Part shown: piece by piece, positions 1-41,501 of the stretch
Layout: the number at the start of each line of letters is the position of its first letter
Position numbering within the stretch: the first letter of the stretch is position 1
DNA from: a virus
Reading direction: 5' to 3' (one strand)
IMG/VR virus record: IMGVR_UViG_3300001683_000023
Span: 1-41,501 of that record
Length of the DNA: 41,501 nucleotides
Notes under the pieces: model-generated
Told to the model about the DNA's origin: nothing
Database searches by the model: none
What the model saw: the letters and a program-made list of their open reading frames with translations, nothing else
Translations under genes and position numbers: made by a program

Positions 1-279
1 TCTAGACAATATCTAAATAATCAATCCGTTGCTAATGATTTAGCAGGTAAATTTGCTCAAATTGATCAAACAGAACAAGCTACTAAGTTTGCTAATACAC
101 AAGCTGCATTACAAGCACAAGGTACTGGTGCTCAAACATTAGCTGGTATTGGTGCAGGACAACAACAGCAACAACAGAACTTAGCGGATTCTCCTTATAA
201 AGGTTTATCACAATATGCTTCACTATTTCATGGTGTTGCTGATAAGTCTACTACTACACAACAATCAGGAGGTAAGTGA
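1..279 (+). CDS. 3' end of a late virion-associated protein (partial)
   Basis: An open frame runs from the first base to TGA at 277-279, giving the last 92 residues of a protein that starts outside the window. The visible part is rich in Gln, Ala, Gly and Ser and includes a run of six Gln. It has no recognisable domain. The stop overlaps the next ATG (279), so the two are translationally coupled. Its place at the head of the internal virion protein genes suggests a structural or ejected protein, but I do not recognise the family. Confidence 0.75.
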   Translation, partial: SRQYLNNQSVANDLAGKFAQIDQTEQATKFANTQAALQAQGTGAQTLAGIGAGQQQQQQNLADSPYKGLSQYASLFHGVADKSTTTQQSGGK

Positions 280-917
280 TGGGCGTACCAAACTATTATG
301 AGAATTATATTTATAATCAAGATGTTAAAGAACTAGGTCCGAATGATTATGTAAAGGTTCCTGGTTATAATATGGATAGTAATAGAGGACACATCCAAAT
401 GAAGGATTACTTAGGAGCATTAGATACCTATGAAAGTAATAATCCAGATTATTTAGAAGCATTGGCTGCTCAAAAAATGAAAGCTAAAATGAATGCTTTT
501 AACGATAAGCGTTCATCTAGTTGGGGAGACTACTTAACCTACCTACCTTTTACCCCTCAATTTGAGAACTATCAACCTAATGCGTATGGTAAGGCTTCTA
601 ATTTGATGGGGCGCTCTTGGGATAATGCTACACAAGTAGTAGCGCCTGATGGTAGCCTAGCTGGAAATCCTGATTATGAGAATTATGTTTATGGAAGAGG
701 TCCTTTAGTGGATCCTGCTAAAATGATGGCTGTCCAGCAAGACAGACAGATATTTGATTCTCCTAGAGAAGCTGCTACTTGGTATGCTACTCCTAGAAGT
801 AAGCCAATACCTGATGAGTACTCAGTAGATTATGTTGAACCTGATTATGTTCCTTTTCATGAAAACTTTAATGAAGGTACAGATTATAGGGAGTCTTCTA
901 TCTGGTATTCTAAATAG
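279..917 (+). CDS. hypothetical late protein, 212 aa
   Basis: Start chosen at ATG 279, which overlaps the previous TGA and has GGAGG at 268-272 at good spacing; an in-frame GTG one codon upstream is less likely. The product is rich in Tyr, Asn, Asp and Pro, soluble, without signal peptide or membrane segment, and has repeated N-Y/Y-E type segments (for example around residues 5-12 and 134-140). The family is not recognised. Co-location with ejection-type proteins suggests a virion component. Confidence 0.75.
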   Translation: MGVPNYYENYIYNQDVKELGPNDYVKVPGYNMDSNRGHIQMKDYLGALDTYESNNPDYLEALAAQKMKAKMNAFNDKRSSSWGDYLTYLPFTPQFENYQPNAYGKASNLMGRSWDNATQVVAPDGSLAGNPDYENYVYGRGPLVDPAKMMAVQQDRQIFDSPREAATWYATPRSKPIPDEYSVDYVEPDYVPFHENFNEGTDYRESSIWYSK

Positions 918-925
918 GAGACACT

Positions 926-1732
926 ATGGCTTATCAAAATCCGCAATATGCAGGTAACGCTAACTTCTACAGCCCCCTCTCAAGGATGTCTGATGAAGAA
1001 GAAGATAAAACCTTCGGTGCTGGTATGGGGGGTAGCTCCATTGAAGCAGTAGGTGGTGGTTTTAAAGAGAAGAACACTCTTAAAATGATTGGTAAGACTG
1101 CTGCTCAAATTGTGGGAACTGTCTATGGTGGTCCTGCAGGCGGTATGGCAGCAGGTATGGCAGTAGATGCTATGGTTCCTGATAAACAATCAGTTAAGTC
1201 TGGTACTAGTGGTTTTGGCTCCCAACAAGGTAGCACTAACAAATCTGGAACCTCCATGCAACAAGGTGGGAGCTCCAATATGGGCAATGTAGCTGCTTTA
1301 GCAGCTCAAAGCTATGACCAGTATCAAGCTGGACAAAAAGCGGCAGGACCATTGGCTGACAAAGCGACACAGATGGCTCTTGATGAAAATACAGCTGACC
1401 TAGCTAGTGGTGCTTATGCTCCTGCTAGTAATGAAGTTGTTAATCAAACAGGTCAAAAGGTAGCTGAAGATACTGCTGCTGATGGAGCAGGTAATGCTGT
1501 GATGTGGGCTAAAGCTGCTTATGATATATCAAATAAATTAAATGAATCTGGGGTTATGGCTTCTGAATCTGCTGGAGGTCCAACAATGAATATGGATACT
1601 TCTGGAGTTAATATGGCTGGTAATATAATACAAACAAATGGACCTTTAAACCCTCAATTAGAGGAAGAAAATCCATACAAGAAAAACTTAAGTGCTTTTG
1701 CACCACTAGGCGGAGGAAGGAATTATGGGTAA
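926..1732 (+). CDS. glycine-rich putative internal virion (ejection) protein, 268 aa
   Basis: ATG 926 is preceded by AGGAGAC. Residues 52-84 form an Ala/Gly/Met-rich hydrophobic stretch with GxxxG-like spacing (glycine-zipper style). A Gly/Ser/Gln-rich linker follows, then an Ala-rich helical part. Such segments are common in phage ejection proteins that cross or line the cell envelope (T7 gp14, P22 gp7/gp20 class). That is an analogy from composition and gene position, not sequence homology. The end overlaps the next gene by 8 bases. Confidence 0.7.
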   Translation: MAYQNPQYAGNANFYSPLSRMSDEEEDKTFGAGMGGSSIEAVGGGFKEKNTLKMIGKTAAQIVGTVYGGPAGGMAAGMAVDAMVPDKQSVKSGTSGFGSQQGSTNKSGTSMQQGGSSNMGNVAALAAQSYDQYQAGQKAAGPLADKATQMALDENTADLASGAYAPASNEVVNQTGQKVAEDTAADGAGNAVMWAKAAYDISNKLNESGVMASESAGGPTMNMDTSGVNMAGNIIQTNGPLNPQLEEENPYKKNLSAFAPLGGGRNYG

Positions 1733-2471
1733 CGGATATAATAGACAAGCAAATCCTTACGGAGGTGCAAATTGGGACGATGTAGCACAGGTTAAAGCAG
1801 GTGGCGGAGTAATTAATGCTCCTAGCACTCCTGTTGTTAAAGACCCTTGGTATAAGGAAGGCCTTAACGCCTTTGCTGCTTCCACAGGAGGCAAACTATT
1901 TGACGGAGTTGTTAATAAGTTTGGCCAAAAATATACTGGTGGGAGGTATGGTGGTGAGGACTCTGAAACCTTTGACAAAGATCCTGGTTTCATTTATGAT
2001 GCTAGGACGAAAGCTTATGGCGATGCAAGCAGTAATCTTAAAACTGAATATGATACCAATGAAGCAGCCTATAACGAGGCATTAGCTGAAAAGATTAAAT
2101 ATTACAGAGCGACATATAAGATTCCAGAAGAAGTAAGTGATGAAGATGTTGCTAAACGAGTATTTAAAGGCCTTGAAGATATTAATCCAACAAAGAAATA
2201 CTATACTGACAAAAACACTGGCGAGAAGAGATTAAACTCTCACTTTGAGCCTAACATCCCTTACTACCAAAGACAAAGTGATTTGCTTATCAATCAAAAG
2301 AAAGGACTTGATAAGTGGCATTCAGACTGGAAGAGTCAGCCTAATATTGGTAAGAAGGTTGTCAAGAACGGTCCAGGGCCTAACTTTATGTACAAAGACC
2401 CTAAGAAAGGTTCTGCTTTATATAGTGAAATATTTGACGATGATAAATGGGGCTTTCAAATTGGTTTCTAG
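1725..2471 (+). CDS. hypothetical late protein, 248 aa
   Basis: ATG 1725 overlaps the previous gene by 8 bases and has GGAGGAAGG upstream at 1711-1719, so the start is firm. The protein is hydrophilic and Lys/Tyr/Asp-rich with no membrane segment. A mid-region (about residues 90-140) is strongly helical and charged. I see no known motif. It sits between two putative ejection proteins and probably belongs to the same virion subassembly. Confidence 0.7.
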   Translation: MGNGYNRQANPYGGANWDDVAQVKAGGGVINAPSTPVVKDPWYKEGLNAFAASTGGKLFDGVVNKFGQKYTGGRYGGEDSETFDKDPGFIYDARTKAYGDASSNLKTEYDTNEAAYNEALAEKIKYYRATYKIPEEVSDEDVAKRVFKGLEDINPTKKYYTDKNTGEKRLNSHFEPNIPYYQRQSDLLINQKKGLDKWHSDWKSQPNIGKKVVKNGPGPNFMYKDPKKGSALYSEIFDDDKWGFQIGF

Positions 2472-2480
2472 GAGAAGGTT

Positions 2481-4928
2481 ATGAATATAAATAATAGCGC
2501 AGTTGAAGATCCAAACAGCGAAATAACAAAGCAAATTGTTGAGAAGTCTGATGGAACAAAGATTACAATTGAGAACAAGTCCAACAACCCAACATGGCGA
2601 GGGGAGAATCAGTCTTCAGAAGATAAACTATCTTCTCACAATCAAGGAGCTGAAGACAATCTAAGTGCTCATAATGCTCAAGTTGAGGCTAATAAAGAAC
2701 AGTCTATGTTTGATGCAATGACATTTGAGGAGTTAGATAGACAAGACGCTGCTTCTAATTATTATGGAAGCATGGATGACACTGCATCCTCAATGGTTAA
2801 TGCTCAAAATAAAGACTTTGCAAGCACCCCTATATGGGATCAGTTTGATGACATTGAGTCTCAAAATAATAGACTATATAATACTCCTGTAGGTGTATGG
2901 GACGATACGGCTAGTATGGAATTAGATAGGCAGAAAGCATCTGATCCAAGTTTCTTTGATGATGGGTATGGCTTCATTAACTATGATGATGTTGTCTATG
3001 GAAATCCTGAATTAGTAGAACCTTTAGAAGGAGTTGAGGAGTTAACATCTCCACAGACAGATGCCTTCTGGAGAGAGAAAGACAATAAACAAAGAGCTAT
3101 AGACAATCAGGCAGCATTTGATTCTGCAGATACTGATTACTTTGGGAACCCGTTAACAAATCCTGATGGAGAGTTGTCTCTCTTTGACGGTGATGCATAC
3201 GAAAGACATGCCTCTTCTATAATGCAGAACAGTCTTCCAAAAGACATGCAGAGCAATGTTTACAAGCATAAGTTTAAAAGCAAAGAAGAAGAAGAAAGAG
3301 CTAACTTTATGTCAAGTTATATTGTTAACCCTAAGACTGATTCTGAGAAAGCTCAAAATAAAAAGCTTGTTTGGGACAACATGGGTTTCAAAGACAAAAC
3401 TGTAAGTATTACAGCTGATGCGTTTCTTGAAGCAATGAGTTACATTGTTCCAAGTGAAGAGTTTGTTGACGGGGCAATAGAGTTTGTTACCGACCCAGAA
3501 TGGCGAGAAGAGATTTCTGACTGGGCAAAAGAAGAGCCACTTGCTGCAGCTGCTAGTCTTGTACTAATGTACAAAGGCAGAAAGGCTTTAAAGGCCCTTC
3601 CTAAGAAGTATCAAGAGGCCGTTAATAAGTTTGTTAGCAGTGGAAAGATGAAGGCTAGAATTAATACAGCTAAGAATCGCATCGCTACAGGGTCTAAGAA
3701 AGTTAAAGATCTTGAGAAGGCATTAAAAGGACATTCAAAAGGGTCAAAGGCTTGGACAGATGCTAGCATGCGTCTTACAAGAGCCAGACAAAGACTTCAA
3801 GGACATAAGAACGCTCATAAGAGACTTGTTGACATGAAGAGGCTTAATACGGGCACTATGGTTAAGACTGTTGAAAAGATTCAAAACAGTAAGACCGCTA
3901 AAAACGTATTCAATACAGTTAAGAAAATAGACCCAGTAACTGCTTTAGCAGGCGGAGCTATTGCATATAGTATCTTTGATGATGATCCTGCTCAAGATGT
4001 GTCAGAATCTTCTGATGCTGTTGACTCTAAACCAGAATCTGACTTTAATAAAGTAACAGAATCTTCTGCTTCAAAAGCATTAGAAAGAGCTAGAAAAGAC
4101 AGAGAGGGAGCTGCTATCTCAGATGCTATTCAAAGAGATAGAAATGTTGCTCAACAAGTTATTGATAATCAAGGTCGAATCCAACAAGAATATGGGGACA
4201 GTCTTGCTAAGGACTTGTTCACAATTGCAGTTAGCTCTTTGGCTGGGTTTAGTCCTATGGGCGTTATGGGGGCTATGGGCGATAAGCTTATACTTGACCA
4301 AGCTAGCGATAGAAGTTTGAAGCTTCAAGGGCTTAAAGATCAAGCTTCTTTAAACAAAGAATCCTTTAAGCAATCTGTTAAAGCACAGAAAGAGCTAGCT
4401 AAAGAAAATAAGGCTGACAGAAAAGCCACTGAAACCAAGATGATGAATATCATTAAAGAAGGTGGAAAGAAAGGGTCTAGTCTTAGTACTCATTCGGGCG
4501 AGGTACTAGGAGCTCTAATGATGGCTGACAAACTGAAAATGGATTACAATAGAAATGATGTACAAAAGGCTCTTGTTGATGCTACTCAAAAGTCTATTGG
4601 GGACGGTTCTTACTTTGATAGTGAAGATGAAACTGAAGCTAGATCTAATATTGCTGGTCACTTTATGGGCAATATGGCAATCCTTTCAACTGATGGTGGA
4701 AGCTTAAGTAAAGATGGTTACGCACTTAAAAGTTCTTCTGCTGCTGATAATGGAGCTTATACACATTGGTTATTCTCTAGACATGATAAGAATCAAGTTC
4801 GAGGAGCTTCTACTAAGAAGTTTAATGAATGGAAGAGTATTAGGTCTAATAAAGGTGAAAGCTGGTTATGGTATAACAACTTTACAGGATGGGCTGTACA
4901 AAACCTTAAGGCAACAGGACAAATGTAA
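2481..4928 (+). CDS. putative large internal virion protein, 815 aa
   Basis: A good Shine-Dalgarno (AGGAG at 2471-2475) precedes ATG 2481. The first third is acidic, Asn/Gln-rich and probably disordered. A basic helical central part rich in Lys and Arg follows, then short hydrophobic patches around residues 485-500 and 575-605, and a Lys-rich helical C-terminal part. No lytic transglycosylase or peptidase signature is visible. Size and order (small, large, larger, polymerase) resemble the ejected internal proteins of podoviruses, so a genome-delivery role is inferred. Confidence 0.7.
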   Translation: MNINNSAVEDPNSEITKQIVEKSDGTKITIENKSNNPTWRGENQSSEDKLSSHNQGAEDNLSAHNAQVEANKEQSMFDAMTFEELDRQDAASNYYGSMDDTASSMVNAQNKDFASTPIWDQFDDIESQNNRLYNTPVGVWDDTASMELDRQKASDPSFFDDGYGFINYDDVVYGNPELVEPLEGVEELTSPQTDAFWREKDNKQRAIDNQAAFDSADTDYFGNPLTNPDGELSLFDGDAYERHASSIMQNSLPKDMQSNVYKHKFKSKEEEERANFMSSYIVNPKTDSEKAQNKKLVWDNMGFKDKTVSITADAFLEAMSYIVPSEEFVDGAIEFVTDPEWREEISDWAKEEPLAAAASLVLMYKGRKALKALPKKYQEAVNKFVSSGKMKARINTAKNRIATGSKKVKDLEKALKGHSKGSKAWTDASMRLTRARQRLQGHKNAHKRLVDMKRLNTGTMVKTVEKIQNSKTAKNVFNTVKKIDPVTALAGGAIAYSIFDDDPAQDVSESSDAVDSKPESDFNKVTESSASKALERARKDREGAAISDAIQRDRNVAQQVIDNQGRIQQEYGDSLAKDLFTIAVSSLAGFSPMGVMGAMGDKLILDQASDRSLKLQGLKDQASLNKESFKQSVKAQKELAKENKADRKATETKMMNIIKEGGKKGSSLSTHSGEVLGALMMADKLKMDYNRNDVQKALVDATQKSIGDGSYFDSEDETEARSNIAGHFMGNMAILSTDGGSLSKDGYALKSSSAADNGAYTHWLFSRHDKNQVRGASTKKFNEWKSIRSNKGESWLWYNNFTGWAVQNLKATGQM

Positions 4929-4943
4929 ATACAGGAGATACAC

Positions 4944-7900
4944 ATGGCTGCAACAAAAGAATGGCTTATTGATCAATACGGAACCTTTGAAATGGGTGGC
5001 CGTGAGTATTACCTTGAGGATGGTGATACTTGGGTTGATACCAAGTCTGGAGAAGTTTACCGTGGCAAGGGTTTCGACACATCTGAAGTGTATCATGAGG
5101 GCACTGAAGACGACCCTATTAAATCACCAGGTACAGCTAGAGGTTACCAACAGTCTCAAATTGTTGGGGACATTCTTCGCAACCAAGGGTTTGATGCTCA
5201 AAAGAAAGACGGTACTGGATACTACGGTAGAACATTAGGTGTTCCTTACAACCCAGAAACTGAAACATCTTTAAGTAGGAAGCTTCATCAAGAAGGTCTT
5301 GTTGATATTAATTCCTACACAAGTAAGGGTGACAAAGAAGCTTATTGGGAAGGGAATCTTATTAGAGGCATCCTTGGCGAGGGTGATGGTTATTGGGATT
5401 CGGCTAGAGCTGAACTTGATGCAGGAACTAGCGCTACTTATATTCCTAATAGTCGTGGTGATGTTTACGCCCCTAAACAAATGGCTATCGATGAGCAGGC
5501 AGTAGCTCAAGCTCCTTGGATGTATAACGATGTTATGTATCGTCATAGAGACAGGAATATGAGTAATAAGGCATACTCAGCATTCGACTCTGCATGGGAA
5601 GCTGGATGGAACAACATCTACGGTTCTCTACAAGGTGCGAAAGCAGCGCTAGGTGATGCTATTAACAACGAAGACTTATATCAAAACGGAATGATGGGTG
5701 TTGAAGAGTATGAATATTACAACTCTCAACTACCAAACTATGTACAAGATGTAGGTGAAGTAAAGAACATTAAAGATGCTGGTCGCTATATGGCTGGGAT
5801 GATGGGTCAAGCACTACCTTATATGATTGGTATCGCAGGCTCTGCTGCAACTGGAAACCTGTTAGGTGGTATGGCTGGTATTGGAGCTTTAGGAGGTATT
5901 TCTGGAGGTGCAATATTAGGTGCGATCCCTCCTGCTGTTACTTATGCAGGTGAAGTATATGGAAGTATGGAAGGAGAAATGGACGAGAAGAATGTAGCTG
6001 CGGCTATGTCTGCTGGTTTGGTTATGGGTATTTTAGATAGGGTTGGTTTGCATCAAATGATGAAAGCCTCGTCTCTTTTAAAGCAAGACGGCCTTGAAAA
6101 GGTTGCTATTGAACTTCAAAAGAAACAAGGTCTTTCCTCTGAACAAGCGAGAGCTGTTGTTAAACAAGCCTCATTCGATGTTCAAAGAGAAGTTTATGAA
6201 CACTTAGGTCAAGTAGTTAATATTGAATTAAGCAAAGGAATACTCGCAAAAGAGTTTGGGTCTTCGTTCTTAAGAGGCGCTGCAAGTGAAGGTATTACAG
6301 AAGGATTACAAGAGTCTACTGGATACGCTGCATCTGTTGCAGGTTCTAAAAAGGAATGGGTTCAAGAGGATTACGAAAGAATCCTTGTGAATGCTGTTAC
6401 TGGTGGTGCTTTATTAGGTGGAACTATTGGTTCTACTATGGGAACAGCCAAAGGAGTTGGTAGCTTTAAGCAGTTACAAAGAAAATTCTCTGAAGCGGCA
6501 GATGATGTAACAAAGAACTTCTTCGGCAATGGAAATAACATTGAACAGCTGTCTAGGCTTTATGGACAACAGGGTAAAGATACCCAAAAGTTTATGGCTA
6601 TGACAGATGAAGAGATTAATGATGCATTAACAGATGCTTCTGGAAAAGAATCAACTGTACGAAAGTCTGATAAAGAAATTCAAGAAGAGTCTGCAGCTGA
6701 CGGTGCTCTTGGGCAAACTGAAGATACTGTTAAACATAAAGGCTGGCTTCGAACTCTTAAAGAGCTTCCTGGAAAGGCAGTTCAGAAGGGTGGATCAAGA
6801 TTACTTCAAAAGTACATTGATGACCCAAAAGTAAACGATGAGGCTAAATATATACTAGCCGTTCTTATGGATACTTTTGCGCCTTCTAATAAGTCTCATA
6901 TGCCAGGAATGCATTTAGCTAAAACTAAAGCTGTCCTTATGCATACTCAACTTAATAATGTTTCTATGGCTAAGTCTGAGTTCATTAGAATCTTTAACAC
7001 AAAGAAAGGTGGCAAGGATTATGATGAAAAGATTAAGGATTTTGAAGGCTGGTTAAGAGAAAAAGAGGCTGGTAAAAATAACGGCCCAATGCATAAGAAG
7101 TATAGGTACATTAACAACGAATTAGAGGTCTTAGCAGGTCGTATTGATGCCGCTACTGATACTCTTTGGAACACACATAAGAACCTTGTCGGTGATAAAA
7201 GAGACCCTATGAAAGGATACTTCTTTAGATCGTCTGTTCTAAATCCAACTGAAGTTAGAAAACATAAAGAGAAGTTTGTTCAAACATTGGTAGATGGATG
7301 GAGATCGCCAGGGAAGGACGGGAAGCCAGGAGTTTTCCATAAGCTAACTCGTTCTGAGGCCCATCAACTATGGGAAGATGTTGTTAGTAGTCCTGATGGT
7401 TACCAAGCCAGGCATCTAAATGATGCTGGATTTCAATATCGTAAAGCGGACACACTTAAGAGCTTGCAGTTACATCTTAAGGATTCTCAAATAATGAGAG
7501 ATACCTTCTTAGAGAAGGATCACTTTGAAAAGCTTAAGTCTAATATTATGTCTGTTGTTAATCACGATATGGATATCAAAACAATGGGAAGGAACGGCAT
7601 TAATCTTGACCGACTGCTTGTTGATCTTAAACATAAGATGGGCAACAACTGGGATCCGCGAATCAATACTATGATTAAGGATTCAATTGCAGCTTCAAGA
7701 GGAGACTACAAGCCAATTCAGAACAGGTTCTTGGCATCTGTTCAGGGTCACTTAACCTTCATTGGTACTATTACTCAACTTGATACATCTGTTCTTGCGT
7801 CTCTTCCTGAGATAGGGTTACTTTTATTTAACGCCCCTAAGGAACATGGTGTTATAGGCCTATTAAAGGATGCAGCTAATGATCTTGGTAAGCATTACAA

Positions 7901-9056
7901 AAGGTCTATAGTTGACACAGCTCAACATGTTAAGTCTGGCTTAGGAGTCGATATGGACACCTATACACAAAACCAGTTGGACTTTTATAACTTTGGTTAT
8001 GATAGTACTAAGCACGGTGCGATGGGTCATATGGATATTGGACAAGAGATTGATCATATGTCTAAGTTTAAGAGTTCTGTATTGAATGCGTTCTTTACAT
8101 TGAATCTTCTTAAACCTTTCACTGATAGTACTCGTGTAGCTAAGTTATCAATGGCTCAAGACGCTATTATTTATGACTTAGAGATTGTTTATAAACATTT
8201 AGATGGTGGTAGTAACTATGCTGCTGATGCTTATGAAAGACTAAGACAGTTGAACATTGATCCAATTACTTTTTCTAATGCTTACAAGACTGCAATGAAT
8301 ATCTTAAGTGACAAGATTGAGCCTGGAATGACAAACAATGAGGTTTATAAAATAATAGCAGACGAGTCTAAAAAGACAAAAGGTTACAAAGTAGACGACA
8401 GTGTCTTAGAACCTAATGCAGATAAAGGGGCTATTGAAAACCCTCTTAAGTATGTTCTTGATAATCTTATGATTGCAAGAAACTCTTATGTAGATAACGC
8501 TTTGGCTAACCCTACTGCTGCGGATCGTCCGTTATGGTACTCAAATCCACACTTTAGATTAATGACTCAATATAAGGGTTTCTTATCTACCTTTACATCT
8601 CACATCCTTCCTAGGATTTATAGGGCTGTAAAGCATGGTAATCCTGAGGCTAAGTATCAAGCTGTAGCTATGGGTGCAACTATGATTATGTTTGGATTTC
8701 TAGGTCAAGATTTGAAAGATGAATGGAAGTATGAATCTGGTCACAATCCTTGGTTAGATGATGCTGGAAGAATGCAACGAGGATTTATGGCCTCTGGTTT
8801 GTTAGGAACTCCAGGAGAACTTATAAATATTATTAGTCCTATTTATGATTTCAACAGGGATACCTTTGACTACGCTTCAGAATTCCTTGGACCATTTACA
8901 TCAACTGTTGGCAATGCTTATAAGGTATCTGACAGCTTGTTAAGTGGAGACATGAATAGGGCTTTATACTATAGTAAGAAATTCACACCTCTAGTAGGAA
9001 GATACAGTGGGTTTAACACTAGTCAAGAGAAAAGTGATACAGAAAACTTTGAATAA
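4944..9056 (+). CDS. putative giant internal virion/ejection protein, 1370 aa
   Basis: ATG 4944 follows CAGGAGATACAC. A long glycine/alanine-rich hydrophobic region (residues about 282-337) could form several membrane-spanning helices; the rest is mostly helical and charged, with another mildly hydrophobic stretch near 955-985 and an aromatic C-terminus. The length is close to that of T7 gp16 (1318 aa), the long ejected core protein, and the gene lies directly upstream of the virion RNA polymerase. No enzymatic motif is recognised. A role in forming the DNA-delivery conduit is inferred. Confidence 0.7.
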   Translation: MAATKEWLIDQYGTFEMGGREYYLEDGDTWVDTKSGEVYRGKGFDTSEVYHEGTEDDPIKSPGTARGYQQSQIVGDILRNQGFDAQKKDGTGYYGRTLGVPYNPETETSLSRKLHQEGLVDINSYTSKGDKEAYWEGNLIRGILGEGDGYWDSARAELDAGTSATYIPNSRGDVYAPKQMAIDEQAVAQAPWMYNDVMYRHRDRNMSNKAYSAFDSAWEAGWNNIYGSLQGAKAALGDAINNEDLYQNGMMGVEEYEYYNSQLPNYVQDVGEVKNIKDAGRYMAGMMGQALPYMIGIAGSAATGNLLGGMAGIGALGGISGGAILGAIPPAVTYAGEVYGSMEGEMDEKNVAAAMSAGLVMGILDRVGLHQMMKASSLLKQDGLEKVAIELQKKQGLSSEQARAVVKQASFDVQREVYEHLGQVVNIELSKGILAKEFGSSFLRGAASEGITEGLQESTGYAASVAGSKKEWVQEDYERILVNAVTGGALLGGTIGSTMGTAKGVGSFKQLQRKFSEAADDVTKNFFGNGNNIEQLSRLYGQQGKDTQKFMAMTDEEINDALTDASGKESTVRKSDKEIQEESAADGALGQTEDTVKHKGWLRTLKELPGKAVQKGGSRLLQKYIDDPKVNDEAKYILAVLMDTFAPSNKSHMPGMHLAKTKAVLMHTQLNNVSMAKSEFIRIFNTKKGGKDYDEKIKDFEGWLREKEAGKNNGPMHKKYRYINNELEVLAGRIDAATDTLWNTHKNLVGDKRDPMKGYFFRSSVLNPTEVRKHKEKFVQTLVDGWRSPGKDGKPGVFHKLTRSEAHQLWEDVVSSPDGYQARHLNDAGFQYRKADTLKSLQLHLKDSQIMRDTFLEKDHFEKLKSNIMSVVNHDMDIKTMGRNGINLDRLLVDLKHKMGNNWDPRINTMIKDSIAASRGDYKPIQNRFLASVQGHLTFIGTITQLDTSVLASLPEIGLLLFNAPKEHGVIGLLKDAANDLGKHYKRSIVDTAQHVKSGLGVDMDTYTQNQLDFYNFGYDSTKHGAMGHMDIGQEIDHMSKFKSSVLNAFFTLNLLKPFTDSTRVAKLSMAQDAIIYDLEIVYKHLDGGSNYAADAYERLRQLNIDPITFSNAYKTAMNILSDKIEPGMTNNEVYKIIADESKKTKGYKVDDSVLEPNADKGAIENPLKYVLDNLMIARNSYVDNALANPTAADRPLWYSNPHFRLMTQYKGFLSTFTSHILPRIYRAVKHGNPEAKYQAVAMGATMIMFGFLGQDLKDEWKYESGHNPWLDDAGRMQRGFMASGLLGTPGELINIISPIYDFNRDTFDYASEFLGPFTSTVGNAYKVSDSLLSGDMNRALYYSKKFTPLVGRYSGFNTSQEKSDTENFE

Positions 9057-9067
9057 AGGAGAGGTAG

Positions 9068-12000
9068 ATGGCCTACAGTAATATAAAAGTTGGAGCAGGT
9101 AAGAGTGCTAAGCAAGACTCTTATGAGGAGTTCCTTCAACAGATAAACAAAAATGCTAGAATAGATAACTCAAGAAGAGGTCTTGAAGGGGCTAGTAAGT
9201 CGTTTAAAAGAACTGCCAGTGATATAGCAATTCAAGACGCTTATGAAAACTCTGGAATGGCTGTGACTGACGACTCATGGGTTGATGACTATCATAGTCA
9301 AGCAGAAGCTAGAGAGGATATGTCTGGGCTTGTTGCTCAAGCTGAAAGGGAAACCTCTCAGGCTGAAATTAACGCAAAACAAGTTGCTTCCAATAGTGAA
9401 GAGCAGTCTTTAAGATCTAGAGCTGAAGAAGCATCTGCCAACATGCAAAACACAGAAGGATGGAACCCTCCAGAAGGACAGACCGCTTTCACTGGCCCTG
9501 CCAATACTCATTACACAGACATGGAAAGAGCCAATAGAGGTTTAATGCCTAGTCAGGCTGATGAGTTAAGAGGGTTAGATGAAGCTGAGGCTGCAGCTCT
9601 TGTAGAGGGAGACCTTGATGAGAACATGGCTGCTATTTCAACTCAAAGAGAGTTGTCTAAGCTTGTTACAAATCAAATGAGGCAGTTGAGCTCTGGGTTT
9701 GGTTCTACTAATTCTGCTGACTTTATTAACAGAGTTGCTAAAGACACAAATACAGAGCCTAGATCAGTAGCTGAATTCTTTAAAACAGTTCTTACTGACC
9801 ACGCTACATTTGAAAGAAGCGGAGTTCCAGAAGCTTTTTCTGATGCAGCTTTAGTTTCTGTGCTTCAAGTGATGTATAGGAACAAGTGGGCGCAATATGA
9901 TAGGCGCAATAAGATTGAGAGTGGAGAGATTGATTCAGAGTCTGAAGGCAATACCTCTATTGCTCAAGACGAAGAGATCGGTGGCCTAATTGAAACCGCC
10001 TTTGGTAAAAAGAATTCAAACTCTAAAACTAGAGCTGTTACTGGCGCAATCGCTAGAAGAGCAGTTACCGATGCACTTGGAAGTTTTGAGTCTGATGGTA
10101 AGGTGTTTGGCAAGTACTCTTCTTTTAATCCTGGCCTGTCTTCAGAGCAAGGGTCTTTTATTAATGACCCTTCAGGGGTTAGACATCCCCGTGAAGTTAC
10201 CCCTGCTGGTTATGTTAAGAAGGGCTTGTTTCATAGTACCAAGATTAAGATTGGTAATGGCAACGATTTATGGGTTACCGATTTAACTCCTGCTGGAATA
10301 GCTTTAGCTGAGGACACTAAGAACTTAGCAAACCTAATCATTCCAGGCTTGAGAAAAGATGTTAACGCTCAACCTCCTATGACTGACTTTGGTCGACCTA
10401 AGATGAAGAGTAATAAATCTCAAAAAAGACAAGATCCTAATCGTCCTACTGGAGAAGCTGTAGAAACTAACGAAGGCATTCATGCCTTAGAATCTGTAGC
10501 TAATGCTATTGGCTCAGACACTTCATATGGAACACCTTATGCGTTTAGACTTGATGCTACTATTAATAATGAAGAAGCAATGTCTATCCTTGAGGGTGGA
10601 GACTTTATTGATCTAATTGGCCTTGAGGTTAATGGGTCTGTAATTAGAACTAAAAGAGATGCTGAAGGTAATATCGAAGCCATTGCTGAAGAGTACAGAT
10701 TAGATGGTAATGGGAACAAGATCCCTAACCCTAGGTTTAATCCTAACGACCCTTCTTCTTCTGAATTAGAGTACGAAACCCAACCTATGATGGGCGACAA
10801 AATGAAGATGATGAACTTTAATCAAGACCTTCAATGGATGGCTGATCATATCAACGATGCTGGTTTTTATTACACATACTTTATCGGTGGAGCTAAGCGA
10901 GTTCATGTTGAGCAGACTGTTGGTAACTACCAAAGCTCTATACTTGTAAGGTCTCTTCTTGAATCTCTGGCTAAGATGTCTTACAATCTTGATAACAAGA
11001 ATGACACTATAGCTATTAAGTCTGGAATCTTAAAGAAGCTTGGGATGAATAAAGCAAATGAAGGAAGCAATATTCAATTAGCTTCTAAGTTTGATTCCTT
11101 GGCAAGTGGATGGTCTAAAACTCAATCTGATTTTGAAGCTGCGGGTGGACAAGGATTTGCCCCTGCCTTAATTAAAGAAGCGGGTGGGCATGAAGGCTGG
11201 ATGTCTTTAAATGCTATTAACGAAGGTATAAATCTTTACAACTTTGATCATAGTCGCAGAGGTGCAGCTAACAGAACTTATAGGTCTGGTTTTATTACTG
11301 AGATTGATGGTTTGGCGAATGGCTTAGCGATTAACTCAATGCAGTCTGGAGATGAAAGAGTTGCTAAATTGACAGGAATGATTCCTATTGATGAAGATGA
11401 CAATCTGTCTTTGGAAGATAGCGATGTTTACACTATTACTACCGATATGTTTAAAGAGCAAGTAGCTCAATACACAGGTAAGGAGATGGATGGTAAGTTT
11501 GCAAGAGTATGGGATGTTGCTTTCGACAGATTGTTTGGAAGCAAGAATGATGACGGCTCGTTTAGTCATGATCAGGTAAAGTCTCGTAAGATTGCGAAGC
11601 AAGCCTTAATGATCTTTGGTTACGGTGCAGGTGATGCGACTATTCGTGCAGACTTTGCTGAGTTCTTAAGAGAAAGACTTGAAGCAGACCCTCAGCTTAA
11701 AGCATGGCTAGATGGATATGGAAGTAAGTTTACTAATGACTTTGTTAAGTTGTCAGGGAACATGATGGTTAACGCTGTTAATACTAACTTTCCTCAGATG
11801 AGAAAGCTTTCTTCTGTGTTGTCTGCTATTGCAGGATATGCAGCAATATTAGGTCTTGACCCTCAGACTATTACCGATGGTTATGACTATGTTGAATTCG
11901 GACTTTCTCAAAGAGTTAAGGATGAAGAGTATAGCTTTAGAGGCTCTTATGGACAAGGCTTTCAAAACCCTAGAAGTGCTGGTCAAAATATAGACTTCCA

Positions 12001-12688
12001 AATCTTTAGAAGGGTTGTTGACTCCTTAGGAACTGAGTTTAGAAACGATGCTGGAGAGTTAGTTAGAGGTACATTAACTCCTGAAGAGGCTAGATCTAAA
12101 CTTGCAAACCTTAAGGCTTCTAAACAAGCACCAGTTCTTATTACTCACGCTATGGACTCATTGATAATGATGAGAGCATTAGCTAAGCTTCGCAAGAATG
12201 CTAAAAGTAAGAAGGGCTTCTTTGCTGCTCAAATCTATGACGGTGTATTAATGACACCTAAAGATGCTAGAGAGTTCTCTGAAGCTTTACATAAAGAGGT
12301 GATGCACATTTCAAGAAACTATTCTTCAATTAAGTCTTTGAAAGGCTCTATTGAAGACTTGTATATTGAGAGCGTTCAAAAGCAAGACATGCTTAAACGT
12401 AAGAAGGCTAACTTTGATAAAGCCCAGAAAAAGGAAAAGAAAGGTTTGAAACTTTCTAAAAAAGATGAGGCTTATCTTGACAAACCTTTGACTGCTTATG
12501 AAGAAGAGTTCCTTAAAAGGAAACTTGTTAAGTTCTTCATTGCTAAAGTTCCTTATCAGGAAAAAGGAAAGAAGAAAAAGATAACACAAGCTATTGCTGA
12601 ATTAGATAAAGCAAGACAGAATGTTGTTAACAAGATGGATCTTAATAAGATGTATCAGTATGCTTGGGACTGGCCAGCAACAAAGTAA
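9068..12688 (+). CDS. N4-type virion single-subunit RNA polymerase, 1206 aa
   Basis: All catalytic motifs of T7/N4-family single-subunit RNA polymerases are present in order. Motif A is I-D-G-L-A-N-G with catalytic Asp747. Motif B has Arg840, Lys844 and Tyr852-Gly853, the same R-4-K-8-Y spacing as T7 R627/K631/Y639 and N4 R666/K670/Y678. A V-H-S-x-D-like segment is H-A-M-D-S at 1027-1031. Motif C is I-Y-D-G-V with catalytic Asp1058, followed by a T-P-x-D-A-x-x-F segment as in T7. The N-terminal ~450 residues resemble no domain I know. The gene ends the internal virion protein cluster, where a packaged polymerase is expected. It is about one third the length of the N4 enzyme (about 3500 aa) and similar to the N4 central polymerase core. 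AGGAG precedes ATG 9068. Confidence 0.88.
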   Translation: MAYSNIKVGAGKSAKQDSYEEFLQQINKNARIDNSRRGLEGASKSFKRTASDIAIQDAYENSGMAVTDDSWVDDYHSQAEAREDMSGLVAQAERETSQAEINAKQVASNSEEQSLRSRAEEASANMQNTEGWNPPEGQTAFTGPANTHYTDMERANRGLMPSQADELRGLDEAEAAALVEGDLDENMAAISTQRELSKLVTNQMRQLSSGFGSTNSADFINRVAKDTNTEPRSVAEFFKTVLTDHATFERSGVPEAFSDAALVSVLQVMYRNKWAQYDRRNKIESGEIDSESEGNTSIAQDEEIGGLIETAFGKKNSNSKTRAVTGAIARRAVTDALGSFESDGKVFGKYSSFNPGLSSEQGSFINDPSGVRHPREVTPAGYVKKGLFHSTKIKIGNGNDLWVTDLTPAGIALAEDTKNLANLIIPGLRKDVNAQPPMTDFGRPKMKSNKSQKRQDPNRPTGEAVETNEGIHALESVANAIGSDTSYGTPYAFRLDATINNEEAMSILEGGDFIDLIGLEVNGSVIRTKRDAEGNIEAIAEEYRLDGNGNKIPNPRFNPNDPSSSELEYETQPMMGDKMKMMNFNQDLQWMADHINDAGFYYTYFIGGAKRVHVEQTVGNYQSSILVRSLLESLAKMSYNLDNKNDTIAIKSGILKKLGMNKANEGSNIQLASKFDSLASGWSKTQSDFEAAGGQGFAPALIKEAGGHEGWMSLNAINEGINLYNFDHSRRGAANRTYRSGFITEIDGLANGLAINSMQSGDERVAKLTGMIPIDEDDNLSLEDSDVYTITTDMFKEQVAQYTGKEMDGKFARVWDVAFDRLFGSKNDDGSFSHDQVKSRKIAKQALMIFGYGAGDATIRADFAEFLRERLEADPQLKAWLDGYGSKFTNDFVKLSGNMMVNAVNTNFPQMRKLSSVLSAIAGYAAILGLDPQTITDGYDYVEFGLSQRVKDEEYSFRGSYGQGFQNPRSAGQNIDFQIFRRVVDSLGTEFRNDAGELVRGTLTPEEARSKLANLKASKQAPVLITHAMDSLIMMRALAKLRKNAKSKKGFFAAQIYDGVLMTPKDAREFSEALHKEVMHISRNYSSIKSLKGSIEDLYIESVQKQDMLKRKKANFDKAQKKEKKGLKLSKKDEAYLDKPLTAYEEEFLKRKLVKFFIAKVPYQEKGKKKKITQAIAELDKARQNVVNKMDLNKMYQYAWDWPATK

Positions 12689-12693
12689 AAGTA

Positions 12694-12743
12694 AAAACCC
12701 CTACAAGAGTCCATTACGGATCCATGTAGGGGTTTTCTTTTTT
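12694..12743. terminator. bidirectional intrinsic terminator
   Basis: A perfect 12-bp inverted repeat (AAAACCCCTACA at 12694-12705, TGTAGGGGTTTT at 12725-12736) is followed on the plus strand by a T-rich tract and on the minus strand by TTTTTAC. It sits exactly between the convergent ends of the virion polymerase gene (plus) and the last minus-strand gene, so it should stop both late rightward and leftward transcription. Confidence 0.92.
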
Positions 12744-13035
12744 AAACACTTGTTAGTTTGTGTATGTAAGTTTGTAAATCAGACTCAATGATGCTTATCA
12801 GATCGCTCTGAGGCATCCTTACAGAGGACTTTCCAAATGAGTCAGGGGCTATTTTACCTAAAGTATCTTTAGCCTTTGAATCGATGATATGCCTACTCAT
12901 TAACTCAAGGTTAGGGAAATACCATTTTCTACCTCTAATGCCTTTCTTCTGATCTTCTCTTTGAACTGGGTTTTTAATTAGTATCCAGTTGTAGTTGTCC
13001 TTAGTTATACCAAACTCATCATCAATCATAATCAT
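12742..13035 (-). CDS. hypothetical protein, 97 aa, last gene of the leftward unit
   Basis: The start ATG at 13035 overlaps the previous stop (TAATG), and GAGG lies about 7 bases upstream. The product is basic in the middle (K-K-G-I-R-G-R-K-W-Y-F-P) and could bind nucleic acid, but no domain is recognised. The stop reaches the edge of the bidirectional terminator. Confidence 0.7.
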   Translation of the reverse strand: MIMIDDEFGITKDNYNWILIKNPVQREDQKKGIRGRKWYFPNLELMSRHIIDSKAKDTLGKIAPDSFGKSSVRMPQSDLISIIESDLQTYIHKLTSV

Positions 13036-13370
13036 TAGTAACCTCTTTGTTCTGTCACTGCCTTAAGATGTGTTTCTGCTTGTTTTCTTTTATTGTTTGT
13101 AATCCTAAACGCTTCCTTTTGTGCCTGATCAGAAGGTGTACCCTCTTCCATTAGTCTTTCCTTCTCTGCTTTAAGATTCATTGAGCCAACAACATCCATC
13201 ATAGCATCATTAATCTCAGGTGTTCCCTCTAGTTCAGGGTCTAAATTAAACTCTTCGATGTACTCTTTATCTGAGATGCCGTGAATACTCATTACATTAT
13301 AATCTTTCATATTTCTCCTTGCCTTATCGGCCTTGTTGTCTATCCAACCGTATTCGGTTAGGTCTTCCAT
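13035..13370 (-). CDS. hypothetical protein, 111 aa
   Basis: TAATG overlaps at both ends couple it to its neighbours. No good Shine-Dalgarno of its own is seen, so translation probably depends on termination of the upstream gene. The C-terminal half is a charged helix rich in Lys, Glu and Gln. No family is recognised. Confidence 0.68.
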   Translation of the reverse strand: MEDLTEYGWIDNKADKARRNMKDYNVMSIHGISDKEYIEEFNLDPELEGTPEINDAMMDVVGSMNLKAEKERLMEEGTPSDQAQKEAFRITNNKRKQAETHLKAVTEQRGY

Positions 13371-13561
13371 TAGTGTTTACTTGTAATGATAGGTGAATGC
13401 TTGTCTTCTTTAGCATCATCATCATCTGCCAGGTAATCTAACATCGAATCAATCATATTACTATCTTCAGCAATGCTAAATACTATCTCAATAACCTCTG
13501 TTCTGTTTAACTTATCATTTTCATCATCTACAATTGTAAATGTTGCTCTACATGTTCTCAT
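13370..13561 (-). CDS. hypothetical acidic protein, 63 aa (alternative start 13624)
   Basis: ATG 13561 is chosen because AAAGGAGATAG sits at ideal spacing just upstream. The frame stays open 21 codons further, to a GTG at 13624 that overlaps the preceding stop (GTGA), so a longer 84-residue form is possible. The product is acidic and Asp-rich near the C-terminus. Function unknown. Confidence 0.62.
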   Translation of the reverse strand: MRTCRATFTIVDDENDKLNRTEVIEIVFSIAEDSNMIDSMLDYLADDDDAKEDKHSPIITSKH

Positions 13562-13620
13562 TTCTATCTCCTTTATTGGTTCATTATAATCATACAGCTT
13601 TTCACAGTAATCCTTTAGAT

Positions 13621-13974
13621 TCACAAGAATCCCATACCTTCTATTGCATAATTGGTTAAATAGTTTATCTTGCTTTTATCATCAGGAGTTAGCTCTTTAA
13701 TCTCCTTAACTATAACCTCATACTTCTTTTCAACCTCTATTCGTTTCTGTTTTTCTTTATACCATTCTTGTTCCCAAGATGCTTGAGGGTCTTTCTTTAT
13801 TATCTTATAAGCTTCTCTCATGGTTTGCTCAGCAACAATTTCATCTTCCCTATCCATACATCTATTCATATAATAAGAATAGACATCTTTATGCTTAAAA
13901 CCAGATGCTTTTGCAATATTTGAATATTCTTGTGCTAATATTGAGCAAGCCTCTTCCTTACTTTCTTTGTTCAT
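13621..13974 (-). CDS. hypothetical helical protein, 117 aa
   Basis: A good Shine-Dalgarno (CAGGAG) precedes ATG 13974. The protein is highly charged (Lys/Glu), predicted helical throughout, with possible coiled-coil from about residue 65 to 95. No enzymatic motif. It lies downstream of the recombination genes in the same leftward unit. Confidence 0.7.
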   Translation of the reverse strand: MNKESKEEACSILAQEYSNIAKASGFKHKDVYSYYMNRCMDREDEIVAEQTMREAYKIIKKDPQASWEQEWYKEKQKRIEVEKKYEVIVKEIKELTPDDKSKINYLTNYAIEGMGFL

Positions 13975-13999
13975 TTGTTCTCCTGTTAGTTAGATAAGG

Positions 14000-14101
14000 T
14001 TAGTGATCCCAGAATTGGTCTCCAACTTTCCCTCCCCATTTGTTAATCTTAATCTTAATGCGAATAAATAAGCAATACACGCACATCCTATCCCACCACA
14101 T
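14000..14101 (-). CDS. possible micro-protein, 33 aa
   Basis: A short frame from ATG 14101 to TAA 14000-14002 fills the gap between two genes. It begins M-W-W-D and is Trp/Cys/Lys-rich. No convincing Shine-Dalgarno is present, so coding is uncertain; listed because the surrounding unit has almost no other non-coding space. Confidence 0.35.
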   Translation of the reverse strand: MWWDRMCVYCLFIRIKIKINKWGGKVGDQFWDH

Positions 14102-14112
14102 ACTTATCTTAT

Positions 14113-14289
14113 TTAGCATTTAGTTCCTTTGTTTCTTATATCCTCTCTTAGTAACTCATTACACATAATAATAGCTGACTCTGTCATGTGAATAGCATCT
14201 GAGTTCTCTTTGCTTGAATGTTTTTTAATCCTATCAAGTATTTCTTTAATACCTTCAATCTTAATCTTACATTGTTCATATGTATGCAT
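14113..14289 (-). CDS. hypothetical small helical protein, 58 aa
   Basis: ATG 14289 overlaps the previous stop as TAATG, and AGGGAGGGG lies just upstream, so both coupling and a Shine-Dalgarno support it. The product is a charged helix (Lys/Glu/Ile) with three Cys. Family not recognised. Confidence 0.7.
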   Translation of the reverse strand: MHTYEQCKIKIEGIKEILDRIKKHSSKENSDAIHMTESAIIMCNELLREDIRNKGTKC

Positions 14290-14477
14290 TACCCCTCCCT
14301 GAATATTTCCAATATGTACTTACCTTTACGTTCTTCAGCTTTGTAAGTAAGGTTGCCCTTATGATGATCCATAAGAGCTGTTACCATACCTTCCTCAAAT
14401 TTGCGAACACCATGTCGCCAGGTTATATACCCTCCCCCTAAAGTGAATATTATTAATCCTAATATTGTTTCAATCAT
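14289..14477 (-). CDS. small membrane protein, 62 aa
   Basis: AAGGAGTAATAAC precedes ATG 14477. Residues 3-20 form one hydrophobic Gly/Ile/Leu helix, followed by a basic Arg/His/Lys segment and a charged cytoplasmic-type tail. The layout fits a single-pass inner-membrane protein with a short N-terminus outside. Function unknown; it is too small and too early for a typical endolysin partner. Confidence 0.7.
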   Translation of the reverse strand: MIETILGLIIFTLGGGYITWRHGVRKFEEGMVTALMDHHKGNLTYKAEERKGKYILEIFREG

Positions 14478-14481
14478 GTTA

Positions 14482-14655
14482 TTACTCCTTTGTTAATCTT
14501 TCTTCGTATGCAACACGGTTAAAACCCATAGACTTTAGTATTCTTAGGGTTTCTAGCCATGCTGCACATTGATTTGTTGTAGCAGGGTCGCATGTCGACA
14601 TGACAACTCTGTAACATTTCTCTATCGCTTCTTCAGTTTGTATCGTTCTCGTCAT
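14482..14655 (-). CDS. hypothetical small protein, 57 aa
   Basis: ATG 14655 lies inside the end of the RusA gene (23-base overlap) and is preceded by AGGAGAG at good spacing. The product is soluble, helical and has three Cys. The TAA lies in the AAGGAGTAATAAC leader of the next gene. Function not recognised. Confidence 0.68.
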   Translation of the reverse strand: MTRTIQTEEAIEKCYRVVMSTCDPATTNQCAAWLETLRILKSMGFNRVAYEERLTKE

Positions 14656-15043
14656 TGATCTCTCCTATGAGTTCAACAACAATATGATCTTCGACATCCT
14701 TACCAGCCTCACCGAAGTCAACAGCGAAACCTTTTACAAAGTTATAGTTGTCGTCTTCTAATTTATCGCCCTCTACAATAGCATCCATTAAGAACTTATG
14801 TACTGGAAACCAGTAGTTGTCTAAGTCTTTCTTTTGGTTGCCCTTGAAGAATAATGTGTACTCTGGTCTTAACCAGCTAAACCTTGGCAAGGTCTCGATG
14901 AAGGGTTCTAGTAGTTCTGCATAATGTTTCTTGCATTTAGCTTGAGAGCCCCAATGCATCTTTTTGAAAACATTCTGTGATAGTTTTAATACCTTACCCT
15001 TTCTTGTGTAGGTAGGATATTCCAATATGGCGTTGTACTTCAC
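14633..15043 (-). CDS. rusA: RusA-like Holliday-junction resolvase, 136 aa
   Basis: RusA enzymes cut four-way DNA junctions symmetrically with metal-binding Asp residues. The family pattern is visible: K-K-D-L-D-N (Asp73, Asp75, Asn76), an Asp87 in a hydrophobic helix (L-M-D-A-I), and a late L-E-D-D (Asp97, Asp98). The length matches the family (about 120-140). The start is GTG 15043, overlapping the exonuclease stop as GTGA with AGGAAA upstream. Beside the exonuclease it forms a recombination pair, probably resolving branched replication products before packaging. Confidence 0.85.
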   Translation of the reverse strand: MKYNAILEYPTYTRKGKVLKLSQNVFKKMHWGSQAKCKKHYAELLEPFIETLPRFSWLRPEYTLFFKGNQKKDLDNYWFPVHKFLMDAIVEGDKLEDDNYNFVKGFAVDFGEAGKDVEDHIVVELIGEINDENDTN

Positions 15044-15852
15044 TTGACTTTCCTAATAGACCATCCACCTGTCTTTGTGTTCTTAGTCAATTGAACCTGA
15101 TTTCCTTTGTATGATCTGCCATCACAAAGATCGATAAGTTGTTGGCGAAACTCTTTCTGCTTTCTAGTAGCTTCGTCTGCATCAGACTTAGCCATCTTCC
15201 AAAGCACTGCTAATTTACACCATTCCTTATCATCTCTCACAATAACATCCCTATCCCCAGCTTCAGGTTTACCCTCGAAGTATTTAGCCCAACCATCTAT
15301 GATCTGTTGTTGAACTTGTTTATCTTGTTTTACAATTCTATGTAAGCCAACTTTATTCTTTCGGTCATATACCCAGAAATTACATTGGTCTTGTTTAGAT
15401 AATAACATCTGTTGCTGCATTTGTAAAACATAATGAATCGGGAGGTCTTCTTCTAACTCCATATTTGCCCATAAGGGAGAGCAGGATCCACTCATAGGCA
15501 CTTTAATCTCTACGATAGAGTTACCCTTGCCTAGTTCCATTCCGTCCAAAGAAGCCATTAATGGCAGCCCTTTTATCTCATCTGTAATACATACTGGCTC
15601 ATACTTCTTTCCAGAGAACTCCTCAAAGCATTCTTTGGCTTCATCTTCTGTTTCAGTTCCAATCTTCATAGCTTCATTAAGTTTAATGTGAAGCTCCCCA
15701 TTCTTAACCTGCCATAATTGTAATGGAGTCTTAGGTGTCCAAGGTGAGAGCTCTAGTACGGATGCAATTTCTGATGCTGTTCCGTGTATTCTTCTAATCT
15801 TTAACCATTCTTCACTGCCTTGTGGCAATTGTTCTTCTGAGTATATCTTCAT
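15040..15852 (-). CDS. YqaJ/lambda-exonuclease-family recombinase nuclease, 270 aa
   Basis: Members are ring-forming 5'-3' double-strand exonucleases that make single-stranded tails for recombination. The sequence has the N-terminal G-S-E-E-W-L-K-I-R-R segment (12-21), a G-x-x-x-E-x-x-A motif (65-72), and the catalytic core L-D-G-M (Asp103) with E-I-K (Glu115, Lys117). The length fits the family. The start ATG 15852 follows AAAGGAAAAACAAC. It is coupled to RusA by a GTGA overlap. No recombinase-beta/RecT partner is apparent in the window; the adjacent helicase and two ssDNA-binding proteins may serve. Confidence 0.88.
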   Translation of the reverse strand: MKIYSEEQLPQGSEEWLKIRRIHGTASEIASVLELSPWTPKTPLQLWQVKNGELHIKLNEAMKIGTETEDEAKECFEEFSGKKYEPVCITDEIKGLPLMASLDGMELGKGNSIVEIKVPMSGSCSPLWANMELEEDLPIHYVLQMQQQMLLSKQDQCNFWVYDRKNKVGLHRIVKQDKQVQQQIIDGWAKYFEGKPEAGDRDVIVRDDKEWCKLAVLWKMAKSDADEATRKQKEFRQQLIDLCDGRSYKGNQVQLTKNTKTGGWSIRKVK

Positions 15853-15903
15853 GTTGTTTTTCCTTTGTTGTTATTTAGTTGTGTTTGTTAATATCTATCT
15901 TTC

Positions 15904-16311
15904 TTATGTAAATGAATTGATTAGCTTCCAATGACCTTCTGGGTCAAAGAACATTCTACTTTTCATTTGTTCATTGAGTCTTTTGTCGTGAAGAGGGTTT
16001 CTTACTGGTGGTGCTAAGACTTTGTCTGGGTCTGTGTAACAAGACAATCTAGTTGAAGCTGTAGAATGAAGGCATCCTGTATGTGTGGCTACCTGTTTTG
16101 CAGTCCACTCACTACCATCATCTAATCTATAGACTTTGTAACCTTTAATTCTCTTTACTGATTCAACTGGTCTTAGCACATATTCTGGATTAGATGTCTT
16201 CATCAGCCTGTGATAAGCACTACTAACAGAACATCCAACTAGTTCAGATAATGACTTTGTTGTCCATACACTACCATCATCTAATTTCCATTCTCTTCTT
16301 TTACTTCCCAT
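15904..16311 (-). CDS. tandem-repeat putative DNA-binding protein, 135 aa
   Basis: Two similar units (about residues 7-48 and 57-99) each start with a W/Y-x-L-D-D-G-S-x-W-T-x-K segment followed by a helix-turn-helix-like stretch with G-C-x-x-S/T. Such repeats resemble the small DNA-recognition modules found in homing endonucleases and phage regulators, but no nuclease motif is present. GAGGAGAG precedes ATG 16311. It lies directly downstream of the tRNA. Function as a DNA- or RNA-binding regulator is inferred. Confidence 0.7.
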   Translation of the reverse strand: MGSKRREWKLDDGSVWTTKSLSELVGCSVSSAYHRLMKTSNPEYVLRPVESVKRIKGYKVYRLDDGSEWTAKQVATHTGCLHSTASTRLSCYTDPDKVLAPPVRNPLHDKRLNEQMKSRMFFDPEGHWKLINSFT

Positions 16312-16336
16312 AAACTCTCCTCGTCATTTGTTGTGT

Positions 16337-16412
16337 TGGAGCGGATAGTCAGAATTGAACTGACCTTATCGGGTTGGAAACCCAATGTATTAACCGATAT
16401 ACGATACCCGCT
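16337..16412 (-). tRNA. tRNA-Gly (anticodon TCC)
   Basis: A complete 76-nt cloverleaf reads on the minus strand. The acceptor stem AGCGGGT pairs with ATCCGCT (one G-T wobble). The T stem is GTCAG/CTGAC with a 7-base loop. The anticodon stem TTGGG/CCCGA encloses TTTCCAA, giving anticodon TCC, which reads GGA. The 3' CCA is encoded. The D arm is short. It lies between the helicase and the tandem-repeat protein and would be cut from the leftward transcript. Confidence 0.9.
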
Positions 16413-16420
16413 GTAATTAG

Positions 16421-16629
16421 TGACCACCATGCATGAAGAAGGATGTGGTCAAGCCTTCTAAACAATTCTTGTCAGCTGTGAAAGGGAAACATGAAAACCC
16501 AAAGGAGACTGACAAGAAGGATCCACGCACTAGATCCAGGTTTGTTGCTACTTGCACATACGACAGTAGCTTGCCGTCTTATAACCCACTACGGAGTATT
16601 AGTTTTGCAGTGGAGATGATGCACTCATC
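16421..16629 (-). ncRNA. possible structured RNA upstream of the tRNA
   Basis: This 209-base stretch has no minus-strand reading frame of note and holds a series of inverted repeats: TGACCAC/GTGGTCA (16421-16427/16445-16451), a perfect 10-bp helix TTCTTGTCAG/CTGACAAGAA (16466-16475/16509-16518), GGATC/GATCC (16519-16523/16533-16537), GCTACT/AGTAGC (16547-16552/16565-16570), CCACT/AGTGG (16586-16590/16609-16613) and GATGA/TCATC (16615-16619/16625-16629). Consecutive non-overlapping helices suggest a folded RNA made in the leftward transcript. A 67-codon plus-strand frame (16433-16636) lacks a Shine-Dalgarno and opposes local transcription. Confidence 0.4.
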
Positions 16630-16636
16630 CAAGTAA

Positions 16637-18175
16637 TTACAATAAACCATTAATATAGTCTTCCCTCATTCTTTGCTCCTTTTCTTTCGCCTTATGATAT
16701 CTTATCTGAAGATACTTAACATATGTTTTAGTAGCTTTTGATGGCATAACTGGATTGTAGTCATCTTCAGGTGGTTCTACTTTAAATCTTTCTTTGTACT
16801 TATGCTTAGCCCAGCCTTCTCCGTAATCTTTAATTGCTGCTAATCCTAGCAACTCCTCAAGAAATACTTTCCTAAAGTCATCACCGTACTGCTCCTTGGC
16901 TTCCATTACTCTAGTCTTTTTATTGACTAATCCTAATTGAGAGTCTAAGAAAGCAACATAATCAGATTTAGACTTATGCATCTTTCCACAAGAAGGACAG
17001 ATGTTTGAGCCTGAGTATGTTCTGAAACAACCTTCGCAAACAATAACAGAGTCTTCTTTCTTTCGCTCTTCTCTTTCAGCTCTCTTTCTTATCATTCCTT
17101 TTTTTAAATCCCACTTATGCTCATCATCAACAAAACCATTAATGTATACAGCTCCTGAATGGTCAATTACTATAGCTTTCTTTTTGTTTTCGTAAGGCCT
17201 AAGAACTCTTCCAACCATTTGGATGTAAAGTCCAAGTGATTTAGTTGGTCTTGCAAGAATGCAGACTTCAGCACAAGGAGCATCAAATCCCTCTGTAAGA
17301 ACCATACAGTTACATAGTACGGTTACCTTACCAGAATTGAAGTCTTTCAAGATTTGTTCCCTTTCTTCTGTTTCCGTTCCGCCATCAAGATGTGCAGACC
17401 TAACTCCCATTGCTTTAAACGATTCCATTATGTTTTGTGAATGCTTTACACCTGATGCGAATACAATGGTTTGCTTTCCTTTGGCTAGATGTTTCCACGT
17501 TGTTGCAATATCGCCAACTAGTTTTGGTTGATCCATCCTGTCGTTCAATGACTTAGAGTTAAAGTCGCCACCTATAATCCCAATTCCCTTTAAGTCTGGG
17601 ACGCTTGGAGAGTAGTAAATAACATCAACTAGAGATCCTTGTTTAGTCAACTCTTTAATGCTTGGTGCACAAACCATATGGTCGTAAACCTCTCCTAATC
17701 CCTCACCACCACCCCTAATAGGAGTAGCAGTCAACCCTATCAATAATGCATTACTATACTCACTGATTAGGTTTAAGTAAGTTTTAGACAAAGACCTGTG
17801 ACATTCATCAATAAAGACTATGTCTGCTTCTGGTAAGGACATCTTTTTTGAATTGATAGCCCTCGCTCTAAGAGTATCTACTGAAGCTATTTGAACATCC
17901 TCTAACTTCTTTGGTGAGATGCTCGCCATGATTATTCCATGTCTAATATTAGATTGGTCTAATTTGTCTGACGCTTGTGTTATTAATTCCCTTCTATGAG
18001 CTAAGAAGAGCACTTTAAGTCCTTTCTCTGTGAAGTAATCAACCAATGCAGCTGCCATCACTGTCTTTCCCGATCCTGTAGCTGCTTGAAGTATTATTCG
18101 TTTCTTTCCCTTCTTGTTTGATTTGATTAAATCGTTAAGAACATCCTTTTGGTATTTTCTGAGTACAAAACTCAT
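16637..18175 (-). CDS. superfamily 2 DEAD/DEAH-type DNA helicase, 512 aa
   Basis: Walker A A-T-G-S-G-K-T (32-38), motif Ia A-H-R-R-E-L (59-64), Walker B D-E-C-H (123-126), motif III T-A-T-P (149-152) and motif VI Q-M-V-G-R-V-L-R-P are all present. A C-terminal C-x2-C...C-x2-C zinc-finger-like segment lies near residues 375-395. The architecture resembles RadD/YejH-like and UvrB/RecG-related phage helicases; a role in repair, recombination or unwinding during replication is likely. It is not a hexameric replicative helicase. ATG 18175 overlaps the stop of the preceding micro-gene (ATGA). Confidence 0.88.
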   Translation of the reverse strand: MSFVLRKYQKDVLNDLIKSNKKGKKRIILQAATGSGKTVMAAALVDYFTEKGLKVLFLAHRRELITQASDKLDQSNIRHGIIMASISPKKLEDVQIASVDTLRARAINSKKMSLPEADIVFIDECHRSLSKTYLNLISEYSNALLIGLTATPIRGGGEGLGEVYDHMVCAPSIKELTKQGSLVDVIYYSPSVPDLKGIGIIGGDFNSKSLNDRMDQPKLVGDIATTWKHLAKGKQTIVFASGVKHSQNIMESFKAMGVRSAHLDGGTETEEREQILKDFNSGKVTVLCNCMVLTEGFDAPCAEVCILARPTKSLGLYIQMVGRVLRPYENKKKAIVIDHSGAVYINGFVDDEHKWDLKKGMIRKRAEREERKKEDSVIVCEGCFRTYSGSNICPSCGKMHKSKSDYVAFLDSQLGLVNKKTRVMEAKEQYGDDFRKVFLEELLGLAAIKDYGEGWAKHKYKERFKVEPPEDDYNPVMPSKATKTYVKYLQIRYHKAKEKEQRMREDYINGLL

Positions 18176-18240
18176 CTAAATGTGTTGTATAAAGATACCC
18201 CTACGAATAGTACGAAGTATAGTATTAGAAATAGTTCCAT
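18172..18240 (-). CDS. micro membrane peptide, 22 aa
   Basis: ATG 18240 follows AAAGGGAAACAAC, and the TGA overlaps the helicase ATG. The peptide is almost entirely one hydrophobic helix (Leu, Phe, Val, Ile, Tyr). It could be a real small membrane protein or a leader peptide whose translation opens the helicase start. Confidence 0.5.
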   Translation of the reverse strand: MELFLILYFVLFVGVSLYNTFR

Positions 18241-18359
18241 GTTGTTTCCCTTTAATTGTTTAGTTTAATTAGGGTTGCATTGTAAGTACGAAGTGCAACA
18301 TCTTCATAGCAGTTTAGACAGCTAACTTACTTAACTGTATCTTTTCCTATAACTAGGGA

Positions 18360-18911
18360 TCAGAACGGTATATCTTCTTCATTATCTCCAGCAACGTCTG
18401 CTAAAGCTACCTTTTCTTGCTTTTGGAAGTCAAAGGTTGGAACGAATTCTTCACCTGTTCCTTGATCCTCTCTGTACTCTACAAGTTCTAGTATCTGAAC
18501 AGCTTGCAATTCAAGAGATGTGTTCTCTTTACCATCACGGCTCCAATTATGACCAGAACATTGAATGTTACAAATAGACTCATTACCAATCAGATCGGTG
18601 AATGGGTTTCCGTAAGTATCAACAACTATTACTGGCTTCTTAGGCTGTCCACCTTCTCCAAAAGTAGTAGATTTCTTTAACTTAACTTGGCGTAGCCCAT
18701 CATGAAGAACCAATTCGTGCTCTATGTCTCTCTTTATCTTAGGGAATAAACCAGTTTTCTTGTAGGCATCTGCTTGTTCATCACTAAGGACAGCTTGAAT
18801 TGTCCAGTTATTCACACCTTCACCTTGGTAAGGTGGCTCAGGATTATTTTCTTGTAGTTTAGTCCACACTACTTTTACATTCTCAAACGAGTATTTTGTT
18901 ATATTTGACAT
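18360..18911 (-). CDS. phage single-stranded-DNA-binding protein (T7 gp2.5-like), 183 aa
   Basis: The sequence has the layout of T7-like ssDNA-binding proteins: a beta-rich body with Trp, Tyr and Phe residues, and a strongly acidic C-terminus ending D-N-E-E-D-I-P-F, the typical tip that recruits replication partners. The length is slightly below T7 gp2.5 (232). AAGGAGACAATT precedes ATG 18911. It is the first gene after the putative leftward phage-polymerase promoter, as expected for a protein needed in quantity. It is distinct from the bacterial-type SSB at 31701-32078. Confidence 0.75.
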   Translation of the reverse strand: MSNITKYSFENVKVVWTKLQENNPEPPYQGEGVNNWTIQAVLSDEQADAYKKTGLFPKIKRDIEHELVLHDGLRQVKLKKSTTFGEGGQPKKPVIVVDTYGNPFTDLIGNESICNIQCSGHNWSRDGKENTSLELQAVQILELVEYREDQGTGEEFVPTFDFQKQEKVALADVAGDNEEDIPF

Positions 18912-19002
18912 AATTGTCTCCTTTTTGTTGTTATGTCGATTCTATATAGTAGCAGTAGAATCTACATGTTTTTAACTTCTGCTACGAAGCTTTTGTTTTT
19001 AT
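18912..19002 (-). promoter_or_regulatory. structured 5' leader of the ssDNA-binding gene
   Basis: The region between the putative transcription start and the ATG holds an inverted repeat (GATTCTA/TAGAATC on the minus strand, about 18940-18964) and a smaller CTTC/GAAG hairpin. These lie between promoter and Shine-Dalgarno and could stabilise the message or be RNase III processing sites, as in T7 leaders. This is pattern-based inference. Confidence 0.45.
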
Positions 19003-19026
19003 CTCTATAAGGGCAACATAGGAATT
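19003..19026 (-). promoter_or_regulatory. putative T7-like RNA polymerase promoter, leftward
   Basis: On the minus strand a 24-base element, AATT followed by CCTATGTTGCCCTTATAGAG, is identical to two rightward copies at 33294 and 33725. The TATA-G-AG end resembles T7 (CTATAGGGAGA) and SP6 (CTATAGAAG) promoters, giving a predicted start at G 19005. It lies just after the RNA polymerase gene and before the ssDNA-binding/helicase/exonuclease block, the natural place for a middle promoter. Confidence 0.75.
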
Positions 19027-19052
19027 TCTCTTACTGTGTAAGGCCTGTAGCC

Positions 19053-21488
19053 CTAACAGAAGAAATATTCTGATTCCCTTATTTGTTCCAATTTTAAGTC
19101 CCCTTGATTGGGTACTTTTGCATCGAAACTTTCATCACAATTGACAAACTGTTCGTACATTTTGGTTATTACGTTACAGCTGTACATTCCAATAAATACC
19201 TCTTTGGTTGTTTCCAGTAATTCGTCTACATCATCAGCATGAACTGAAAATGAATCATGGATAGCCCCAAATGAGGAAACTCCAACGGACTTCAGATGGT
19301 TTATTACTAAACACATATGTGAAGCATCCATTGAATGAACATAGTTAGGGCTTATTCCAGACATTATCTCATGCAGAGACGGCTTGTCAGTTACCTCATG
19401 GTAGACAAGATCTATTCGTTCTTTGTTAAGTCTAACTACGGTTTTCTTTTTTCTAGTAATCCATTTCTCAGCATTGACAGGAAATCCACTTGGAGTCTCC
19501 CATTGAGCTGAGTCATAGCCTAGTTCTTTTATTCTGTGCTTTGTTAATGCTTGCAAGTAGTTTTTGATTGCTACTGGCCCTGAGCATAACGAGTTGTATG
19601 TTTCTACTAAATCCTTTGCTAGTCGGTTAGCAACAGACCTTGTTATTCCGTACTTTATTGTCATCCCAGCATCATAGCAGTCTGTGTAAATAATGTTGGC
19701 TATACAGCGAACTCCTGCATCATAAGCCTTGGTCATTGTCCCTCGTTTACTGATGCCTTTTCTGATTAGCTTCATTGGTATTGCTGCTAGTATTTTTCCA
19801 AGGTCGTTTCCAACATTTCTGTTAATAATTCCTTTGGCAACAACAATGTAGAAATCAATTGGCTTTTTCTGAGGTATTAGTCCCACCATCTTCCCAGCTA
19901 TTTCATCTTTACTCATTGCAGCAAGATGTTGTGTTCCATTTACAGAGCCATCTATAGCTATCGGTATTTGAGAGTAATAATCTCCCTCCTCAGATAGGTA
20001 ATGCACAACCTCAAAACACAAGGATAAGAATACCCAAGGCTTCTCAGCATCAAGCCATATGTCCCTAGCTTCTATTGGATCCATAGCTATCTCTAGAATA
20101 ATACCTAAGTTCTCTTCTGCCCAGTTAACTCTGTCTTGAAGAGTCATCTTGTCTACTGACATATCTGGAACACTATCCTTTTTCAAGTCAGAAACATAAT
20201 CATATTCCAACCAGTCAAGTTTCTCAATTTCGTTTGTTTTGTAAGATTGGTTAAAGCTATTTGCAATATGTATTAGTAAATGCTTGTACCCTTTATCGGT
20301 CATTAGCTTCTTTTCGGCAAACATAAGATGACCCCTTGCAAGGTCTGATGATTGATAAGAGAAGTATGGATCACGAGCATAAACCCTACCTCTAAAGTCT
20401 AGGAAACTAGCTAAGTAGAACTTGTATCCTAGCCATCCAGGCACTTTATCGTCCCCATGTATTGTGTTAATAATGAACGAATCTCTGTTTGCTTGAGATC
20501 TTATCCTTAAACATGTTTGTTTAGCTAACCAGAGCCTATTCTCAATTTCGTATACCTCTTGGCATCTCTTTACCTTTTTGATTATTGGCTTGTATTTCTT
20601 AGAAGATTGGCTTATGTTCTTTAATTGCGACTCAAGCTTGACCATCTGAGTTTCAATTGTTTTAACTGTTGCGTTGTTTCCTTTATGAGGCTCGAACAAG
20701 ATATCGTTATGATACAAATCAACATCTTTGAGTTCTTTGTTGATGCTTTCTCTCTTAATATCAAGAACGCTAAATACTCGATTTTGGCCATCTTTTGTCT
20801 CTACCCTTATGTTGGTATCAGTTAATTGTTTTTGTAGCTGTATGGATATCTCAGCTACCTTAGGGTTGACTTCCCATTGGACTTCTTCTAATGAATTAAC
20901 TGCATTTATAAAAGGCGGAGGAGTTTCTTTGTCTATTTGTATTTTTCCTTTAACTAAGATGTCTTTACATCCCATAACCATTCTTTCTTTAGAATTCCAT
21001 TTAGGATACTTTCTAATGCTTATCCCAGCCCTTTCTTTAATTGGCATCTTTATGTTGTCGAAACGTTCTCCCAATTCAAGATGGTAAGGCTGAAACCTTA
21101 TTTTCCTTTTCTTACCATCGATAACTATCTCATCATAGGTTAAGAAATCTTCTCTATGCAAAGTTAAATACTTATTCTTTATCAAAGATTCAACAATTAA
21201 CGAGCCTAATTGAGCGCTCTTATTTGTATTTGGATTTGGAACGTCTAGTGCTTTTGTTGCAATTTCTCCTATCTTGATCAATGTGTTAGTTAGCCAAATC
21301 ATTCCGTTATGTTTACAGAATGAATAAGTTAAATAGTTAAAAGTGTCTAGGACTATTGAATAAGAGCGAAAGTCATCTCTTAAACATTTGGCGTTTCTAA
21401 ATATTTGAACTGCAGATCTTTTGTTATTCTTAAAGTCTGTTATTTTGTTTTCTATATCCCATACAACCTCTTGTACTTTGTATTCCAT
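19053..21488 (-). CDS. T7-like DNA-dependent RNA polymerase, 811 aa
   Basis: Single-subunit phage RNA polymerase with motif A A-I-D-G-S-V-N-G-T-Q-H (catalytic Asp513), motif B K577-x3-K581-R-G-T-M-T-K-A-Y589, the conserved Y-V-H-S-M-D-A-S-H segment (716-724) and motif C I-H-D-S-F (Asp745). Its length is near T7 gp1 (883). Two departures from T7 are seen: the residue matching T7 Arg627 is Lys577, and Gly640 after the motif B Tyr is Asp590. The gene lies in the leftward early unit; its probable targets are the three 24-base promoters at 19003, 33294 and 33725. The enzyme should drive middle and late genes. ATG 21488 follows AAAAGGGGATTT. Confidence 0.95.
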   Translation of the reverse strand: MEYKVQEVVWDIENKITDFKNNKRSAVQIFRNAKCLRDDFRSYSIVLDTFNYLTYSFCKHNGMIWLTNTLIKIGEIATKALDVPNPNTNKSAQLGSLIVESLIKNKYLTLHREDFLTYDEIVIDGKKRKIRFQPYHLELGERFDNIKMPIKERAGISIRKYPKWNSKERMVMGCKDILVKGKIQIDKETPPPFINAVNSLEEVQWEVNPKVAEISIQLQKQLTDTNIRVETKDGQNRVFSVLDIKRESINKELKDVDLYHNDILFEPHKGNNATVKTIETQMVKLESQLKNISQSSKKYKPIIKKVKRCQEVYEIENRLWLAKQTCLRIRSQANRDSFIINTIHGDDKVPGWLGYKFYLASFLDFRGRVYARDPYFSYQSSDLARGHLMFAEKKLMTDKGYKHLLIHIANSFNQSYKTNEIEKLDWLEYDYVSDLKKDSVPDMSVDKMTLQDRVNWAEENLGIILEIAMDPIEARDIWLDAEKPWVFLSLCFEVVHYLSEEGDYYSQIPIAIDGSVNGTQHLAAMSKDEIAGKMVGLIPQKKPIDFYIVVAKGIINRNVGNDLGKILAAIPMKLIRKGISKRGTMTKAYDAGVRCIANIIYTDCYDAGMTIKYGITRSVANRLAKDLVETYNSLCSGPVAIKNYLQALTKHRIKELGYDSAQWETPSGFPVNAEKWITRKKKTVVRLNKERIDLVYHEVTDKPSLHEIMSGISPNYVHSMDASHMCLVINHLKSVGVSSFGAIHDSFSVHADDVDELLETTKEVFIGMYSCNVITKMYEQFVNCDESFDAKVPNQGDLKLEQIRESEYFFC

Positions 21489-21502
21489 AAATCCCCTTTT
21501 AT

Positions 21503-22462
21503 TTAGTTTTTGATTTGCCTAGTTACAAAGCTCTTATTGTTTTGTTCTTCCATAGTTGACATCAGCACATCATTTTGATCTTGTCCAATCTTGTCAGGAA
21601 TAAAGACCCATGCCTCTATTCCTTTGGCCATTAGTCTTTTTCCTAGTTTATATGCTGATGCTTGACCCGTGTAATTTCTATCGTTGTCGGCATATATCCA
21701 GACTTGCTCTATTCCCTTTGGAGGAATAAAGTTCTCTAAACAATTAGAGTTCATTGCAGCAAAGGCTGGTAAACCAGAATCTATATGAGCAGCATAAGCT
21801 GATTCAATCCCTTCAGCTATACATATCTTATCTTCAAAATCAATATGTAATCGTATTGCAGCTCCAGATATTGTTCCCTTAGGAGTCATTACCTTTCTAG
21901 CAGGATCTATATCCGCCTTCTTTCCATCTTTTGTATAAGTAAGATGATAAGACACAGCGTTCCCTTCCCAGTCTTTAATTAAGGCAACTAGCACCTCATA
22001 TTCTCCTTGGCTTTTCATGTCTTTGTAGAATTTAAGAGTAGCTTGTTGAAGGCCTTCTGGGTAGGATGTGAAACCTCTAGAGTCTAAATATTTAGTTACG
22101 GATGTGTAACCCATAAGAGGTCTTGCTTCTTCTGCTACCTTTCTTAAGGCAGGCACTGGATCAAATTTAGGATTGTCAACTGGTATTCCTCCAGTTATCC
22201 CAAGAATACCTTTGATTTGTTTTGCGGCAGAGGCAAAGTTTATGTCAAAGTATTTCTGAACTAAATTCCAACCATCTCCATTTCCACATTGATTACATAT
22301 GTAACGACCTTCGTTATGAAAGTCTGTGAATCTGAATCGGTCTTTTCCTCCGCATAATGGACATGGCCCATTCTTACCGTTTAAGAAGTTTTCAGGAATA
22401 CCTAACTCAATTAGAATATTGAGCCATCTCCCCTTCACTTCTTTTGTGACATCTGCTTTCAT
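21503..22462 (-). CDS. zinc-binding TOPRIM primase, 319 aa
   Basis: Synthesises RNA primers for DNA replication. The N-terminus has a C-P-L-C-G-G-K-D-R-F-R-F zinc ribbon with second half C-x2-C (Cys34, Cys37, Cys56, Cys59), followed by a TOPRIM core with E-G-I-E-S-A (Glu217) and Y-A-D-N-D (Asp259, Asp261). This is the layout of T7 gp4/P4 alpha primase N-termini, but the protein stops after TOPRIM; no helicase domain is attached. Start ATG 22462 is chosen for GGGAGAAAAT; an in-frame TTG lies four codons upstream. No phage DNA polymerase is seen nearby, so the primers may feed the host enzyme. Confidence 0.9.
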   Translation of the reverse strand: MKADVTKEVKGRWLNILIELGIPENFLNGKNGPCPLCGGKDRFRFTDFHNEGRYICNQCGNGDGWNLVQKYFDINFASAAKQIKGILGITGGIPVDNPKFDPVPALRKVAEEARPLMGYTSVTKYLDSRGFTSYPEGLQQATLKFYKDMKSQGEYEVLVALIKDWEGNAVSYHLTYTKDGKKADIDPARKVMTPKGTISGAAIRLHIDFEDKICIAEGIESAYAAHIDSGLPAFAAMNSNCLENFIPPKGIEQVWIYADNDRNYTGQASAYKLGKRLMAKGIEAWVFIPDKIGQDQNDVLMSTMEEQNNKSFVTRQIKN

Positions 22463-22493
22463 ATTTTCTCCCAAGTAGTTGATAATTTTAACA

Positions 22494-23135
22494 TTAGTGC
22501 TTTAAGTATGTGATGTTTTTGATAGAAGGATTCCAACATTTTGTACATCCACTACACTGTCCGTTAGTTTCAAAAGCCCTACAAGTTGCCTTGTCTGGAT
22601 CTGTTGTAACAGTTGATGTATGAGCGTACTTAGGTGGATGCCCATCAACCATAGAACCGCTCAATCTTATCAAGAGATTCTTAGGTATATCACCTTTGAA
22701 GTTCTTAATTAAGACTGATTCCTTGGTAGGAAGCCAATGGTTAATCTTTGGAGTTTGTCTAGCTACTTCGATAATCTTTTCAAGGTGTTCTTTGCTTTGC
22801 AAGTCACCACTGTCGAAATGTCTAAACAAGCCCGATTGGGTTATCCTCTTTTTATGATTCAAGATAAACACCCAAGCCTTTACCCAACTGTTGTCGGATA
22901 TAAGCTTGGTTCTGCGTTGCAGAGCTTTCTTGACGTTTGAAAATCTGTAGTTGCCTTTTCTGGCGTAGCAGTCAAAGCATACAGACCCTGGTATGAGAGC
23001 CAGTTTTGATCCTGTCTTGCAGTCAAATGCTGACAGGTTACTACTGCAGGTATCTAGTTTAGATGTTTTAGCAACACCTCCAGTAATTTCTTCTGCTCTT
23101 TTGAGCGTTGTTATTTGTATATTCATGTTATTCAT
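22494..23135 (-). CDS. GP88-like cysteine-rich protein, 213 aa
   Basis: The protein resembles the phage GP88 family, known from mycobacteriophages and others, whose function is not established. Visible signatures are C-x2-C-Y-A-R-K-G (Cys53, Cys56), a central F-R-H-F-D-S-G-D-L (104-112), and a C-terminal C-x8-C-x2-C-x2-C (Cys185, 194, 197, 200) that could bind a metal or Fe-S cluster. Start ATG 23135 has GGGAAATAAC upstream; a second ATG three codons on is possible. It sits between replication genes and the small early genes. Confidence 0.6.
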   Translation of the reverse strand: MNNMNIQITTLKRAEEITGGVAKTSKLDTCSSNLSAFDCKTGSKLALIPGSVCFDCYARKGNYRFSNVKKALQRRTKLISDNSWVKAWVFILNHKKRITQSGLFRHFDSGDLQSKEHLEKIIEVARQTPKINHWLPTKESVLIKNFKGDIPKNLLIRLSGSMVDGHPPKYAHTSTVTTDPDKATCRAFETNGQCSGCTKCWNPSIKNITYLKH

Positions 23136-23136
23136 G

Positions 23137-23235
23137 TTATTTCCCGTTATTTGTAATGGTGTATAATGGAATCCGATGGATCAAACCCACGTTCTCCCAA
23201 GAACTACTACTCTCCTCAAGAATAGATTGATCCAT
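23137..23235 (-). CDS. possible micro-protein, 32 aa
   Basis: A frame from ATG 23235 ends in G-K-stop, where the TAA is embedded in the next gene's GGGAAATAACATG leader, the same junction style as real neighbours. The Shine-Dalgarno is poor (AAGGTG too close). The DNA also carries a long inverted repeat, so it may instead be a non-coding spacer. Confidence 0.35.
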   Translation of the reverse strand: MDQSILEESSSSWENVGLIHRIPLYTITNNGK

Positions 23236-23236
23236 C
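23175..23236. repeat. 10-bp inverted repeat in the leader of the GP88-like gene
   Basis: GATGGATCAA (23175-23184) pairs perfectly with TTGATCCATC (23227-23236). Inside lies a second hairpin, GTTCT/AGAAC with a 4-base loop (23191-23195/23200-23204). There is no following T-run, so it is not an obvious terminator. It could be an mRNA processing or stabilising structure between the small early genes and the GP88-like gene. Confidence 0.6.
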
Positions 23237-23242
23237 ACCTTA

Positions 23243-23491
23243 TTATTGTTCTGCATGTGAGGCCACCTCATCATCTGGAACATCTTCATGTACAGCAGAC
23301 CAATCAGACCAGAATAGGTAATCATCATCGCTGTCTTTTTGTATTTCATCAAAGACAACATAAGTATTATCTAAATTGGAGTTGACATACATTCCTGTGA
23401 CACATATTTCATCACACATATACCATTCACCGTCTTCTGTCATGAACCCGCTATCTATGGATTCGCTACAATAGCTGCAATTATGTCTCAT
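23243..23491 (-). CDS. small zinc-finger-like protein, 82 aa
   Basis: ATG 23491 is chosen because GGAGG lies upstream; the frame's earlier TTG lies within the previous gene. Cys5, Cys8, Cys26 and Cys30 form a C-x2-C...C-x3-C finger, followed by an acidic, aromatic tail. The function is unknown; a small regulator or host-directed protein is possible. Confidence 0.7.
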   Translation of the reverse strand: MRHNCSYCSESIDSGFMTEDGEWYMCDEICVTGMYVNSNLDNTYVVFDEIQKDSDDDYLFWSDWSAVHEDVPDDEVASHAEQ

Positions 23492-23633
23492 TAGCCTTAT
23501 CCTCCATAACTTCTGTTCTGTCAACTCTAAGAACGATGTAGCCAGTGTCTGATGATACTTCTAATGCATCACAGATATCTTGCCACACAGCTTTACTTCT
23601 AAAGTCTTCTTGATATAGTTCTAAGTAATTCAT
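23481..23633 (-). CDS. hypothetical small early protein, 50 aa
   Basis: ATG 23633 overlaps the previous stop (ATGA) and has the recurring AGGAGGAAGT leader. The product is acidic and soluble with no recognised motif. It overlaps the next gene by 11 bases. Confidence 0.72.
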   Translation of the reverse strand: MNYLELYQEDFRSKAVWQDICDALEVSSDTGYIVLRVDRTEVMEDKANET

Positions 23634-23830
23634 ACTTCCTCCTTTTTATACTCAAAATTGAGATCAGCACCACAACTAGCATTTAGATTGTGAAGACACA
23701 CACCTTCGTATCCCTCTTCTATTCTAAGGTTTGCTATTAGTTTAGCCTCATCTAGACTTAACCAGTAATCTGATAAGTCATTAGAGTCTTCATCGACTAC
23801 TACCCATTCTTTAGTTTTATTGTTGCTCAT
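23630..23830 (-). CDS. hypothetical small early protein, 66 aa
   Basis: ATG 23830 is chosen for GGGAGGTAGGACA directly upstream and an ATGA overlap with the preceding gene; a TTG five codons upstream is discarded. Acidic, with two Cys and a helix typical of small phage proteins. No known family. Confidence 0.7.
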   Translation of the reverse strand: MSNNKTKEWVVVDEDSNDLSDYWLSLDEAKLIANLRIEEGYEGVCLHNLNASCGADLNFEYKKEEV

Positions 23831-24084
23831 TGTCCTACCTCCCAACTACCATCAGTAACTACTTCTACTTTTAAAGAGTCGTTAATATCCTCAATAAAAT
23901 CTAAGAAGTCATCAAGTGTTTTGAATACTTTTACTGTTCCAATATCATCTTCGGCTTTTATTCCGACAACATCATCTAATACAAACTTCATACTATCTCC
24001 TTTATTATTAATTTTAAATCTATCCCACACATCATCAGACCACATAGCGCTTCCAATATGTTTTTTCATGTTTTCTTTATTCAT
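23827..24084 (-). CDS. hypothetical acidic early protein, 85 aa
   Basis: ATG 24084 follows AAGGAGGAATAAG. A second strong Shine-Dalgarno (AAAGGAGATAGT) precedes an in-frame ATG at 23991, so a shorter 54-residue form may also be made. Acidic alpha/beta composition; not recognised. Confidence 0.62.
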   Translation of the reverse strand: MNKENMKKHIGSAMWSDDVWDRFKINNKGDSMKFVLDDVVGIKAEDDIGTVKVFKTLDDFLDFIEDINDSLKVEVVTDGSWEVGQ

Positions 24085-24095
24085 CTTATTCCTCC

Positions 24096-24302
24096 TTATG
24101 ATGAGACTTCTCTTATAATATTTGTTGGTGTACACAATATATCCATGTCTAAAACTTCCGTTCCATCTGTAAGTACACCTTCATTTAAGTAAAGATAATC
24201 TGCATCCCAACTATCATCACCATCTGATATTGTTATAAAGAATTCTTTATATCCCTTCTCTTGCATTTCTTCAAGCATTTCAATTAATTTTATAATCTTC
24301 AT
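24096..24302 (-). CDS. hypothetical small early protein, 68 aa
   Basis: AAGGAGGAAAC precedes ATG 24302. The N-terminal helix (K-I-I-K-L-I-E-M-L-E-E-M) leads into a sequence with D-G-D-D-S-W-D-A-D-Y-L-Y-L, as seen in many small phage and prophage proteins of unknown role. Confidence 0.72.
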   Translation of the reverse strand: MKIIKLIEMLEEMQEKGYKEFFITISDGDDSWDADYLYLNEGVLTDGTEVLDMDILCTPTNIIREVSS

Positions 24303-24311
24303 GTTTCCTCC

Positions 24312-24608
24312 TTAAATTGTATTAATAAAGTCTGAGCCTAGAAGCTCTGTTACAGTATCACCAATGGTATTGTTATAATAATCCCACTGACCTTTAGTCT
24401 GTGATTCCACAACTTCTGCAACAGCATTATTGAAGTCTTGGTCGCCTATCTCATCATCAAGATATTGACCACTACTTGCTAAATCTTCAATAACTATCGG
24501 TGTTAATATACTTTCCATTTTCGATGCCCATTTAGAATACTGTTCTTCTTTAATTAATCGTTCGTATTCAACCATGGTCATACCTTCTTTCCATTTAACT
24601 TTACTCAT
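24312..24608 (-). CDS. hypothetical early protein, 98 aa
   Basis: ATG 24608 is chosen for the AAAGGAGGAAGT leader; an open extension of 19 codons upstream overlaps the preceding gene and has no Shine-Dalgarno. The product is acidic and helical, without known motifs. Confidence 0.7.
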   Translation of the reverse strand: MSKVKWKEGMTMVEYERLIKEEQYSKWASKMESILTPIVIEDLASSGQYLDDEIGDQDFNNAVAEVVESQTKGQWDYYNNTIGDTVTELLGSDFINTI

Positions 24609-24618
24609 ACTTCCTCCT

Positions 24619-24864
24619 TTATACCCATTCAATTTTAAAATCGTTCCATTCTTCGATATACTCACCTTCTATTTCTTCTTCATAGAAGTGTTCCTTTACC
24701 TCCTCCCAATTCTGAATATGATTAATAGGCATTAGACCAGCAACATCTAATACAAACTGTTTAGGTGTACTGCCATCTTCCCAAGCCTCCATAAGTTCGT
24801 TAGCAGTGTATTCCTCTAATATCCAAGGTACAAACAATTCTTCTTTTACTTTAAGTGTTTTCAT
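24619..24864 (-). CDS. hypothetical acidic early protein, 81 aa
   Basis: AAAGGAGGAAGT precedes ATG 24864, which overlaps the previous stop. Rich in Glu and Trp (pI clearly acidic), a composition common in host-inhibiting or DNA-mimic phage proteins, but nothing specific is recognised. Confidence 0.72.
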   Translation of the reverse strand: MKTLKVKEELFVPWILEEYTANELMEAWEDGSTPKQFVLDVAGLMPINHIQNWEEVKEHFYEEEIEGEYIEEWNDFKIEWV

Positions 24865-25028
24865 ACTTCCTCCTTTGTTCCATTCCAGTCAATAGAAATA
24901 ACCTCAGCACCCCACATACTTGCCTCTTCTCGTGCTTCGGCCATTACTTTCCCTTTGTTGGTTTCGTCTGTTTCTAATACAAAATAGAAATGCTCACCGT
25001 GTTCAATACAATTAACTTCGTATTTCAT
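24861..25028 (-). CDS. hypothetical small early protein, 55 aa
   Basis: ATG 25028 overlaps the preceding TAA (TAATG) and has GGAGGACTTGTA upstream; an earlier in-frame start at 25058 has no Shine-Dalgarno. The protein begins M-K-Y-E-V-N-C and looks like a compact alpha/beta fold. Function unknown. Confidence 0.7.
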   Translation of the reverse strand: MKYEVNCIEHGEHFYFVLETDETNKGKVMAEAREEASMWGAEVISIDWNGTKEEV

Positions 25029-25582
25029 TACAAGTCCTCCATTTGATTCTCTAAACATGCTGCAGATTGGATGATTTGAAGTCTTTTAGCAAGGTCTCTT
25101 TCGTAGCTACCTACCTTTCCAATAACATCGTAATCTCCTTTCTTTATTTTCTCAATATCATCCCAATCCATAGATGTCTCTCTTAGATGTTCAACCACAT
25201 ATCCTAATTCACTAGCTAATGAATTATTATTGTCCTTTAGTCCTTTAATGGTTTTATTCAGAATCTTAATGCTGTATTCTTGAGATACCCAGCCAGTGTT
25301 GCCATTAGCGATATGATTAATATCTTCATTGCTAAATCCGCTACTTACTAAGAATTCAGTAAACATCATGTTTTCAGATGATAGGTTTTGAACCTCATCT
25401 TTAAGATTTAGGATGCTTCTTTGTTCCTCATCCCATATACCTGCTCTATAATCAACCTCTGCTGTTGATGTGTAGATCTCAATGTCGTTTACATTTACAA
25501 CAACATCTCCATCTTCGTTGAAGGCTGTTATTCCTTTTTCCTTGTACCATTTAATGGCCTTATCGTTTCTTTCCATATTCAT
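25028..25582 (-). CDS. hypothetical early protein, 184 aa
   Basis: AAAGGAGTAATAAC precedes ATG 25582 (a second ATG two codons later is possible). It is one of the larger early proteins: a short alpha/beta N-terminus (to about residue 55) and a long helical rest with probable coiled-coil near 55-75 and 95-130. No domain recognised. Confidence 0.72.
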   Translation of the reverse strand: MNMERNDKAIKWYKEKGITAFNEDGDVVVNVNDIEIYTSTAEVDYRAGIWDEEQRSILNLKDEVQNLSSENMMFTEFLVSSGFSNEDINHIANGNTGWVSQEYSIKILNKTIKGLKDNNNSLASELGYVVEHLRETSMDWDDIEKIKKGDYDVIGKVGSYERDLAKRLQIIQSAACLENQMEDL

Positions 25583-25601
25583 GTTATTACTCCTTTATTG
25601 T

Positions 25602-25838
25602 TTAAATTAAACCAGCTTTGGTTTCTTTGTACTCATCATATCCTTGATCAGGATCTGCCTTTTCATGCTCAATTTCCTCTACTGCATATATCTCGCTTCC
25701 ACCATGAGTAGCTCGACAAGACCAAGTATCTTCGTATGCTTCACGCAACGCTATTTCCTTGGCCTGGTCTTCATCTGAGGCTTCTATTTCTGTTCTGTAG
25801 ACATTGCTTACATCTACTTCTACTGTATATATATTCAT
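25602..25838 (-). CDS. hypothetical small early protein, 78 aa
   Basis: ATG 25838 follows GGGAGGAAAC and overlaps the preceding gene. The pattern Y-T-V-E-V-D-V ... I-E-A-S-D-E-D-Q-A-K-E-I-A is a beta-strand then helix unit that recurs in neighbouring genes (26751-26981, 27144-27320), suggesting small paralogues. Function unknown. Confidence 0.72.
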   Translation of the reverse strand: MNIYTVEVDVSNVYRTEIEASDEDQAKEIALREAYEDTWSCRATHGGSEIYAVEEIEHEKADPDQGYDEYKETKAGLI

Positions 25839-26035
25839 GTTTCCTCCCATTTTTCGTATTCAACAAAGATCTCACCATTTACTAACGTTTTAGCGTTTGA
25901 CAGTGGATGTCCAGTTTCGGTAAGAGCGCCTCTTAAGACCCAACTGCCAGATCCCTTAAGCTTCTTTTCAACATAAAATTCAATTAACTCTTGAATTTCA
26001 ATGGCTTGTACATCAATTTTTATATCTTCATTCAT
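25835..26035 (-). CDS. hypothetical small early protein, 66 aa
   Basis: ATG 26035 follows AAAGGAGGAAGT and overlaps the previous stop. An N-terminal helix is followed by a beta-rich half. No known motif. Confidence 0.7.
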   Translation of the reverse strand: MNEDIKIDVQAIEIQELIEFYVEKKLKGSGSWVLRGALTETGHPLSNAKTLVNGEIFVEYEKWEET

Positions 26036-26298
26036 ACTTCCTCCTTTTCTGTTACGAACATCATAAAATCAATTGCATCATGAGGACTACATCCATAATC
26101 TGAATGTCCTCCATCAACAAATCTTAACGACTGATTGTCTGCTGTTAAGAACATCCCATCATCGTTTGTATACACATCTACCATCCATCCATTATCTGAA
26201 GCTTCATAGATTACAAACAAATGGTATTTATGCCAAAACATAACCTCTCTACTTTCTTCTAATACTTTAGCGTATAAGTCTTTTGTTACTTGTTTCAT
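26032..26298 (-). CDS. hypothetical small early protein, 88 aa
   Basis: GAGGAGGAATT precedes ATG 26298, and both ends overlap neighbours by 4 bases. Aromatic-rich alpha/beta sequence with several His and one Cys. Not recognised. Confidence 0.7.
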   Translation of the reverse strand: MKQVTKDLYAKVLEESREVMFWHKYHLFVIYEASDNGWMVDVYTNDDGMFLTADNQSLRFVDGGHSDYGCSPHDAIDFMMFVTEKEEV

Positions 26299-26489
26299 AA
26301 TTCCTCCTCTACATATTCATCATCATATTCAATATCTGTTTGCTTATTACAGTCGAAACAAAACCCTTGAACATCATCAAGTATTGCAGTCATTTCAATA
26401 GAATATCCACCATACTCACTCACATTAGGTTTAATCCAAGCCTTGACTTCAACATCTGTTGAGCCACATTCTTCACATAGATAACTCAT
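26295..26489 (-). CDS. small zinc-ribbon protein, 64 aa
   Basis: Cys5, Cys8, Cys44 and Cys47 form two C-x2-C knuckles around a beta-rich middle, a zinc-ribbon layout. The tail is acidic. AGGAGGAAGT precedes ATG 26489. It could bind nucleic acid or host RNA polymerase, as other phage zinc ribbons do, but that is inference. Confidence 0.72.
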   Translation of the reverse strand: MSYLCEECGSTDVEVKAWIKPNVSEYGGYSIEMTAILDDVQGFCFDCNKQTDIEYDDEYVEEEL

Positions 26490-26731
26490 ACTTCCTCCTC
26501 TTTTTTATACAAATGCCCGAATTCCTTTTCAATGTTTTCACCCGTGAATTCGATAACATAAGCATCATCTTTGTTGTAATGGTTTACTACTGAATTGTAC
26601 AAAACATATACAGCAGTGATTGCTGGTATACGTTCTGCTTCTGGCATAGCGCTAATTACCATATCTGCATACTGCATTGCTTCTTCTACTGTGTCCCTTG
26701 TGGCGAACAAACCGTTTCTTTCTAACTTCAT
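26486..26731 (-). CDS. hypothetical small early protein, 81 aa
   Basis: AAAGGAGTAATAAC precedes ATG 26731; the stop overlaps the next gene. Helical protein with A-M-Q-Y-A-D-M-V and an acidic C-terminus. Phage proteins of unknown function with similar N-termini are common. No motif. Confidence 0.7.
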   Translation of the reverse strand: MKLERNGLFATRDTVEEAMQYADMVISAMPEAERIPAITAVYVLYNSVVNHYNKDDAYVIEFTGENIEKEFGHLYKKEEEV

Positions 26732-26750
26732 GTTATTACTCCTTTATTAT

Positions 26751-26981
26751 TTAATTTACGAACGTCATCGCATCAAACTCATCTCTTATGGTGTAATTTG
26801 ATTCAGTCCAATCATCTATCTTTGCATTAGCATCTTGAAAGACATACTTTGGCAGGGAATGAATATCAATTTTTGATACCCAGTCTTCTACTAGTTGTTT
26901 AGCTTCGTCTAAACTTGATGCTTCTACTCCTACCCAATCATGTAATTGGATTTCATATCTTACTTCGTACATCTTCTTCAT
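26751..26981 (-). CDS. hypothetical small early protein, 76 aa
   Basis: GAAGGAGAGAAAGTT precedes ATG 26981, which overlaps the previous stop. It shares the beta-then-helix pattern (V-E-A-S-S-L-D-E-A-K-Q-L-V) with the proteins at 25602 and 27144, hinting at duplication. Function unknown. Confidence 0.72.
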   Translation of the reverse strand: MKKMYEVRYEIQLHDWVGVEASSLDEAKQLVEDWVSKIDIHSLPKYVFQDANAKIDDWTESNYTIRDEFDAMTFVN

Positions 26982-27151
26982 AACTTTCTCTCCTTCATTA
27001 TTAAATAAGCCATTTCGCTTCCAACATCTCTCTGGTCACATTCGATTTCAAATGCACCATCATAGTCTTCAACTTCATTTGCTTCATCTCTTAGGCCATT
27101 CATACCTAAGAATTCTCTTGCTAGGTTTAATAACTTTCGTTGATTATTCAT
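26978..27151 (-). CDS. hypothetical small early protein, 57 aa
   Basis: ATG 27151 has TGGAGGTAATAG upstream and overlaps the preceding gene by 8 bases; the TGA overlaps the next ATG. The N-terminus is a basic helix (N-N-Q-R-K-L-L-N-L-A-R-E-F-L), the rest acidic. Not recognised. Confidence 0.72.
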   Translation of the reverse strand: MNNQRKLLNLAREFLGMNGLRDEANEVEDYDGAFEIECDQRDVGSEMAYLIMKERKL

Positions 27152-27320
27152 CTATTACCTCCACATAATCTCCGATTGAAACAACCTCGGTTTCTTTTAA
27201 GAACTTACTTGGGTCTTGTTGGTATTGTTGTTGAACCATACCTACCGCTTCATCTTCATTCTCTGCTTCAACATTAATCATAATGCTGCTAAAGTCTATT
27301 GCTATTGAATATTCCTTCAT
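27144..27320 (-). CDS. hypothetical small early protein, 58 aa
   Basis: ATG 27320 follows AGAGGAGAAATAAAT. The sequence I-D-F-S-S-I-M-I-N-V-E-A-E-N-E-D-E-A resembles the strand-helix unit of neighbours at 25602 and 26751. Function unknown. Confidence 0.7.
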   Translation of the reverse strand: MKEYSIAIDFSSIMINVEAENEDEAVGMVQQQYQQDPSKFLKETEVVSIGDYVEVIDE

Positions 27321-27322
27321 AT

Positions 27323-27664
27323 TTATTTCTCCTCTTTATTAGATTTAACTTCGACTACAATCTTCTGTGTGTAATCTCTCACTATATCAAACAAAACTCT
27401 ATCCTTTAGGTTAGCTGGTTCAAAACCTAAACCAACCTTACGAGTATCTCCAATCGTCTTAAACCCATAGCTCTTGTTGCCCTCTACGTACAGAGGCTCC
27501 CCATCGCTATGAAAGTCTGTAGGAAGATATCCAACCTCTCCGTTTATCAAACTATCTGCTCTTGGTAGGTACTGAAACTTACCATTATCTTTGCGTATAA
27601 ATGCTGGTGTCAATATGTTCCCAACCTTCATAACACAAAACACTGTTATATCTTGTAAAGCCAT
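27323..27664 (-). CDS. hypothetical early protein, 113 aa
   Basis: AAAGGAGAAATAAT precedes ATG 27664. The product is beta-rich with a central G-E-V-G-Y-L-P segment and a Lys-rich tail ending in E-E-K. No domain recognised. Confidence 0.7.
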   Translation of the reverse strand: MALQDITVFCVMKVGNILTPAFIRKDNGKFQYLPRADSLINGEVGYLPTDFHSDGEPLYVEGNKSYGFKTIGDTRKVGLGFEPANLKDRVLFDIVRDYTQKIVVEVKSNKEEK

Positions 27665-27665
27665 A

Positions 27666-27962
27666 TTATTTCTCCTTTAATTTTAAGTACATAATCCTTG
27701 TATCCTTTGTAGCTGATTTAGATTCAATCAACCCTAGAGCTTTCATATTTCCTATTGCTCGTTTAACGGTAGATAATGATTTATATCTAAACATAGGATG
27801 TTCAACTATTTCACTAACATATGCTTTATCTCCTCTCCAGCCAATGTAAGCTAAGATTTGAAACTCAGTACCAGTTAGTTCTTTAGTTTTACTATCCCAT
27901 TCTTGTGAAGCTTTAAGAAGCGTCATATATCTCCAAGCTATCTTTGCTTTATCTTCATTCAT
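27666..27962 (-). CDS. winged-helix DNA-binding protein, 98 aa
   Basis: Residues about 25-90 fit a winged helix-turn-helix: a helix with L-T-G-T-E-F-Q-I-L-A-Y-I, a turn, a recognition helix S-L-S-T-V-K-R-A-I-G-N-M-K-A-L-G-L-I, and a wing. This is the MarR/replication-initiator-like pattern. It may be a transcription regulator of the early-to-middle switch or an adaptor for host factors. CAGGAGAAATAAC precedes ATG 27962. Confidence 0.7.
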   Translation of the reverse strand: MNEDKAKIAWRYMTLLKASQEWDSKTKELTGTEFQILAYIGWRGDKAYVSEIVEHPMFRYKSLSTVKRAIGNMKALGLIESKSATKDTRIMYLKLKEK

Positions 27963-27963
27963 G

Positions 27964-28122
27964 TTATTTCTCCTGTAGTATCTTTATTATTAATGATATT
28001 TCATGCGTTTCATCACTTCCCAGCCTGTCTGACCATTCAAGTAATGATGTAAGCTTTCTTATCGCTATATCTTTATTAATATTAATTTTCATTGTTGATA
28101 CTTTCTTATATTCACGATTCAT
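27964..28122 (-). CDS. hypothetical small helical protein, 52 aa
   Basis: ATG 28122 follows AAAGGAGATAACA. The TAA lies in the GGAGAAATAACATG leader of the winged-helix gene. Charged helical sequence, no motif. Confidence 0.7.
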   Translation of the reverse strand: MNREYKKVSTMKININKDIAIRKLTSLLEWSDRLGSDETHEISLIIKILQEK

Positions 28123-28232
28123 TTGTTATCTCCTTTGTTTATTTCCTTATCGTTGTATTCAATAGTGTGTATTAATTGATATGCCATCCAAAGAATAGCA
28201 ACTCCTATTATTAGTTCAACTATGTCCATCAT
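28119..28232 (-). CDS. micro membrane protein, 37 aa
   Basis: ATG 28232 overlaps the preceding TGA as ATGA (a second ATG follows). Residues 4-22 are one hydrophobic helix, followed by a charged tail, so this is a single-pass membrane peptide. It depends on coupling, as no strong Shine-Dalgarno is seen. Confidence 0.6.
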   Translation of the reverse strand: MMDIVELIIGVAILWMAYQLIHTIEYNDKEINKGDNK

Positions 28233-28531
28233 AGTGACTCTACCATCTTTTTTAACTCTCTAATAGCTTCGTAATGAGCTTCTCTGGCTTCAATCTTTCT
28301 TTCTACTGATTCCCAGTAGCCTTGCTTTGATTGAAAGTCGATGATTGCTTGAGCTTCTTCTGGGAAAGCCTTTACAAGTTTCTTTTGGTTGCCTGTATCA
28401 GCATGTGAAATACAGTCAGCTAGCTTAGACTTAAAGCCTCCTAAGCTTCTGTATTGCCAATCCCATACGAATTGCTCACCTTTAGTTACTTCTATCTTGC
28501 CATGTGGCATCATATGTACTAATTTATTCAT
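28229..28531 (-). CDS. hypothetical early protein, 100 aa
   Basis: ATG 28531 has AGGAAGGGAATATC upstream and overlaps the preceding gene by 8 bases. Residues 1-45 include W-D-W-Q-Y-R-S-L-G-G-F; the C-terminal half is a charged helix. The composition is typical of small phage proteins of unknown role. Confidence 0.7.
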   Translation of the reverse strand: MNKLVHMMPHGKIEVTKGEQFVWDWQYRSLGGFKSKLADCISHADTGNQKKLVKAFPEEAQAIIDFQSKQGYWESVERKIEAREAHYEAIRELKKMVESL

Positions 28532-28850
28532 GATATTCCCTTCCTGTTATTGATAATGTTGAGCAATCAATGATATATGTGCCATTGTTACCGTTGTTGT
28601 AGTCCATCTGACCTACTATTCCTACACCTAAGGATAAGTTGCCCTCTATCTCATTGCTAATTACACCAATCAGTCTAGCTTTGGCGTATTCTGCATCTCC
28701 CATTCTGCCATCCATTACCTTTCTAGCTTTCTCAAGATAATAAGAGACTTGATCAGGTGATCCGTTCCAATGTAAATAAATACCAACAGCACATTCACTA
28801 AACTTCTGTGTTGATACTTCTCTTAAACATAATACTGCTCTGTTTCCCAT
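28524..28850 (-). CDS. conserved phage protein, GNRAV/YLHWNG type, 108 aa
   Basis: The start M-G-N-R-A-V and the segment G-I-Y-L-H-W-N-G-S mark a small family I recognise as widespread in phages and prophages, with no established function. AAAGGAGAAATAAC precedes ATG 28850. It lies next to another such conserved protein. Confidence 0.75.
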   Translation of the reverse strand: MGNRAVLCLREVSTQKFSECAVGIYLHWNGSPDQVSYYLEKARKVMDGRMGDAEYAKARLIGVISNEIEGNLSLGVGIVGQMDYNNGNNGTYIIDCSTLSITGREYHE

Positions 28851-28868
28851 GTTATTTCTCCTTTGTTG

Positions 28869-29270
28869 TTATAGTTCTGCTGTGAAGTAACAGTCATCAT
28901 TTGGATTCTCTTCAAAGAACTTCTGAATCTTCCTGCCTAAGTTAAGTCTTGCATACCATTCCATCTGTCTTTCAATAGCGTCTGTGTTAATGACTTCATC
29001 ATGTTTATCTTTCCAATATTTGATAATCATGTCATTGCTATAACCGCTTGTTTGTTCAAAGAACTGGTCTAGTCTTTCTTTCCAGTCTCCAAGTTCTTTA
29101 AGGCATTCTTCGATACCTTCTTTGACCTTTTCATCCTTGCAGTCATTTGGTATGTTGTAGTCAATAAAATTTGGTTCTGCCTCGTATGCTCCAAAGAACT
29201 CTGCATCATCACTTGATTGAATTCCAAACCAGAACTTACCTTCTATATCACCTGTGTAATATCTACCCAT
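28869..29270 (-). CDS. conserved phage protein, MGRYY/GKFWFG type, 133 aa
   Basis: The N-terminus M-G-R-Y-Y-T-G-D-I-E-G-K-F-W-F-G-I-Q is the hallmark of a small protein family found in diverse phages; its role is not known. The rest is acidic and helical. AAAGGAGAAATAAC precedes ATG 29270. Confidence 0.75.
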   Translation of the reverse strand: MGRYYTGDIEGKFWFGIQSSDDAEFFGAYEAEPNFIDYNIPNDCKDEKVKEGIEECLKELGDWKERLDQFFEQTSGYSNDMIIKYWKDKHDEVINTDAIERQMEWYARLNLGRKIQKFFEENPNDDCYFTAEL

Positions 29271-29271
29271 G

Positions 29272-29469
29272 TTATTTCTCCTTTTCTTGATTAACGTACT
29301 CGTCCAATTGGTCGAATACTGATTGTTTAGAGCCCTTGTAACCGAACTCTTTCTTTACTTGGGCATAAACGCTTCGTTTAGAATGTTTCATACCCAATAC
29401 CTCTAGACCTAATGCAGCACGAAGCGCAATAAGCCTAAATAAGTTTGTATTTGTCATTAATGTTCCCAT
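29272..29469 (-). CDS. hypothetical small early protein, 65 aa
   Basis: AAAGGAGAAATAAC precedes ATG 29469. A basic helical protein (A-L-R-A-A-L-G-L-E-V-L-G-M ... K-K-E-F-G-Y-K-G-S-K) resembling small phage proteins that may be HTH-like. No firm assignment. Confidence 0.7.
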   Translation of the reverse strand: MGTLMTNTNLFRLIALRAALGLEVLGMKHSKRSVYAQVKKEFGYKGSKQSVFDQLDEYVNQEKEK

Positions 29470-29483
29470 GTTATTTCTCCTTT

Positions 29484-29636
29484 TTATTTCTGTATTAGAA
29501 TCCCTATGGATTCCATTGTTGATAATAGCTTTGCGTATTCAAGCATTGCTTCTGGATCATTAGACTTTAGTACTGCAGCTTGAAGCTTGTCTAAAGACTC
29601 TTTTAGTGTTTTATATGGTTCAAATATACTTTTCAT
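29484..29636 (-). CDS. hypothetical small helical protein, 50 aa
   Basis: AAAGGAGAAATAAC precedes ATG 29636, a strong leader identical in style to its neighbours. The sequence is one amphipathic helix with a short C-terminal hydrophobic end. Function unknown. Confidence 0.72.
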   Translation of the reverse strand: MKSIFEPYKTLKESLDKLQAAVLKSNDPEAMLEYAKLLSTMESIGILIQK

Positions 29637-29654
29637 GTTATTTCTCCTTTATTG

Positions 29655-29996
29655 TTATAGACCTTCGTTGTCTCTTTCTCTATATTCAGTCTCTCTTTCA
29701 TTGAACTCTTTATCTTCAGGTGCTGCTCTGTAATCACCTAAATTAAACTCCATCTTAGCTTCTTTGGATATATCTCCGATCATGTCTCCTATCGTATCCC
29801 AAAGCGTATCTATTAGATTGTCTGTTAAGAATGCATGCACATTGTTTATAGAGTTGTCATCTTCTGATAATTCACTATCTAATTGTATATGCTCATCAAT
29901 CACACCTTTTAATGCTCGAGGCATGATTGATTTAAACCTTCCATATGTTTTATCTAATTGATGTTCTAAGTTGTTTATTAGTTTTTTACTTGCCAT
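29655..29996 (-). CDS. hypothetical acidic early protein, 113 aa
   Basis: TAGGAGTTATGT precedes ATG 29996, which overlaps the preceding gene by 11 bases. Helical, with an acidic middle and a highly charged C-terminus (R-E-T-E-Y-R-E-R-D-N). No motif. Confidence 0.7.
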   Translation of the reverse strand: MASKKLINNLEHQLDKTYGRFKSIMPRALKGVIDEHIQLDSELSEDDNSINNVHAFLTDNLIDTLWDTIGDMIGDISKEAKMEFNLGDYRAAPEDKEFNERETEYRERDNEGL

Positions 29997-30171
29997 ACAT
30001 AACTCCTAATCTTTGATCATTCAGATATCTAGTGGCATCTGAATGAAGTGTTTCATAGTCCCTTAACTTATAAAGACTATCTATTACATCCTTTGGCAGA
30101 CTATCAAAATGATCCACTTCTGGAAACCTATTAAGCATTTGCTTTTGTTGTTTACTTAGTTTTCTTGCCAT
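29986..30171 (-). CDS. hypothetical small basic protein, 61 aa
   Basis: ATATAGGAGTAAG precedes ATG 30171. The basic N-terminus (A-R-K-L-S-K-Q-Q-K-Q) is followed by helical segments. Might bind nucleic acid; not recognised. Confidence 0.7.
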   Translation of the reverse strand: MARKLSKQQKQMLNRFPEVDHFDSLPKDVIDSLYKLRDYETLHSDATRYLNDQRLGVMYGK

Positions 30172-30265
30172 CTCTTACTCCTATATTTATGTAAAGGTAA
30201 ATTAAGAAAGCCAACCAAATGATTGACCCTCCTACTAATAACTGCATTATTAGTTGTTTGTCCAT
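30152..30265 (-). CDS. micro membrane protein, 37 aa
   Basis: ATG 30265 overlaps the preceding TAA (TAATG). Residues 8-28 are a single hydrophobic helix, with a short basic tail. It overlaps the next gene by 20 bases. A single-pass membrane peptide of unknown function. Confidence 0.62.
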   Translation of the reverse strand: MDKQLIMQLLVGGSIIWLAFLIYLYINIGVRDGKKTK

Positions 30266-30570
30266 TAATACTCTAGTCTAGAGACTATGCGTTCAATGGT
30301 TTTGTCAACAATGTCATCTTTGACATCGTCTAATTGATTATCTACTTCATCATAAACAATAGATTCAACTTTGTTTTGATCAATCAGATCTAAAGATAGT
30401 ACAGCCTCATCAATTTTCTCTTGAATAATCAAGTCTATTGATTTGTTTTCCATCTTCTTAATCTTAGAGTTAAGCTCTACAACCTCAGCTCTCAATAAGA
30501 CAACTTCTTGGTTTTGTTTGTTGATAGTGCTTGCCATATCTTCATGACTTTCTTCTTTATATTCTTCCAT
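30265..30570 (-). CDS. coiled-coil early protein, 101 aa
   Basis: AAAGGAGTAATAAC precedes ATG 30570. Heptad-like Leu/Val/Ile spacing across residues 15-95 predicts a coiled coil; strongly acidic with Asp/Glu repeats. No enzymatic motif. Confidence 0.72.
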   Translation of the reverse strand: MEEYKEESHEDMASTINKQNQEVVLLRAEVVELNSKIKKMENKSIDLIIQEKIDEAVLSLDLIDQNKVESIVYDEVDNQLDDVKDDIVDKTIERIVSRLEY

Positions 30571-30585
30571 GTTATTACTCCTTTG

Positions 30586-30786
30586 TTATATTGCTAAAAC
30601 GAACATGATAAAAGCCCAAACTAGAGCTAATACCGTTAAATAAGAGAGCTTGACATTTCTATGAGCTGGGTTTAGGCCAACTCTGAAACATCTCACACCC
30701 CATATACCCAAAGACAGGATTAACCCAGTTAGGATTAAAACTATCGTTGAATGAAAAGTTACATATGTGTTTGCTAAATCTTCCAT
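30586..30786 (-). CDS. two-helix membrane protein, 66 aa
   Basis: AAAGGAGAAATAAG precedes ATG 30786. Two hydrophobic helices (about 14-32 and 48-65) are joined by a basic loop, so a hairpin in the inner membrane is predicted. Size and topology would suit a holin or superinfection-exclusion protein, but the location in the early unit favours the latter or an unknown role. Confidence 0.7.
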   Translation of the reverse strand: MEDLANTYVTFHSTIVLILTGLILSLGIWGVRCFRVGLNPAHRNVKLSYLTVLALVWAFIMFVLAI

Positions 30787-30787
30787 C

Positions 30788-30961
30788 TTATTTCTCCTTT
30801 GTTGTTGATTTACTATCTAACCAGTCTAAGAACTTCCATATTGCCTCTTCTGAAGGCTGGGGAACTTGTGGCTGACGTTCGATATCATCTTGTGAAGGAC
30901 TTACATCCATTTCAATGTTATCTTCTTGCATTTCGATATGTTTGTCTGAATAATAACCCAT
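30788..30961 (-). CDS. hypothetical acidic small protein, 57 aa
   Basis: ATG 30961 overlaps the preceding stop (TAATG) with GGAGGAAATC upstream. Acidic, Pro/Gln-rich middle and a Trp-containing C-terminal helix. The TAA sits in the next gene's GGAGAAATAAG leader. Not recognised. Confidence 0.72.
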   Translation of the reverse strand: MGYYSDKHIEMQEDNIEMDVSPSQDDIERQPQVPQPSEEAIWKFLDWLDSKSTTKEK

Positions 30962-31236
30962 TAGATTTCCTCCCTTTCTACTGACCTAACATTTGTATCT
31001 ATGACATTAACTGATCCATTGTAACCAGACCATTCTGCAATGTCATCTTCTAGCATTTTTATTGCTGATTCTGAATCTTCAGCGACAACATCAAACTTCC
31101 TATAAACAAATACAGGATCGACTTTAACTTTTCCACCGAACAGGTTTATATCTATTGTGGTGGTCATACCAAAGCCGATTATGTATAAGTACTCTTTTAC
31201 GCCCTTACTGGCCATTTCTGTATCATGTGGTAGCAT
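30961..31236 (-). CDS. hypothetical early protein, 91 aa
   Basis: ATG 31236 is chosen for CTGGAGAAATAGC directly upstream; the open frame's TTG at 31260 lies within the preceding gene. Alpha/beta protein with S-E-S-A-I-K-M-L-E-D-D-I, similar in style to the strand-helix small proteins. Function unknown. Confidence 0.7.
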   Translation of the reverse strand: MLPHDTEMASKGVKEYLYIIGFGMTTTIDINLFGGKVKVDPVFVYRKFDVVAEDSESAIKMLEDDIAEWSGYNGSVNVIDTNVRSVEREEI

Positions 31237-31237
31237 G

Positions 31238-31435
31238 CTATTTCTCCAGTTTTTTAACAAAAGTATCCCAAATCCAACATCTGAATTGAGACGGCTTGTA
31301 TTGGAACTCCAAGTTAGTTTCTAACTCCTCTTGGAAATCCCACATTAGCAATTGCATTTCTGTAATGTTGTTATGTAACCATTTATTTACTTTTATTTTT
31401 ATTGCTATTCTTGTTTCTGCTTCATGCATCTTCAT
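31238..31435 (-). CDS. hypothetical small helical protein, 65 aa
   Basis: Three near-consecutive in-frame ATGs follow AAGGAG; the one at 31435 has the best spacing, while 31441 is almost on top of the Shine-Dalgarno. The protein is helical with several Trp. No motif. Confidence 0.68.
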   Translation of the reverse strand: MKMHEAETRIAIKIKVNKWLHNNITEMQLLMWDFQEELETNLEFQYKPSQFRCWIWDTFVKKLEK

Positions 31436-31637
31436 TTTCATTCTCCTTAATTATGTATTTTTGTGAGAAATCTATTACTCTTGGAACATTTAAGAGTTCA
31501 TCAAGTGTATTGATTTCAATTTCTATACCGTTATCAATTTGTTTACTAAAGCTATATTCGTTTAATTTAGATACCGAACATAATTCAAATACTTCTATTG
31601 ATTCGTTATGGTTGTTTGTATGAATTGTTATTAACAT
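31422..31637 (-). CDS. hypothetical acidic early protein, 71 aa
   Basis: AAAGGAGTAATAAT precedes ATG 31637. Acidic alpha/beta sequence ending in an E-N-E-N-E-D tail that overlaps the next gene. Not recognised. Confidence 0.7.
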   Translation of the reverse strand: MLITIHTNNHNESIEVFELCSVSKLNEYSFSKQIDNGIEIEINTLDELLNVPRVIDFSQKYIIKENENEDA

Positions 31638-31700
31638 ATTATTACTCCTTTATTGATAAAAGGCAGCACCCTAATTGGATGCATACCATTGATAATTAAC

Positions 31701-32078
31701 CTAAAACGGTGCGTCTTCGGTTAATGTTTGTGTTGCAGTTGCTTGCTCTGGTTGCCCAAAGTTATTCAATTGCTTAACAAAGCTAGTAACAATCTCTGTC
31801 ACATAATGCGTTACACCTTCCTTTTTGTAAGAACGATGTTGAAGCTTTCCATCAATTAGAACATTTGTTCCTTTCTTGATGTATTTCTCTACAATATCGA
31901 CATTATTACCTCGAACAACAACTGGGTGCCATTCTGTCTTTGTTACTCTTTCTCCAGACTTTTTATCAATCCAAGACTCATCGGTAGCAACAGAAAATCT
32001 TGCCTGCTTATTACCATCTTTGAATGTTACAACTTCTGGGTTTTTGCCTAAACGGCCGTTAATGATTACTTTATTCAT
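31701..32078 (-). CDS. ssb: bacterial-type single-stranded-DNA-binding protein, 125 aa
   Basis: Start M-N-K-V-I-I-N-G-R-L-G-K-N-P-E-V and the OB-fold pattern F-S-V-A-T...W-H-P-V-V-V-R-G-N are those of bacterial SSB. The C-terminus ends E-D-A-P-F, a variant of the D-D-x-P-F partner-binding tip. ATG 32078 follows AGGAGTATTACT; the frame stays open upstream into the leader but without a Shine-Dalgarno. It lies just downstream of a triloop hairpin. In N4, host SSB is needed for virion polymerase transcription of hairpin promoters, so an early-made phage SSB fits. Confidence 0.92.
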   Translation of the reverse strand: MNKVIINGRLGKNPEVVTFKDGNKQARFSVATDESWIDKKSGERVTKTEWHPVVVRGNNVDIVEKYIKKGTNVLIDGKLQHRSYKKEGVTHYVTEIVTSFVKQLNNFGQPEQATATQTLTEDAPF

Positions 32079-32141
32079 AGTAATACTCCTATTTTTATTA
32101 AAAGAACTAGCTACATTATTGTAACTAGCGTGAAGCAAATG

Positions 32142-32181
32142 CTTCTTAATACACACTCTGAATTGAATGCATATTAAGAAG
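32142..32181. repeat. 10-bp inverted repeat in the SSB leader
   Basis: CTTCTTAATA (32142-32151) pairs perfectly with TATTAAGAAG (32172-32181) around a 20-base loop. Just beside it, GAAGCA/TGCTTC forms another small hairpin (32133-32146), overlapping the first arm, so the two are alternatives. It lies between the triloop hairpin and the SSB start codon and may control SSB translation or message stability. Confidence 0.6.
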
Positions 32182-32184
32182 AAT

Positions 32185-32211
32185 CTACCTAGAAGACACA
32201 GCGTGTCTTCC
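32185..32211 (-). promoter_or_regulatory. triloop hairpin, putative virion-polymerase promoter copy 1
   Basis: GAAGACAC-AGC-GTGTCTTC (32192-32210) is a perfect 8-bp stem with a 3-base loop, and it shares CTACCTA on the left flank with copies 2 and 3. N4 virion polymerase promoters are 5-7 bp stems with 3-base loops on the template strand, a purine at the loop centre, and transcription starting about 11 bases away. With the plus strand as template, the loop centre is G and RNA would run left from about 32188 into ssb. No T-run follows, so it is not a terminator. Confidence 0.6.
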
Positions 32212-32259
32212 AAGTATCAACCCTTCTATTCCTCAAGGTACAGCAAAAAGAGATATCCC

Positions 32260-32673
32260 TTATTGGAACGAAGCTTCCGACTGTTTTTCACAATAACTAA
32301 TTACTGCTTTATCCTCTTCACTTTCATCATCGAAAGGAAGATCCTCGTAACAGTACTCTTCATAGTCATCGTATCTTTCAAGCTCTTTAGCTTCATCATA
32401 GTTCCGAACAAAGACAATCCTCGCTATGATTTGCTTCTCTCTCAGCCAAATAGCTAATGCTGTTGCTGGGAAGAAGCTGATGGCTGTTACCGTTGGATTA
32501 TCAACCATCAGGATTATGTACATCATAGGTGCAAGAACCAATAAGGTCATTGCAGTTTGATATACAGTGCTGCTATCGAAGTGCATCTTTAACCAAGGTG
32601 TACTTCTAAGCTCTATTTCCACTTTATCGTCTGTGGTATTGACAGTTTTATTAAACATATTAAGGTGTTTCAT
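32260..32673 (-). CDS. two-helix membrane protein with acidic tail, 137 aa
   Basis: Hydrophobic helices at about residues 39-57 and 60-77 flank a short turn, so both ends should be cytoplasmic. The C-terminal 50 residues are strongly acidic (E-L-E-R-Y-D-D-Y-E-E, D-D-E-S-E-E-D). The ATG 32673 leader contains GGAGG inside a GACC/GGTC hairpin repeated before two other genes. Function unknown; early membrane proteins often act in exclusion or host takeover. Confidence 0.72.
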   Translation of the reverse strand: MKHLNMFNKTVNTTDDKVEIELRSTPWLKMHFDSSTVYQTAMTLLVLAPMMYIILMVDNPTVTAISFFPATALAIWLREKQIIARIVFVRNYDEAKELERYDDYEEYCYEDLPFDDESEEDKAVISYCEKQSEASFQ

Positions 32674-32699
32674 GATGACCTCCTGGTCGTTAGTTATAA
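32671..32699 (-). repeat. 29-bp direct repeat containing the start and Shine-Dalgarno, copy A
   Basis: The same 29 bases recur exactly at 32808-32836. Read leftward they end in a start codon and hold GACCAGGAGGTC (32677-32688), a self-complementary segment (GACC/GGTC) with the AGGA of the Shine-Dalgarno in its loop. Confidence 0.85.
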
Positions 32700-32810
32700 T
32701 CTATCTTTTTGTTTGTATTCTTCGACTTTGTTTAAAGTCCAGTACACAGTTGTTGGATTAAATAGTAAGAAAACTACTATTGGTATTAATACGATAATAT
32801 CGCCTGTCAT
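32694..32810 (-). CDS. micro membrane protein, 38 aa
   Basis: ATG 32810 has the repeated GACCAGGAGGTC leader. Residues 4-24 form one hydrophobic helix (I-I-V-L-I-P-I-V-V-F-L-L-F), followed by a basic/acidic tail. Its stop lies within the 29-bp repeat of the next gene. It is the first gene downstream of triloop hairpin copy 2, so it would be among the first made. Confidence 0.72.
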   Translation of the reverse strand: MTGDIIVLIPIVVFLLFNPTTVYWTLNKVEEYKQKDRL

Positions 32811-32836
32811 GATGACCTCCTGGTCGTTAGTTATAA
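32808..32836 (-). repeat. 29-bp direct repeat containing the start and Shine-Dalgarno, copy B
   Basis: Identical to 32671-32699. A third, shorter copy (GACCAGGAGGTC at 33185-33196) precedes the gene at 32887-33180. The repeats suggest either recent duplication of the leader or shared translational control. Confidence 0.85.
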
Positions 32837-32844
32837 AAAAGAAG

Positions 32845-32871
32845 CTACCTAGAAGACACAGCGTGTCTTCC
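32845..32871 (-). promoter_or_regulatory. triloop hairpin, putative virion-polymerase promoter copy 2
   Basis: GAAGACAC-AGC-GTGTCTTC at 32852-32870 is identical to copy 1 with the same left flank (CTACCTA) and right flank (CAAG). The near edge of the stem lies 42 bases from the start codon of the downstream leftward gene (32810), almost exactly as in copy 3. That fixed spacing and the conserved left flank point to leftward transcription starting near 32848. Confidence 0.62.
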
Positions 32872-32886
32872 AAGCATCTTCATTGG

Positions 32887-33180
32887 TTACTCGATGATAT
32901 ACACATTCTTACCATCTTTATCAATAGTAAGAATGTATAAGTCCTTGATGATTACAGCGTTTTCAGCTGTCCAACCAACAGAGTCCAACGCTTTATCTAT
33001 AGCGCTGTCATCAAGGTCACTTGTGTTTCCGTTGTGGTCTTCACCAACAACCTCAACATCAACAACCTTAGTACTGTAATCTCTACGGTACTTAAGGTTG
33101 TATCCAAGTAAATCAATGTCCGAAGACGTTAAGTGATCTTTATAGATGTCCACTTCAATCTGGTAGCTAAATGTAGCCAT
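32887..33180 (-). CDS. hypothetical early protein, 97 aa
   Basis: ATG 33180 has GACCAGGAGGTCAAAA upstream, the third copy of the repeated Shine-Dalgarno hairpin. Acidic alpha/beta protein with a K-V-V-D-V-E-V-V core and a V-Y-I-I-E end. It is the first leftward gene beside the DnaA-box cluster. No motif recognised. Confidence 0.72.
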   Translation of the reverse strand: MATFSYQIEVDIYKDHLTSSDIDLLGYNLKYRRDYSTKVVDVEVVGEDHNGNTSDLDDSAIDKALDSVGWTAENAVIIKDLYILTIDKDGKNVYIIE

Positions 33181-33212
33181 TTTTGACCTCCTGGTCGGTT
33201 GTTAAACAAAAG

Positions 33213-33266
33213 TTATCCACATAGTTATCAACAAGTTATACACAGGTTGTAGGAATATGTGGAAAA
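33213..33266. promoter_or_regulatory. DnaA-box cluster, putative replication origin
   Basis: Within 54 bases lie TTATCCACA (33213-33221, perfect consensus), TTATCAACA (33225-33233, one mismatch), TTATACACA (33236-33244, perfect TTATNCACA) and, inverted, TTTTCCACA (33258-33266). The first three start 12 and 11 bases apart, about one helical turn. The cluster stands in a long non-coding region. Host DnaA binding is the direct prediction; origin function is inferred from spacing, from the position between divergent units, and from the absence of a phage DNA polymerase. Confidence 0.72.
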
Positions 33267-33293
33267 CGCCCACAGCCCTTACGGCAGTAGACG

Positions 33294-33317
33294 AATTCCT
33301 ATGTTGCCCTTATAGAG
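33294..33317 (+). promoter_or_regulatory. putative T7-like RNA polymerase promoter, rightward, copy 1
   Basis: AATT followed by CCTATGTTGCCCTTATAGAG, identical over 24 bases to 33725-33748 and to the inverse of 19003-19026. The predicted start is G 33315. It lies just after the DnaA boxes and directly before the structured region, so the first product would be the putative RNA, with read-through to the late genes. Confidence 0.78.
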
Positions 33318-33339
33318 GAAAAAACAAAAGAGCAATGAT

Positions 33340-33722
33340 AGAATTGAGATGGGCGCAATTCTTAGCTAGTAGACCTAGCCCATCTACATAGAATCTTAGT
33401 AGTATCCATCAGCAACTAAATAGACTTCTGAATAGACCCACCTATTATCATGATAGGAAACATTAGAGGGAAGCACAGAGAACTGTGTAGTCTATTTAGT
33501 TGACTAATGGATATTTAGATAACCTTGATTGGAAACCATGAAGGAACCAATAAGGTTATTGTTAGATTCTATATAGATACTACCTGTTGAACAAGTAGTA
33601 TCTATCTAAAAACTGTAAGAAGAGAGTAGTACTTTAGGTACTTATCAGGTAGCACATACACTACTACTCTTCATAGAGTCTACAGAGGTCTAGTTAGAAC
33701 TACAGGCGTTAGATTACCTGTA
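33340..33722 (+). ncRNA. large structured putative non-coding RNA
   Basis: No credible reading frame exists here, but strong helices follow one another. An H-type pseudoknot: AGAATTG 33340-33346 with 33356-33362, interlocked with GATGGGC 33348-33354 and 33378-33384. TATCCAT 33403-33409 pairs with 33507-33513 and encloses a perfect 14-bp helix (33413-33426/33489-33502) that closes a junction with hairpins at 33441-33457 and 33474-33487. Then come 8-bp 33519-33526/33552-33559, 11-bp 33573-33583/33595-33605, 9-bp 33623-33631/33662-33670, and 6-bp 33701-33706/33717-33722. It starts about 25 bases after a phage promoter and stops just before the next. I do not recognise a known RNA family. Confidence 0.7.
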
Positions 33723-33724
33723 AT

Positions 33725-33748
33725 AATTCCTATGTTGCCCTTATAGAG
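33725..33748 (+). promoter_or_regulatory. putative T7-like RNA polymerase promoter, rightward, copy 2
   Basis: Second rightward copy of the 24-base element, predicted start G 33746, 431 bases after the first. It lies immediately 3' of the last RNA hairpin. Transcription would cross the two small minus-strand genes as antisense and then enter the terminase and portal genes. Confidence 0.78.
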
Positions 33749-33750
33749 GA

Positions 33751-33842
33751 AGAAACAGACCCTCAGAGTCACGAGGATGTGTTTCTAGCGTACTTTACGA
33801 GTGACGCATAGTAGCATCACCGTAAGTGGTTGGAAGCTACTG
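33751..33842 (+). other. hairpins at the start of the late transcript
   Basis: AGAAACA (33751-33757) pairs with TGTTTCT (33780-33786), with CCTC/GAGG nested inside. A second hairpin pairs AGTAGC with GCTACT around 33810-33841. A stable 5' end of late mRNA (as in T7 leaders) or part of the same RNA element is possible. No reading frame is seen. Confidence 0.5.
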
Positions 33843-33850
33843 GCAATACT

Positions 33851-34126
33851 CTAGGGTTCTTTAGCCATGCCATAGATGATAGTGAAAGGACTATCCTTAG
33901 TGATGGTGATAGTCTTGTCAGTCCAACTGACCTTGATGTTCTCACCCTTGTATGTAATGTAGGCTGAGTCTACACCCTGCTCCCACTTAGGATTGCCATC
34001 TACCCATTCCTTTAAGTAAAAGGCATACTTCGCCCACTTACCAGTGAATGACGTACGCTTCGATGTTAGATCCTTGTTCTCAATGAACTTAAGGATTGCT
34101 GTTTGTGCTAGGTTTAATGTAGCCAT
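33851..34126 (-). CDS. hypothetical early protein, 91 aa
   Basis: TTGGAGGTATTATC precedes ATG 34126. A helical N-terminus is followed by a beta-rich Trp/Tyr/Lys half. No known domain. The rightward late transcript would be antisense to it, which may shut it off late. Confidence 0.7.
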   Translation of the reverse strand: MATLNLAQTAILKFIENKDLTSKRTSFTGKWAKYAFYLKEWVDGNPKWEQGVDSAYITYKGENIKVSWTDKTITITKDSPFTIIYGMAKEP

Positions 34127-34139
34127 GATAATACCTCCA

Positions 34140-34203
34140 AGTATTAAAAGAGCAGTCTCATCAGTGATGCTTGCTCAAGGCACCAGACACCCGAAGGTGT
34201 TTC
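34140..34203 (-). promoter_or_regulatory. leader hairpins, possible attenuator
   Basis: Read leftward, ACACC-TTCG-GGTGT is a UUCG-tetraloop hairpin (about 34183-34196), followed by GAGCA...TGCTC with a CATC/GATG inner stem and then TTTT (about 34143-34175). The second looks like a weak intrinsic terminator between the gene at 34229 and the gene at 33851, so it may lower read-through. Confidence 0.45.
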
Positions 34204-34228
34204 GACTTAAGAATGGCCAATAGCCAGG

Positions 34229-34474
34229 TTAAATAATAATTTCCCAAGAGTTATCTTGGTGTGAATCGAAGTTGAATAAGAAGCTAGTGCTAGCTTCAAG
34301 CTTGTAATCACAATCAAGTGACGGACATGGGTGCGAGAACAACACCCTTGTAATAACATTGTCTTCCAGTGTGTATGTTAACTGCTGGTAGTCACGGACA
34401 TGTTGTTGACACTTAGTATCGTTGAACGCTGATCTAGCTCTTGCTTTCTGTATGAATAGACTTTCTTGTTTCAT
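34229..34474 (-). CDS. hypothetical early protein, 81 aa, first leftward gene
   Basis: AAGGAGGCAATC precedes ATG 34474. Basic N-terminus (K-A-R-A-R-S-A-F), two Cys near H-P-C-P-S-L-D-C. It is the first gene of the leftward cluster, 43 bases from the edge of triloop hairpin copy 3, so it should be expressed at once on infection. Function unknown. Confidence 0.7.
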   Translation of the reverse strand: MKQESLFIQKARARSAFNDTKCQQHVRDYQQLTYTLEDNVITRVLFSHPCPSLDCDYKLEASTSFLFNFDSHQDNSWEIII

Positions 34475-34509
34475 GATTGCCTCCTTGGCATTACGAATCT
34501 GAATTGATT

Positions 34510-34536
34510 CTACCTAGAAGACACATCGTGTCTTCC
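34510..34536 (-). promoter_or_regulatory. triloop hairpin, putative virion-polymerase promoter copy 3
   Basis: GAAGACAC-ATC-GTGTCTTC (34517-34535) keeps the 8-bp stem and the left flank CTACCTA, but the loop is ATC rather than AGC and the right flank differs. Conservation only of the left flank agrees with leftward transcription from about 34514. The loop centre on the plus strand is T, so an N4-like purine rule would be broken here; on the minus strand it is A. Confidence 0.58.
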
Positions 34537-34550
34537 TGGACTAAGGGGGG

Positions 34551-34605
34551 GTTGCGAATACTATTGGGCGGGGGAGTATATATATATCACCCACAGACGA
34601 TAACC
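34551..34605. other. G-run and TA-repeat tract
   Basis: A seven-base G run and GGGCGGGGGAG are followed by a TATATATATAT tract and CACCC. The very AT-rich core between G and C runs could melt easily. It sits between the outermost early hairpin and the late host-type promoter. I cannot assign a function. Confidence 0.4.
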
Positions 34606-34622
34606 TTGTAGTTTTCTAAACT

Positions 34623-34651
34623 TTGCACACAGATAACACACAGGCTATAAT
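34623..34651 (+). promoter_or_regulatory. host sigma-70-type promoter for the packaging genes
   Basis: TTGCAC (34623-34628), a 17-base spacer and a perfect TATAAT (34646-34651) face the small-terminase-like gene, with a predicted start near 34658 and an ATG at 34681. The host polymerase could therefore read the packaging genes in addition to the phage enzyme. Confidence 0.75.
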
Positions 34652-34680
34652 CACAAACACACAGACCACAAAGGAGCTAT

Positions 34681-35157
34681 ATGGCTATTAGTAAAGTAAA
34701 AGAAGACAAGGTAAGCAAGAAGCTGAACAAGGTTTTGCTTGCCAAGAATCCGAATGCCGAGACCATCCCTATGAAGAGTAAACAGTCTCTTGGTAGTTTA
34801 AGTATTGCTGAGTCTGGTAAGGCTACTCAGTTTAAGCCAGGGGTAAGTGGGAATCCAGCAGGAAGACCCAAAGGCTCTAAAAATAAAAATAAGAATACTG
34901 GGCCTACTGTATCTGAGGCCTTTGCTGATCTTAACGATAGGTTGATGAGTAATGGAGAGATGTTGGCAGCTATTGCTGAGAAGGCTCTCCGAGAGGATAC
35001 GATGACAGGGTTAAAGATTGCCTTGGAATGCGTTAAGGAAGCTAATAAATATATTGAACCCACTATGGATGCTAAAGAAGCTAATAAGCAAGCACCTATT
35101 GAGGACCTAACTCAACAAGAAATTAAGGAAAGACTGTTTAAGATTGTTAACGACTAA
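34681..35157 (+). CDS. DUF5681-type, putative small terminase subunit, 158 aa
   Basis: AAAGGAGCTAT precedes ATG 34681. Residues 51-70 match the F-K-P-G-x-S-G-N-P-A-G-R-P-K-G-S-K-N-K signature of DUF5681, a basic AT-hook-like segment often encoded just before phage large terminases. The remainder is helical. In this position it probably recognises the packaging site and guides the large subunit. The lack of a clear helix-turn-helix leaves some doubt. Confidence 0.7.
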   Translation: MAISKVKEDKVSKKLNKVLLAKNPNAETIPMKSKQSLGSLSIAESGKATQFKPGVSGNPAGRPKGSKNKNKNTGPTVSEAFADLNDRLMSNGEMLAAIAEKALREDTMTGLKIALECVKEANKYIEPTMDAKEANKQAPIEDLTQQEIKERLFKIVND

Positions 35158-35168
35158 GGAGGTAACAG

Positions 35169-35279
35169 ATGCAAAAGCTGATTGATTTGATGAAAGACAT
35201 CATTGCATTTTTAAAGAAAGGTATTACAAAGAAGAGAGGGCCTGGTAGACCTAAGGGATCTAAAAATAAAAAGAAATGA
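35169..35279 (+). CDS. AT-hook micro-protein, 36 aa
   Basis: AAGGAGGTAACAG precedes ATG 35169, a very strong leader, and the TGA overlaps the large terminase ATG (ATGA). A helical N-terminus leads into R-G-P-G-R-P-K-G-S-K-N-K-K-K, a classic AT-hook (minor-groove binder). It repeats the motif of the preceding protein, so it may assist DNA recognition in packaging. Confidence 0.75.
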   Translation: MQKLIDLMKDIIAFLKKGITKKRGPGRPKGSKNKKK

Positions 35280-36910
35280 AGAAAGAATATGAAGCTTCTG
35301 AGCTGTTAGAAGAATTAGAAAAAAGAAAAACCTGGAAAAGATGGAAGGTAGATCCAAAGGCTTTTATTGAAGAATCTTTAATGATCTATCCTAAGGATGC
35401 TGATAAGGGTCTTATTCATCTGAAAGTTAACAAAGCCCAAGAGGTTGTTGTTGATGAGTATATTAAGCAGATGAAAGAAATCGGATATGTCCGAATGATT
35501 ATCAGTAAGTATCGTCAGGCAGGGTTCTCAACTATTAGTTCAGCATTAATCTTTCACAGGACTCTATTTTTTAAGAATACGAGAGCTGTAATTATTAGTC
35601 TTGATAAGCCAACAACTGAGAGTATTTTCAGTATGAGTAAGACATTCTGGGAGAATCTTCCTGAGAATATTAAGCCAAAGTTAGGGGTATCGAATAAGAG
35701 GGAAATGGTCTTTAAGGAGAATGATTCTAAATTTAGATTGTTCACTGCAGGAGCAGATAACCCAGGAAGAGGTACAACTAATACTGCATTGCTTTGTGAT
35801 GAAACGGCTTTCTTCCAGAATGCTGATAAGGTTATGGCTGGACTATTCCAGTCTGTAGCGCTCACTAAAGGTAGTATTATTATCATCAATAGCACCTCTA
35901 ACGGTGCTCAAGGTGTTTATTACGACCTATGGAATAAAGCTGAGAAAGGGGAAGGTAACTTTACTCCTTTGTTTGTGCCTTGGTATCTACAAGATGAGTA
36001 CAGGCTTAAGTGTCCCGACAATGTCGAATTAACTCCCGATGAGGTTAGGCTAAAGGAAAGATGGGCATTAGATAACGAGCAGATCTTCTGGAGAAGGATT
36101 AAGATTGCAGAGACATCCACAGCGATGTTTAAGCAGGAGTATCCTTTTACAGCTGAAGAAAGCTTCTTACAAAGTGGTAGTTCTGTATTCAGTAAAGAAA
36201 CCCTTGACAGGTATGTGCCTTATGATCCTGAAAGCGTCCGAGAGTATAACGATGACTACTCAGCCTTTGACGAATCAAGTGAAGGCAACTTATCTTTGTG
36301 GCAAGCCCCCAAAAGGGACATGAAGTATCTAATAGGTGCAGATGTCGCTTTAGGTGTGAAAGGGGACTATTCGGTAGCAACAGTAATGACGAAAGATAGG
36401 GAAGTTGTAGCTATTTATAGAAGTAATAGAACGGATCCTGTAAGGTATGGAAAAATTCTTTTTTACTTAGGTAGGTGGTTTAACAATGCTTTGATTTGCC
36501 CTGAGGCAAACTCAATCGGTGTAGCAACTGTTCAGCAGTTATTTGGTATGAATTATCCGAATATATATCAACAAAGAAAGACTGCTAATACAGTTCCAGA
36601 TAGTATTAACCATCTTGGATTTAAGACAACTTCAGCAACAAGAGCTCCAATTATTTCTAATTTAAGAAGAATGATTGAAGATGAAGATATAGCGATTCCT
36701 AGTAGTTTGATAATAGAAGAATTAAGAAATTTTATTATCACACCAAATGGAAAAGCAGAGGCTTCAGTAGGACATCATGATGACATGGTTATGAGTTTAG
36801 CAATTACTTGTGAGGCTTATCGTACACATGGTCATTCATTAACTAACCAAACCTTTAGTTGGGGAGAGATTAATTCTCAGTATCAAACCCCAGATACTAA
36901 GTGGCTTTAA
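35276..36910 (+). CDS. terL: terminase large subunit, 544 aa
   Basis: The ATP-driven packaging motor and nuclease. An adenine/Walker-A-like segment K-Y-R-Q-A-G-F-S-T (78-86) replaces the classic GKT, as in many K-x-R-Q-x-G-F-S-T terminases. Walker B is L-L-C-D-E-T (Asp175, Glu176). The RNase-H-fold nuclease has G-A-D-V-A (Asp356), G-D-Y-S (Asp364) and the C-terminal G-H-H-D-D (Asp502/503). The length is standard. The start ATG 35276 overlaps the AT-hook gene stop and lacks its own strong Shine-Dalgarno, so it is coupled to that gene. Confidence 0.93.
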   Translation: MKKEYEASELLEELEKRKTWKRWKVDPKAFIEESLMIYPKDADKGLIHLKVNKAQEVVVDEYIKQMKEIGYVRMIISKYRQAGFSTISSALIFHRTLFFKNTRAVIISLDKPTTESIFSMSKTFWENLPENIKPKLGVSNKREMVFKENDSKFRLFTAGADNPGRGTTNTALLCDETAFFQNADKVMAGLFQSVALTKGSIIIINSTSNGAQGVYYDLWNKAEKGEGNFTPLFVPWYLQDEYRLKCPDNVELTPDEVRLKERWALDNEQIFWRRIKIAETSTAMFKQEYPFTAEESFLQSGSSVFSKETLDRYVPYDPESVREYNDDYSAFDESSEGNLSLWQAPKRDMKYLIGADVALGVKGDYSVATVMTKDREVVAIYRSNRTDPVRYGKILFYLGRWFNNALICPEANSIGVATVQQLFGMNYPNIYQQRKTANTVPDSINHLGFKTTSATRAPIISNLRRMIEDEDIAIPSSLIIEELRNFIITPNGKAEASVGHHDDMVMSLAITCEAYRTHGHSLTNQTFSWGEINSQYQTPDTKWL

Positions 36911-36921
36911 GGGAGAATATT

Positions 36922-37974
36922 ATGAGTTGGTTTGATAGTTTATTTAGTGACAGCGTAGACCCTGAGCCTGGGAACTACGGACCAAAAGAAGGCTTGTTAA
37001 ACATGCCTGATACTACTTATTTGACAAATGAGAACAATATTTTCCCTCAGATGCAAGTAGTTCCTGGTCTATATATGGATGAAAGAGAAGAAGAATTAAA
37101 GAGTGCTTTAGAAAGAAGTGCTTCTATCTGGAATGTAAAGCCTAGTGCTTTTGCTTTAGGAGAGGATAGAAACCCAGCTAGAAATACCATAACCCCTACT
37201 TATAATTTTAGATCACTTCCTGAAAGAACGGGGGCTAAAACTGGTTTTGGTCTTGGAGTCAATGACAGGCCTAGCATTATTCTTAATGATAAGACACCCA
37301 TTGATCCAAATTATTTTGAACATGAAGGAGTACACAGGTTAAGCCCTCACTTCAGAAGCTTAATGTCAGATGGTGGTGTTAGGGATTGGGATATAAGTAC
37401 TAATAAGGGAGTAACTGGTTATCAGATTGGTAATGATGGTGGTTGGTTAAAATACAAACCACAGTATGTAGCACACCCTGATTATAATGATAGAGTAAAC
37501 TTCTTTACCAATCAATTTGCTAATGACCCTATGAACCAACAACGTCCTGAATTAAAGAAATATATGGGCGGTGCAATGGGGAGGATTCTAGCTGATGACT
37601 TACTTAATTTTGATTCTATGGCGGGGGGTGCGATTTCTTCGAGAGAGCCTTATTCGATGGATCCTGAAGAAATATTAGCAAGAGCTATTACTACTTATGG
37701 TGCTATGAAAGATTTAGACCCTGCAGTTAGGTTTAACGATGATGGTAAAATTTATAATAAATACATAGGGGCTAATGAGGAACAGGCTAAGAAGTATGGG
37801 GTACCAGTAGGTACTCAGCTAACTTACCCTTCTGTAAATAAAGGTATTGGTGGTGGTGCTAGGATTAGACCAGAAACATACGAAGCTATTAAGCTTTGGA
37901 TGGATAATAATAGAATGAATAAATACGGAAACGGTTTTGCTATGGGAAATCTTAGAGGGCCGCTATCCGCTTAA
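36922..37974 (+). CDS. putative HExxH metallopeptidase-like late protein, 350 aa
   Basis: ATG 36922 follows GGGAG; the frame's earlier GTG lies within the terminase stop and is discarded. Residues 134-138 are H-E-G-V-H inside F-E-H-E-G-V-H-R-L, a zincin-type metal-binding helix; a Glu-rich segment later (P-E-E-I-L-A-R-A) could supply the third ligand. It sits between terminase and portal, where maturation proteases are sometimes found, so a virion-maturation role is possible. Function unproven. Confidence 0.68.
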   Translation: MSWFDSLFSDSVDPEPGNYGPKEGLLNMPDTTYLTNENNIFPQMQVVPGLYMDEREEELKSALERSASIWNVKPSAFALGEDRNPARNTITPTYNFRSLPERTGAKTGFGLGVNDRPSIILNDKTPIDPNYFEHEGVHRLSPHFRSLMSDGGVRDWDISTNKGVTGYQIGNDGGWLKYKPQYVAHPDYNDRVNFFTNQFANDPMNQQRPELKKYMGGAMGRILADDLLNFDSMAGGAISSREPYSMDPEEILARAITTYGAMKDLDPAVRFNDDGKIYNKYIGANEEQAKKYGVPVGTQLTYPSVNKGIGGGARIRPETYEAIKLWMDNNRMNKYGNGFAMGNLRGPLSA

Positions 37975-37992
37975 ATAGAGAGAGTTAATATT

Positions 37993-38448
37993 ATGAATCA
38001 AGAAGAACGTAGAGCTAGGGCGCAAGCCAATAGAATGTACCATCAGCGTCCTAATACTATTTGGCAGGATTCAGTAGATTATGAACCCCCTTTATGGGCA
38101 GAAGTAGGCGCTAGTTTTGTACCTGGCCTCGATCAAGCTATGGCAGTTAGGGATATGGAAAGAGCCAGACAAGCTTGGACAGAAAAAAATTACTTACTAG
38201 CAGGGATGAATGGGTTAGCAGCGGTCCCTGGTATAGGGGCTATTGGTTCTGTAGGTAGAAGGATACTAAAGAAACCAGAATATACTTACAGTACTAAACC
38301 TGATATTACTCCTAAAAAAGTAGAAGTAGAGTATCCTGCTGGTCCTAGTGGTGTAAAGTCTAGAGTATCTGATGGCCCAACTGCCACAGGAGACCAATGG
38401 TATTCAGACAATATTTGGCATGGAAAAAATAATAATCAAAATAGATAA
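37993..38448 (+). CDS. hypothetical late protein, 151 aa
   Basis: AGAGAGAGTT precedes ATG 37993. A hydrophobic Ala/Gly/Val segment (about 40-95) contains A-A-V-P-G-I-G-A-I-G-S-V-G-R, a pattern also seen in pre-toxin and membrane-inserting regions of other proteins. The ends are basic and Asn-rich. Could insert in membranes or assist head assembly; not recognised. Confidence 0.65.
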   Translation: MNQEERRARAQANRMYHQRPNTIWQDSVDYEPPLWAEVGASFVPGLDQAMAVRDMERARQAWTEKNYLLAGMNGLAAVPGIGAIGSVGRRILKKPEYTYSTKPDITPKKVEVEYPAGPSGVKSRVSDGPTATGDQWYSDNIWHGKNNNQNR

Positions 38449-38476
38449 TTAAATTAATCAGCAAGAGAGAGCGCGA

Positions 38477-40732
38477 ATGAGAAAGAATAAAATAGAGAAA
38501 GTAGATGACGACATGTTGATCGATGCGATTGACAGAAATATCCGTAACGCCTCAGGCGGTTATACGGGTTCATCGGATGCATCAAAAAGAAGAGAGAATT
38601 CAATTTACGAAATGTGCTTAGAGCCTAAAGGGGACTTAGTTCCACAAGGTGTGTCTAAGATTGTTTCATCAGATTCTGCAGAAGTTGCAGAGGGTTACAC
38701 CGCACTGTTAACTAAGTTACTACTTGATAACAATAAGTTAGCATTATTCACTCCGTACAGCAATGAAGTGGCACATGTTAAAGCCTCCCAGATTGCTTCG
38801 GACGTAGTAAATTACTGTTTATTTAACTCGAATCCAGATGGTTGGACGAAGTTAGAGACTTGGATTAAGTCCGCAGTTGTATTCGGTAACAGTGCGCTAA
38901 CCTGGGGTTGGGAAGAAAACTTCGATTACGAAGTTGAAGAGTACGATACAATTCAAGAGGCTGTACTAGATCAAATCTTGGCAGACTCAAATGTAGAAAT
39001 TGTTGGCGACCTTCAGCTTCAGGATGAAGAGTTCTTCAATCCAGAGGATAGGAATGCTATCACTTATGAGAATGTTAGACTAAGACGCAAGATTGATAAA
39101 TCAGGCGTTAAGATCACAAACATTCCACCTGAGTCTTTCTTAATCGACAAGGGTGCAGAATCTATAACCGAGGCTAAATTTGTTGGCTTGGTTACAGATA
39201 TGACACATTCTGACATCAGAAGGAATTGGCCTGACTTTAATGGCGACTTGTCTGAGATGGGTGAAGAGGCTTCTTTCAGAGATTCTGAATGGTCTTTAGA
39301 GTCTTATGCTCGTAAGCAATCAGCTGGACAAGATAACTGGATAAACTCTGATGACGAAGAAGATGAGGCTAATATATCTATTACTGTTGTTGAATGTTGG
39401 ATTCGTTCTGATCGTGACGGTGATGGTATTGCTGAATTAAAGCATGTTATTAAAGCTGGAAATACAATTCTTGAAGAAGAGGATAGTTCTTATATCCCAA
39501 TTGCGATGCTTAATCCAGTTGAAATTCCTCATGAATTTTATGGCTTGTCTTTACTTGATATGGCTCGCCCGCAGACGCAAGCTACTACAGCTATTATGCG
39601 TGGATTCGTTGAGAATGTTTACTTCGGTAACTATGGAAGAACGTTGGCAGATCCTAACGTTGTTGACTTTGCTGCATTACAAAATCCATTGCCTAAGCAG
39701 ATTATTGCTACTAATGGTTCTCCTGCGAATGCCATTCAACAGATTACTCCTGAACAAGTTAGTCCAGGAACTGGAGCTATGCTTGAGTTCTTAGGATTGC
39801 AAAAAGAACAATCTACTGGTCTTACTAAGACTGCAATGGGATTAAATGATACATTGTTTGTTTCAGGTAACTCTGAACAGAAGATGGGCAATGCTCAAAA
39901 CTCTGCTCAGATTCGTGTTGAGCATATCGGCAGGAGATTTGTTGAAAGTGGCATTAAGGACTTATGTCGTGGCGTATTGAAGGAAATGAGGACTAACCTT
40001 AAAAATCCAATGCGTTACAAAACAGACAAGGGTTATGCTTCATTAACAACTGAAGAGCTTCAAATGATGCCTGCCAACATGGATTTAGAAATTCAAGCTA
40101 ACTTAGGTGAAAACTCAAATACAAATATGAGTATGAAACTTAACCAAATGGCTGAGTTACTACCTATGATGGCTAGCGATCCAGAAGCGGCTGCTTATAT
40201 AAACCCTCAAGCTGCTTTTAATCTTGCAACTGATATTGTGGCAAACATGGGTCTAGATCCTACTAGATACTTAGTAGATCCTGCCAATGAAGAGTCTCAA
40301 CAGCAGATTCAGAAGAAGCAACAAGAGGCAAACAATATAGCTGAAACTGTTAAACAGAACGAGATGGAAAGGGCTAGAATTGAAAACGATACAGCTATTG
40401 CTAACATTAGTTTTATTAAAGCTGAAGTTGATAATAAAAAGATTGATAATAAGCGTCAGTTATTAGAAGCTGAAGATGAGTCTAATCGTAAGTGGGCTGA
40501 GATAGTTATTAAAGCAGAAGGCACTGAAGGAGCGAGAGTTCCTAACGTTAGCCCTGTAAGCTTTAGAGAACTGTACCAGGACACTGATCAAGACGAGAAG
40601 GAGGAGGCTAAGATACAACAACAAGGAGAGCAATTAGCTCAAGCCGCTATAGAAAACCCTGAACAAGCTATGCAGATGGCAGAGCAAGCAGGACTGGATC
40701 CGTCAGCAATGATGGGTGGACAACAACAATGA
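38477..40732 (+). CDS. portal protein, 751 aa
   Basis: The position after terminase and before the scaffold-like gene, the length, and an N-terminal segment (residues about 55-180) with S-D-S-A-E-V-A-E-G-Y-T and paired acidic residues fit podovirus portals of the P22-like type. It also has the E-C-W-I-R-S-D-R-D-G-D-G-I-A-E-L-K stretch typical of this group, and a Gln/Met-rich C-terminal coil. Twelve copies form the channel for DNA entry and exit. AAGAGAGAG precedes ATG 38477. Confidence 0.85.
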   Translation: MRKNKIEKVDDDMLIDAIDRNIRNASGGYTGSSDASKRRENSIYEMCLEPKGDLVPQGVSKIVSSDSAEVAEGYTALLTKLLLDNNKLALFTPYSNEVAHVKASQIASDVVNYCLFNSNPDGWTKLETWIKSAVVFGNSALTWGWEENFDYEVEEYDTIQEAVLDQILADSNVEIVGDLQLQDEEFFNPEDRNAITYENVRLRRKIDKSGVKITNIPPESFLIDKGAESITEAKFVGLVTDMTHSDIRRNWPDFNGDLSEMGEEASFRDSEWSLESYARKQSAGQDNWINSDDEEDEANISITVVECWIRSDRDGDGIAELKHVIKAGNTILEEEDSSYIPIAMLNPVEIPHEFYGLSLLDMARPQTQATTAIMRGFVENVYFGNYGRTLADPNVVDFAALQNPLPKQIIATNGSPANAIQQITPEQVSPGTGAMLEFLGLQKEQSTGLTKTAMGLNDTLFVSGNSEQKMGNAQNSAQIRVEHIGRRFVESGIKDLCRGVLKEMRTNLKNPMRYKTDKGYASLTTEELQMMPANMDLEIQANLGENSNTNMSMKLNQMAELLPMMASDPEAAAYINPQAAFNLATDIVANMGLDPTRYLVDPANEESQQQIQKKQQEANNIAETVKQNEMERARIENDTAIANISFIKAEVDNKKIDNKRQLLEAEDESNRKWAEIVIKAEGTEGARVPNVSPVSFRELYQDTDQDEKEEAKIQQQGEQLAQAAIENPEQAMQMAEQAGLDPSAMMGGQQQ

Positions 40733-40742
40733 TGAGAGATAG

Positions 40743-41060
40743 ATGACACAAAAATACAATAGACAGCAGGGTTATAAGAAAGACCCTGATGGCAAACCAA
40801 AAAAGGTATCGGTTTATGATGATGCACAAAGGACCTTGACTAAAGGCTACCAATGTGATGAAATAAAAGATACCATGACTATGGTGACTGAGGATATTCT
40901 CAATCAACTGTTTACACAGTGGCTAGAAACTAAGCACTTTGAAACAGAATCGAGAGAGTTTCTCTATAAGTTAGCAATTAGTCAAGGAGCAGTGATGAAG
41001 AACATCGAGCGCTCAATTACTGCTAAAAACAATAAAGCTCGTGAAAAGGATGATGAATGA
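40743..41060 (+). CDS. hypothetical late protein, 105 aa
   Basis: ATG 40743 follows GATGAGAGATAG (weak Shine-Dalgarno) close to the portal stop. Basic N-terminus and helical C-terminus; the TGA overlaps the next ATG. Possibly a small head-assembly factor; not recognised. Confidence 0.7.
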   Translation: MTQKYNRQQGYKKDPDGKPKKVSVYDDAQRTLTKGYQCDEIKDTMTMVTEDILNQLFTQWLETKHFETESREFLYKLAISQGAVMKNIERSITAKNNKAREKDDE

Positions 41061-41350
41061 TGATTGATGTAGAGGTGAAAGCGCTAACTAGAATTGAGTC
41101 TAGTATAAGTTCTGTATTAAGTACGATTGCTTTAGGGCGTGGGCTAGGTGCTCAAGCTTCTGAGCTTAACAACTTAATTACAGCTAAAGAAAACATTCTT
41201 GCAATGCAAAGGCTTAATGCTAAAGCAAAACCAGCGAAGAAAGAGGCTGTGCAAGAAGGTTCAGTTACATGTGAACATTGTGGTCAAACTGGGTTAACAA
41301 AGTTAACTTATGGTAGATGGCACGGTGATAAATGTAAAGGTAAGAAATAA
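41057..41350 (+). CDS. small zinc-finger-tailed late protein, 97 aa
   Basis: ATG 41057 overlaps the previous stop (ATGA). The N-terminal helices precede Cys72-x2-Cys75...His89-x3-Cys93, a C-C-H-C finger with a basic tail, such as nucleic-acid-binding factors use. Function unknown; near the portal and scaffold genes. Confidence 0.7.
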   Translation: MMIDVEVKALTRIESSISSVLSTIALGRGLGAQASELNNLITAKENILAMQRLNAKAKPAKKEAVQEGSVTCEHCGQTGLTKLTYGRWHGDKCKGKK

Positions 41351-41423
41351 GAGGTTCTATTTAAGAACTATTTGATGATTGATTGAGAGGGTTTAAATAG
41401 ACCCTCCTATAATAGGAGACTAT
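41351..41423 (+). promoter_or_regulatory. leader of the scaffold-like gene with competing hairpins
   Basis: GAGGGT/ACCCTC (41387-41392/41401-41406) and CTCCTA/TAGGAG (41404-41409/41413-41418) share bases, so only one can form. The second buries the AGGAG Shine-Dalgarno of the gene at 41424. GTTCT/AGAAC lies upstream. This could be a simple translational switch, or chance. Confidence 0.4.
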
Positions 41424-41501
41424 ATGTCAGAACAAAAAAGCGAAGCTACCCAGTCGGATGAGTCGCAAGTTTCAGACTTTGACTTTGATGCTTTGGCGGA
41501 T
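41424..41501 (+). CDS. scaffold-like protein, N-terminal part only
   Basis: ATG 41424 follows AGGAGACTAT. The first 26 residues are Ser/Gln/Asp/Glu-rich and acidic, as in the disordered N-termini of podovirus scaffold proteins. The place right after portal and before the expected capsid gene supports that. The rest lies outside the window. Confidence 0.55.
   Translation, partial: MSEQKSEATQSDESQVSDFDFDALAD

Follow-up and report, generated by a model that had tools for sequence, protein, structure and literature searches.

A conserved four-way-junction RNA downstream of the putative late promoter in a group of uncultured phages

Genomic organization of the locus

The DNA analyzed here (the window; 41,501 nucleotides) is part of a 42,498-base virus record and belongs to a presumably marine phage. 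The genes for a single-subunit RNA polymerase, a helicase, and a primase are on the minus strand, and the packaging genes are on the plus strand (Table 1). Judged by the large terminase subunit (TerL), the closest cultured phage is Roseobacter phage CRP-7 (43.8% identity), a podovirus whose polymerase shares less than 25% identity with those of the Autographivirinae (PMC6918029). A host search in GTDB genomes returned a single distant TerL (31%), from a genome with no copy of the RNA described below.

No open reading frame (ORF) of at least 60 amino acids is present between 33181 and 33850. Within this region are two identical copies of a 27-bp element, AATTCCTATGTTGCCCTTATAGAGGAA, and a third copy with two mismatches is found on the minus strand at 19000-19026, where it adjoins the 3' end of the RNA polymerase gene and has no structured RNA beside it. 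Zero copies are expected in shuffled sequences, against the three detected in the window. The 27-mers terminate in CCTTATAGAG(G). In related phages, the copies agree within each genome and differ between clades (CCTATGTTGCCCTTATAGAG; CCTATTGTGTCCTTATAGAG; CCTAAGAGCTCCTTATAGAG; CTCGGGNNNCCCCTTATAGG), so that the sequence of the first promoter varies by clade and its place ahead of the RNA is kept. On these sequence grounds, we infer that the 27-bp elements behave as phage-polymerase promoters, their presumed reader being the phage's own single-subunit RNA polymerase.

Other repeats are found nearby. The hairpin CTACCTAGAAGACACANCGTGTCTTCC occurs in three exact or near-exact copies (32185-32211, 32845-32871, and 34510-34536) beside small minus-strand genes and is perhaps a repeated terminator or processing site. 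An exact 25-bp repeat, ATGACCTCCTGGTCGTTAGTTATAA, is located at the starts of small minus-strand genes (32675-32699 and 32812-32836) and appears to be a duplicated ribosome-binding leader.

Table 1. Features of the locus and of the structured element in the window.
Feature	Position	Strand	Remarks
DnaA-box-like cluster	33210-33266	.	TTATCCACA, TTATCAACA, TTATACACA and an inverted box, about 30 to 80 nt ahead of promoter 1
First late phage-RNA-polymerase promoter (putative)	33294-33320	+	Exact repeat; predicted transcript start about 33312
5' H-type pseudoknot	33340-33384	+	Stems S1 and S2, read from the sequence
Conserved core, four-way junction P2/P3/P4/P6	33405-33512	+	Covariance models R1 and R2
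P2, closing helix (33413-33426 with 33489-33502)	33413-33502	+	14 perfect pairs
P3, hairpin UCU-GAAU-AGA	33427-33436	+	Two-sided changes in 3/3 pairs
P4, CCC (33437-33439) with GGG (33468-33470), enclosing hairpin P5 (33441-33457)	33437-33470	+	
P6, hairpin	33473-33488	+	Two-sided changes in 5/6 pairs
Variable 3' tail, lineage-specific hairpins	33513-33724	+	z = -4.6 versus shuffles, yet unconserved
Second promoter (putative), identical to the first, 3' of the RNA	33725-33751	+	Exact repeat
Single-subunit RNA polymerase	19053-21488	-	PHROG phrog_414, 3.5e-109; promoter copy at 19000-19026
Terminase small subunit-like gene (terS)	34681-35157	+	GNPAGRPKGSKNK motif; first late gene on the plus strand
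Terminase large subunit (terL)	35276-36910	+	PHROG phrog_2, 6.5e-31

Structure of the element

The element begins with an H-type pseudoknot of two 7-bp stems, S1 (33340-33346/33356-33362, AGAAUUG/CAAUUCU) and S2 (33348-33354/33378-33384, GAUGGGC/GCCCAUC), with connections of 1, 1, and 15 nt. It is followed by the core, where P2 closes a multibranched domain. The core runs in the order P2, P3, P4 (enclosing P5 and a loose 10-nt ACAUANA-like strand), GAAAG or GAAG, P6, and the second strand of P2. Both the pseudoknot and the perfect 14-bp helix had been described in the original prediction from the window sequence, and both are present exactly as claimed.

The minimum free energy of 33315-33745 is -132.9 kcal/mol, with z = -7.1 on the plus strand relative to shuffles. 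Together with the lack of an ORF and the identical elements on either side, this bears out the proposal of a structured noncoding region between two tandem putative phage promoters. The minus strand of the same region folds even better (z = -9.4) because the same long dyads are present on it; the plus strand is favored over it because of the promoter direction and the G-U/A-C asymmetry reported below. Taken piece by piece, z is -6.1 for the core, -4.6 for the tail, and -1.6 for the pseudoknot, the last obtained by nested folding, which is unable to score a pseudoknot. Of the further hairpins that had been predicted, those of the tail do fold better than shuffles, but they are unconserved even in the nearest clades. 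In two clade B genomes, the tail is replaced by short tandem repeats (L012:4600-4690, L010:4530-4750). Its length between the core and promoter 2 also differs between the near-identical genomes L012 and L013.

Distribution in related phages

A TerL search in viral contigs yielded 80 loci. Clade letters were assigned in the present analysis as follows: A (the window, L004, and L020), B (L007, L010, L012, L013, L015, and L016), C (L024, L025, L033, L034, and L037), D (L041, L043-L046, L050, L053, L065, L066, L079, and L101), E (L049 and L060), F (L070, L071, and L073), G (L074 and L075), H (L076), and I (L355-L368). All relatives are uncultured contigs, many of them fragments and several near-identical. 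In clades A and B, the arrangement can be recognized by eye and consists of tandem promoters, DnaA-like boxes in most cases, a pseudoknot with the loop GAGAUGGGC, and an ACCCAC...GAGGGAA core. The tandem promoters are shared by L012, L013, L010, L007, L015, L016, and L020/L021. In clade C, both promoter and RNA have diverged.

The more distant relatives were reached with covariance models, for which all E values are rough since the calibration was shortened. R1, built on the core from five clade A/B sequences (alignment A4) and searched over 571 kb, detects the plus-strand core in clades outside its training set with E values of 1e-10 to 1e-3 (L060, 3.6e-10; L049, 5.4e-10; L043, 2.1e-8; L070, 1.7e-5; L024, 2.5e-5; also L066, L074, and L037), and L053 weakly (E = 0.03). 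R2, built on 15 plus-strand matches, detects left-out members at 5e-16 to 3e-6 (L053, 5.3e-16; L033, 6.9e-13; L037, 4.1e-10; L074, 2.4e-7; L076, 3.4e-6; also L020 and L066). A simple stem descriptor had already recovered the core of L076. Fifteen new viral loci came from a second TerL search, run with an alignment, and R2 found the core in all 12 that extend at least 574 bases upstream of TerL (E = 1.6e-11 to 2.9e-10). Of the first-search loci whose contigs extend 4.1 kb or more upstream of TerL, L059 alone lacks it. Overall, the core is known in about 50 related uncultured viral contigs from some ten clades, in a single copy per record, and its shape is kept across them but its sequence is not.

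No detectable copy was found in CRP-7, scanned whole with R2 and along the terminase arm with R1; a promoter-like site lies ahead of gp67 in this phage, with no core there. Loose patterns such as TGCCCA...AAGGGGAAAG searched in IMG/VR gave mostly chance matches and a few genuine new loci.

Two contigs, L006 and L008, start at the identical base within the 5' strand of P2. A genome end at the RNA was considered and rejected: L010 runs through this position and six long records have no terminal repeats, so the assembly probably broke at the inverted repeat.

Conservation and covariation

Covariation in homologues is strong. In alignment A6 (15 distinct sequences), which was fitted to the model and thereby favors pairing, 96.8% of 505 cells pair, two-sided changes occur in 29 of 34 pairs, and the covariation score is 0.729, against 0.252 ± 0.020 for shuffled alignments and at most 0.14 for slid structures. 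The unfitted MAFFT alignment A4 (five sequences) gives the same picture, with 95.3% paired and a covariation of 0.356 versus 0.191. P2 has two-sided changes in 16 of its 17 modeled pairs across the 15 sequences, and the pairs of P5 covary; the CCC/GGG of P4 is invariant in 28/28 distinct sequences.

In these 28 sequences, the plus-strand cells hold 86 G-U against 23 A-C combinations, which indicates that it is the plus-strand RNA that is kept and not a DNA dyad. The nominal binomial p of this excess, 5e-10, ignores relatedness, and the model itself favors G-U. No coding frame conserved across the relatives was seen.

Only the core of the element is universal. The 5' domain differs between clades, with the pseudoknot conserved in A to C only. 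Its S1 stem has compensatory changes at 5 of 7 pairs in seven distinct sequences from these clades (e.g., UA/AU/GC and UA/AU/CG), with 89% pairing versus 65% when shuffled; S2 is compatible with the data but unproven by covariation because its GGGC/GCCC is invariant. In clades D and E, the 5' domain consists instead of a 10-bp helix, P1, together with GCAGGG-CAU/AUG-U-CCCUGC and its inner hairpin; compensatory changes are seen here as well. No 5' domain comparable to either was found in clades F to I. As far as computation can show, it is as RNA that the conserved four-way-junction core acts, and the element as such is almost certainly real.

Genomic context and predicted ends of the transcript

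The core is always on the late strand, ahead of terS/terL, and it is downstream of a phage-type promoter wherever the contig extends that far. The promoter is clear in clades A to E; in clades F to I it is a weaker, TATATAGAT-like element. The placement that had been predicted, ahead of the packaging genes and behind a phage-type promoter, is thus seen in the window and in its relatives.

The immediate neighbors are less constant. In clades F to I, which TerL identities suggest to be outgroups, the core lies about 15 to 31 nt ahead of the terS start, with no terminator; in three clade I genomes (L365, L360, and L368), a small ORF separates it from the promoter. In clades D and E, it is 42 to 76 nt ahead of the first ORF, which is terS in L043 and L046 and another gene in most. 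In clades A to C, it is 0.9 to 2.7 kb ahead of terS, with opposite-strand genes intervening. A small IDxTKDSEY ORF, a short match, is found 5' of the RNA in L365 and 3' of it in L101. Since the neighbors move between clades, the RNA keeps its own identity and is tied to no one neighbor.

The 3' end also differs by clade. In clades D and E, at least five consecutive U's lie within about 8 nt of the end of P2 in 13 of 13 loci, versus 0 of 22 loci elsewhere, and no second promoter copy was found 3' of the RNA. Clades A and B have the identical second promoter 3' of the RNA, even though the promoter sequence differs between the two. The U-run in the former and the second promoter in the latter suggest that the RNA is made apart from the late mRNA.

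The original prediction envisaged a discrete RNA of about 430 nt. In the window, the end of the element, ahead of promoter 2, showed no terminator-like site with a U-run, so transcripts from promoter 1 presumably run on, and the lack of a terminator behind the RNA counts against a discrete product. Nor is the 430-nt unit the conserved entity: what is shared group-wide is the four-way-junction core of 105 to 150 nt.

In L043 (4503-4560), the end of P2 (TACTTAAAGAT) is repeated about 40 to 60 nt past the U-run, near the next ribosome-binding site, and equivalents occur in L041, L050, L053, L065, L066, and L101. This repeat could be an alternative pairing partner of the 5' strand of P2 or a leftover duplication.

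Comparison with known RNAs

The expectation that no known family would be recognized held in Rfam 15, where the element in the window and in 16 relatives gave no match at the gathering score. At a lax threshold (E ≤ 10), the window element gave sub-threshold chance matches only, and the packaging RNA (pRNA) of phi29-type phages is not among them. Similarly, when the window element and the RNAs of clades C, D, and E were compared by blastn with 50,697 phage genomes, only chance matches came up. No description of this RNA was found in the open literature, subscription papers being outside the scope of the search. The RNA family is, as far as Rfam, phage records, and the open literature reach, new; its mechanism may be of a known kind.

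With pRNA, the element shares being a phage-encoded structured RNA, here near the packaging genes. The pRNA is built on a three-way junction, in contrast with the four-way junction and invariant CCC/GGG helix found here, no Rfam pRNA match was obtained, and the phages studied here encode a terminase of phrog_2 together with a single-subunit, T7-like RNA polymerase. HK022 put RNA and riboswitch-type leaders are structured leaders that act on the transcription machinery and, like the present element, are promoter-proximal folded RNAs heading a phage operon. They differ from it in that a single-subunit phage polymerase is presumed here, that clades A and B have a second promoter, and that the downstream gene is inconstant. 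Nearest in kind are GOLLD and ROOL, large ornate RNAs of phages and prophages with unknown function (PMC12286853), from which the present RNA is set apart by size, place, and structure: it has no Rfam match, is smaller, and has a fixed place at the late promoter, whereas GOLLD and ROOL are found by tRNA islands and the only tRNA in the window, tRNA-Gly (16337-16411), is 17 kb off. A structured transcript beside a possible origin also recalls ColE1 RNA II and RNA-based phage replicons (PMC7157519), with the difference that signs of an origin are seen here in some clades only.

Possible function

Several explanations for the element were weighed. A chance fold, a coding sequence, or an assembly artifact has a negligible probability: the AT-rich sequence is all that speaks for it, set against the element's recurrence in about 50 contigs, the matches of held-out members to the model, the covariation, and the lack of an ORF. 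A DNA-level site, e.g., a pac site beside terS whose inverted repeats merely resemble RNA structure, would suit the ancestral-looking position next to that gene and the long dyad of P2. Such a site is nonetheless very improbable, given that G-U far above A-C on the plus strand is not favored by a DNA dyad and that covariation extends over several nested helices containing little conserved sequence. We also regard as improbable a replication primer or origin RNA (ColE1 RNA II-like or T7-origin-like), in which tandem promoters and a folded transcript would mark an origin. The DnaA-box cluster ahead of promoter 1 includes exact boxes at 33213 (plus) and 33258 (minus), the only ones in the window, and the GC-skew minimum, at about 33 kb, coincides with it; this skew, however, follows gene direction and is confounded by it. 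Boxes near the RNA, on which the predicted location beside an origin rests, are found in the window, L004, and clade B, but exact boxes are absent in L020 and in clades C to I, and no conserved AT-rich element was seen 3' of the core.

The more serious alternative, which we hold as a tentative one, is a cis-acting leader of the late mRNA, where the core in the 5' untranslated region would set stability, processing (by self-cleavage, for example, or by RNase III cleavage of the long helix P2), attenuation, or polymerase read-through into the late operon. The constant position behind the late promoter is what a leader would show, and so is the fact that in clades F to I the 5' untranslated region of terS includes the core. 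In clades D and E, moreover, late transcription must cross the U-run after P2, given that no other promoter copy was found. Against a leader, the second identical promoter of clades A and B, if active as predicted, bypasses the RNA; the next gene varies by clade, with terS up to 2.7 kb away behind opposite-strand genes in clades A to C; and some clade I genomes have an ORF interposed between the promoter and the core.

A discrete late RNA acting in trans is more likely than a leader, and we are evenly divided on whether it is the correct explanation. The strongest point against it is the core directly before terS in clades F to I, which looks like a leader and occurs in apparent outgroups. For a discrete RNA, the phage's own RNA polymerase would make it as the first product of the late (packaging and structural) strand, probably in excess of the late mRNA and separately from it. 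In clades D and E, the closing helix P2 and the U-run would serve as a terminator, and in clades A and B, the fresh promoter copy behind the RNA would let the late mRNA start without it. As a folded late RNA, it would then exert its effect in trans. Its likeliest single partner would, speculatively, be the machinery of DNA packaging or head assembly, which would give it a role like that of pRNA in the absence of homology.

Packaging or assembly is the likeliest single function, but is speculative and rather doubtful. The link to the packaging genes is confounded because the late promoter always precedes these genes. Furthermore, CRP-7 (TerL 44%) has no recognizable copy; packaging of such a kind therefore works without the RNA, unless it has diverged beyond recognition. 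It is more doubtful still that the element represents a second, independently evolved phage RNA of packaging or assembly type, in which case podoviruses with a T7-like polymerase would transcribe a discrete four-way-junction RNA from their late promoter and use it as an RNA component of the machine for DNA packaging or head assembly.

Implications for phage biology

RNA families with such covariation and so fixed a genomic place usually have an essential task, and only a few phage examples are known. The presence of this RNA in nearly every member of a broad, uncultured phage group whose contig reaches far enough upstream makes it a ready, testable object for the roles of late RNAs, for which packaging, late transcription, and mRNA processing are the candidates that it poses. 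If it were a true packaging RNA, phi29 would no longer be the sole well-known case, and if it were a leader acting on a single-subunit RNA polymerase, this would be unusual as well.
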